Shown: positions 1-36,903 of the stretch, in pieces
Numbering within the stretch: the stretch's first letter is position 1
Layout: every line of letters begins with the position of its first letter
IMG/VR virus record: IMGVR_UViG_3300033146_003022
Location: 1 to 36,903 of that record
DNA: 36,903 bases
Origin: a virus
Reading direction: 5' to 3' (one strand)
Notes under the pieces: generated by a model
Seen by the model: the letters and a program-made list of their open reading frames with translations, nothing else
What the model was told of the DNA's origin: nothing
Database searches by the model: none
Program-made: the position numbers and the translations under genes

Positions 1-408
1 ACTATATTAGATAAATTTAAAAGCGATAGGGATACTTATTCACTAGAAATAAGAAGAAATATTGAAAAGCTAAGTAATATAAAGGATCTAAAAGAAGTTC
101 AAATATTCTTTTTAAGTACAAGACAACGTTTATTAGAGGATAATCATACTCTAATAGATAATTTATCTAAATTAAAGAAAGGGTATCGACAAAAGAAAGG
201 TAAGGAATGGGAGAATGTTTCAAACCAAAATATGAGATATCAGGGTCATGAAAAAAAGGTTATTGTAGAGGGTAAGACTACGGAGTTACAGGAAACTATT
301 GAAATAATAGAAAACCAAATATCTTTTATGGATGGATCAATCAAAACAGTAGACAATGTCCTATTCGGTTTAAAAACTAGACTGGATCTAGAGAAACTTC
401 TAGGTTAA
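1..408 (+). CDS. uvsY: UvsY-like recombination mediator (3' part; start lies outside the window)
   Basis: An open frame runs from base 1 to a TAA at 406-408 (135 codons visible, no start). The product is highly charged and looks all-helical. Its second half (RYQGHEKKVIVEG, then a long helix ending DLEKLLG) has the same layout as T4 UvsY, where an RYEKSEMKTVL segment is followed by a C-terminal helix. UvsY loads the UvsX recombinase on Gp32-coated single-stranded DNA. The position just before uvsW supports the call, because these two genes are near neighbours in T4-type phages. The assignment rests on pattern and synteny, not on a strong motif. It could be another small helical recombination protein. 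Confidence 0.45.
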   Translation, partial: TILDKFKSDRDTYSLEIRRNIEKLSNIKDLKEVQIFFLSTRQRLLEDNHTLIDNLSKLKKGYRQKKGKEWENVSNQNMRYQGHEKKVIVEGKTTELQETIEIIENQISFMDGSIKTVDNVLFGLKTRLDLEKLLG

Positions 409-477
409 AACTAACTACCGTGTTAAAATTTAAAGTATGACCATTTTATAACAAATGAAAATACTATACGCATAGGA

Positions 478-1992
478 TTGTGGAAAGAAATCTATAAATT
501 TTCAAAGAAAACCGGAATTGAATGTTCAATAGATGGATTAAATGAAACTTTAAATTTAGACTACGATAAAGATTCATACACCGATTTCGTAAATGATTTA
601 TTCAAGGATATACTCGATGAGCATGGTAATGAAATATATCCCAGAGACTATCAATTTGAATCAGCATATAGGGCTCTTCAATATGTATATTGTACTCAAG
701 AATTAGCAACATCGGCTGGTAAAACTCTAATCTTTTATATCTTTAATTGTTATTTAAAACATAAGGGGATAATAAACAAAGATAATAAAGCACTTATGAT
801 AGTTCCTAACATATCGTTAGTGGGTCAGACTGAAGAAAAATTTAGATTATATTCAAATGGTTTAGTCGATTGGAATATATTAATGATAGGCGGTAATAAT
901 AAATTCAATGAAGAGGATTTTGCTAATGCTGACATGATAATATCTACTTATCAAAGCCTCATTAACTTTGAAGAAAAGAGCATAGATTCACAATTAGTTA
1001 ATGCTCTAAAGAAAAAGAATAAACTGGAGAAACTAAAGACTCCAAAAGAAAAGGAATTACAGAAGGCTATTAATAAAGTAGATACTTTAAAACAGAGGAT
1101 TAAATATGCAGGTGAATTTAAAATGTTTGATAATTATATTGTTGTTAATGTAGATGAAACTCATAAGTCTAGGGGTTCCTCTATTTCAAATATAATAGAT
1201 GCTTGTAAAAACTGGAAATATAAACTTGGTCTTTCTGGAACTGCTAAAATATCTGAAGACTATTCTGATTTCTACAAGATACAAGAAAAGGTTGGACCGC
1301 TTGTCATGACCCTCTCTGCAAAGTATCTAATAGAGCACGGGTACTCTCCTAATGTATCTATTCGTATGGTATACTTAACATATAATAAAGACAATTCGGC
1401 TGCACAGGAATACATTAAAATGCGAAAGAGTCCTGATGATATAAAGAGAATGTACAAAGATAATAAAGAATATGGTAAGGAAATGCTTACTATAGAAAAG
1501 GGAATTATCTTTGATAGTATGGAGAGGCTTAACTTAATAAGTGGCATGGTTAAGAAGTTTGGTAAAAATACTCTTATTCTTTTTTCAGATGTTAAAAATG
1601 AATATGGTAGAAATATATGTAATAAATTAAAAGAATGGAATAAAGACACTTTCTATATAGATGGAGGTATTGAAAGCGATCAGCGCGATGAGTTTAAAGA
1701 TGCCATGGAAAAGAATGAAGGTGTAATAATAGTAGCTAGCTTTGGAACATTCTCAACTGGTATTGATTTAAAGAACGTACATCACATTATATTTGCAGAA
1801 ACTACAAAGGCTGAAATAACAATTCGACAGTCTATTGGTAGAGGAATGAGAAAGCTTGCGAATAAAAATAAAGTCACTATATGGGACCTTGTGGATAAAT
1901 TAGATGGCTATTCAGTACGCCATTCTGAGGTACGAGAAAATATCTATATTGAACAGGCGTTCAATATCAAGAAACACGAAGTTAATCTCTAG
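478..1992 (+). CDS. uvsW: UvsW-type superfamily 2 DNA/RNA helicase
   Basis: In T4, UvsW unwinds branched DNA and R-loops and drives the switch to recombination-dependent replication. All core helicase motifs are visible: Q-motif-like RDYQFESA, Walker A ATSAGKT, motif Ia IVPNISLVGQ, Walker B VNVDETH (T4 has DECH), motif III LSGTA, motif V STGIDLKNVHHIIFAE and motif VI RQSIGRGMR. The C-terminus ends EVNL, close to the TVNL end of T4 UvsW. A lysine-rich helical insert (about residues 179-215) is not in T4. The start is uncertain. TTG at 478 is used here, but the same frame is open upstream to 427 and its translation (LKYDHFITNENTIRIG) reads like protein. A GTG at 420 would join this frame after a one-base shift. 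Confidence 0.9.
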   Translation: MWKEIYKFSKKTGIECSIDGLNETLNLDYDKDSYTDFVNDLFKDILDEHGNEIYPRDYQFESAYRALQYVYCTQELATSAGKTLIFYIFNCYLKHKGIINKDNKALMIVPNISLVGQTEEKFRLYSNGLVDWNILMIGGNNKFNEEDFANADMIISTYQSLINFEEKSIDSQLVNALKKKNKLEKLKTPKEKELQKAINKVDTLKQRIKYAGEFKMFDNYIVVNVDETHKSRGSSISNIIDACKNWKYKLGLSGTAKISEDYSDFYKIQEKVGPLVMTLSAKYLIEHGYSPNVSIRMVYLTYNKDNSAAQEYIKMRKSPDDIKRMYKDNKEYGKEMLTIEKGIIFDSMERLNLISGMVKKFGKNTLILFSDVKNEYGRNICNKLKEWNKDTFYIDGGIESDQRDEFKDAMEKNEGVIIVASFGTFSTGIDLKNVHHIIFAETTKAEITIRQSIGRGMRKLANKNKVTIWDLVDKLDGYSVRHSEVRENIYIEQAFNIKKHEVNL

Positions 1993-2057
1993 CAGTTACA
2001 GCAGTTACAAGAACAGCTGTCTCCACATTTACATATTTTACAGTTACAGTTTTTCAT
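1989..2057 (-). CDS. Cysteine-rich microprotein, metallothionein-like
   Basis: A 22-codon ATG frame lies 13 bases downstream of the neighbouring minus-strand gene. Nine of 22 residues are cysteine, at positions 4, 6, 9, 11, 15, 17, 19, 20 and 22, giving repeated CxC spacing and one CC pair. The other residues are mostly N, K, S, G and D. That density and spacing are typical of metal-thiolate cluster peptides, so metal binding is the natural inference. No family match is claimed. The stop overlaps the uvsW stop by three bases on the opposite strand. It is too short to be statistically secure as a gene, but this composition is unlikely by chance in such AT-rich DNA. Confidence 0.5.
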   Translation of the reverse strand: MKNCNCKICKCGDSCSCNCCNC

Positions 2058-2070
2058 TGCTTATTATTTT

Positions 2071-2622
2071 TTAATCATCGTCGCCCGTAAGTACAACTTT
2101 CATATCATCTTCAGATGTCATTTCAAACTCATATGGTTCCATGCCAATGAAATCTTTATGACTATGTTCAAGTATAATGCTAAGTACTTCAATTATTGAA
2201 TTTGCATCTTTAAAATAATTATAACCATCTGGCGATGATGGTTCTATTTGAATACTTGGAAAATAATATTCTGGTGTTGCCACTCCATCTTCGAGACTCT
2301 CTTCCTGTGCCACTAACCATCCTCCATTAAAGTGAATATATGTTTTAATTTTTCCATCTTCAATTTTACATTCTCCTTCCAAATTTAATTCAACCACTTC
2401 CCATAATTCATTACTGTATGGTTCTGGCTTTGTTGGATTAATATCGAAGAAAAAATTTAATTCGTCATTATCAATTTTAATAGATATACTCTTGTTTATT
2501 TGGTCTCTATTATCACTTACGAATTTCTCAATGGCTACCTTTATATTTTCTAACGAAAGACTATTATCTTCTTGCTCATTAATCCTTTGAAATTGACTAA
2601 AGTCTTTAATATAGTTTTTCAT
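2071..2622 (-). CDS. Probable internal head protein with capsid-targeting leader
   Basis: A 183-aa acidic protein. Residues 1-16 (MKNYIKDFSQFQRINE) have the form of a T4 capsid-targeting sequence: a short basic/aromatic helix ending in I-N-E, where the prohead protease would cut. T4 internal proteins such as IPIII start in the same style (MKTYQEFIAEA). The next gene upstream (2632-3084) has almost the same leader but an unrelated body, so the leader is a shared module. The rest of the protein is acidic, ends DGDDD, and has no motif I recognise. Upstream spacing is 9 bases, so the two genes are probably co-transcribed. The packaging role is inferred; the body's function is unknown. Confidence 0.7.
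   Translation of the reverse strand: MKNYIKDFSQFQRINEQEDNSLSLENIKVAIEKFVSDNRDQINKSISIKIDNDELNFFFDINPTKPEPYSNELWEVVELNLEGECKIEDGKIKTYIHFNGGWLVAQEESLEDGVATPEYYFPSIQIEPSSPDGYNYFKDANSIIEVLSIILEHSHKDFIGMEPYEFEMTSEDDMKVVLTGDDD
2572..2622. repeat. Leader-coding direct repeat, copy 1
   Basis: This 51-base stretch matches 3034-3084 with two mismatches. It covers the start codon and the whole predicted capsid-targeting peptide of the gene at 2071-2622. Similarity stops where the leader ends, so the repeat unit coincides with a protein module. Confidence 0.85.
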
Positions 2623-2631
2623 ATCTTTTTA

Positions 2632-3084
2632 TTATTTCCACATCATCTCTGACATTACATCAGCGATTTTTTCTTCAAATCCAGACGCAGTATCCTCATA
2701 ATCATTAGCAGTTGTGGGTATTGTTTCAATATTATCCTTTAAAGATATTTCCAATTCAGAATCTTTCTTATTTAATCTAAATAAAAATTCTTCTTTTACA
2801 ATTGGTGCTTCATCTAATTCATAAAATTCATCTTCTTCATATCCACTATCTTCGCTCCATTCTTCTTCTTCTCTTGTAGAAGTGACTATTATTTCTGCTG
2901 ATTTTCCATCTAATGTTCTTCCATGTGCAGTTATACTTCCATCGCTAGCGATTGTTCCATTCATACCATTTTCGTACATTCTATCTGCTATTGCATCTAC
3001 TAATTCTTCCCAAGATGGATCTTGGCTAAAACCTTGCTCATTAATCCTCTGAAATTGACCAAAGTCTTTAATATAGTTTTTCAT
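2632..3084 (-). CDS. Probable internal head protein with capsid-targeting leader
   Basis: A 150-aa acidic protein beginning MKNYIKDFGQFQRINE, which differs from the leader of the downstream gene at one residue in sixteen. Predicted cleavage is after E16 (motif I-N-E). The body has an acidic middle (about residues 70-95, EEEEW and SGYEEDEFYELDE) and no recognised domain. It heads a small leftward operon that continues into 2071-2622 and perhaps the cysteine-rich microprotein. Upstream lie a TTTAGTATATTATA element (3101-3114) and, farther out, AATAAATA (3124-3131), both on the minus strand. Confidence 0.7.
   Translation of the reverse strand: MKNYIKDFGQFQRINEQGFSQDPSWEELVDAIADRMYENGMNGTIASDGSITAHGRTLDGKSAEIIVTSTREEEEWSEDSGYEEDEFYELDEAPIVKEEFLFRLNKKDSELEISLKDNIETIPTTANDYEDTASGFEEKIADVMSEMMWK
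3034..3084. repeat. Leader-coding direct repeat, copy 2
   Basis: Partner of 2572-2622 (49 of 51 bases identical by eye). It encodes the first 17 residues of the 150-aa protein at 2632-3084. The bodies of the two genes are unrelated. Confidence 0.85.
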
Positions 3085-3100
3085 GTTTCTTCTTATTTTT

Positions 3101-3114
3101 TATAATATACTAAA
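3101..3114 (-). promoter_or_regulatory. TTTAGTATAATA-type promoter motif
   Basis: On the minus strand this reads TTTAGTATATTATA, 16 bases upstream of the ATG at 3084. The same motif precedes rightward genes at 14909, 24891, 26546 and 28399. It contains a TATAAT-like core. The promoter role is inferred from recurrence and position. Confidence 0.45.
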
Positions 3115-3122
3115 ATATATTG

Positions 3123-3530
3123 TTATTTATTATTTTCTAAGCTATCAAAAACAACCTCTATCTTTTTTATTATAGGATTTCTAACAACGTCTTCTGGATC
3201 TCTTAGTTCTATACAACCAAATCCTTCAACTTGTTTAAATTGATCTATGATTATTTCTAAAGAACTATCTCTTTTTATATCCTTTTGTCTAACGTCTCCC
3301 ATTATTACCATTTTAGAATTATCACCTATTCTAGTCATAAGAGTTCTTATATTATTCATTGTAATATTCTGAGCCTCGTCTATTAAAATAATTGAATTAT
3401 CAATACTTCTTCCTCTGGCGAAAGCTATTGGAACTATTTCAATTAATCCTAATTCCATCATTCTATCCAGTCTGCTTTTTCCTATTAGTTTCCTAAGATT
3501 ATCTGTAAACGATTCCATTATAGGAGCCAT
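3123..3530 (-). CDS. phoH: PhoH-like ATPase, C-terminal part (frame-broken)
   Basis: This half carries the Walker B and sensor region of a PhoH-family P-loop ATPase. Visible are IEIVPIAFARGRSIDNS, Walker B IILIDEAQN, then TLMTRIGDNSKMVIMGDVRQ and, near the end, RNPIIKKIE. PhoH proteins are nucleotide-binding enzymes linked to RNA metabolism and are common in phages. The ATG used at 3530 falls inside what should be the middle of the protein. The N-terminal half lies at 3518-3838 in another frame. About 15 residues normally found between the halves (after the LKG segment) appear to be missing. The gene is either broken or misassembled. Confidence 0.75.
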   Translation of the reverse strand: MAPIMESFTDNLRKLIGKSRLDRMMELGLIEIVPIAFARGRSIDNSIILIDEAQNITMNNIRTLMTRIGDNSKMVIMGDVRQKDIKRDSSLEIIIDQFKQVEGFGCIELRDPEDVVRNPIIKKIEVVFDSLENNK

Positions 3531-3838
3531 CCTTTTAGTGGAGTTATAGATTTAATTAATACTATTCTTTTATATCTAACGGTATTCTTAATTGATCGTA
3601 GTGCTTCTGCACATGCTAGAAAAGTTTTACCTGTTCCGGGTAGACCATTACATATGGTAATTTCATTTTTTCTTATTGATTCTGTTAATCTCTTTTGGTT
3701 TATACTTCTATGTTTTATATTTACTTTAATTAATTCAAAAAGTTTGCGTTCTTCTACATTACCCTTATTTAACCATCCTTCTAATTCTTCTAAATCTTCT
3801 CTGGGTATGGCTTTGTTCTTTCTTTTCTTTTGACTCAT
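3518..3838 (-). CDS. phoH: PhoH-like ATPase, N-terminal part (frame-broken)
   Basis: This half has the nucleotide-binding P-loop GLPGTGKT followed by FLACAEALR and the conserved VLIKSITPLKG segment, then runs out of frame and stops after WLL. The Walker B half continues at 3123-3530 in the -1 frame, overlapping by 13 bases. Intact PhoH relatives have a short conserved stretch between LKG and the AP-ME-SF segment, and it is absent here. The simplest reading is a small deletion whose length is not a multiple of three. A working product would need both a frame change and tolerance of the lost linker, so I treat the locus as a probable pseudogene. Confidence 0.75.
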   Translation of the reverse strand: MSQKKRKNKAIPREDLEELEGWLNKGNVEERKLFELIKVNIKHRSINQKRLTESIRKNEITICNGLPGTGKTFLACAEALRSIKNTVRYKRIVLIKSITPLKGWLL

Positions 3839-3843
3839 ATAAT

Positions 3844-4398
3844 TTAATGTATTTTTGATGCGATTATTACACCTAGCATTATTTTAACGTGATGTAACTG
3901 AAAGTTTAAGTAAGAAAATATTGATTTTTCCTCACCAATAGTTAATTCACTTAGATCCATTTTCTCATTTAAGTTTATTATTTTTTTAATTAATTTATCT
4001 GATAGTTTAGCGCCATTCATTTCTTGTATTCCATTAAGTACATCATTAAATGTATCTAGTTTAGTTGCAGGTGATCCTATTCTTTTAAGGAACTTTCTAT
4101 TTTTTTTTATACATTTAAATTTAAATTTAATATCATTTGATTTTAATCCAACGTCTATATTTTTTCTAAAGGAATCTAATTCTTGTATATCATTAGATTT
4201 TTCATTTAAAAAACGCATATCGTCTTCATGAAAAGATATTGTAACTTCACTTTGTGGTATGCTATATGTGAAATTATATAAATCATTTTTATATTCATTT
4301 ATTTCTCCATCGGGTAATTCTAATTCTTTTCCAGAGGTTATCTCGTATTCCTCAAATGGAAAAGAGTTTAAAAAATCAAATTCAAATTTATCTAACAT
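3844..4398 (-). CDS. Unknown 184-aa protein
   Basis: An intact ATG frame lying 5 bases upstream of the phoH locus on the same strand. The protein is lysine- and leucine-rich with a mostly helical second half (about residues 105-184). No signal peptide, membrane segment or known motif is visible. Upstream on its strand is TATAAATA (4419-4426), 20 bases before the ATG, so it is probably expressed as a late gene together with phoH. Function unknown. Confidence 0.7.
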   Translation of the reverse strand: MLDKFEFDFLNSFPFEEYEITSGKELELPDGEINEYKNDLYNFTYSIPQSEVTISFHEDDMRFLNEKSNDIQELDSFRKNIDVGLKSNDIKFKFKCIKKNRKFLKRIGSPATKLDTFNDVLNGIQEMNGAKLSDKLIKKIINLNEKMDLSELTIGEEKSIFSYLNFQLHHVKIMLGVIIASKIH

Positions 4399-4418
4399 AA
4401 ACGAAACTTTATTTAGAT

Positions 4419-4426
4419 TATTTATA
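4419..4426 (-). promoter_or_regulatory. T4-like late promoter motif (TATAAATA)
   Basis: An exact match to the T4 late promoter consensus TATAAATA on the minus strand, 20 bases before the ATG at 4398. It sits in a 50-base divergent spacer facing the polymerase gene. The same or a one-base variant recurs before other leftward structural genes. Confidence 0.55.
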
Positions 4427-4448
4427 AAATATATTAAATGAATTTATA

Positions 4449-5888
4449 ATGAATAAAGATTCTCTTTATAAGAAATTAGATCTAGAACAGCTAGCAATAA
4501 AACTTTTAATTAATTCTATATACGGTGCATTTGGAAATAAATGGTTTTATTTCTTTAATGTAGACTTGGCACAAAGCATAACTTTACAAGGACAAGATTT
4601 AATTAAATTTAGTATTAAAGCAGTGAACTTTTATTTTAAGGAACGCTGGCATTTAGATACTGAATTACATAAGATACTTGGTATAGAACAATATAAAATT
4701 AATAAAGTTGAAGATGATTCAGGAATATACATTGACACCGATTCTGTATACGTACAATTTGGATCAGCCTTAGATTCAATAGAGGGATTACCAGAGCTAT
4801 CTGAAGACGAGTATTTAAATATGTGTATTAGGATTGATGAGCATAGGTTATCCAAATATTTTAAATCCGCATTCAATAAATATGGAAAACGTTTCAACAC
4901 TATTAATCAACAAAATTTTGAATTAGAAAACTTATCAGTAAAAGCAATGTGGTTAAAGAAAAAGAATTATGCATTGCGTGTTTCATACGAACCTAATTCA
5001 AAAAAGGAATTACTCAGAGATAAGAATAAAGAGTATGAAGTATTTAAAGGATTAGAAATGATAAAGGGTTCATACCCAATATGGGCAAGGGATCATCTTT
5101 CAACATTAACTAAAATAGTTTTAGAAAAAGGTAACACTATTGATCCAGAAGAAGATATACTTCCTTTGTTTAATTCTATAAAAAAAGAAATGCTTCTTAA
5201 AAATATAGATGAATTAGCCCAAACATTTAGTTGTAGGGTCTATGATAAATATGTTAAAAGTGAAAGGAATTTAGAACTATTAAAGGGTATTCCAATATAT
5301 GCTAGGGCAGCTTCATATTATAATCATATGTTAATCACTAATAAATTGGTTGGTAAGTATCAAAAAGTAAAACAGGGTCAAAAAATAAAATATTATTACC
5401 CAAAAGAAAACTCAAAGGAATGGGATGTGTTTGCATATGCACCTGGAAACTATCCAACTGAGTTTGCTCTACCTTTAGATTATAATAAACAATTTTTTGC
5501 ATTGATAGTTGAACCTATAAATAGGCAATTGTTGGCACTTGGCTTCACTGAATTCAATGTACACTTAAAAAGAAATATAGAAATGGTTAAAACGGGTTCT
5601 AAAAAACCGCTAAGCGATGAAGAACTATTTCCACTATATGTAATAAATCAAAAAACTCTAGAATATATTGAAGTTCCTGAAAAGTACTGGAAAATTATAG
5701 GAAACCCCAGTGCGCATATTAAAAACGAAGACTTTAATGAATACTTGGATATTATATCAAAATATGGATTAGAAACAAAGGTTGTTCCTAATTCAAAATT
5801 ACATCCGTATAGAAAAAGAACAGCTAAGAGGTTAAAAATAGATATAGAAGAAACCCCAGAACCAACACAATCTAAATTGGAATTATAA
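4449..5888 (+). CDS. 43: Family B DNA polymerase, C-terminal half (T4 gp43 type)
   Basis: This 479-aa protein starts just before polymerase motif B (KLLINSIYG, residues 18-26) and contains motif C YIDTDSVYV (D96 and D98 bind metal), the KKKNYAL segment (about 170-176) and a thumb-like C-terminus. Motif A (DFxSLYPS type), the exonuclease and the N-terminal domain are absent. An in-frame TAA lies 22 bases upstream, so this is a separate gene piece, not a truncated call. Full-length T4 gp43 is 898 aa. The missing half must be encoded elsewhere for replication to work. Split gene 43 is known in some T4 relatives. It overlaps the primase gene by one base (TAATG). A stand-alone exonuclease is at 28442-29188. 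Confidence 0.9.
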   Translation: MNKDSLYKKLDLEQLAIKLLINSIYGAFGNKWFYFFNVDLAQSITLQGQDLIKFSIKAVNFYFKERWHLDTELHKILGIEQYKINKVEDDSGIYIDTDSVYVQFGSALDSIEGLPELSEDEYLNMCIRIDEHRLSKYFKSAFNKYGKRFNTINQQNFELENLSVKAMWLKKKNYALRVSYEPNSKKELLRDKNKEYEVFKGLEMIKGSYPIWARDHLSTLTKIVLEKGNTIDPEEDILPLFNSIKKEMLLKNIDELAQTFSCRVYDKYVKSERNLELLKGIPIYARAASYYNHMLITNKLVGKYQKVKQGQKIKYYYPKENSKEWDVFAYAPGNYPTEFALPLDYNKQFFALIVEPINRQLLALGFTEFNVHLKRNIEMVKTGSKKPLSDEELFPLYVINQKTLEYIEVPEKYWKIIGNPSAHIKNEDFNEYLDIISKYGLETKVVPNSKLHPYRKRTAKRLKIDIEETPEPTQSKLEL

Positions 5889-7033
5889 TGTTATTGAATA
5901 TAGATATAGAAACTAACACATCATTAAATGATTTTATAAAAGAAGTATTGATTAATAGGTTTCCAGGAGATTTAATAAAACAAAAAATAGATGACACTAA
6001 TCCTCAAAAATTAAATTTTTCATGTCCCATATGTGGAGATTCTGAAAAGAAAAAATCTAAACGAAGAGGAAACATATATCTTAAAACAAATACTTATAAG
6101 TGTTATAATGATGGATGCATGAAGTTTATGGAAATTAAAAAGTTCATAGCAATGTATTGTCATATGTATAATTTAATGCCACCCGACGTTTTTTTAAAGG
6201 GCAACGTTAATTCTAAAGTAATAACAAAAAAAGGTACTTCAATACTAACATTTTTAATGAATGAATCCTTAAAGGAAAAGTTAATTGATTTAGAATATTT
6301 CACAGATAGATTTTCATTAACTAAAATGGATGATTTTAAATTGAATGCAATGACTACTGATTATATAAAAAGTAGATTTTTAAATGAAAGTATAAATTTT
6401 TCAGAATGTTGTTATCATGATGCAAACATGGAAAAAATATTTATATTTAATAAAGACGACATATCTAATAAAATATTAGGATATTCAGTACGGAGTGCAG
6501 ATGATAATTATTATGGACCTAAATATAAGATGATGAATTATTCAGAAATAGATAGAGAAATATGTAATTTAAATATGACAGACTCTGAATTAAACGAAAT
6601 AAATTCATTAAATAATATATTTAATATTTTAAATATTAATTATAAAAAAGATATTACTATATGCGAAGGACAGTTTGATTCTATGTTCATATATAATTGC
6701 TTAGCATCTACCGGTGTGGGTAAAGTAAAAGATACTATATCGATGATAACTAGTAATTCTAAAAAAAGAATATTATTGGATAATGACAACGCTGGTAAAA
6801 AAGAATCAATTAAATTAATACAAGAAGGTCATTATGTTTTTCTATGGTCTAAATTAATAAACGACTTAAAAAAGGAATTTTCTAATAATGTGCCTAAAGT
6901 AAAACAAATAACTGATATTAATAAACTTTATGAATTCTATAAACTAGTTAATAATAAAATTAAAATAAGGGATTTCAATAATATAATAGATAAGTATTTC
7001 TCAAATTCAATGTTTGATGTACTGTATATTTAA
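5888..7033 (+). CDS. 61: DnaG-type primase (T4 gp61-like)
   Basis: Makes RNA primers on the lagging strand, working with the gp41-type helicase. The zinc-binding domain is clear: C46-P-I-C49-G-D-S and, after a basic stretch, C72-Y-N-D-G-C77. It is followed by a TOPRIM domain with the metal-binding glutamate in ICEGQFDS (about residue 259) and the acidic pair in LLDNDNAG (about 296-301). Length (381 aa) is close to T4 gp61 (342 aa). The start overlaps the polymerase stop in TAATG, so the two genes are translationally coupled, as expected for a replication operon. The C-terminus is AT-rich low-complexity sequence with many N, K and I codons. Confidence 0.9.
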   Translation: MLLNIDIETNTSLNDFIKEVLINRFPGDLIKQKIDDTNPQKLNFSCPICGDSEKKKSKRRGNIYLKTNTYKCYNDGCMKFMEIKKFIAMYCHMYNLMPPDVFLKGNVNSKVITKKGTSILTFLMNESLKEKLIDLEYFTDRFSLTKMDDFKLNAMTTDYIKSRFLNESINFSECCYHDANMEKIFIFNKDDISNKILGYSVRSADDNYYGPKYKMMNYSEIDREICNLNMTDSELNEINSLNNIFNILNINYKKDITICEGQFDSMFIYNCLASTGVGKVKDTISMITSNSKKRILLDNDNAGKKESIKLIQEGHYVFLWSKLINDLKKEFSNNVPKVKQITDINKLYEFYKLVNNKIKIRDFNNIIDKYFSNSMFDVLYI

Positions 7034-7039
7034 TAAATA
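7032..7039 (+). promoter_or_regulatory. Late promoter-like motif (AATAAATA)
   Basis: Reads TAATAAATAAT on the plus strand, 19 bases before the ATG at 7059, the first gene of the rightward head cluster. It is a one-base variant of the T4 late consensus and overlaps the primase stop. Confidence 0.45.
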
Positions 7040-7058
7040 ATAAAAAAGTATAACTCGA

Positions 7059-7376
7059 ATGAAAAGATTAGCAACTACTATAAAGGAATTCAATGAAGCG
7101 AACTCTGAAGAAGAAAATGATAATGAATTGAATATTGCTCAAGAATTATTAGACGACTTAATAGATGCAGTAGGATCAGAAGAAGAAGTAGAAGCCGCTG
7201 CTGAAGAGGCATATAATGATTTAAAAAATGCTCATGAATCTGATTCAATAGAAATACTAGAAGATGGTGTTCCTGAAAATTTAGCAATGTCAGCTCTTAT
7301 AATAAAACTAGTAGAGCAAGGCAAGCTTGATCCTAAAAAAGCCGATGCCTTTATAGGTGATCACGCCGATGATTAA
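7059..7376 (+). CDS. Small acidic head protein with capsid-targeting leader
   Basis: A 105-aa, strongly acidic protein (an EEEVEAAAEEAY stretch around residues 46-57). It begins MKRLATTIKEFNEA; I8-K9-E10 fits a prohead protease site, though F-N-E at 11-13 could also serve. Small acidic proteins of this kind form the prohead core in T4 (gp67, gp68), so a scaffold or core role is possible. The gene starts the head cluster, follows a late-type motif, and is coupled to the gp4-like gene by TAATG. No sequence match to gp67 or gp68 is claimed. Confidence 0.65.
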   Translation: MKRLATTIKEFNEANSEEENDNELNIAQELLDDLIDAVGSEEEVEAAAEEAYNDLKNAHESDSIEILEDGVPENLAMSALIIKLVEQGKLDPKKADAFIGDHADD

Positions 7377-7882
7377 TGTCCAATAAAAAGCATAAGAGCA
7401 TAAAGGAAACCCTAAAACCTAGAGTAGGAAAAATACGGCAGGGATACTTTATTCCTAAAAACCCTTCAAAATATGATGGAGATGTTACCCAAATAATATA
7501 TAGATCCGGTTGGGAATTTAAATTTTTAAAATATTGTGATGAAAACGATAAGATAGTAAAATATTCATCTGAACCGGTGGGTATTAAATATTATAACCCA
7601 ATTTCTAAAAAAACATGTAGGTATTGGGTAGATATGTATATTGCTATAAAGGAATCTGATGGCACTATTAAAAATTGGATACTTGAAATAAAACCACTTA
7701 AATATACTAAACCCCCGGTGGAACCTAAATATATGACAGAAAAGCAGACTAGACAATATTTAAGTCACGCTAAAACATATATAGTTAATAGAGCTAAATT
7801 TGAAGCAGCTAAAGATTATGCAGATTCTAAAGGAATACAATTTGGTATAATTACTGAAAACTTTTTGTTTAAAAGTTTGTAG
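7376..7882 (+). CDS. 4: Head completion nuclease (T4 gp4-like)
   Basis: Closely follows the T4 gp4 (gp50/65) pattern: GYFIPKNPSKYDGD, then IIYRSGWEFKFLKYCD, then YWVDMYIA, then WILEIKP. E47, D86 and E104-x-K106 fit a PD-(D/E)xK nuclease core. The C-terminal half also matches, with KTYIVNRAKFEAAKDYADSKG and a final GIITENFLF. In T4 this protein finishes filled heads before tail joining. At 168 aa it is close to the family length of about 150 aa. It is coupled to the upstream acidic gene by TAATG. Confidence 0.85.
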   Translation: MSNKKHKSIKETLKPRVGKIRQGYFIPKNPSKYDGDVTQIIYRSGWEFKFLKYCDENDKIVKYSSEPVGIKYYNPISKKTCRYWVDMYIAIKESDGTIKNWILEIKPLKYTKPPVEPKYMTEKQTRQYLSHAKTYIVNRAKFEAAKDYADSKGIQFGIITENFLFKSL

Positions 7883-7918
7883 AATATACTAATATTAATA
7901 ACTATAAAATATAAAAAC

Positions 7919-9043
7919 ATGAACGATACCTTAGTTGTAAAGAATGAAAAAGATATATTACAAGAAAAAATTAATTCTAAATTAAGCAATGCTGAACTAA
8001 GTGTTAAGCCAGTTTTAGATAAAATAGATTACGAATGTAATAATTCCCGCGACTTTATTGCTCCTCTTGGAAATAGTAATGTTATGAAATTCACAGCAAA
8101 TGGATCTCTAAGATTATATACGGTTACCACCAAGGGTATTGATAGTTTTAAATTACATGAACATGCTGTTGGACAAGCTGGTGAAAAATTAGGTATACCA
8201 ACTGGATATATTAAAAAGCTTTCTAGGGGAACACAATGGGAAAGAGATTTAGCTTCAAATATATTAAATGAACATTCTAAATATACAGATAGAAAAAAAG
8301 TATTGGTTAGAACAGTTGACAACGAAGTTCGTGGAATATTATCAGATCACTATAGAAGATTAGATACATCAGTAATATACTCTACATTTTTTAATGAATG
8401 TAATAAGTATGGTGCAAAGGCAATAAGTGCACATATAGATGCAACTAGAACATATTGTGAAACTATATTTCCAAAAGTAATAAGTATACCAACTGAAAAA
8501 AATGGAACAGTTCACATGGTATTTGGATTAAGAATATCAAATTCTGATTTTGGAGACGGTGCATTACAACTGCAATCCTATAATATGCAAGTTGTATGTT
8601 TAAATGGAATGACTAGAGATAACATGCTAAGACAGATACACTTAGGTAGACAACTTCCGGATAATCTTTCATTAAGTGAAAATACATATAGATTAGATAC
8701 GGAAACACAAGCTAGTTTAATTTCAGATTTAGTTAATAATAGTTTTAATCCTAAAAATATAGAAAGACAAGCTAAAATAATTCAAATGGCTAGCGAAAGA
8801 GAAGTTGATTTATCTAAAGAGGTTAAGAATTTAAAAGGATCGGGTCTATTTAAAAATGAAATTGAAGATATTGAAGAGGTTCTTATATCTAATAGAAAAT
8901 CAGATGGTGTACAAGGAGATGGTACTCTATGGAAATTTTCACAAGCAATGACTGCGGTTGCTAGAAATCAAGAAAACAAAAGACGACAACGTGAAATAGA
9001 AGAAATTTCAGGTAGGCTATTTGATAGGATAAAAATCGATTAA
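7919..9043 (+). CDS. DUF932-type phage/plasmid protein
   Basis: A 374-aa soluble protein with the layout of the DUF932 family: a central region KVLVRTVDNEVRGILSDHYRRLDTS, then FGLRISNSDFGDGALQLQ and VVCLNGMTRDN. DUF932 proteins occur widely on phages and plasmids, and their molecular role is not established. It sits between the gp4 and portal genes with a 36-base gap upstream and a 5-base gap downstream. The C-terminus is charged and probably helical (ENKRRQREIEEISGRLFDRIK). Confidence 0.75.
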   Translation: MNDTLVVKNEKDILQEKINSKLSNAELSVKPVLDKIDYECNNSRDFIAPLGNSNVMKFTANGSLRLYTVTTKGIDSFKLHEHAVGQAGEKLGIPTGYIKKLSRGTQWERDLASNILNEHSKYTDRKKVLVRTVDNEVRGILSDHYRRLDTSVIYSTFFNECNKYGAKAISAHIDATRTYCETIFPKVISIPTEKNGTVHMVFGLRISNSDFGDGALQLQSYNMQVVCLNGMTRDNMLRQIHLGRQLPDNLSLSENTYRLDTETQASLISDLVNNSFNPKNIERQAKIIQMASEREVDLSKEVKNLKGSGLFKNEIEDIEEVLISNRKSDGVQGDGTLWKFSQAMTAVARNQENKRRQREIEEISGRLFDRIKID

Positions 9044-9048
9044 TATAG

Positions 9049-9738
9049 ATGATAAGTACTTTAAAAGACAATAGTATAAATGTTCCTATTGAAGATCCAT
9101 GGAAAATAGTTAATGAAATGGGAATTCCGATGCCACCTACCCTATTACCTGGTCATCTGTATTCTTTACATATAGAACCTGACTTTCAAGTAACACCAGA
9201 TGTAATACCAATTAATTCACTTGATTATAGTGAAAATAAGGATGATAAATTTTATGCTACTACTAAACCATATTATGATAGTGCTCCTATTGGAATAGCT
9301 TTAAGATTAGATAATACAGAATATCAATCTATTCTAAATTTAAAATTAATGAGTCCATTATATAGAAGATTAATATTAGAATCATATTATCAATTTTTAG
9401 AAAATAAAATTGGTATTTTACATAAACTATTTTATAAAAAAGTATTTGAATCTAAAATAACTGAATCTATAGTTAAAAGAACTCAGAGGTCTAGTTATAT
9501 AAATCCGTTTTTAGCAATCGATAAATCATTTATGCAAAGTATAGTTGGTTCAAATATTAATTTTGCTGTTAAAAATTACAGAATAAATAGTATAAAGAGC
9601 GTTAAATTATTAGATTGGAATACGCTACCTAATATATACAATATGAATAGAACAGATCGTGGAATAGTCACCAATCCTCAGGTAAATGGATTATTAGAAT
9701 TAGAAGATATGTTTGAATCTAAATTTTATCCAATATAA
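9049..9738 (+). CDS. Unknown protein upstream of the portal gene
   Basis: A 229-aa protein with no motif I recognise. The N-terminus is proline-rich (PMPPTLLPGHLYSLHIEPDF). The middle (about residues 105-140) is aromatic and probably helical (YYQFLENKIGILHKLFYKKVF). Tight spacing to the DUF932 gene (5 bases) and the portal gene (16 bases) suggests a shared late transcript and perhaps a virion or head-assembly role. That is inference from position only. Confidence 0.65.
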   Translation: MISTLKDNSINVPIEDPWKIVNEMGIPMPPTLLPGHLYSLHIEPDFQVTPDVIPINSLDYSENKDDKFYATTKPYYDSAPIGIALRLDNTEYQSILNLKLMSPLYRRLILESYYQFLENKIGILHKLFYKKVFESKITESIVKRTQRSSYINPFLAIDKSFMQSIVGSNINFAVKNYRINSIKSVKLLDWNTLPNIYNMNRTDRGIVTNPQVNGLLELEDMFESKFYPI

Positions 9739-9741
9739 ATA
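9734..9741 (+). promoter_or_regulatory. Possible late promoter motif (TATAAATA)
   Basis: Exact TATAAATA on the plus strand, 13 bases before the portal ATG. It overlaps the upstream stop codon, so chance cannot be excluded. Its consensus match and its place before a classic late gene favour function. Confidence 0.4.
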
Positions 9742-9754
9742 ATTAAAATACAAA

Positions 9755-11485
9755 ATGGCAGGTTTTTTAGAAAATACAGTAAATAGATTAAGTAGTAGAT
9801 TATCATCTCTAAGTAGGTTTAATGCTAGACATGAAGATCTATTATTGAAAAATTCACAGGCAATTGGTTTTATTGAAAGTCAACTGTTAGCTAGAAGTAA
9901 CGATCAGGCTGGACAGAATGAAATGATGAGAATGTCAATGGCAATCTCTGATACTACATCACAGTTGCGTACAAAAGCAGTTGCATTTTTTCAATTAGAC
10001 TATGCTATAAAGAGAGAACGTCTTAGAGATGTTGCGGCAAATGGTGAAATTGAGTTTATATTAGAAACAATTACTGATGATGTAATTGTATATGATGAAG
10101 ACAATATGTTTTGTAGATCCAATGATTTAACTGGAAAAATGATGTATAGAGGTAACTCTAAAGAACAACGTTTAAAATATCAAGATAATGTAATAAAAAA
10201 ATATACTGAGAATTTTCATAAAATATATAATTCATGGGGATTTGCCGAAGGTATATCGGCTTGGCAATATTGCTTTCAATATTTAGTAGAAGGTCACCTT
10301 GCCTTTGAAATAATATATGACAATCCACAGAAGCCAAAGGAAATTATAGGTTATAAAGAATTAGATCCAACTAGTATAGTTCCACAATTATCTAAGGATA
10401 ATTCAGGAAAATTATTTTTACAATGGACTCAATATGTACCAAATAGTACACAAACAAGGACATTAACTGATTCTCAAATAATATATCTTTCTTATTCTAA
10501 TCATTTTAGAACAAAGAGAGTATCCTTTGTTGAAAGATTGATACGATCTTTTAACCTATTAAGAATAATTGAACAAACTAAGGTAATATGGCACGTAATG
10601 AATGCGCCAATTAGACTAACAACAACGGTACCTGTTGGTTCTAAATCTATACAAAAAGCTCAGGAAGATGTAAGAGAATTTTTAAATATATTAAAAGAAG
10701 ATATAAATTTTAATAATGAATCTGGCGAAATAACAGTAAACGGTCAACCTAATATTTTATTTTATAAGAACTATATACTTCCAATAAACGATAGAAATGA
10801 ACAAGTAAAAATAGAACCGTTACAATATCCAGGTCCTAATCTTTCTGGATCTGAATTGTTAAATCATTTCTTAAAAAAATTAAAAATGGATTCTAAAATA
10901 CCATATTCTAGATGGGAAGGACAGTCTGGTATGGGAGCATTTACATTAAATGCAGAAGGCATTTCCAGAGAAGAAATACGATATAATAAATTTGTAAATA
11001 GAATAAGAACTACTTTACAAGAATTAATAACCAAGCCCCTATGGTTACAAATGGAATTAGATATGCCAGAGATAAAGGGAGATCATAAATTTAGAAACGC
11101 AGTAGGTATAACCTATAATAATGATAATTTATTTGAAGAAATGAAACAACGAGAAATAGATAATAAGAGATTAGCAAGTTTTACTGCTATGAAAGGTGTA
11201 ATGAACGATGATGGAACACCATATTTTAGTACAGAATATCTTGTAAGAAAAGAACTTAGGTTACCGGATGACGAAATACAAACAAATTTAAATTATAAAT
11301 TACAAGAAGAAGAGGCTAAAGAAGAAGCAGAGACACAGGCGGCAGCAGCAGCTCCTGGCGCTGAAGGAATGCCACCCGGAGCAGATGCGGGAGCAGCTGC
11401 AGGAGCTCCGGCAGGAGAAGCACCACCAGAAGGAGGTGGCGAAACCATAGAAGGTGGTGAAACACAGGGTGAAGGTCAATTATAA
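9755..11485 (+). CDS. 20: Portal vertex protein (T4 gp20-like)
   Basis: Forms the ring at the head vertex through which DNA enters and to which the neck attaches. The match runs along the whole length: ILETITDDVIVYDED (about 109-123; T4 IVSDAIVYEDD), the wing region with FEIIYDNPQKPKEIIGYKELDP, the HVMNAPIRLTT segment (T4 YRITRAPDRR), a DNFE-type block ending EITVNGQ, then YPGPNLSGSELLNHFLKKL and the ISREEIRYNKFVNRIR helix. T4 gp20 is 524 aa; this one is 576 aa. The extra length is a C-terminal tail of about 48 residues rich in A, G, P and E, encoded by unusually GC-rich DNA (about 11337-11480). Confidence 0.92.
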   Translation: MAGFLENTVNRLSSRLSSLSRFNARHEDLLLKNSQAIGFIESQLLARSNDQAGQNEMMRMSMAISDTTSQLRTKAVAFFQLDYAIKRERLRDVAANGEIEFILETITDDVIVYDEDNMFCRSNDLTGKMMYRGNSKEQRLKYQDNVIKKYTENFHKIYNSWGFAEGISAWQYCFQYLVEGHLAFEIIYDNPQKPKEIIGYKELDPTSIVPQLSKDNSGKLFLQWTQYVPNSTQTRTLTDSQIIYLSYSNHFRTKRVSFVERLIRSFNLLRIIEQTKVIWHVMNAPIRLTTTVPVGSKSIQKAQEDVREFLNILKEDINFNNESGEITVNGQPNILFYKNYILPINDRNEQVKIEPLQYPGPNLSGSELLNHFLKKLKMDSKIPYSRWEGQSGMGAFTLNAEGISREEIRYNKFVNRIRTTLQELITKPLWLQMELDMPEIKGDHKFRNAVGITYNNDNLFEEMKQREIDNKRLASFTAMKGVMNDDGTPYFSTEYLVRKELRLPDDEIQTNLNYKLQEEEAKEEAETQAAAAAPGAEGMPPGADAGAAAGAPAGEAPPEGGGETIEGGETQGEGQL

Positions 11486-11486
11486 T

Positions 11487-11696
11487 ATGAAAGTGGATGG
11501 TATAATATCAGGAAAAATATTTAAGGGTACTAATCCAAAAAAGGATGGTGTTACGTACGGTCCAAATACTTCAAAAATACATAAGCATCCGGTGGATGAC
11601 ATACTTGATAATACATTGGGTAAATCTAATATTCCATATGAAGCAAATGGAGCCGTTCACATAGATCCTAGTAAAATAGAGTATTTAAAATCTTAA
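11487..11696 (+). CDS. Unknown 69-aa protein after portal
   Basis: The start is taken at ATG 11487, immediately after the portal TAA with one base between. A longer frame from 11454 would lie inside the portal gene and is less likely. The product is small and basic with GTNPKKDGVTYGPNT and KHPVDDILDNTLGK segments and no recognised domain. Its end overlaps the stop of the converging gp25 gene by 4 bases. Confidence 0.6.
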   Translation: MKVDGIISGKIFKGTNPKKDGVTYGPNTSKIHKHPVDDILDNTLGKSNIPYEANGAVHIDPSKIEYLKS

Positions 11697-12064
11697 TCGT
11701 AGAATATTCCAAATGGATCTTCTCCTTCAATATTTACTCCTAATACAAATATATCTCTTTCCTTATCATCAGTGTACTTAGACGGTTTGATTCCAATATC
11801 GTATTTACTAGATCCGGTTACATAATTTTCTATTAGAGTATTTGCATCATTAGATAATTTAAATGGATCTATTTCAAAATCAAATAGATATTTATTTACT
11901 TCTAATCCAAAACCAGGTTCTCCTAAAACCTCTCCTTTATTTGTTAATAGTGCCATTTTTATTTGAGCAATACACTCTTCCAACTCATCACTATTCTCTA
12001 ATACACCATCTTTATATTTAGGATCGTCTTCTGTTCTACTATAAAAATCTCTAATTGTTGACAT
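11693..12064 (-). CDS. 25: Baseplate wedge protein (gp25/GpW family)
   Basis: The 123-aa protein has the gp25 family pattern: a helical start, then ECIAQIKMALLTNKGEVLGEPGFGLEVNKYLFDF (about residues 30-63), then a helix DANTLIENYV and a final beta region ending in short strands (IFVLGVNIEGED). The GEPGFG turn corresponds to the family's conserved loop. gp25 forms the inner baseplate core and starts sheath polymerisation in contractile tails. T4 gp25 is 132 aa. The gene belongs to the leftward late block. Confidence 0.8.
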   Translation of the reverse strand: MSTIRDFYSRTEDDPKYKDGVLENSDELEECIAQIKMALLTNKGEVLGEPGFGLEVNKYLFDFEIDPFKLSNDANTLIENYVTGSSKYDIGIKPSKYTDDKERDIFVLGVNIEGEDPFGIFYD

Positions 12065-12080
12065 ACTATTATATTATTTT

Positions 12081-12815
12081 TTATTGTCTATATAAATAAA
12101 TCCAATCCGCTGTGTTTTCGCTTTTCATCATATCTTCAACCGCCTTCATTTCAGCTTCAGCTGTTGTTGTTATTGATTCATAGCTAATCGCTACATTACC
12201 GGGTAGGGTATATTTAAATGTCTGTAACATATGAGCAAGTCTAACTTTGCATTTCGCACGAATATATCTTTGAAATATCTCATCTTCGTATATCTTATCT
12301 TTTTCTACAGTTTTATAAAATCTAACGATTGCATCTATTTTTGGTGTTCTTCCGATTATTGTTAATAATTTAGTATTTTTGTTATAATCATATGCGATAG
12401 TATCTAATACAAGTCCCCTTGTTAAATCTAAGAATGAAAATATAACTGTTCTATACATTATACTTTCCCCTATAAAAGGCGTTAAGAACACTTCTGAACC
12501 TATAAACTTTGATTCAGAGAAATCTCTATCCATTGTTCCAAATATGGATCCTCCGGTTGGTTCTTTTACTTGTGTAACAAATTGAACACATTCTGGTAAT
12601 TGAATCTGTCTTATCTTTTTAAATTGTGGAGTAGCAAACAATTCCTTTGGTAGTGACAAATATCTAGGTTCAACGGCATGTCTCCAATTATCCCAGAAAT
12701 ATTTAATTGCTATTTCAAGTTGACGCTTTATTTCTTTATCTGGTAAAGAATAAGGAAGCATTCCTGAAAAAGTAATTTCTTCATTTATATCTTTTATGAG
12801 TTCTTGTTCTGTCAT
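12081..12815 (-). CDS. 13: Neck / head-tail connector protein (gp13-like)
   Basis: The 244-aa protein resembles T4 gp13 in two places. Near the N-terminus, LPDKEIKRQLEIAIKYFWD parallels the gp13 helix after LTPDQIYDCIQRALELY. Near the C-terminus, a helix RYIRAKCKVRLAHMLQTFK leads into LPGNVAISYESI and an acidic helix, matching the T4 order ALAKELNGQIL, then LPGGVTIDGQRL, then EEARLEKEAL. gp13 joins gp14 at the neck between portal and tail. The protein is shorter than T4 gp13 (309 aa). It sits 16 bases upstream of gp25 in the same direction. The call is based on recalled pattern and is moderate. Confidence 0.55.
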   Translation of the reverse strand: MTEQELIKDINEEITFSGMLPYSLPDKEIKRQLEIAIKYFWDNWRHAVEPRYLSLPKELFATPQFKKIRQIQLPECVQFVTQVKEPTGGSIFGTMDRDFSESKFIGSEVFLTPFIGESIMYRTVIFSFLDLTRGLVLDTIAYDYNKNTKLLTIIGRTPKIDAIVRFYKTVEKDKIYEDEIFQRYIRAKCKVRLAHMLQTFKYTLPGNVAISYESITTTAEAEMKAVEDMMKSENTADWIYLYRQ

Positions 12816-12842
12816 CTATTATTATTATATATTTTAAATATA

Positions 12843-13292
12843 TTATTGGTTTGATCCAGGTCCAGTACCTATTGAATCATCACTAAATCTTACAGTAGAT
12901 CTATCTATTTGTATAGTATTATCTCCTTTTTGTAATTTCGCTAAAGCCTTATGATTTTTCTTATTTGATAAATCATCTCTTTTTCCAGCCCTATCTGCTG
13001 CATTCATTTGTATTCCTTGTAAACATCTATTCTTTAAGTTCTTTTTCCAATTGCTATGGAATATAAGATTAATAGCTCTAGAAATATCTACTTCTTCTAT
13101 ATCCCCTTTGCTATTATATGGATCCCTAGTAGCCTTTTCATTTGCTAGTTCTTGAGCCATAGCCATTATGCTATTATAAAGGCTGGCTACTGCTGAATTT
13201 GCCATACCTGTATAATTTGTATTATATACGGCATCTCTTTCCTCATTAATAAAGGATTCAAAGTTATCTATATGTTTCTTATTATACGTCAT
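12843..13292 (-). CDS. Probable internal head protein with capsid-targeting leader
   Basis: A 149-aa basic protein. Residues 1-17 (MTYNKKHIDNFESFINE) fit the leader pattern with cleavage after I-N-E17. The body is helical with a K/R/N-rich stretch (about residues 81-118), the composition expected of a DNA-associated internal protein. It overlaps the 71-aa gene upstream by 11 bases. Function beyond probable packaging is unknown. Confidence 0.65.
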   Translation of the reverse strand: MTYNKKHIDNFESFINEERDAVYNTNYTGMANSAVASLYNSIMAMAQELANEKATRDPYNSKGDIEEVDISRAINLIFHSNWKKNLKNRCLQGIQMNAADRAGKRDDLSNKKNHKALAKLQKGDNTIQIDRSTVRFSDDSIGTGPGSNQ

Positions 13293-13497
13293 TATTTTCC
13301 GCAGCGGCTTCCGTTTCCTTTATTTTATCCAATATTTGAGATATTTGTTTTTTAAGACCCGCCTTTTTTAAACTATATTGTTCATCTTCTTTAGGTAAAT
13401 CTAATATTTGTTTTTCTAAAGATTCAATTTGTGTTCTCATATCGGTAACGACTCCTTCGTTTATAAAGCTTTTAAAATTTGTTACATAATTTTTCAT
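13282..13497 (-). CDS. Small coiled-coil internal head protein
   Basis: 71 aa. The leader MKNYVTNFKSFINE is followed by a predicted coiled coil from about residue 20 to the end (heptad-like L/I in IESLEKQILDL and KKQISQILDKIKETE). The leader is nearly the same as those at 2071 and 2632. It is translationally linked to the next gene by an 11-base overlap. The coiled coil suggests a structural or core role. Confidence 0.65.
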   Translation of the reverse strand: MKNYVTNFKSFINEGVVTDMRTQIESLEKQILDLPKEDEQYSLKKAGLKKQISQILDKIKETEAAAENNDV

Positions 13498-13516
13498 TTC
13501 CTATTGTTTATTTTTA

Positions 13517-14545
13517 TTATATATTAATTGTAAATATATCTGATTCTATATTTAGAAAATTATCAAGTTCTCTACTAATTTTTCCTTTAATTTTTCGTAA
13601 GTTTTCACTTTGCTTGGTAAAAAAGCTAACCCCTATTCCGCTTTGGGAATTTATTAATTCGCGCATTTCTTTGTTATATCCACTATCTTTATTATATTTA
13701 GTTATTGCATATCCAATTGATAATATGTATTTTAACATGTAGAAGTCTTCTTCTTGATCTGCTATTTCTTCTAGTAAATCTCTATTGGAATATTCCGATG
13801 TGTTATCATTATCATAATCATCATCTAACTGATCATATATATTTTGCATTGCATCTATTAATGAACTAGATAATTCAAGTGCATCTTTAAATTTATCGTA
13901 ATTGGCAATGTCTAAGCCACTAACATATCCCACAAAATTAGATATTATATCTTCTAGATCCACATGTATTATATTTCTATTAGTATCTAATTGTTGTAAT
14001 ATATCATTATCTTCACTTATAGTTATAGCATATTCTCCAGCATCTCCAGGTTCCGGTGGATCATAATAACTTCCAGAAGTACCCGGTGTTGGTTTTTGTA
14101 AAACATCTACATCTATATCTAATGGTAAACCTTCTAAACTATCATTTAATTCACGTATATATTGTCCATTATCTAACTCTCTTAATGCTCTTTGTAAAAG
14201 CACATAAACTCCTGATTTTTTATCTTTATTTTTTTTCAACTCACTAATTTTTAAATGTATATTTAAATTATTATCAAATGCACTATTGATATCATCTACA
14301 TTTATTTCACTATTTTCCTCATCTGGATCAGCACCAAATCTTCCACTTCCAGATCCAGAGAATCCTCCTGATAAAAATGGCGAGTTATTCCAATGTAATG
14401 GTATTCTACCAGATGGGTGTATAGCATTAGATGCAACTGATAATGGCTTAGGTCCAACATTATTGGATGACATATGATTCGGTGGATATTCTATAGTAAT
14501 TGCACCAAAATGTTCTTTTATATATTGTTCAAAGTTTAATACCAT
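13517..14545 (-). CDS. 342-aa probable head/virion protein
   Basis: Begins MVLNFEQYIKEH; I-K-E11 fits the prohead protease consensus. Residues 35-75 are rich in S, G, P and N and look disordered (for example SGGFSGSGSGRFG). The rest is acidic and helical, with a DDDYDNDN run near residue 245. No enzyme motif is seen. It shares its first base with the stop of the upstream gene at 14545 (ATG and TAA overlap), so translation is coupled. Confidence 0.65.
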   Translation of the reverse strand: MVLNFEQYIKEHFGAITIEYPPNHMSSNNVGPKPLSVASNAIHPSGRIPLHWNNSPFLSGGFSGSGSGRFGADPDEENSEINVDDINSAFDNNLNIHLKISELKKNKDKKSGVYVLLQRALRELDNGQYIRELNDSLEGLPLDIDVDVLQKPTPGTSGSYYDPPEPGDAGEYAITISEDNDILQQLDTNRNIIHVDLEDIISNFVGYVSGLDIANYDKFKDALELSSSLIDAMQNIYDQLDDDYDNDNTSEYSNRDLLEEIADQEEDFYMLKYILSIGYAITKYNKDSGYNKEMRELINSQSGIGVSFFTKQSENLRKIKGKISRELDNFLNIESDIFTINI

Positions 14546-14874
14546 TACATTATATCACTGTCTTCTAAGAAACGCTTTCTGTTATCTTCGTCAAAGGCGT
14601 GTTTAGGATCCCATATATCAGATCTTAATTCTTTAGTTGCCTTTCGTTTAGCCACATCCGATAATGGATCATCATCCATTAGTTCATCAAATGTTGGTAG
14701 TCCAGATTCGTCTTCTATTTCTATATTATCTTTTATTATATTTTCAATAGCTTCATATTCCTCATATCTTTGCATTTCCTTTAATCTATCTAATAATTGA
14801 TCAACTGTCATTGATAGTGTTTCTTGAGACCATTCATCATCATGATGTTCAAATATCTTATTCCATGTTTCCAT
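14545..14874 (-). CDS. Acidic 109-aa protein, possible capsid-targeting leader
   Basis: Begins METWNKIFEHHDD; I-F-E9 fits the (I/L)xE cleavage rule. The rest is acidic and helical with MQRYEEYEAIENIIK and FDELMDDDPL segments. It is the first gene of the leftward block 14874-11693 and follows an AAATAAATAA element. No domain is recognised. Confidence 0.6.
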   Translation of the reverse strand: METWNKIFEHHDDEWSQETLSMTVDQLLDRLKEMQRYEEYEAIENIIKDNIEIEDESGLPTFDELMDDDPLSDVAKRKATKELRSDIWDPKHAFDEDNRKRFLEDSDIM

Positions 14875-14892
14875 TTTTATACATGTTTATTT

Positions 14893-14900
14893 TATTTATT
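14893..14900 (-). promoter_or_regulatory. Late promoter-like motif (AATAAATA)
   Basis: Reads CAAATAAATAAAA on the minus strand, 18 bases before the ATG at 14874. It sits in a 72-base divergent spacer together with the opposite-facing motif at 14909-14920. Confidence 0.45.
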
Positions 14901-14908
14901 TGAAATTA

Positions 14909-14920
14909 TTTAGTATATTA
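14909..14920 (+). promoter_or_regulatory. TTTAGTATAATA-type promoter motif
   Basis: TTTAGTATATTA on the plus strand, 26 bases before the ATG at 14947. Same family as the motifs at 24891, 26546 and 28399. Confidence 0.45.
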
Positions 14921-14946
14921 TTAATAATTAAATCAAAACAAAAACA

Positions 14947-15162
14947 ATGAAAAATTCAGCAAAAACATTTTTAATAATAGCAATATCGTTCTTTGCTATA
15001 ATCGGTGTAGTTATGACATTATCATCATTCAAACCAAGAGTTATTGAAAGCCCAGCACCATCTTCATTAACTCTTATATCGAGTAAAGATGGAATAAGCA
15101 TTTATAGAATAGGAGAGTGCTATGTTGCTAGAACCAATCAAGGAATAAGCATTGCTAAATAA
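14947..15162 (+). CDS. Small membrane-anchored protein
   Basis: 71 aa with one strong hydrophobic segment (about residues 7-27, FLIIAISFFAIIGVVMTL) after a short basic N-terminus, so an N-terminal signal-anchor is likely. The C-terminal part (about 40-71) is a short soluble domain with DGISIYRIGECYVARTNQG. It is preceded by an A-rich leader (CAAAACAAAAACA). Function unknown. Confidence 0.6.
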   Translation: MKNSAKTFLIIAISFFAIIGVVMTLSSFKPRVIESPAPSSLTLISSKDGISIYRIGECYVARTNQGISIAK

Positions 15163-15167
15163 AGAAG

Positions 15168-15359
15168 ATGAAAAGTAAAAATACATATACGGATAAAATA
15201 AAAAACAATAGAGATAGAAATAAAATAATGTCTGCTATAAAGAAAATAGAAAATCACATGGAACAAGATTCTCCATTTTTATCTGGTACGCTTACTGAAA
15301 ACATGGATTGGCTTTTAGAAGATTTAAACGATGTATTAAATTACTGGGAAGATAACTAA
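15168..15359 (+). CDS. Unknown 63-aa protein
   Basis: Small basic-then-acidic helical protein (SAIKKIENHMEQD, LLEDLNDVLNYWED). It lies 5 bases after the membrane protein gene and ends one base before the stop of the converging 510-aa gene. No motif recognised. Confidence 0.5.
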   Translation: MKSKNTYTDKIKNNRDRNKIMSAIKKIENHMEQDSPFLSGTLTENMDWLLEDLNDVLNYWEDN

Positions 15360-15360
15360 A

Positions 15361-16893
15361 CTAAGAAAACTCAGAATATTGTTGTACGTGTACTTTTTTA
15401 TCTTTATCAATATTTGTAGATAGATTAATCTCTTTATTATCTATATTATTAATATTTTGAGTAACTTCTTCTTTATCTATATTATTATTTTCTTTAAAGT
15501 TTTTAAGACTACCCCAATGTCCTATTCCACTAGGAGTGTGCGAGGGTTCACCATTACCGGCATCTATAATCCCATTGCCCCTACCATTACTGGGTCCAAT
15601 TATAACATTTTTTGATGGAACTCCGCTTTTTATAGCAAGATTTACTGACTTATGAGTACCACCAGATGGTCCACTATTAAATGGTTCTATCATATATACA
15701 TTATTTTTATTTTTACTAGCAGATGCCACGCTGCTTGCCCATTGATTACCAGCACTAAACATAACAACTATGGATTGTGGATTAGCCTTTATTGCATTTA
15801 TGAAACCATTTTTATCATTATATCTATATCCATTTATTTTTTTGCCAGTTGTTTTTTCTAAAGCCTCAATCTGTTGATCTAAAGATAAATCATTGGGTCT
15901 ATTATCTAGGCCTGCTGAGAATATTATTAAATTTCCACTAACTTGATTAGTGACAATTTGATTATCTTTTTTAGTAGTAGTATTTCCACTTAATTTAGCC
16001 ATTGTTTCTTCATCTAATATCCCTGTTTTTTCTAAACCGTTTTTATTTTGATAATCACCAATTGCTGAATTTGTTAGTGTTCCAAGCTCCCCATCAATAC
16101 CATCTTTGTTTGGACCAAATGTTCCTAAATTATATCCCAATTCTTTGAATTTTGTTTGAGCAGTAATTATTGTTTGCTTAGAAATATCGTTAGTAACTTC
16201 ATTATCTATTTTTATAGTATGATCAAAGGGGTTTTCTAATTTTAAATCAGAACATCCTTTAAAATAATATTTATTAGTATCTCCATTATATGTATAGTAA
16301 TCATTTAATTTTCTACACCTAGTTCTACATCTACCATCTTTTTTACCTCTTTTAACATGCTTATCTGATTCAAATTTACAATATGCATACATCATCTTTT
16401 CTGCATCCCATCCATATTCATTACCAAAATCTACAAAGTTTTTAGGGGATGAATTTATTATACTAACACCTATTGCATATTGTCTTTCCGTTGACCAACC
16501 ATCAGCATATTTATTAAAATATGGTTTAAATTTACTTAAAGCTGCCTTATTCTGTATAGGTATACTTTCTTTAGAATTAAGAAATTTTTCCATACCTTCT
16601 TTCCATTGTTTATCTTCTATTTCTTTTCCAGCATATGTTTTAATAGAATCTATCATTTCATCATTGTCTCTACTAAAATATTTCATGGTATTCATTGTGT
16701 TATATAAATTCTTTAATCCACTTTTAGTAAAATGTAAAATACCAACTGCTGTATATCCATTAGAATCAATAAATAAATCTGGATAATCTTTAGATTTCTT
16801 TTTATCTGATATAACGTTTGTTATAGCGTTTGCTATAACACTATCTGATGCACTTTCATTTATGTATTGTAATATGCTATTAATATATTTCAT
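15361..16893 (-). CDS. Capsid-targeted peptidoglycan-binding protein with hydrolase-like regions
   Basis: A 510-aa protein with several regions. Residues 1-13 (MKYINSILQYINE) are a leader with an I-N-E site. Residues 40-200 look like a peptidoglycan hydrolase-type helical domain (GYTAVGILHFTKSGLKNLY), without a certain active site. Residues about 240-302 are a peptidoglycan-binding domain 1 type repeat (AQTKFKELGY, DGIDGELGTLTNSAIGDYQ, GLEKTGILDEET). Residues about 320-465 form an alpha/beta domain with IVVMFSAGNQW and GPSNGRGNG, function unknown. The combination suggests a virion-carried cell-wall enzyme. It is unusual that the leader predicts packaging in the head, not the tail. Confidence 0.7.
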   Translation of the reverse strand: MKYINSILQYINESASDSVIANAITNVISDKKKSKDYPDLFIDSNGYTAVGILHFTKSGLKNLYNTMNTMKYFSRDNDEMIDSIKTYAGKEIEDKQWKEGMEKFLNSKESIPIQNKAALSKFKPYFNKYADGWSTERQYAIGVSIINSSPKNFVDFGNEYGWDAEKMMYAYCKFESDKHVKRGKKDGRCRTRCRKLNDYYTYNGDTNKYYFKGCSDLKLENPFDHTIKIDNEVTNDISKQTIITAQTKFKELGYNLGTFGPNKDGIDGELGTLTNSAIGDYQNKNGLEKTGILDEETMAKLSGNTTTKKDNQIVTNQVSGNLIIFSAGLDNRPNDLSLDQQIEALEKTTGKKINGYRYNDKNGFINAIKANPQSIVVMFSAGNQWASSVASASKNKNNVYMIEPFNSGPSGGTHKSVNLAIKSGVPSKNVIIGPSNGRGNGIIDAGNGEPSHTPSGIGHWGSLKNFKENNNIDKEEVTQNINNIDNKEINLSTNIDKDKKVHVQQYSEFS

Positions 16894-17138
16894 ATATCCA
16901 TTATTCTGAGATAGGCTTCTCTTAATTCACGCTTAGCTTTAATTAATTGCCTTTTTATATATGGATTTTCTACATTAGAATTTTCTAGTTTGTTTAATGC
17001 GGCCTTGCTTAATACATTTATATGATATAATAGATCTTCAATATTTTCCATATCTTTTAATGGATCGCTTCCAAATTCATATCTATTTCCAGTTCCTCCT
17101 AAGTTGGAGCGTCTTATAAAATCTCTAAAGTCTCCCAT
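16890..17138 (-). CDS. Unknown 82-aa helical protein
   Basis: Starts MGDFRDFIRRSNLGGTGNR and is helical from residue 30 on (LYHINVLSKAALNKLENS, RQLIKAKRELREAYL). It overlaps the start of the 510-aa gene by 4 bases (ATGA), indicating coupled translation. No known domain, and no (I/L)xE site near the start. Confidence 0.6.
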   Translation of the reverse strand: MGDFRDFIRRSNLGGTGNRYEFGSDPLKDMENIEDLLYHINVLSKAALNKLENSNVENPYIKRQLIKAKRELREAYLRIMDI

Positions 17139-17152
17139 TTTAAATAATGTTA

Positions 17153-17452
17153 TTAATGTCCTGCTAAATAACCAGGTAGTTGTGATGCCAATTGTTTTAA
17201 TACGTCATGATCTTCATCATCTAATCTAGTTTTTCTTTTAACGAAATCGACTGATAAGATACCTATTGCATTTTTATGTAAATCTATTATTGGATATTTA
17301 TAGGTTGATTTTACGCCATCGTTTCTTAAGTGATATTTACATAAGCCTTCTGGATAATCTTTAGTATCTACACAGTAGAATTCTCCATTTTGCATTAATG
17401 GTTTTAGTGTAGTAATACACGCAGAAACAGGAATATCTTGTTTATCTAACAT
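17153..17452 (-). CDS. GAF-like domain protein, C-terminal part (frameshifted)
   Basis: 99 aa from ATG 17452. The sequence (FYCVDTKDYPEGLCKYHLRNDGVKS, then YPIIDLHKNAIGILSVDFVK) has a GAF-like pattern: a small-molecule or sensing domain whose strand ends in a G-x-L-x-V-D-F segment. The frame extends upstream of this ATG as YETYEECDNGISSV, which continues naturally from the gene at 17452-17763 after a -1 shift. The two are therefore probably one gene of about 200 codons. C109-type cysteines in the join region may matter structurally. Confidence 0.6.
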   Translation of the reverse strand: MLDKQDIPVSACITTLKPLMQNGEFYCVDTKDYPEGLCKYHLRNDGVKSTYKYPIIDLHKNAIGILSVDFVKRKTRLDDEDHDVLKQLASQLPGYLAGH

Positions 17453-17763
17453 TACACTAGAAATGCCATTGTCACATTCTTCATATGTCTCATAGACATT
17501 TTTTGCATTGATTTACCAGAATAGAATGTACCACCGTTATGAAAAGAATAAATGGATATGCGATCTCCATGTGTTTCATCTAAAATTTCTCGTAGCTTTT
17601 CGATTACTAATGTATCTTCTGATATACATTCTCCAATTGGACATGTATGATCCGCTTCTAATCTCTGTTTTTCTAATTTATTCTTATACCATATTACCCC
17701 AAGCGTAGTTATTGATCCTATTAAGGTAGTTAGTATTGGTATTAATACATCTAAGTTTTCCAT
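17452..17763 (-). CDS. Membrane-anchored GAF-like protein, N-terminal part (frameshifted)
   Basis: 103 aa. Residues about 5-26 (DVLIPILTTLIGSITTLGVIW) form one membrane segment. A cytoplasmic part follows with EADHTCPIGECISEDTLVIEKLREIL and RISIYSFHNGGTFYSG. The last dozen residues are out of frame. After MQKMS, the -1 frame gives YETYEECDNG, which leads into the C-terminal half at 17153-17452. A run of six A (T at 17499-17504 on the plus strand) lies at the break, so a one-base error there could explain it. If real, the product lacks its main domain. Confidence 0.6.
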   Translation of the reverse strand: MENLDVLIPILTTLIGSITTLGVIWYKNKLEKQRLEADHTCPIGECISEDTLVIEKLREILDETHGDRISIYSFHNGGTFYSGKSMQKMSMRHMKNVTMAFLV

Positions 17764-17765
17764 AA

Positions 17766-18167
17766 TTAATATTCACCTGATTCTTCTCTTTCTTGTTCTG
17801 CTGATTTCTTAGAAGTATCCTTGGTTTTCTTAATTGATTTAAACTTATTAGATTTTTTAGAATTCCCATCTTCTTTATCATCATCTTGTGTTACCTCTTC
17901 TTCTGTTTCCTTTTTATAATTATTAGGTCCATTTGGCATTTGTGGAGTTTGTTCATAATCGGTTTTAACTTTAGTCGAAGCAGGTTTACTTTCAACAGAA
18001 TCCATTTCTTTAGATCCATCTCCAACGGTGGGTGCATCTAATTTTGATGCAGCGTCTATCATTAAACTAACATCTTTTGGATCATTACCGGGTGCAGATT
18101 TAGGTCCACCCTTACTAAAATGTTTAGTGAATTCTGAAAAATTTAATATTCTCTTATTTCTTTCCAT
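17766..18167 (-). CDS. Disordered charged protein, leader-like N-terminus
   Basis: 133 aa. The N-terminus MERNKRILNFSEFTKHFSKG resembles the basic/aromatic leaders of neighbouring genes but has no clear (I/L)xE site (F-S-E12 is the nearest). The rest is low-complexity and highly charged (K, E, D, S, T, P), with an acidic run ETEEEVTQDDDKED and a basic run after it. It is probably disordered and perhaps an internal head protein. Spacing to the next gene is 2 bases. Confidence 0.55.
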   Translation of the reverse strand: MERNKRILNFSEFTKHFSKGGPKSAPGNDPKDVSLMIDAASKLDAPTVGDGSKEMDSVESKPASTKVKTDYEQTPQMPNGPNNYKKETEEEVTQDDDKEDGNSKKSNKFKSIKKTKDTSKKSAEQEREESGEY

Positions 18168-18173
18168 GGTTGT

Positions 18174-18512
18174 TTATTTCTTTTTTAAAAAATTATCAAA
18201 GTTAAATAATTTACTTTCTGATACTGATTCCGTTGCAACACCAGCTGCTTGTTCTTCTGGATTAACATTACCGATTTCATCATCTACTACAACTGTTTCA
18301 ACCGGTTCTTCTATTTCATCTGGTACTTCGGTTGGTTGTGTATCTCCCTCTGTTTTATAGACGGTTATGCCTATTTTATCTATTCCAGAACCATCATCGT
18401 TAGCTATTCCTATTGCATCTACATAGGTTCCAGCGTTTTCGGTATCTCCATTTATTGCTTCCAACTGCATTGTAGTTAGAGTTACTTTATATTTTTTATT
18501 ACTAGTTGCCAT
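18174..18512 (-). CDS. 112-aa protein with leader-like C-terminus
   Basis: Starts MATSNKKYKVTLTTMQLEA; the first part looks like a small beta domain (YVDAIGIANDDGSGIDKIG, ITVYKTEGD), followed by an acidic linker rich in E, V and P. The last 13 residues (SKLFNFDNFLKKK, 100-112) look like the aromatic/basic capsid-targeting peptides found at the N-termini of nearby proteins, but at the other end. No enzyme motif is visible. Confidence 0.6.
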   Translation of the reverse strand: MATSNKKYKVTLTTMQLEAINGDTENAGTYVDAIGIANDDGSGIDKIGITVYKTEGDTQPTEVPDEIEEPVETVVVDDEIGNVNPEEQAAGVATESVSESKLFNFDNFLKKK

Positions 18513-18523
18513 TTTCTTTTTAA

Positions 18524-20392
18524 TTATTTTTTATTAACTGTGTCATCTCTAACCCAAGCTGTCGTTATTGGTTTTCCATTGTAATCTACTGTTGACCAAG
18601 TTCTTCCAGGTTTTAATTCTATATTATACCAATTATGAGGTTTTATTCTACCCTTTGGATCTGTAACCATTTTAGTTGAAATAATTTTTCCTATTTCAGA
18701 ACCCTTGCCTGTTACTTTTTTAAGTAAATTATTTTTTCCTCCCGTATTTGCCATTGCTGATGTTCTAACATTTACATAATCTCCTTTTATAGTAACTACA
18801 TTACCGGTTGCTGTTGTATACGCAGCTCCTTTTGCTTTAACAATTATACCTTTATTTTCATAATCTTTATTGCTACGACTATCATCTATTGGTAATGATA
18901 ACTTAGGTACATCAATATATATTGCTCCTAATTTTCCATTATCGTCTTTCCAAACATCTTTTACTTTAAACTTTTTGTTTTCATCTGTAGTCCATGCATT
19001 CTTAGTAGTTATATAGTCTCCTTTTACAATAGTTCCAATCGATGGTCTTGGTGAAGCAAAGTGAACAGCCCATTGAATTCCATATTTGTCTTGCATATAT
19101 CCCATGTAATATTCTCCTTCGCCTAGCTTTTTAGTAGATGTTACATCAGCTTTACTGGCTTTATTCTTAAGCATAGTATCAAAAGTTGCTCTTGCTACAC
19201 TTCCCCATCCACCGGAGAATATACCTGTTTCTTCATCTCTGTCTTTTTTTGCTTGTGCATAAGATCTCTTAACATAAGAATTATTAGTTCCCGTTTTATC
19301 TAAATCAAATTTACTAGTCTTACCATATTTATCTACATCTCTACCCATGTTGGCCCATGTTCTATAGGCTTTTGCTTGTGCATCAGTTAACCCTGTTGAT
19401 GAACTTCCTCCGCTAGATTTTTTACTTACTTTTTTCTTTTTATCAGAAGGTGTATCAGATACTGAAGATGCTGATTCAGCAGCAGCTGCGTCAAATTTAC
19501 CTTGTTCTAATATCATTGAGAATCCTTCGAATGAAAATAGAAGAGATTCATTAGATGCTACTTCTTCTTTTTCTTCTTCTTTAGAATCATCTTTAGCTAC
19601 TGGTGCTTTATCTAATTCATTGGCTGTTTCAACCATTGCGTTTACTAAAGTTTGTGAAATTAGTGGGGATTTAGCATTCATATCGTATGAACTAGCAAAA
19701 CCAGCTCGTATTTTAAGAAGCCATCCTAAATCATCTTTAGTTAATGTATTGCTTCCAGTATCTTTCCATTCTAAAGATGGTACTACTTTTTTAAATGTTG
19801 GTAAAAGTTTCTTTATTTCAAGTAAGGCACCATCTGAATCACCAACTTTTATATTTCCCTTTACAGTTATTGGTTTATGTTTGATAGCATCTTCTGCTTC
19901 CTTTTTCTTTTTAGTTTCCGTAGCTATTTCTTCTTCTTTCTTCTTTGCTTCCTCTTCTTCTTTCTTCTTTGCTTCCTTATCTATTAAGTTTACTGTGAAA
20001 TTAACTTTATCTTTTCTATTTCCTTGTTTATACTTATCCATTTCTATGGATTCTTCATCATATTTTCCACCGTCTTTTCCAGTAAAAAGTTCATCTTTTA
20101 AGAATTTATCTACGTCAGCTACTATCTTACCTTCGTCATTCCATATTTTAGATTTAGAATTTTTAGTTTTCAATACGAAACTATCTTTAGTTTCATCGTC
20201 GTCCTTTTTTCTAATTAAAGCATATTCGATTCCTTCATCAGATACATATGTATCTTTTCTATTACTTCGCTTATTAGATTTTCTTTTAGCTTTTCTAGCC
20301 TTTCGTTTTTCCTTTTTAGACATAGATGGATCTACATCTAAATTCTGTTCAGTTAAAACTTGCCATTTTTTAAAATCCTTAATATTTGACAT
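18524..20392 (-). CDS. 622-aa capsid-targeted protein with SH3b-like C-terminus
   Basis: Residues 1-15 (MSNIKDFKKWQVLTE) form a leader with an L-T-E site. Residues 17-45 are very basic (KKEKRKARKAKRKSNKRSNR). A long K/E coiled-coil stretch lies near 145-170. Residues 283-296 (LLFSFEGFSMILE) look like a second, internal leader, followed by a low-complexity S/K linker. The C-terminal part (about 540-620) resembles a bacterial SH3 domain (GDYVNVRTSA, HNWYNIELK, TAWVRDD), a fold often used to bind cell walls. It may be a fusion of two head proteins or a protein cut into two pieces. The basic N-part could contact DNA. Confidence 0.65.
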   Translation of the reverse strand: MSNIKDFKKWQVLTEQNLDVDPSMSKKEKRKARKAKRKSNKRSNRKDTYVSDEGIEYALIRKKDDDETKDSFVLKTKNSKSKIWNDEGKIVADVDKFLKDELFTGKDGGKYDEESIEMDKYKQGNRKDKVNFTVNLIDKEAKKKEEEEAKKKEEEIATETKKKKEAEDAIKHKPITVKGNIKVGDSDGALLEIKKLLPTFKKVVPSLEWKDTGSNTLTKDDLGWLLKIRAGFASSYDMNAKSPLISQTLVNAMVETANELDKAPVAKDDSKEEEKEEVASNESLLFSFEGFSMILEQGKFDAAAAESASSVSDTPSDKKKKVSKKSSGGSSSTGLTDAQAKAYRTWANMGRDVDKYGKTSKFDLDKTGTNNSYVKRSYAQAKKDRDEETGIFSGGWGSVARATFDTMLKNKASKADVTSTKKLGEGEYYMGYMQDKYGIQWAVHFASPRPSIGTIVKGDYITTKNAWTTDENKKFKVKDVWKDDNGKLGAIYIDVPKLSLPIDDSRSNKDYENKGIIVKAKGAAYTTATGNVVTIKGDYVNVRTSAMANTGGKNNLLKKVTGKGSEIGKIISTKMVTDPKGRIKPHNWYNIELKPGRTWSTVDYNGKPITTAWVRDDTVNKK

Positions 20393-20412
20393 TATTTAGT
20401 AGTTATTTTTTT

Positions 20413-20420
20413 TATTTATT
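20413..20420 (-). promoter_or_regulatory. Late promoter-like motif (AATAAATA)
   Basis: GAATAAATAA on the minus strand, 20 bases before the ATG at 20392, in the 54-base spacer downstream of the 1399-aa gene. The same ten bases occur at 24874-24883. Confidence 0.45.
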
Positions 20421-20446
20421 CTTAATTAAATCATATAAATTAAGAA

Positions 20447-23400
20447 TTAACCCAATCTTTCAGTATCTCCAGTTTTTTCATATCCTAATTTACTAGATGT
20501 ATTTTTTCTTTTACCAGTACCAACATTAATTTCTTTAAATTTTCCAGTCTTTTTAAAATGTTCTTGATATTTTTTCCAAACTTTATTATATTCAATAGTT
20601 AATTTTTTTCTTAGCTCTGGATCCACTGATAGTAATTCACTTTGAAAATCATAATAGTTTACAATATATGTTAATAGTTTAGATGCATATATTGGATCAT
20701 TTATATCTACTATAAAATCAAACACGTTTCGTATTTGCTCGTAATAACTTCCTTTTTCAGTAAAATCACTTGTTGATGAATTTGAAGTTACTAATTTTGC
20801 TAAGAGCTTATCAGCAATTATTTTCCATTTAGTATCAGTTTTAGCTTTATTAAATAGATTGGTTACTTCATTCATATCTATTTTAGAAGAAGAAATATGA
20901 ATTTTATAATCATCATCTTTAAATCTTTCATCTAACCATTCCTCTCCTGTTTTATCATCAAATGGTTTATCTAATATTTCACCAGACGATGATTTAATTG
21001 GTTTTATAATATAATTAGATAAATTATATAATCTAGAAAGGGTATAATGTTTACTTAAATCCTTAACAAATTTACTTAGCTTTTCATCAGATTTAGCAGT
21101 TATCTTTGCTTTTGAATCATTTATTAATTGTTTAATAGTATTTTCATATTTAACCGGTATGTTTAATAAATATGCTAATCTATCTCCTTTAGCTTTTCTT
21201 TCTCTTATCAAACCATCTACTTTAGAGGGTTTAAGATTATCATCATATGCATTTTGTATTTGAATATTTAACTTTTTTATATCTTTTTTTAAATCTTTCG
21301 TGTTTAATGGATAATTCATTAGTTCTAATTCATGCCTATTTAATAAATTATTTTTTGTTTTTCTAATAAAATCGCTATCATTACCATTGCTTTTTAGTAA
21401 TTCCATCAATCCACCTACACCCTGTTCTCCCGCTAATCTTCTATTTAAAAAATCTGTATATACTTTAACTAATTTATTATTATCTTTTATTTCATTAAAC
21501 ATTTCAGGAGTAAGCTGAGAAAAAGTTTTAGTTATATACAATTCCTTTAATTCATCTGGTAATACTTTCCAATAATTTAATGGTAATGGATTTTCATTTC
21601 TATTTTTTAAATATCCACCTACACTACTTACACTAGTCCAATTTTTAGTTAACCATTTTTCTTTATCTTCATATGATAATCTATCTACAAACGCTTCTCC
21701 AGGGTCTTTGGTATTTAAATTTAGTTCTATTCCATGTCCACCTTTTTCTATTTCTGAAAGCTCGACGGGTATCAGAATATTATTCTTTAGATTTTCCATC
21801 TCTGTTTCAGATGGTATGTTATACCAAGGTTGATCTATTATTTCTTGTGGAACTTGTATATTGTGTTCAACTGGCCATGTGGTACTATGTCTACCTATAT
21901 CTCGTATAGAATCATGTGCTCTAGATGGCCATATCCTCTTAGCCATTTCTTCAAATGAAAAATGACCCAAATCTCCCCACTGTCCATTGTTGGATGCACC
22001 TACACACCAAAAAGAATTTTCTCCATTTGGAAGCTTTTTATTATTAACAAATACAACTGCTATATGAAAATTATCATAATATCTTCTAGCGTCTTCTATT
22101 AATATTTCATTCGCATCATGTTGACTAATAGCTCTATCATTTGCAATTCTCCACGCTAAGTATTTTTTATCTACGCTATCTGCACTAGATCTAGCAGTTC
22201 CTGATAAACTTCCCATGTCTGCATCATCCCTATCGGCATATTCTTTCCATTTTTCCATTTCATATTCCGTTCTCTTAACGTTTTCTATAAAATATATTGT
22301 TTGTTTGTTTGTTCCTGCTACATCTTGTCTAAATCCTCTATAATGACTTTTACCACTCCAAGATATACACCAATTATATGCCTCAGACGGTGCACCCAGT
22401 TCTCTTAATACTTTTTCAAAATCTTTTCTTGTTTCTACACAGAAATTATGACTCTCATTTCTATATACCTTATAGTTTGGAGTAGATAATACTATAGATC
22501 CTCCTGATTGTTTAAGAGTACCGGCTCCGCCTATACCTTCTAATTCTGTGAGATTTTTATCATGCATAAATGCTGAGATAGTAGCTTTATCTAAACTACC
22601 GCTCGGATTAACTAAACCGCCTGAAAAAACACTCTTTATAATTTTAAGATTAGCTTTAATACGTTTCATTTTTTCAAGTTCAGAAGTAAATTCTGCGGTT
22701 ATGTCTCTTCTAATATCTCTATCCTTTACACTTTTTAATTTTTTAGATAATTCTTTTGCATTATTATTTAATGCGTCTATTATTTCCTGTGTATGTGTAA
22801 TAAATTCAGCACTCTTAGATAATTTAATTTTATCTTCTGGTGTAAGTTCCTTTATTCCACCGTCTTCTAATTTCTGTGCTAGCTCTCTCCAATTATATTC
22901 TTCGCTAAATTTATTTCCAAACTCTACTTGAAATTCTTTTATTTTATCGCTTAGTGAACTTCCAAAATATCCAGTTTGTGGTAAATTTAATATCTCTTGT
23001 ATTTTTAATATAGCAGGACTAATGTCTCCAATTTTTAAAGAATTTAAATTTTTAAGTTTTGTCATTCTTCTAACATTATTAACTACTTGTTTTAAATCAT
23101 CGAAGTTTCTATATTTTTCTATATTAATTCTATCTTCATAATTGTTTGGTACATCTATTGGTAAATTAGCAGTTAATAATTCTTTCTTTAGTTCACTAGG
23201 TGCCCCAGATATTAATCTTTGAAATTGATTTATATAACTAGTTATTGTCGATAGGTCATTACCCTGAGTCTTCCATAATTCTAATTGTTCTTTATATCCT
23301 TCTAATAAAGAAAATATATTAAAACTATTTACATGTTTAAGATTTTCATAACTAGGATCCATATTTAATGATATTCCTGCGCCACTTAATAAATCTCTTA

Positions 23401-24646
23401 ATGAATCATCGGTGGGTATTTGTGGAGAAGTCGGTTCATCTGGTTCATTTGAATCTCCCCTAGAAAATCCTATCCCGTCTATTGCATCCATATAATATTG
23501 TTCAAATAAATCATACGGTTTATTATCTTCTTCCGAATCTGTAAAAATAGAACTACATATTCTTAAAAATAAATCATCTTCTAATGTATATAATCTAGCA
23601 AGTACATTTGCTATAATTGTTGGGTTTCTATGTTCTATTTGTCTACTATTTAATAAATTATCTTCTACCTTTGTAAAAAACTCCTTAAAAGTATTAACTA
23701 AACCTGGACCAAATTGTAATCCTTCTCGTTCATTATATTGAGTACCTGAAAGATCCATCATTTTTTTATCATCATCATCACTTAACTTAGGATCTCTATT
23801 AAATGATATTAGTTCGTATATTCCCTTTACCATTTCATGAACTAATACTAATATAGTATATCCATGTGCATCTATTTCATACCTATTAGTATTTTCATTC
23901 CACTTTAATTCAACTCTACCAATTGCTTGTGATCCTGTTAAGATTTGATGAATCATTTCACTAGGTATTTTAGAATATAATCCATATGTTTTTTTCATGA
24001 AATCATAATAATCTCCAAAGCTTACGCCTTGTATTTCTGTATCGCCCATTACGAAATCGTCTTTGATAGCTGCAGCAAACCCCTGTGTAAGTGCATTTTG
24101 TATTGCTCTTATATCTATTTCCTTTGCAAGCTTTGGGTTTTCATCACGTATTTCTTTCTTAATTTCCTTGAATTCAGCTGGCGATTTTCCTATTACATTA
24201 TTTTTAATATCACTTAAGTCTTCATCATTTACCATGTGTAAATTAAATTTAATCTTACTTATATCAAATCCTTTTCCAGAAAATATTTCTTCAACTATTT
24301 CCATAGCCTTTCTTTTCTTTTGAGTATCTGATAATTGAGATTCTGATTGTCGGATGGCTGTCAACAACCTAACCACTTCGGTACTATCTTGCATAGCAGC
24401 TTCTATATCTCCACCTGGAAATTCTGATTTTAATCTGTCTAAATATTCTCCGGATATTCCTAAATTATCTTCTAGACTTTCTGAAGTATTTTTCTTAGTT
24501 ATAAGGCTATTATATCGTTCTATTATTTTTTTTATAATAGAATTTATTTTTATAGGTGAGTCACTTATTCTTCTTTTAATAGCTTTTTTTGGATAAGCTA
24601 GTGTTTCAGTATATTCGTATATTTTTCTTATATGTTTCATTCTCAT
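20447..24646 (-). CDS. 1399-aa giant probable internal virion protein
   Basis: The largest gene in the window. It begins MRMKHIRKIYEYTET; I-Y-E11 fits the protease rule and the leader resembles HVKLYE at 28342. About residues 530-575 look like a peptidoglycan-binding domain 1 repeat (IGDISPAILKIQEIL, LPQTGYFGSSLSDKIKEFQ). About 729-900 hold a Cys/Trp-rich domain with HNFCVETRKDFE, YNWCISWSGKSHYRGF and FWCVGASNNGQWGDLGHF. The first 500 and last 450 residues are helical and charged. No catalytic site is clear: VHEMVKGIYEL near 265 lacks the second histidine of a zinc protease. A large ejected or head-core protein acting at the cell wall is a reasonable inference. Confidence 0.65.
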   Translation of the reverse strand: MRMKHIRKIYEYTETLAYPKKAIKRRISDSPIKINSIIKKIIERYNSLITKKNTSESLEDNLGISGEYLDRLKSEFPGGDIEAAMQDSTEVVRLLTAIRQSESQLSDTQKKRKAMEIVEEIFSGKGFDISKIKFNLHMVNDEDLSDIKNNVIGKSPAEFKEIKKEIRDENPKLAKEIDIRAIQNALTQGFAAAIKDDFVMGDTEIQGVSFGDYYDFMKKTYGLYSKIPSEMIHQILTGSQAIGRVELKWNENTNRYEIDAHGYTILVLVHEMVKGIYELISFNRDPKLSDDDDKKMMDLSGTQYNEREGLQFGPGLVNTFKEFFTKVEDNLLNSRQIEHRNPTIIANVLARLYTLEDDLFLRICSSIFTDSEEDNKPYDLFEQYYMDAIDGIGFSRGDSNEPDEPTSPQIPTDDSLRDLLSGAGISLNMDPSYENLKHVNSFNIFSLLEGYKEQLELWKTQGNDLSTITSYINQFQRLISGAPSELKKELLTANLPIDVPNNYEDRINIEKYRNFDDLKQVVNNVRRMTKLKNLNSLKIGDISPAILKIQEILNLPQTGYFGSSLSDKIKEFQVEFGNKFSEEYNWRELAQKLEDGGIKELTPEDKIKLSKSAEFITHTQEIIDALNNNAKELSKKLKSVKDRDIRRDITAEFTSELEKMKRIKANLKIIKSVFSGGLVNPSGSLDKATISAFMHDKNLTELEGIGGAGTLKQSGGSIVLSTPNYKVYRNESHNFCVETRKDFEKVLRELGAPSEAYNWCISWSGKSHYRGFRQDVAGTNKQTIYFIENVKRTEYEMEKWKEYADRDDADMGSLSGTARSSADSVDKKYLAWRIANDRAISQHDANEILIEDARRYYDNFHIAVVFVNNKKLPNGENSFWCVGASNNGQWGDLGHFSFEEMAKRIWPSRAHDSIRDIGRHSTTWPVEHNIQVPQEIIDQPWYNIPSETEMENLKNNILIPVELSEIEKGGHGIELNLNTKDPGEAFVDRLSYEDKEKWLTKNWTSVSSVGGYLKNRNENPLPLNYWKVLPDELKELYITKTFSQLTPEMFNEIKDNNKLVKVYTDFLNRRLAGEQGVGGLMELLKSNGNDSDFIRKTKNNLLNRHELELMNYPLNTKDLKKDIKKLNIQIQNAYDDNLKPSKVDGLIRERKAKGDRLAYLLNIPVKYENTIKQLINDSKAKITAKSDEKLSKFVKDLSKHYTLSRLYNLSNYIIKPIKSSSGEILDKPFDDKTGEEWLDERFKDDDYKIHISSSKIDMNEVTNLFNKAKTDTKWKIIADKLLAKLVTSNSSTSDFTEKGSYYEQIRNVFDFIVDINDPIYASKLLTYIVNYYDFQSELLSVDPELRKKLTIEYNKVWKKYQEHFKKTGKFKEINVGTGKRKNTSSKLGYEKTGDTERLG

Positions 24647-24649
24647 AAT

Positions 24650-24865
24650 TTATTTATAAAAACATCTATATACTGCTTGCCATTGGGAGTCAGTTAAATA
24701 TCCTTTTCTTTTATATTGTTCTTGTACAGATTTTAAGAATTTAAAATTTCCATCATAATAATGTAACTTAGATTTAAGATCTCGTAAATTATCTAATACA
24801 AATTGACTTAATCTTTCGTTAGCATCTTCAGTTAAACTATCCGTAAGTGGTATAATATATTTCAT
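24650..24865 (-). CDS. Small protein with capsid-targeting leader
   Basis: 71 aa. Begins MKYIIPLTDSLTED; L-T-E13 fits the protease rule. The rest is helical with Q/K/Y (LDNLRDLKSKLHYYDGNF, DSQWQAVYRCFYK). It is the first gene of the long leftward late block, 3 bases ahead of the 1399-aa gene, and follows GAATAAATAATA. Confidence 0.6.
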   Translation of the reverse strand: MKYIIPLTDSLTEDANERLSQFVLDNLRDLKSKLHYYDGNFKFLKSVQEQYKRKGYLTDSQWQAVYRCFYK

Positions 24866-24874
24866 AATTTGTAT

Positions 24875-24882
24875 TATTTATT
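24875..24882 (-). promoter_or_regulatory. Late promoter-like motif (AATAAATA)
   Basis: GAATAAATAATA on the minus strand, 9 bases before the ATG at 24865. It would drive the 9.5-kb leftward block. The 55-base spacer also holds the rightward motif at 24891-24903. Confidence 0.5.
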
Positions 24883-24890
24883 CAAATATT

Positions 24891-24903
24891 TTTAGTATAA
24901 TAT
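24891..24903 (+). promoter_or_regulatory. TTTAGTATAATAT promoter motif
   Basis: TTTAGTATAATAT on the plus strand, 17 bases before the sigma factor ATG. It contains TATAAT. Identical bases occur at 26546-26558 and 28399-28411. Confidence 0.5.
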
Positions 24904-24920
24904 ATTAAATTAATTATATT

Positions 24921-25808
24921 ATGAGAAAATTTAAGGTTTCTAAGGAAATCTATACCGATAGAAACGATAATATTAATAGATACTTTGATGATGTCAATAA
25001 AATACCAGACTTATCGGCAGATGAGGAACATGAAATAGCTAAGTTATCAAAACAGGGTTGTGAGAAATCTAGAAACAAATTAATTAAATCTAATTTAAAA
25101 TTTGCAATATCTGTAGCTAAAGCTTATCAAAATTCTAATTCTTTATTAAATTTAAATGATTTAATAAATGAAGCGAATTTAGGATTAGTGGAGGCGTCTG
25201 AAACATTTGAACCAGAATATGGTTTTAAATTTATATCATTTGCAGTTTGGCATATACGAAGAAGAATACAAGAATCTTTATCTAATAATTCAAGAACTAT
25301 AAGAATACCTATTAATAAAATAAATCTTCTTGGTAAGATAGGAAACATGCAAATTAATTTCGTTAATGAGCATGGTAGAATGCCAACTACTGGTGAAATA
25401 CAAAAGTTTGTATTTGAATTAGACATAGATTCAAAGCCATCTAAAATAGATATAAATAAATTACTAAATAGTGGAAATATGCTAATTAGATTAGAAAGTA
25501 ATGATCCAAATGACGAATATTCTCCAATTAATTATATAAATTCTAAAATTGATTCTTATTCTAACATAAAAGAAAATGATTCAAATACTATATTAAATAA
25601 ATTATTTGAAAAATTAAATCCTAGAGAGAAAGAAATAGTATCTATGAGATTAGGAATAGGAGAATATAATGAAGAACATACATACACTAAAATAGGAGAA
25701 GGTTTATGGATGACTGGAGAAAACGTTAGAATAATTTATATTAAAGCATTAAAAAAAATGAAAGTTAATAATTTAAGTTTTGTAAAAAGATTAAAGAATG
25801 AGCTATAA
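24921..25808 (+). CDS. Sigma-70 family RNA polymerase sigma factor, RpoD-like
   Basis: A 295-aa sigma factor with all DNA- and core-binding regions and no region 1.1. Region 1.2 is DNINRYFDDVNKIPDLSADEE. Region 2 runs from NKLIKSNLKFAISVAKAYQN through LNDLINEANLGLVEASETF to GFKFISFAVWHIRRRIQE. Region 3 is about residues 133-160. Region 4 is LNPREKEIVSMRLGIGE plus a helix-turn-helix ending NVRIIYIKALKKMK. The opening MRKFKVSKEI and the overall size match primary sigma factors of Bacteroidota (MRQLKITKSI type), suggesting descent from a host rpoD. T4 uses the much smaller gp55 for late genes; here this protein could redirect host polymerase to phage promoters. Confidence 0.9.
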   Translation: MRKFKVSKEIYTDRNDNINRYFDDVNKIPDLSADEEHEIAKLSKQGCEKSRNKLIKSNLKFAISVAKAYQNSNSLLNLNDLINEANLGLVEASETFEPEYGFKFISFAVWHIRRRIQESLSNNSRTIRIPINKINLLGKIGNMQINFVNEHGRMPTTGEIQKFVFELDIDSKPSKIDINKLLNSGNMLIRLESNDPNDEYSPINYINSKIDSYSNIKENDSNTILNKLFEKLNPREKEIVSMRLGIGEYNEEHTYTKIGEGLWMTGENVRIIYIKALKKMKVNNLSFVKRLKNEL

Positions 25809-26163
25809 TAAAGACATAACATCTGAAGATAAATATTATGGTTCAGATTTAAATAAGTTCATGGCTAATCATTGTAAAAAAGAAATGACAGTTATGAATA
25901 TAGATTTAATAACATATGATAGAGAGAAAAAACATATACGAATAATAGAAAGTAAACATTTAAAAGAACGAACTGGATATGGACAAGGTGTTCTTTTAAG
26001 AACTCTTAATTTTATATTAAAACAGATTACAGATTACAGGGTAACTGTGTTCATAGTAAGAGGTAATTATCCATATGACTTTGCATATATAGAAAATGTA
26101 ATGGATGGTAAAAAGAAAAAACTAAATAAAGAACAATTAATAAATTTTTTAAATTATGATTAA
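25798..26163 (+). CDS. Putative PD-(D/E)xK nuclease-like protein
   Basis: 121 aa, overlapping the sigma gene end by 11 bases, so it is coupled to it. The core NIDLITYDREKKHIRIIESKHLKE has the spacing of a PD-(D/E)xK nuclease active site (D36 on one strand, E51-x-K53 on the next), followed by a glycine-containing GYGQGVLLR helix. A DNA-cutting or repair role is possible. Alternatively it is a non-catalytic relative or a partner of the sigma factor. The call rests on the motif only. Confidence 0.5.
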   Translation: MSYNKDITSEDKYYGSDLNKFMANHCKKEMTVMNIDLITYDREKKHIRIIESKHLKERTGYGQGVLLRTLNFILKQITDYRVTVFIVRGNYPYDFAYIENVMDGKKKKLNKEQLINFLNYD

Positions 26164-26206
26164 AAATATAAATGTTGTATTGTTATTTTCAAATATATAA
26201 TAAAGT

Positions 26207-26530
26207 ATGGCAAAGAATAAACATAAATGTAAAATGTGTGGAATTAACATGTCTAAAACTGAAATTCCAAATTTAGGATATTGTTCTGATTGTGAAGATA
26301 GTTTAGAAATAATAAAATATCTAAAAGACTATTCGATTGATATTGATGAGGACAGTCTTTATAATAATATAAATGCAATAATAGATGAAGCAGACTTAGA
26401 TTCATTATATTCAAAACTAGATAAAGTAGAACATTATTTTGAAATGGAATACTCCATTGAAAAAATTGAAGTTATAAAAGAACGATTGAGTATTCTTAAA
26501 ACCATATTAAAAATAAAAGAAGACGATTAA
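26207..26530 (+). CDS. Small zinc-ribbon protein
   Basis: 107 aa. Residues 8-31 have C-K-M-C and C-S-D-C pairs (C8, C11, C26, C29), a four-cysteine zinc ribbon. A helical acidic part follows (EIIKYLKDYSIDIDEDSL, LSILKTILKIKED). Function unknown; probably a regulatory or nucleic-acid-binding small protein. Confidence 0.6.
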   Translation: MAKNKHKCKMCGINMSKTEIPNLGYCSDCEDSLEIIKYLKDYSIDIDEDSLYNNINAIIDEADLDSLYSKLDKVEHYFEMEYSIEKIEVIKERLSILKTILKIKEDD

Positions 26531-26545
26531 ACTTTATAAAAAAAA

Positions 26546-26558
26546 TTTAGTATAATAT
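26546..26558 (+). promoter_or_regulatory. TTTAGTATAATAT promoter motif
   Basis: TTTAGTATAATAT on the plus strand, only 3 bases before the ATG at 26562. If it acts as a -10 element here, the transcript would be leaderless or start inside the gene, so its role is less certain than at 24891 and 28399. Confidence 0.35.
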
Positions 26559-26561
26559 AAT

Positions 26562-26780
26562 ATGAAATATTATAATGTTGATGAAACTATGGAATATGGA
26601 TATCACGTAGTTATAGGAAACGCAACAGTATTAGAATTAATAGAACAAACATGTGATCCTGTGATATTTCCATTTGATCCAACTGATATAACCGATGATG
26701 ATATACTTGATTTAGAAAAATATTTCGCATCAATAGATGATTTTGAAAAAGCAATAGAACTAAGAGATTTAAAAAAATGA
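26562..26780 (+). CDS. Unknown 72-aa acidic protein
   Basis: Small acidic protein (MKYYNVDETMEYGYHVV, then DPTDITDDDILDLEKYFASIDD). Overlaps the next gene's ATG by 4 bases. The C-terminal FEKAIELRDLKK looks like a helix of the type found in nuclease-binding modules, but no family is claimed. Confidence 0.55.
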   Translation: MKYYNVDETMEYGYHVVIGNATVLELIEQTCDPVIFPFDPTDITDDDILDLEKYFASIDDFEKAIELRDLKK

Positions 26781-27181
26781 AAGATTCAGAATTTATACAA
26801 TCAGTAGTTTACTATAATAATAAATTTGATAAATCTAGCAAATTTAAAATTCCAAGTAATCCATTTATACATCATATTATATGTTTAATAATATCTGCAA
26901 TAATAGAAACTCAATATCATACGTTTTTTATTATTCCAATTCTACTATTTAGTTTAACGTATATTTTTATGATTAATAATGAATTTAAAATAAGAACGGT
27001 TCAACGATGTTTAACTTTTGAAACAAATGAAACTGGAGAACTTTCAAAAGATACGATATTTAAATCGTGTAAAGATATGGTATCATCAGAAGGACTAATC
27101 ATTTATAAATTAGAGTTATTGCTTAAATCTATTTTATTCTTTATATTAGTACACTATGCAACAATAGGTTTCTTAATATGA
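26777..27181 (+). CDS. Membrane protein with about three transmembrane segments
   Basis: 134 aa. Hydrophobic segments at about residues 30-42 (HIICLIISAII), 47-65 (FFIIPILLFSLTYIFMI) and 115-133 (SILFFILVHYATIGFLI), with a charged middle part between the second and third. It starts in ATGA overlap with the upstream gene. Its end comes within 4 bases of the converging leftward gene. Possible role in host takeover or superinfection exclusion, without evidence. Confidence 0.55.
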   Translation: MKDSEFIQSVVYYNNKFDKSSKFKIPSNPFIHHIICLIISAIIETQYHTFFIIPILLFSLTYIFMINNEFKIRTVQRCLTFETNETGELSKDTIFKSCKDMVSSEGLIIYKLELLLKSILFFILVHYATIGFLI

Positions 27182-27184
27182 ATT

Positions 27185-28342
27185 TTAAGAGGGTCGCGTA
27201 ATATAAAATTTTGGATTCATCTCATTCTTAGTTAACCACCTAGCATATATTTCATATATTTCTCTTTTAGTTAAATGTTTAATTTCTTCACTTTTCCTAT
27301 TTAATATCATTCTACTATACATATCTAATGGAACATTACCCTTTTTCATTTGACTAACAAGTTCATGTATTTCTTCTGCTAATTGTTTATGTTCTGCTGC
27401 AACTTCAGTTCTTCTTTGATTTGCCTGTTGATTTGTAGTTTCTCTTCTTGTTTCAATATCGTCAACTCTTTGTTGTCTTTGATCTGCACTAACTTCTTGA
27501 ACAGCGTCAGCTAAAAGTAAAGCTAAATCATTAGGACTATCTCCGTATTCAATAAACCTATAATAGTTATTTCTAAGCTTTTCATAATCTGCATGTTTAG
27601 CGATTACTTCAGGATCCTCTACTTTACCAGTTATGTGATTATAAAATTTTCTTAAAGTTAAATCAAAAGTTCTATCTTTATCTATTCCAAAAGCGTCAGC
27701 TATTGCACCTATAACATGTGACTTTGGCATATCAAAATCATAATTATGTAATCCTGGTATGATCTTAATATATTCTGTTATATCACCATGGTCATCATCT
27801 CCTTTAGCAGCTAGGTACATTACTGCCATCTGTCTTTTATTAAGTATTTGTTTACCCTGTCCTTGCGCTCTACGTTCTGCTGCATTTAATGGATCGTCTG
27901 TATATAACCATTCCTCAAATTCATCTTCATTTTCATCCTGTTCATTTAATCTCCTAGATGCGTTTATTTTTTTCATAGTAGATTCATATATTCGAAGCGC
28001 ACGAATCTCCATTGAATAATCTTCATATAACTTAACGTGTTTAGTTTTCATATTAAAATCTTTTATTGAATTTTCTTTAAGACATTTTTCATATTCACCA
28101 CTAAATGGAACATTAGTGATTTTCTTAGTTCCACCTGTTGTATATTTTTTACCACATAATTTTTTTTTCATTTCCCATGCTTGTAAATCTTTACATTCAT
28201 CTTCGTTATATTCATCATGATTAGGATCGCATATATTTTTATTCCTTTCTCTTTTTTTATCATATTCTACTTGTGCTACATTTAATCCTTTTAAGGGATC
28301 AAAACCACCACCTTCATATAATTTAACGTGTTTATTTTTCAT
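27185..28342 (-). CDS. 385-aa probable internal head protein with duplicated leader
   Basis: Begins MKNKHVKLYEGGGF (L-Y-E10 site). At residue 98 an almost identical MKTKHVKLYEDYSM recurs, so the protein carries two capsid-targeting-like peptides in one frame. Between them lies a short cysteine-containing segment (C38, C50, C63, C87). A further R-R-L-N-E-Q site occurs near residue 138. The remainder is helical and charged with a Q/R-rich coiled stretch (about 290-325, RRETTNQQANQRRTEV). It may be a fusion of two genes, or a protein processed twice. An alternative start at 28051 would give a separate 288-aa product. Confidence 0.6.
   Translation of the reverse strand: MKNKHVKLYEGGGFDPLKGLNVAQVEYDKKRERNKNICDPNHDEYNEDECKDLQAWEMKKKLCGKKYTTGGTKKITNVPFSGEYEKCLKENSIKDFNMKTKHVKLYEDYSMEIRALRIYESTMKKINASRRLNEQDENEDEFEEWLYTDDPLNAAERRAQGQGKQILNKRQMAVMYLAAKGDDDHGDITEYIKIIPGLHNYDFDMPKSHVIGAIADAFGIDKDRTFDLTLRKFYNHITGKVEDPEVIAKHADYEKLRNNYYRFIEYGDSPNDLALLLADAVQEVSADQRQQRVDDIETRRETTNQQANQRRTEVAAEHKQLAEEIHELVSQMKKGNVPLDMYSRMILNRKSEEIKHLTKREIYEIYARWLTKNEMNPKFYITRPS
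28021..28051. repeat. Internal leader-coding repeat, copy 2
   Basis: 31 bases matching 28312-28342 with two mismatches, on the same strand and 291 bases apart. It encodes residues 98-107 (with HVKLYE) plus one flanking codon of the 385-aa protein. Confidence 0.8.
28312..28342. repeat. Internal leader-coding repeat, copy 1
   Basis: 31 bases encoding the start codon and HVKLYE leader of the 385-aa gene; 29 of 31 bases equal the copy at 28021-28051. The distance is an exact multiple of three (291), so the frame is kept. Confidence 0.8.
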
Positions 28343-28364
28343 AATGATAAATATAAATTTATAT

Positions 28365-28372
28365 TATTTATA
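28365..28372 (-). promoter_or_regulatory. T4-like late promoter motif (TATAAATA)
   Basis: An exact TATAAATA on the minus strand, extended to TATAAATAATAT, 22 bases before the ATG at 28342. It shares the divergent spacer with the rightward motif at 28399-28412. Confidence 0.55.
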
Positions 28373-28398
28373 TAAAAAAATTAAACATTTAAATAAAA

Positions 28399-28412
28399 TT
28401 TAGTATAATATT
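28399..28412 (+). promoter_or_regulatory. TTTAGTATAATAT promoter motif
   Basis: TTTAGTATAATATT on the plus strand, 29 bases before the exonuclease ATG. It is the best spaced of the motif set and would lead the exonuclease-ligase operon. Confidence 0.5.
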
Positions 28413-28441
28413 AAATAACAGTTAATTTAAATATACACAAT

Positions 28442-29188
28442 ATGTTTACTAAAGAAGAAATAAAGAAATTAGTATTTTTTGATGTAGAAACAGCAACTAC
28501 TTATAAAAGCTATAATGAAATGTCAGATCGAATGAAAGATCTTTGGTCTAAGAGATGTGAATGGTTACGAGCAAACTACGAAGATAATAAGAACAAGACT
28601 GACGATGAACTATATAGTTATAAGGGTGCATTACATTCTGAATTTAATAAAGTCTTATGTGTTACATTTGGGAGAGTTGATTTCGATGACTACGGAGAAA
28701 CTAAATATACAGTACACACATGTAGTGGACATAACGAAAAAGAAGTATTAAAGGAAACGCTTAAAGTATTTGAAAAATTCAATAGTAGTGGCTTTAAATT
28801 TAGTGGTCATAACATAAAAGGATTTGATATACCCGTTATTTTAAAAAGATCTATAATTAATAGATTAACTATACCTAAGTTTTTACATTTACATAATTTA
28901 AAACCATGGGAATTTCCATTTTTAGACACTGCTGATGTATGGGGATTTGGATCTTGGAAAGATAGTATTGTATCATTAGATCTATTAACTGCATCTTTAG
29001 ATATACCCACCCCTAAAGAAAATATGAATGGAAGCATGGTATCTAATGCATATTGGGAAGAAGATAAATTAGATGACATAGTTAAATATTGCGAAAGAGA
29101 CGTTATAGCAACTGCAAATGTAATATTACGATTAGGAAACCATTCAACTATAGAAATAAATTCATTAAAACCAATTTTAACTAAATAA
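28442..29188 (+). CDS. Stand-alone 3'-5' exonuclease (PolB exonuclease-like, DnaQ fold)
   Basis: 248 aa with the three exonuclease motifs: Exo I VFFDVETA (D14, E16), Exo II FSGHNIKGFDIPVI and Exo III KYCERDVIATANVILRL. The spacing fits predicted 3'-5' exonucleases related to the family B polymerase proofreading domain. The polymerase gene at 4449-5888 lacks any exonuclease, so this protein may supply proofreading in trans. I recall a similar separation of polymerase and exonuclease in Rhodothermus phage RM378, also a phage of Bacteroidota-related bacteria. It is followed 8 bases later by DNA ligase. Confidence 0.85.
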   Translation: MFTKEEIKKLVFFDVETATTYKSYNEMSDRMKDLWSKRCEWLRANYEDNKNKTDDELYSYKGALHSEFNKVLCVTFGRVDFDDYGETKYTVHTCSGHNEKEVLKETLKVFEKFNSSGFKFSGHNIKGFDIPVILKRSIINRLTIPKFLHLHNLKPWEFPFLDTADVWGFGSWKDSIVSLDLLTASLDIPTPKENMNGSMVSNAYWEEDKLDDIVKYCERDVIATANVILRLGNHSTIEINSLKPILTK

Positions 29189-29196
29189 ACAAAGAT

Positions 29197-30495
29197 ATGT
29201 TAAATAGACTTCAAGATTTTGTTATAAAGAGTAATAATTCTAATTCGAATACTGATAAGATAGATGTTATATCATCTATAAAAGATGATTCTGAATTAAT
29301 AAAATTATTAAAATACGTATATTCTCCATTTAAACAATACTATGTTACTTCTAAGAATTGTAAGAAGAGAAGTGAACTAATAGCAACATTAAATAACTAC
29401 GGAGATAATATATTTGGATTATTAGATGATTTAAATGAACGTATTATCACTGGACATGATGCGATAAGAGCGGTGAATACGTTTGTTAATGATAATAATA
29501 TATATGAAGAACTTATATGGAATATAATAGATAGAAATCTTAAGACTCGTTCTACATCATCAATGATAAACAAAGTTATACCTAATGCTATACCAACGTT
29601 TGATGTGGCGTTAGCCAATACATATAATGAAAAGACTAAAAAGAAAGTAAACTTAGGTGAAGACATTTGGTTCCTAAGTAGAAAGCTAGATGGTGTAAGA
29701 TGTTTAGCATTCTTCGATGAGGTTGGAGAAGTTACGTTTACATCAAGGTCTGGAAAACCATTTGAAACACTTAGCAATCTTAAAGAAGAATTAGAAGATC
29801 TAAATATTCGCAATTCTGTTATGGATGGTGAAATATGTATGATGGACGACAATGGAAACGAAGACTTTCAGTCAATCATCAAGGAGATTAAAAGAAAAGA
29901 TCACACTATTGAAAATCCAATGTACAAAATCTTTGATTTTATTTCATTAGATGATTTCGAAAATAAAATTTCTGATAATATCCTAAGCAATAGGCAACAT
30001 ATATTACATTTAGTATTAGATAAAAAAGATGGAACCTACTATGAAATGTTAGAACAACATCTTATAACAGGAGTAGACATGGTAGAGGAAAAAATGAACC
30101 TCGCTATAAAAGCAGGTTGGGAAGGACTTATGCTTAGAAAAGACGATGTGTATAGAGGAAAGAGAAGTAACGATATTCTAAAAGTAAAGAAATTTTATGA
30201 TGCAGAATATAAGGTTATTGAATTAGAAAATGGTACTCATAGAGTTATCGTAGATGGAAGAGAAATAGAAGAAATAATGTTAAGCAATGTTGTTATTGAA
30301 CATAGGGGAAATAGAGTCGATGTAGGAAGCGGATTCAGCCATGAAGAAAGAAGGAAATATTTTCAAAATCCTAATATGATCTTAAATAAGACAATAACTG
30401 TTAGTTATTTTGAAGAAACAATGAATCAAAACGGAGAATATTCCTTGAGATTTCCAGTGATAAAGGCAGTGTATGAAAACGAAAGAACATTCTAA
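29197..30495 (+). CDS. 30: ATP-dependent DNA ligase (T4 gp30-like)
   Basis: 432 aa. Seals nicks using ATP; the adenylated lysine is K164 in motif I SRKLDGVRC. Also visible are motif III TSRSGKPFE, motif IIIa YKIFDFI, motif IV GWEGLMLR and motif V DILKVKKF. An N-terminal helical domain of about 150 residues precedes the catalytic core, and an OB-fold region follows it, as in T4 ligase (487 aa). It is placed directly after the exonuclease gene, consistent with a replication and repair operon. Confidence 0.92.
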   Translation: MLNRLQDFVIKSNNSNSNTDKIDVISSIKDDSELIKLLKYVYSPFKQYYVTSKNCKKRSELIATLNNYGDNIFGLLDDLNERIITGHDAIRAVNTFVNDNNIYEELIWNIIDRNLKTRSTSSMINKVIPNAIPTFDVALANTYNEKTKKKVNLGEDIWFLSRKLDGVRCLAFFDEVGEVTFTSRSGKPFETLSNLKEELEDLNIRNSVMDGEICMMDDNGNEDFQSIIKEIKRKDHTIENPMYKIFDFISLDDFENKISDNILSNRQHILHLVLDKKDGTYYEMLEQHLITGVDMVEEKMNLAIKAGWEGLMLRKDDVYRGKRSNDILKVKKFYDAEYKVIELENGTHRVIVDGREIEEIMLSNVVIEHRGNRVDVGSGFSHEERRKYFQNPNMILNKTITVSYFEETMNQNGEYSLRFPVIKAVYENERTF

Positions 30496-30497
30496 AG

Positions 30498-30734
30498 ATG
30501 AATAAAGAAATTCTTGGAAAATATGAGTGGGACTGTCAACTAATTACCAAAGATAATAAATATTTAGGTTGGGGCGATGATATTCACGATAGAGCATGGA
30601 TAGATGATCCAGCACAAGCTATAACATATAACATTGATGAAATAGATTCTAATTCAGATAAATTACACGGTTTAGTTTTAGATGGAACAGAGTTTATTAA
30701 AGTAACTAAAACAATTATAATAAAAAAACTTTAA
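30498..30734 (+). CDS. Unknown 78-aa protein
   Basis: Small acidic protein (LGWGDDIHDRAWIDDPAQAI, then NSDKLHGLVLDGTEF). Two bases after the ligase stop, with AAAG directly before the ATG. No domain recognised. Confidence 0.55.
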   Translation: MNKEILGKYEWDCQLITKDNKYLGWGDDIHDRAWIDDPAQAITYNIDEIDSNSDKLHGLVLDGTEFIKVTKTIIIKKL

Positions 30735-30735
30735 A

Positions 30736-31065
30736 ATGAGTAAAAGATATAAAATAGAAAGATTTTTCGATAAGTACAATCACTTAATGGAATTTATAAG
30801 AACATTAACTGCAGTTACAGTTGTGTTTTTACAAATAATAATATTAGTAAAATTATTTTCACCAGAAGAATCTATGGCTAATACTAAACAAATAGAAACA
30901 TTAAATAATAAACTAAAGAATGATTCTATAGCCATGGATCAGCTAGGTAGAGATTATTATGAAATATGGGAAGAGAATCAAATATTTAGTTCAATGTTAT
31001 CTGAAATAGAAAACGAAAAGGGTGGACATGAAATTCTAAAAAAACTGTGGGATAAAAACAAATAA
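30736..31065 (+). CDS. Membrane-anchored coiled-coil protein (spanin- or Rz-like layout)
   Basis: 109 aa. One hydrophobic segment (about residues 22-40, LTAVTVVFLQIIILVKLF) after a basic N-terminus, followed by a probable coiled coil (IETLNNKLKNDSIAMDQLG). That layout is shared by i-spanins and by many unrelated phage anchors, so only the topology is secure. It lies one base after the upstream gene. Confidence 0.55.
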   Translation: MSKRYKIERFFDKYNHLMEFIRTLTAVTVVFLQIIILVKLFSPEESMANTKQIETLNNKLKNDSIAMDQLGRDYYEIWEENQIFSSMLSEIENEKGGHEILKKLWDKNK

Positions 31066-31067
31066 AA

Positions 31068-31232
31068 ATGAAACGTTGTAAAAAATGTGGAGCAATAATG
31101 TCAATGGTACATTCTAGATTAATAGGTAACTGTACATATATAGACTATAAAAATACATTAGATACAATAAATTCTTTAAAACTAAAAAGATCTAAAGAAA
31201 AGCGTATTCTAAAGAATACGTATTTAATTTAA
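31068..31232 (+). CDS. 54-aa zinc-binding-like small protein
   Basis: Too short for a long-ORF search. It starts MKRCKKCGAIMSMVH with a C-x-x-C pair (C4, C7) and a third cysteine at 22 (GNC); the rest is lysine-rich. It lies 2 bases after the previous stop. The last codons overlap a 7-bp inverted repeat at 31203-31220. Confidence 0.5.
   Translation: MKRCKKCGAIMSMVHSRLIGNCTYIDYKNTLDTINSLKLKRSKEKRILKNTYLI
31203..31220 (+). terminator. Perfect stem-loop (7-bp stem, 4-base loop), possible terminator
   Basis: CGTATTC, loop TAAA, GAATACG, followed by an A/T-rich stretch with several T. It lies in the last codons of the 54-aa gene, 23 bases before the next ATG. The stem is AT-rich and the T tract is interrupted, so it may be an mRNA-stabilising hairpin and not a terminator. 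Confidence 0.35.
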
Positions 31233-31243
31233 TTATAATTTTT

Positions 31244-31408
31244 ATGAGCGAACGGATATATCCAAAAAGATTAAAAAAAGAAATAGATGCTTTGTTAGAG
31301 AAAGAGCGTGAAAAGCATAAATGTAATGATAATTATGGTGAATTGAAACATCCTAGAAAATTAAACATATGGCAAAAATTAATAGGAGCATTTAAGAATA
31401 GAATATAA
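31244..31408 (+). CDS. 54-aa basic small protein
   Basis: ATG at 31244, stop TAA ending at 31408 and overlapping the next ATG by one base (TAATG). Lysine/arginine-rich and helical (RLKKEIDALLEKEREKH). No domain; coupling to neighbours supports a real gene. Confidence 0.5.
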   Translation: MSERIYPKRLKKEIDALLEKEREKHKCNDNYGELKHPRKLNIWQKLIGAFKNRI

Positions 31409-31632
31409 TGACAAAAAATTTTACTCAACAAGATATAGATGATATGACAGAGGGTTTAAAAAAACGTCCTGAACATAAATGGAAAAAGAGTTTATGTTTA
31501 ACTCCTGAAGAGAAATTAATTAATAAGATAGTTGATAATAGAGGTGAAGTTGATATAAAAGCATTAGCTAAAAAATATAATAAAACATCAAATGACATAT
31601 TAAAAATAATTAATAACTTAGGATTATATTAA
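31408..31632 (+). CDS. 74-aa protein with helix-turn-helix-like C-terminus
   Basis: The C-terminal half (about residues 48-74, GEVDIKALAKKYNKTSNDILKI) reads like a small helix-turn-helix, with a first helix IKALAKKY and a second helix SNDILKIINNL. It could be a small regulator. The N-terminus is charged (DIDDMTEGLKKRPEHKWKK). Confidence 0.55.
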   Translation: MTKNFTQQDIDDMTEGLKKRPEHKWKKSLCLTPEEKLINKIVDNRGEVDIKALAKKYNKTSNDILKIINNLGLY

Positions 31633-31644
31633 AACAAAACAAAG

Positions 31645-31764
31645 ATGGATACGACAAAACTTAATAAAAAACAAAAAAGAAAAGTAATGAGAGATTTCAT
31701 ATGGTTCTTTATATGTAATTTCTATGGTGTTATTAAAAATATAATTAAACCAAAACAAAGATGA
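31645..31764 (+). CDS. 39-aa membrane-like peptide, paralog of 34679-34798
   Basis: A 40-codon frame starting MDTTKLNKKQ, with a hydrophobic aromatic segment (residues 18-27, FIWFFICNFY) and a basic end KPKQR. The last codons form the A-rich leader of the next gene, whose ATG at 31761 overlaps the stop. A copy at 34679-34798 differs at 6 of 39 residues and 12 of 120 bases. Such a peptide could sit at the membrane. Confidence 0.55.
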   Translation: MDTTKLNKKQKRKVMRDFIWFFICNFYGVIKNIIKPKQR

Positions 31765-31985
31765 TGAAAGAAATTATAGAAGTAGATATGAATTGCTTTT
31801 GGATAAATTTAGACAATCCTAAAGAAGTATCATATAATTTATTTAGACCTACAGAAAATGGGAATTGGAAATCCATCATGGTAGAAGGATACAAAGGCCC
31901 CTTGACACCGGTTAATAATGAGATAGTGTATAGATTAAAAAATGATATTACAAGAGGTTACATACTTAAACCAAAACAAAGATGA
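31761..31985 (+). CDS. Unknown 74-aa protein
   Basis: Begins with two methionine codons; either may serve. Contains MNCFWINLDNPKEVSYNLF and ends KPKQR, the last codons again being the leader AAACCAAAACAAAG of the following gene. Overlaps neighbours by 4 bases on both sides. Confidence 0.55.
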   Translation: MMKEIIEVDMNCFWINLDNPKEVSYNLFRPTENGNWKSIMVEGYKGPLTPVNNEIVYRLKNDITRGYILKPKQR

Positions 31986-32236
31986 GTAGATATACTAAAA
32001 TAATAAAAGGAAACAAAGGACAAGATATAAGAGTTTCCTGGGGAACAGATCATGCGCTAGGCTATTGGTATGATATATGGGACGAAACAGCAGGTGATGA
32101 AGATTGGCAGAGAATGATAGAGGAAGAGTCTACTACACTAAGTAATCTATCAAAGAAAAAGTTTATGAAATTTCTTAGAAAAGTGGGTGCTCCTGGAGAA
32201 CATAAATTATTAGTTGAACTTGAAAGAGTATTTTAA
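31982..32236 (+). CDS. Unknown 84-aa protein
   Basis: Contains WYDIWDETAGDEDWQRMIEEE and a basic helix LSKKKFMKFLRKVGAPGEHK. Preceded by AAACCAAAACAAAG. No recognised domain. Ends 9 bases before thymidylate synthase. Confidence 0.55.
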   Translation: MSRYTKIIKGNKGQDIRVSWGTDHALGYWYDIWDETAGDEDWQRMIEEESTTLSNLSKKKFMKFLRKVGAPGEHKLLVELERVF

Positions 32237-32245
32237 ATAAAAAAG

Positions 32246-33274
32246 ATGAACGATCTAGATAAAGAATATCAAATGTTACTAAAACATATACTCGAAAAAG
32301 GTGTAACAAAGGAGGATAGAACAGGTATAGGAACTCTCTCTATTTTTGGATGGCAAATCCGTCATAAGATGTCTGAAGGTTTTCCACTACTAACAACAAA
32401 GAAAATGTATTGGAAAGGTATTGTAGTAGAACTGTTATGGTTTCTACGTGGAGATACTAATATAAAATTTTTGCACGATAATAATTGTCACATTTGGGAT
32501 GGTGATTACGAGAAGAGTGGAAGAACGGATGGAGAACTAGGTCCTATCTATGGTAAACAATGGAGAAGATGGGTTACTAGTGGTTTCAATAAACAATCCA
32601 TTTTAGATAAAGAAAGTGGAAATTTTGTTATAGACCAAATCTCAAACATAATCAACGAACTAAAAGAAAACCCAGACAGCAGGAGACTAATGGTATCAGC
32701 TTGGAATGTAGGTGAGTTAGACCAAATGACTCTTCCACCTTGTCACTATGGGTTTCAAGTTTATACAAGAGAGTTGAGTCCTCTTGAAATTATTGAACAG
32801 GCTAAGAAAGATGGTTTATGGAAAGATACTATTCCTGAAAGTATGAAATTATCCGAACTACAAAAGGATTTTAAAACCAGAGCAATCTCACTAATGTGGA
32901 ATCAACGTTCAGTAGATACATTCTTAGGTTTACCATTCAATATAGCATCTTATGGTTTACTACTTGAAATCATAGCGAAGCTAGTTAACATGGTTCCTGA
33001 TGAATTGATTGGTACTTTGGGTGATGTTCACTTATATAAGAACCATATTGAACAAGCCAAGGAACAATGGACGAGAGAACCTATGGAGTTACCGACATTG
33101 AATATCAACACTGAATTTTGGGATACTGCATCGGGTGAATGTGGCATAGGTCCACTTGATGCTAATCTAAATTGTTTTACCAATGATGACTTTTGTAAAT
33201 GTTTATTAGAAGAAGACATTCAATTAGCTAATTACAAATCACACTCAACAATTAAAGCACCATTAAATAATTAA
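32246..33274 (+). CDS. thyA: Thymidylate synthase (ThyA type)
   Basis: Makes dTMP from dUMP with methylene-tetrahydrofolate. Key segments are RTGIGTLSIFGWQIRH near the start, the active-site cysteine in LPPCHYGFQVY (about residue 165), then RSVDTFLGLPFNIASYGLL and GDVHLYKNHIEQ. At 342 aa it exceeds E. coli ThyA (264 aa). Part of the excess is an extra stretch of about 35 residues after FQVYTRELSP and before the RSVD strand. Codon use (more CGT, CTC, TCC) looks less AT-rich than neighbours, hinting at a separate origin. Phage ThyA supports dTTP supply. Confidence 0.93.
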   Translation: MNDLDKEYQMLLKHILEKGVTKEDRTGIGTLSIFGWQIRHKMSEGFPLLTTKKMYWKGIVVELLWFLRGDTNIKFLHDNNCHIWDGDYEKSGRTDGELGPIYGKQWRRWVTSGFNKQSILDKESGNFVIDQISNIINELKENPDSRRLMVSAWNVGELDQMTLPPCHYGFQVYTRELSPLEIIEQAKKDGLWKDTIPESMKLSELQKDFKTRAISLMWNQRSVDTFLGLPFNIASYGLLLEIIAKLVNMVPDELIGTLGDVHLYKNHIEQAKEQWTREPMELPTLNINTEFWDTASGECGIGPLDANLNCFTNDDFCKCLLEEDIQLANYKSHSTIKAPLNN

Positions 33275-33275
33275 T

Positions 33276-33497
33276 ATGAAAGTAAGAATAACAGATTATA
33301 CAGGAAAACATGAACTAACTCCCGAATTATTAAAGCGTAAAGATTATGAATTTGCGTGGAGATATGAACGTGGTAAGTATCAGCTTTCTAAGTATCCAAC
33401 GCCTACGTACTTATTCGATAGTACAGATGAGGATAAATTCATGAGTGGAGAAGAAGTATGGATACATAAAGATGAAGTTTCAATGATAATAATATAA
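33276..33497 (+). CDS. Unknown 73-aa protein
   Basis: Starts one base after thyA. Contains ELLKRKDYEFAWRYERGKY and WIHKDEVSMIII; looks like a small mixed alpha/beta protein. No motif. Confidence 0.5.
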   Translation: MKVRITDYTGKHELTPELLKRKDYEFAWRYERGKYQLSKYPTPTYLFDSTDEDKFMSGEEVWIHKDEVSMIII

Positions 33498-33509
33498 ACC
33501 AAAACAAAG

Positions 33510-33749
33510 ATGATAAAATATATTGAAATAGAACCTACCTATTCAGTTTTAAAAACTGGGAGAGTAAAGATGGTGGCTAGATTAGACGATAAAGTAAATG
33601 AGTTCCTATATGATAAAAAGGAAAGTGACCTAATTAGTTATGAAGTTGTAGGTGAAAAATTCCAATGCTTTTATAGGACAACCAAAACACGGGAACAGTA
33701 TAAAATACCTATCGTTCCTCCAAGTGAACGAGAAAAAACACAAAGATGA
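33510..33749 (+). CDS. Unknown 79-aa protein
   Basis: Preceded by AAACCAAAACAAAG (33496-33509). Probably a small beta-rich domain (VKMVARLDDKVNEFLYD, SYEVVGEKFQCFYRTTK). The stop overlaps the next ATG (ATGA). No known family. Confidence 0.5.
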   Translation: MIKYIEIEPTYSVLKTGRVKMVARLDDKVNEFLYDKKESDLISYEVVGEKFQCFYRTTKTREQYKIPIVPPSEREKTQR

Positions 33750-33859
33750 GTAAAGAAGAGATATTATATTTGCTTAATGCTTTAATGTGGCTGGTTATAT
33801 GTTATACTCCCATTATTCTATATACGCTTTATTACACACGAAACTTAAAACAAAGATGA
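33746..33859 (+). CDS. 37-aa single-pass membrane peptide
   Basis: ATG overlaps the previous stop by 4 bases. Sequence is MSKEEILYLLNALMW then a hydrophobic run (LVICYTPIILYTLYY, about residues 16-30), then a basic end TRNLKQR. The final codons supply the AAAACAAAG leader of the next gene. Likely a real, coupled mini-gene; function unknown. Confidence 0.5.
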   Translation: MSKEEILYLLNALMWLVICYTPIILYTLYYTRNLKQR

Positions 33860-34029
33860 TACTAATACCTGAACCTTACATACCTACACAACATGATATA
33901 ACAGAACGTGCATTATTTATTATGAAATCAAATGTAAGAAGAATGGAGTATATGATAGAATGTGGTTACTATGTTAGTAAGTACAGTGATGAAGAATGGA
34001 AGAAATTTAAAACAAAACAAAGAAGATGA
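33856..34029 (+). CDS. Unknown 57-aa protein
   Basis: The start is taken at 33856, where the A-rich leader and the ATGA overlap occur; a longer frame from 33787 would overlap the upstream mini-gene. Contains ALFIMKSNVRRMEYMIECGYY and YSDEEWKKFKTKQRR. No domain. Confidence 0.5.
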   Translation: MILIPEPYIPTQHDITERALFIMKSNVRRMEYMIECGYYVSKYSDEEWKKFKTKQRR

Positions 34030-34259
34030 GTGAAGAAAAATTAAGATACACATTATGGCAATGTCAGATATGTGAAGATGAATTTATTACAGATTGCAAA
34101 GCGCGACATGATATGGTTTGGTGCAAATGTAAAAAATCGGCTGTTGATGATGAGGAATGGTATAGTAGATTTGTGGGTAAACCTAAAATGTTAGAAGAAT
34201 CAAATACATTGATTCCCATAAATCATTACTTGAAATTAAACAAAGACAAAGATGAGTAG
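34026..34259 (+). CDS. 77-aa zinc-binding-like protein
   Basis: Cysteines in WQCQICEDEF (C-x-x-C) and further in DCKARHDMVWCKCKK suggest a small zinc-binding fold of C4 or C3H type. Overlaps neighbours at both ends (4 and 8 bases). Function unknown. Confidence 0.55.
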   Translation: MSEEKLRYTLWQCQICEDEFITDCKARHDMVWCKCKKSAVDDEEWYSRFVGKPKMLEESNTLIPINHYLKLNKDKDE

Positions 34260-34425
34260 AAGTTCTGAACGATATAAAAGTTTAATAGGGTTGTATGCAA
34301 TCCATAACGGAGAGAAACATAAGATAATTGACCAACATAATGTTCATCCATCTTATATTTACATTGATGATGAACATATGTCATTGTTAGATACTCGTTG
34401 GCCATCAGTAAAAATAGTAAACTAA
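34252..34425 (+). CDS. 57-aa small protein
   Basis: ATG 34252 lies within the end of the upstream gene and follows ACAAAGACAAAG. The product is MSRSSERYKSLIGLYAIHNG followed by a His-rich part (EKHKIIDQHNVHPSYIYID). No motif. Confidence 0.45.
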   Translation: MSRSSERYKSLIGLYAIHNGEKHKIIDQHNVHPSYIYIDDEHMSLLDTRWPSVKIVN

Positions 34426-34432
34426 AACAAAG

Positions 34433-34648
34433 ATGAATAATATAGAAATGACTTCTAAAGATATTGAATTGTTACAACAAACAGTAGAATTTGATTTGAT
34501 TAGATATGATGATAAGGATGATACAGAAAGATATAAGTCTTCATTAGCGCTTCATATGTACAAGATGAAATTTTGGATTGGTAGAAACCGATTTAAAACA
34601 CAGAAAGAGCTTACGGATTTTTTATACAAATATCGTGATGTATATTAA
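34433..34648 (+). CDS. Unknown 71-aa protein
   Basis: Preceded by CTAAAACAAAG. Helical, acidic first half (DIELLQQTVEFDLIRYDDKDD) and basic second half (FWIGRNRFKTQKELTDFLY). No known domain. Confidence 0.5.
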   Translation: MNNIEMTSKDIELLQQTVEFDLIRYDDKDDTERYKSSLALHMYKMKFWIGRNRFKTQKELTDFLYKYRDVY

Positions 34649-34678
34649 AACATAAAGAACTAAACCAAAACAAAGAAG

Positions 34679-34798
34679 ATGGATACGACAAAACTTAATA
34701 AAAAACAAAGAAGGAAAATAAGCATAGATTTTATCTGGTTTTTTATATGTAATTTCTATAGCATTATTAAAAATATAATTAAACCAAAACAAAGATGA
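34679..34798 (+). CDS. 39-aa membrane-like peptide, paralog of 31645-31764
   Basis: Second copy of the MDTTKLNKKQ peptide, with the same hydrophobic FIWFFICNFY and KPKQR end. It is 33 of 39 residues identical to the first copy. The leader AAACCAAAACAAAGAAG lies just upstream and the stop overlaps the next ATG. Confidence 0.55.
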   Translation: MDTTKLNKKQRRKISIDFIWFFICNFYSIIKNIIKPKQR

Positions 34799-34833
34799 GT
34801 AAAGCTACTCCAGTAGCAAAAACTACTAAGTAA
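34795..34833 (+). CDS. 12-aa micro-ORF with A-rich leader
   Basis: ATG in the leader context AAACCAAAACAAAGATG; encodes MSKATPVAKTTK. It contains the inverted repeat GCTACT-CC-AGTAGC (34804-34817). Only its leader and stop overlap argue for translation; it may be a remnant or a leader peptide. Confidence 0.25.
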   Translation: MSKATPVAKTTK

Positions 34834-34875
34834 ACTAAAAATAGCTACTATAGTATTTATTAAACCAAAACAAAG

Positions 34876-35049
34876 ATGGAAAATACAAAAGAAAACATTA
34901 AAAAGATATTCAAAGAAACAAAGGAGGATATTAAGAACGAATTTATCATGGGAGTAGAGAAATACTTTAAAAAGAACAAGCTATTAAGCGACAGACAGTT
35001 TGAATGCTTAATTGAATGGTACAAAAAAGAAATAAAAAAAGATGAGTAA
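34876..35049 (+). CDS. 57-aa basic helical protein
   Basis: Preceded by AAACCAAAACAAAG. Lysine- and glutamate-rich, helical (ENIKKIFKETKEDIK, FIMGVEKYFKKNKLL). Its end overlaps the GH16 gene start by 8 bases, so the two are coupled. Confidence 0.5.
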   Translation: MENTKENIKKIFKETKEDIKNEFIMGVEKYFKKNKLLSDRQFECLIEWYKKEIKKDE

Positions 35050-35776
35050 AATTATAAAATGGCAAGGATATGAATGGTTAACTCAAGAAAGATGGGGTCA
35101 AATACATTCGGGTAAACCAGAATGTTGGTATGATCCATCCGCTGTTGAGATATTATATCATCCTAACAATGATGATGAATTATTATTAAAAACTCATTAT
35201 AATCCAAAGGAATTTAATATATTTGATAATAAAATAATATCTCCAATAGGAGTTGGATTAGTATCTTGCAAAGAGAAATTTTCATATGGTTACTTTGAAA
35301 TAAAGGCGCAATTACCAGAGGGTCCATTATTATGGCCAGCATTTTGGATGTGGTCATGGGATTCATGGCCACCGGAGATAGATGTCTTTGAGGGATATAC
35401 TAATAAGAATGGAAGTTACTTTAATTGGTCACATGAAATGTTGCTTGGTAAATTCTGGAGAACACCGTCTAATATACATTTAGGAAAGTATCCAGATAAT
35501 TATAATATGGGAGCAAAAAATCATTGGTTGGGATTTAAATCTCCTGCTAAAAAGATAAACAAGTATGCTATTGAATGGTTACCGTATAGAATAACTATAT
35601 TATTTAATGATGAGGTTGTTAGAAATATAATAGAACCAAGCATTATAAAACAGTTTAATAATACTAAGATGAATGTTATAATAAACAATTCTATACAAAA
35701 AGAATATTTAGATCACTCTGATGAATCCACCGAAAGTTCTATGAGAGTATCTTCGTTTATATATGAACTATATTAA
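35042..35776 (+). CDS. GH16-type glycoside hydrolase (beta-glucanase/agarase fold)
   Basis: 244 aa with the GH16 catalytic signature E112-I-D114-V-F-E117 in PPEIDVFEGY. E112 is the expected nucleophile and E117 the acid/base. The preceding SYGYFEIKAQLPEGPLLWPAFW is the typical GH16 strand pair, and KYAIEWLPYRITILFNDEVV is the usual late segment. GH16 enzymes cut beta-1,3/1,4 glucans, agar, carrageenan and similar polysaccharides. There is no signal peptide, so release would need lysis or virion association. It could act on host capsule or matrix, or on algal polysaccharides. The substrate cannot be told from sequence. Confidence 0.85.
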   Translation: MSKIIKWQGYEWLTQERWGQIHSGKPECWYDPSAVEILYHPNNDDELLLKTHYNPKEFNIFDNKIISPIGVGLVSCKEKFSYGYFEIKAQLPEGPLLWPAFWMWSWDSWPPEIDVFEGYTNKNGSYFNWSHEMLLGKFWRTPSNIHLGKYPDNYNMGAKNHWLGFKSPAKKINKYAIEWLPYRITILFNDEVVRNIIEPSIIKQFNNTKMNVIINNSIQKEYLDHSDESTESSMRVSSFIYELY

Positions 35777-35781
35777 TAACA

Positions 35782-36312
35782 TTGGGAAATAATAATAAAA
35801 TATTGAGTGTTTTTGATTTTGATGGCGTTTTAGCTGATACAAATTCTAGTGTATATGTCATTAAAAATGAAAAGGTAATTAAAAAACTAACACCAAAGGA
35901 ATACGTAGATTACGAACCATTAGATGGTGAAAGTTTTGATTATAGTGAATTTAACAAGATGATTAAAAATCCAAAGTTAATTGTAAAGAACTTTAAGATT
36001 TTAGTTAATCAATTGGAGAAAGCTAGGAAGAGTCCAAAGGGTTCTAGGAAAGTAACTATATTAACAGCACGTGGAATAGGAATACCAGTAACGGCATTCT
36101 TTAAAACTTTTGGACTTAAGCCATATGTTGTAGCTCTCGGATCTGGTGATCCAAAAGATAAAGCAGATTGGGTAGAGAATGAAATAACTAAACCTAATGG
36201 ATATGATACATTATATTTCATGGATGATGCTGAAGAAAATATAAATGCTATAAATGAAATGTTAAAAAAATATCCAGAAGTAGAATCAGTGGTAACATTA
36301 ATAGAAGAATAA
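35782..36312 (+). CDS. HAD superfamily phosphatase
   Basis: 176 aa with HAD motifs: motif I DFDGVLADT (nucleophile and general acid aspartates near the start), motif II TILTARG and motif IV YFMDDAEENINAI. It resembles small phage nucleotidases and polynucleotide phosphatase domains; the substrate is unknown. A TTG start at 35782, 5 bases after the GH16 stop, is used because no ATG is in place. This start is less certain than the domain. Confidence 0.8.
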   Translation: MGNNNKILSVFDFDGVLADTNSSVYVIKNEKVIKKLTPKEYVDYEPLDGESFDYSEFNKMIKNPKLIVKNFKILVNQLEKARKSPKGSRKVTILTARGIGIPVTAFFKTFGLKPYVVALGSGDPKDKADWVENEITKPNGYDTLYFMDDAEENINAINEMLKKYPEVESVVTLIEE

Positions 36313-36313
36313 A

Positions 36314-36499
36314 ATGAAACATAATACTTATATAGAAGGAAAATATTATAGGGGATTGGGATATTATTTAGGAACTAGAATAACTAACTATCCTAATCCT
36401 AGTGATAACCCACCAGTTAATGAACATATATTTAATACTAAAATATATGATAAAAACGGCGCGGCTGAGTTAAATAGAATAAAGATATATGAATATTAA
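36314..36499 (+). CDS. Unknown 61-aa protein
   Basis: One base after the HAD gene. Tyrosine-rich (KYYRGLGYYLGTRITNY, IKIYEY). Its end overlaps the next gene by 11 bases. No domain recognised. Confidence 0.5.
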   Translation: MKHNTYIEGKYYRGLGYYLGTRITNYPNPSDNPPVNEHIFNTKIYDKNGAAELNRIKIYEY

Positions 36500-36704
36500 A
36501 AGAATAATATCTTTATTATTAATAGCTTTAATAAGCATTGTTATATTTGTAAGTTGTAATACTACTAAGAGAGCTAAGCCATGTTCACAGTGTCCATCTT
36601 ATACTCCTACTATACATCATCATATACATGAAGAATGTATATGTGTTTGGATACCCGGAGAAACTTTTGTAATAGCAGATACGATATATTTAATAGATCT
36701 TTAA
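36489..36704 (+). CDS. Small lipoprotein, His/Cys-rich
   Basis: 71 aa. A basic start MNIKRI and hydrophobic run lead to a lipobox-like FVSC (C23), so the mature protein is probably lipid-anchored in the membrane. The remainder has C32, C35, HHHIH, C50 and C52, a possible metal-binding cluster. Phage lipoproteins often block further infection, but no such evidence is visible. The 3' end overlaps the converging gene by 15 bases. Confidence 0.6.
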   Translation: MNIKRIISLLLIALISIVIFVSCNTTKRAKPCSQCPSYTPTIHHHIHEECICVWIPGETFVIADTIYLIDL

Positions 36705-36903
36705 GTATTTAGAAGCCATTAATAGTACTTCATAATCTCTATCTCCTCTTAGATCTAGAAGTTTTCTAAATTTAGGATTTCCATGCACCGCTCTTATTAC
36801 ATCGTCATAGTCATCATACCTTAATTGTGATATTGCATGTATTGGAGTATTTGGATTCTCAGCTACTCTTTCTCTAATCTTCCAGGATTTTGCGAAACTT
36901 AGT
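36690..36903 (-). CDS. LRV/HEAT-like repeat protein (C-terminal part; 5' end outside the window)
   Basis: An open frame enters at the right edge on the minus strand and stops at 36690-36692 (70 residues visible). ERVAENPNTPIHAISQLRYDD and VIRAVHGNPKFRKLLDLRGD follow the leucine-rich-repeat-variant pattern (V-x-x-N-P-N-T-P-x-x-x-L). Such repeats make binding surfaces; the partner is unknown. At least two repeats are in view. Confidence 0.6.
   Translation of the reverse strand, partial: LSFAKSWKIRERVAENPNTPIHAISQLRYDDYDDVIRAVHGNPKFRKLLDLRGDRDYEVLLMASKYLKIY

Follow-up and report, generated by a model that had tools for sequence, protein, structure and literature searches.

Does an open reading frame of 22 codons, nine of them for cysteine, represent a gene, and what could such a peptide do for a phage? 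The question arises from a stretch of viral DNA of 36,903 nucleotides (IMG/VR record IMGVR_UViG_3300033146_003022; hereafter the window). A sequence-only reading had singled out a minus-strand frame with regular CxC spacing next to uvsW, placed it behind two probable head proteins and proposed that it encodes a phage-borne, metallothionein-like peptide. We show here that the frame is a real, selected protein-coding gene and that it belongs to a microprotein family with nine invariant cysteines, common to phages and flavobacteria.

A nine-cysteine frame in the window

The frame was recovered exactly where it had been described, with 22 residues, an ATG start and a TAG stop (Table 1). Its stop codon and the stop codon of uvsW share one CTAG, so that the ORF occupies the whole interval separating the two convergent transcription units. 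Cysteine is indeed rare elsewhere in the window (GC content 28.7%), accounting for 0.72% of the 10,037 residues in the larger ORFs, and the next-best short ORF of the window has four cysteines. Four hundred order-2 Markov simulations of the window yielded about 140,000 ATG ORFs of 15 to 40 residues; none of these contained eight or more cysteines and one contained seven.

Table 1. Positions of the features discussed, numbered from the first letter of the window
Feature	Position	Strand	Remarks
uvsW-like DNA helicase; convergent neighbour and synteny anchor	478..1992	(+)	PHROG DNA helicase, 9.5e-64
Shared CTAG, stop codons of the microprotein (-) and uvsW (+)	1989..1992		Same convergent layout in L415/L492
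Nine-Cys microprotein gene	1989..2057	(-)	MKNCNCKICKCGDSCSCNCCNC; Cys pattern CxCx2CxCx3CxCxCCxC
Microprotein start context	2058..2072	(-)	A at -12 to -15, as in Bacteroidota
Gene upstream of the microprotein, probable internal head protein	2071..2622	(-)	Capsid-targeting-like N-terminus MKNYIKDFSQFQRINEQ
Second protein with the same N-terminal leader	2632..3084	(-)	MKNYIKDFGQFQRINEQ
ORFs with a T4-like capsid-targeting-type N-terminus	2071-3084, 12843-13292, 15361-16893, 18524-20392, 20447-24646		

The position behind two further minus-strand genes was correctly described, the nearer one ending 13 nt ahead of the microprotein start. Their assignment as head proteins is probable and derives from the T4-like capsid-targeting-type N-termini (MKNYIKDFxQFQRINEQ); PHROG and Pfam searches with the two leader-bearing proteins gave no family match. 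An N-terminus of this type is found in many otherwise unrelated proteins of the window, which suggests numerous packaged internal head proteins.

Two other genes of the window are irregular. Its uvsW is without about 60 N-terminal residues of its relatives (569 residues in L006 and L007): in the region 420-480 and 478-1992, the frame reads VLKFKV, meets a stop and resumes at NENTIRIGLWKEIY, as would result from either an internal deletion with frameshift or an assembly error. The phoH gene (3123-3838) consists of two overlapping ORFs and the stretch after SITPLK is missing, L466 having a single PhoH of 249 residues.

Relatives found through uvsW

In the closest uvsW relatives (L006-L010, UvsW 81-83% identical), other genes occupy the slot of the microprotein and no copy was present anywhere in these partial records, indicating that the microprotein is dispensable there. 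A wider search with uvsW gave 28 loci, with the microprotein in the slot only on a 137-kb contig (L415/L492; uvsW 69% identical). This homologue, MKNCNCQKCKCGTSCSCKCCNC, is embedded in the same gene order as in the window, that is, phoH, a leader-bearing head-type protein, the microprotein and convergent uvsW; the slot of the gene at 2071..2622 is filled in L415 by a different protein of 181 residues with the same N-terminus. All nine Cys codons are identical between the two microprotein genes, and the remaining codons differ by four synonymous and five nonsynonymous changes.

A family across viral contigs

IMG/VR was scanned for the bare pattern CxCx2CxCx3CxCxCCxC, with some residues limited to avoid poly-Cys repeats. 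The scans returned at least 128 raw matches, at least 125 clean members (at least 123 viral loci, the window and one genome locus, some contigs possibly being near-duplicates) and at least 97 distinct peptides. Start position, length and stop position were not demanded by the pattern. The clean members listed nevertheless measure 20 to 24 residues (21 residues in 77), with an ATG one to four codons before Cys1 and a stop at, or at most two codons past, Cys9; in 120 of the 128 raw matches listed, the stop follows Cys9 directly. The window ORF has exactly this form. Because the pattern itself partly imposes the constancy of the cysteines in this set, the tests based on neighbouring genes, described below, matter.

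The start regions are also alike. Among the 125 clean members listed, A occurs at -3 in 112, at -12 in 113, at -13 in 110 and at -6 in 84, and Shine-Dalgarno-like words are present in only 2. A at the same four positions promotes initiation in Flavobacterium johnsoniae (PMC6847099). The A-rich start context provides independent support for translation of the frames, and it indicates Bacteroidota hosts. The window copy has G at -3 instead of the usual A, and no Shine-Dalgarno sequence was found upstream of its start (2058..2072). From the start signals, the cultured relatives of neighbour genes (several are nearest to genes of Flavobacterium phages) and the flavobacterial chromosomal copies, we infer that the phage hosts are flavobacterial; the host of the window phage probably is as well.

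Outside the cysteines, about 77% of the members listed have G at motif position 9 and S at position 11. Each of ten larger viral records tested carried exactly one copy. One locus (L203) has an extended variant of 36 residues with 13 cysteines, apparently a partial internal duplication; no other Cys spacing in the fetched loci was convincing. Peptides of this length do not allow a reliable phylogeny. Searches of the phage collection by tblastn or blastn with the peptide or gene, a weak method for 22 residues, returned nothing or chance fragments.

The microprotein was found in none of the cultured phages tested. With three mismatches allowed, the motif was absent from Flavobacterium phage immuto, Methylophilales phage Melnitz and Tenacibaculum phage pT24, which have neighbour genes in common with the family; a single three-mismatch match in immuto contains stop codons and was ruled out. 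The small immuto gene right behind a cupin-like gene was also rejected as a counterpart, since it encodes a membrane-type peptide that is not Cys-rich.

Phage contexts and presence or absence beside an oxidoreductase gene

The surroundings of the phage copies vary. Some copies follow a small gene whose stop overlaps their start by 4 nt, others follow genes for head proteins, a T4-like major capsid neighbourhood among them, and others adjoin uvsW as in the window. In a further context, the microprotein closes its transcription unit ahead of an FAD-oxidoreductase gene, and after it come a hairpin, an intrinsic terminator and a box resembling a promoter (read by eye). No zinc or copper metal-homeostasis gene was present among the identified neighbours of phage and host loci. 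The small upstream gene resembled a cupin by eye, a reading dropped when it matched no Pfam or PHROG family.

Three observations on these loci are recorded here. In L209, L389 and L391, about 115 nt after the microprotein, a conserved spacer leads up to the FAD gene; it carries a GACTGATTCATAGCCAGTC-type hairpin, then a terminator and a promoter box of the TATATT type, and is possibly a regulatory RNA. L230 and about 24 other loci have a phage protein family that often lies two genes before the microprotein, one member having a Cys-rich N-terminus (MCSCGCNTCETT). In two phages, L539 and L544, another small ORF with cysteine codons, unlike the microprotein (MKEKICKTICKITFNKVCLGWCESKCCK), begins the list of features some 690 nt ahead of the FAD gene.

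We fetched 80 loci via the FAD-oxidoreductase gene, without using the cysteines for selection; 69 of these had enough upstream DNA. The microprotein ORF was present in 12 of the 69, and all 12 carriers had nine of nine cysteines. Non-carriers had at most five of nine, apart from L540, whose motif falls at the edge of the available sequence, so that its start is out of view. The gene is therefore intact or absent rather than decaying. Pairwise comparison of the carriers gave 214 synonymous and no nonsynonymous differences in Cys codons; the pN/pS ratio of the non-Cys codons was 0.51 in phage pairs. The sequence-only reading had proposed to look for the frame in relatives, expecting synonymous change and constant cysteines in a real phage gene, and this was the outcome. 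The broken frames or lost cysteines that it named as refutation were not seen among the phage copies, which showed clean presence or absence only.

A chromosomal gene in a flavobacterial genus

The only cellular match among the matches listed was in a Cryomorphaceae MAG (L369, Flavobacteriales). Here the gene is set in ordinary chromosomal DNA, with genes for glutamine synthetase, a Ca/Na antiporter, pirin and a methionine sulphoxide reductase-like protein (the last by eye); the host version of the peptide is MDCNCKSCDCTKSCDCTCCNC. In the genus of this MAG, 18 of 25 species have exactly one copy, all with no mismatch to the motif where two were allowed, in a test that still required a near-match to it. 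All 18 copies adjoin the same Ca/Na antiporter gene, and 12 of them lie behind the same gene of 119-122 residues. The latter (L467 3586-3945, homologues in L577-L593) had no Pfam match. The seven genomes without the microprotein were also without the antiporter, and positive controls worked; the locus thus seems to be missing or unassembled in these. In one host copy (L581), ATA replaces the ATG.

Cys codons of the host set showed 498 synonymous and no nonsynonymous pairwise differences, the non-Cys codons being much freer (pN 0.37, pS 0.51). The microprotein was rare in wider samples: 395 genomes of the order included 1 carrier, and 149 genomes of the family included 2. The FAD-context and host-genus tests agree and identify a real, selected microprotein. 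The description of the gene as phage-borne holds, but in part: a flavobacterial genus conserves it on the chromosome too, so it is not confined to phages.

The family is strongly conserved and apparently has not been described before. As the sequence-only reading had anticipated, its members are short enough to escape annotation. Small-ORF catalogues predict ORFs from 30 nt (PMC11364881), and single members may already sit unannotated in these.

Comparison with known metallothioneins

No family covering the microprotein was found by profile searches of Pfam, NCBIfam, PHROGs and the PDB. The sole Pfam family touched, below threshold, was plant metallothionein PF01439 (E 0.46-0.48, 11.8 bits versus a cut-off of 23), with 11 of the 45 members searched touching it at a best E of 0.46. 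Phage residues 3-22 align to profile positions 62-81 of 81, the C-terminal Cys domain. Plant metallothioneins differ in being eukaryotic and in that their Cys domain is one part of a larger, two-domain protein.

Metallothioneins in general are small, gene-encoded proteins with about 30% cysteine in CxC and CC motifs, few or no histidines and aromatic residues, and metal-thiolate clusters. The nine-Cys peptides have such a composition: the 97 peptides listed contain 42.3% cysteine in CxC and CC motifs, with histidine in 2 and an aromatic residue in 1 of the 97, and their net charge is about zero. The mammalian beta domain is an M3Cys9 unit with nine cysteines in one domain. Here the analogy is in Cys count and stoichiometry only, as the Cys spacing is different and the beta domain makes up one half of its two-domain protein; Pfam and the PDB yielded no significant profile match.

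The curated models of prokaryotic (SmtA-type) metallothioneins in Pfam and NCBIfam gave no match either. SmtA/BmtA-type proteins have about 56 residues and a zinc-finger fold. They resemble the microprotein in being bacterial, small and Cys-rich, and they bind zinc, as the microprotein may do. They differ in being longer and, like bacterial metallothioneins generally, in having more His and hydrophobic residues (PMC10612145). The short copper metallothioneins of Neurospora crassa and Agaricus bisporus (26 residues, 7 Cys, X2-CXC-X5-CXC-X3-CXC-X2-C-X3; PMC4755600) are likewise single-domain, very short and built of CxC repeats. The microprotein, in contrast, has 20-24 residues and nine cysteines with a CC pair (CXC-X2-CXC-X3-CXC-X-C-CXC), and occurs in bacteria and phages. 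Our search of the open-access literature turned up no relevant report of a metallothionein encoded by a phage or virus. To our knowledge, metallothioneins are scarcely known in Bacteroidota. The original label, metallothionein-like, is thus the best structural analogy by composition, but no metallothionein family was significantly matched.

Possible function

The Cys-rich composition and the count of nine thiolates make a metallothionein-like reading the most likely one, and we assign a probability of about 0.65 to a minimal metal buffer of this kind. As a minimal metallothionein, the peptide would wrap its nine thiolates (CxC-x2-CxC-x3-CxC-x-C-CxC) around one metal-thiolate cluster, with room for some three divalent ions (Zn3Cys9-like) or for several Cu(I). 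During infection, its task would be to buffer or store zinc or copper, to pass these metals on, or to guard against metal or oxidative stress, at a cost to the phage of about 22 residues. In the host lineage the resident gene would have the same chemistry, and the phage copy would most simply be a host-related auxiliary gene moving among phages. In this proposal we infer metal binding, the identity of the metal, the benefit during infection and the direction of host-phage transfer from sequence.

Rather unlikely, in our judgement, is a structural role in which a metal-folded mini-domain, instead of handling metals, binds and regulates a target, be it a protein of host or phage or a nucleic acid. 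Zn3Cys9 clusters are known in DNA- and protein-binding domains, such as the CXC domain of MSL2 (PMC3447885), and the preferred G and S show that the non-Cys positions are not free. However, the non-Cys codons evolve quickly in host and phage alike, the near-zero net charge is unlike that of nucleic-acid binders, and CXC domains are much longer than this peptide. It is also unlikely that the peptide is a thiol redox buffer, a pool of reactive cysteines serving as antioxidant or disulphide reservoir with metals incidental. Nine thiols in 20-22 residues would suit this role, as would the many phage copies near an FAD/NAD(P) pyridine-nucleotide-type oxidoreductase gene; yet the spacing is rigid across the 97 peptides listed, beyond the needs of a plain thiol pool, the oxidoreductase gene usually lies behind its own terminator and promoter-like box, and most oxidoreductase loci are without the microprotein.

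Very short, Cys-rich and at some loci near a flavoprotein, the peptide could be taken for the precursor of a ribosomally made, post-translationally modified product with cysteines cross-linked by a maturase, but this is very improbable given that there is no constant maturase or leader sequence and that the neighbours are completely different between phages and host. That the frame is no gene but a TGTAAC-type repeat or a chance ORF between convergent genes, perhaps a terminator, is hardly credible: the DNA does contain repeated TGTAAC units and the predicted fold of the plus strand is slightly more stable than in shuffled sequences (z -1.28), but chance or repeat DNA is contradicted by the simulations and by the conservation data (constant length, start signal and stop, with only synonymous Cys-codon change in two sets), and an RNA element or terminator by a coding-strand fold energy equal to that of shuffles (z 0.04).

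Returning to the metallothionein-like reading, we see about even odds for its wider form, in which these peptides would be the smallest bacterial metallothioneins, undescribed so far, residing in small-genome flavobacteria, repeatedly carried by the phages of these bacteria at unrelated sites and adjusting host zinc or copper. If metallothioneins, they would be smaller than the fungal proteins of 26 residues that were formerly regarded as the shortest (PMC4755600), and would be common to host and phage while invisible to ordinary annotation. Phages would then adjust the zinc or copper pools of their hosts during infection, and the management of intracellular metals by phages would become a testable question.
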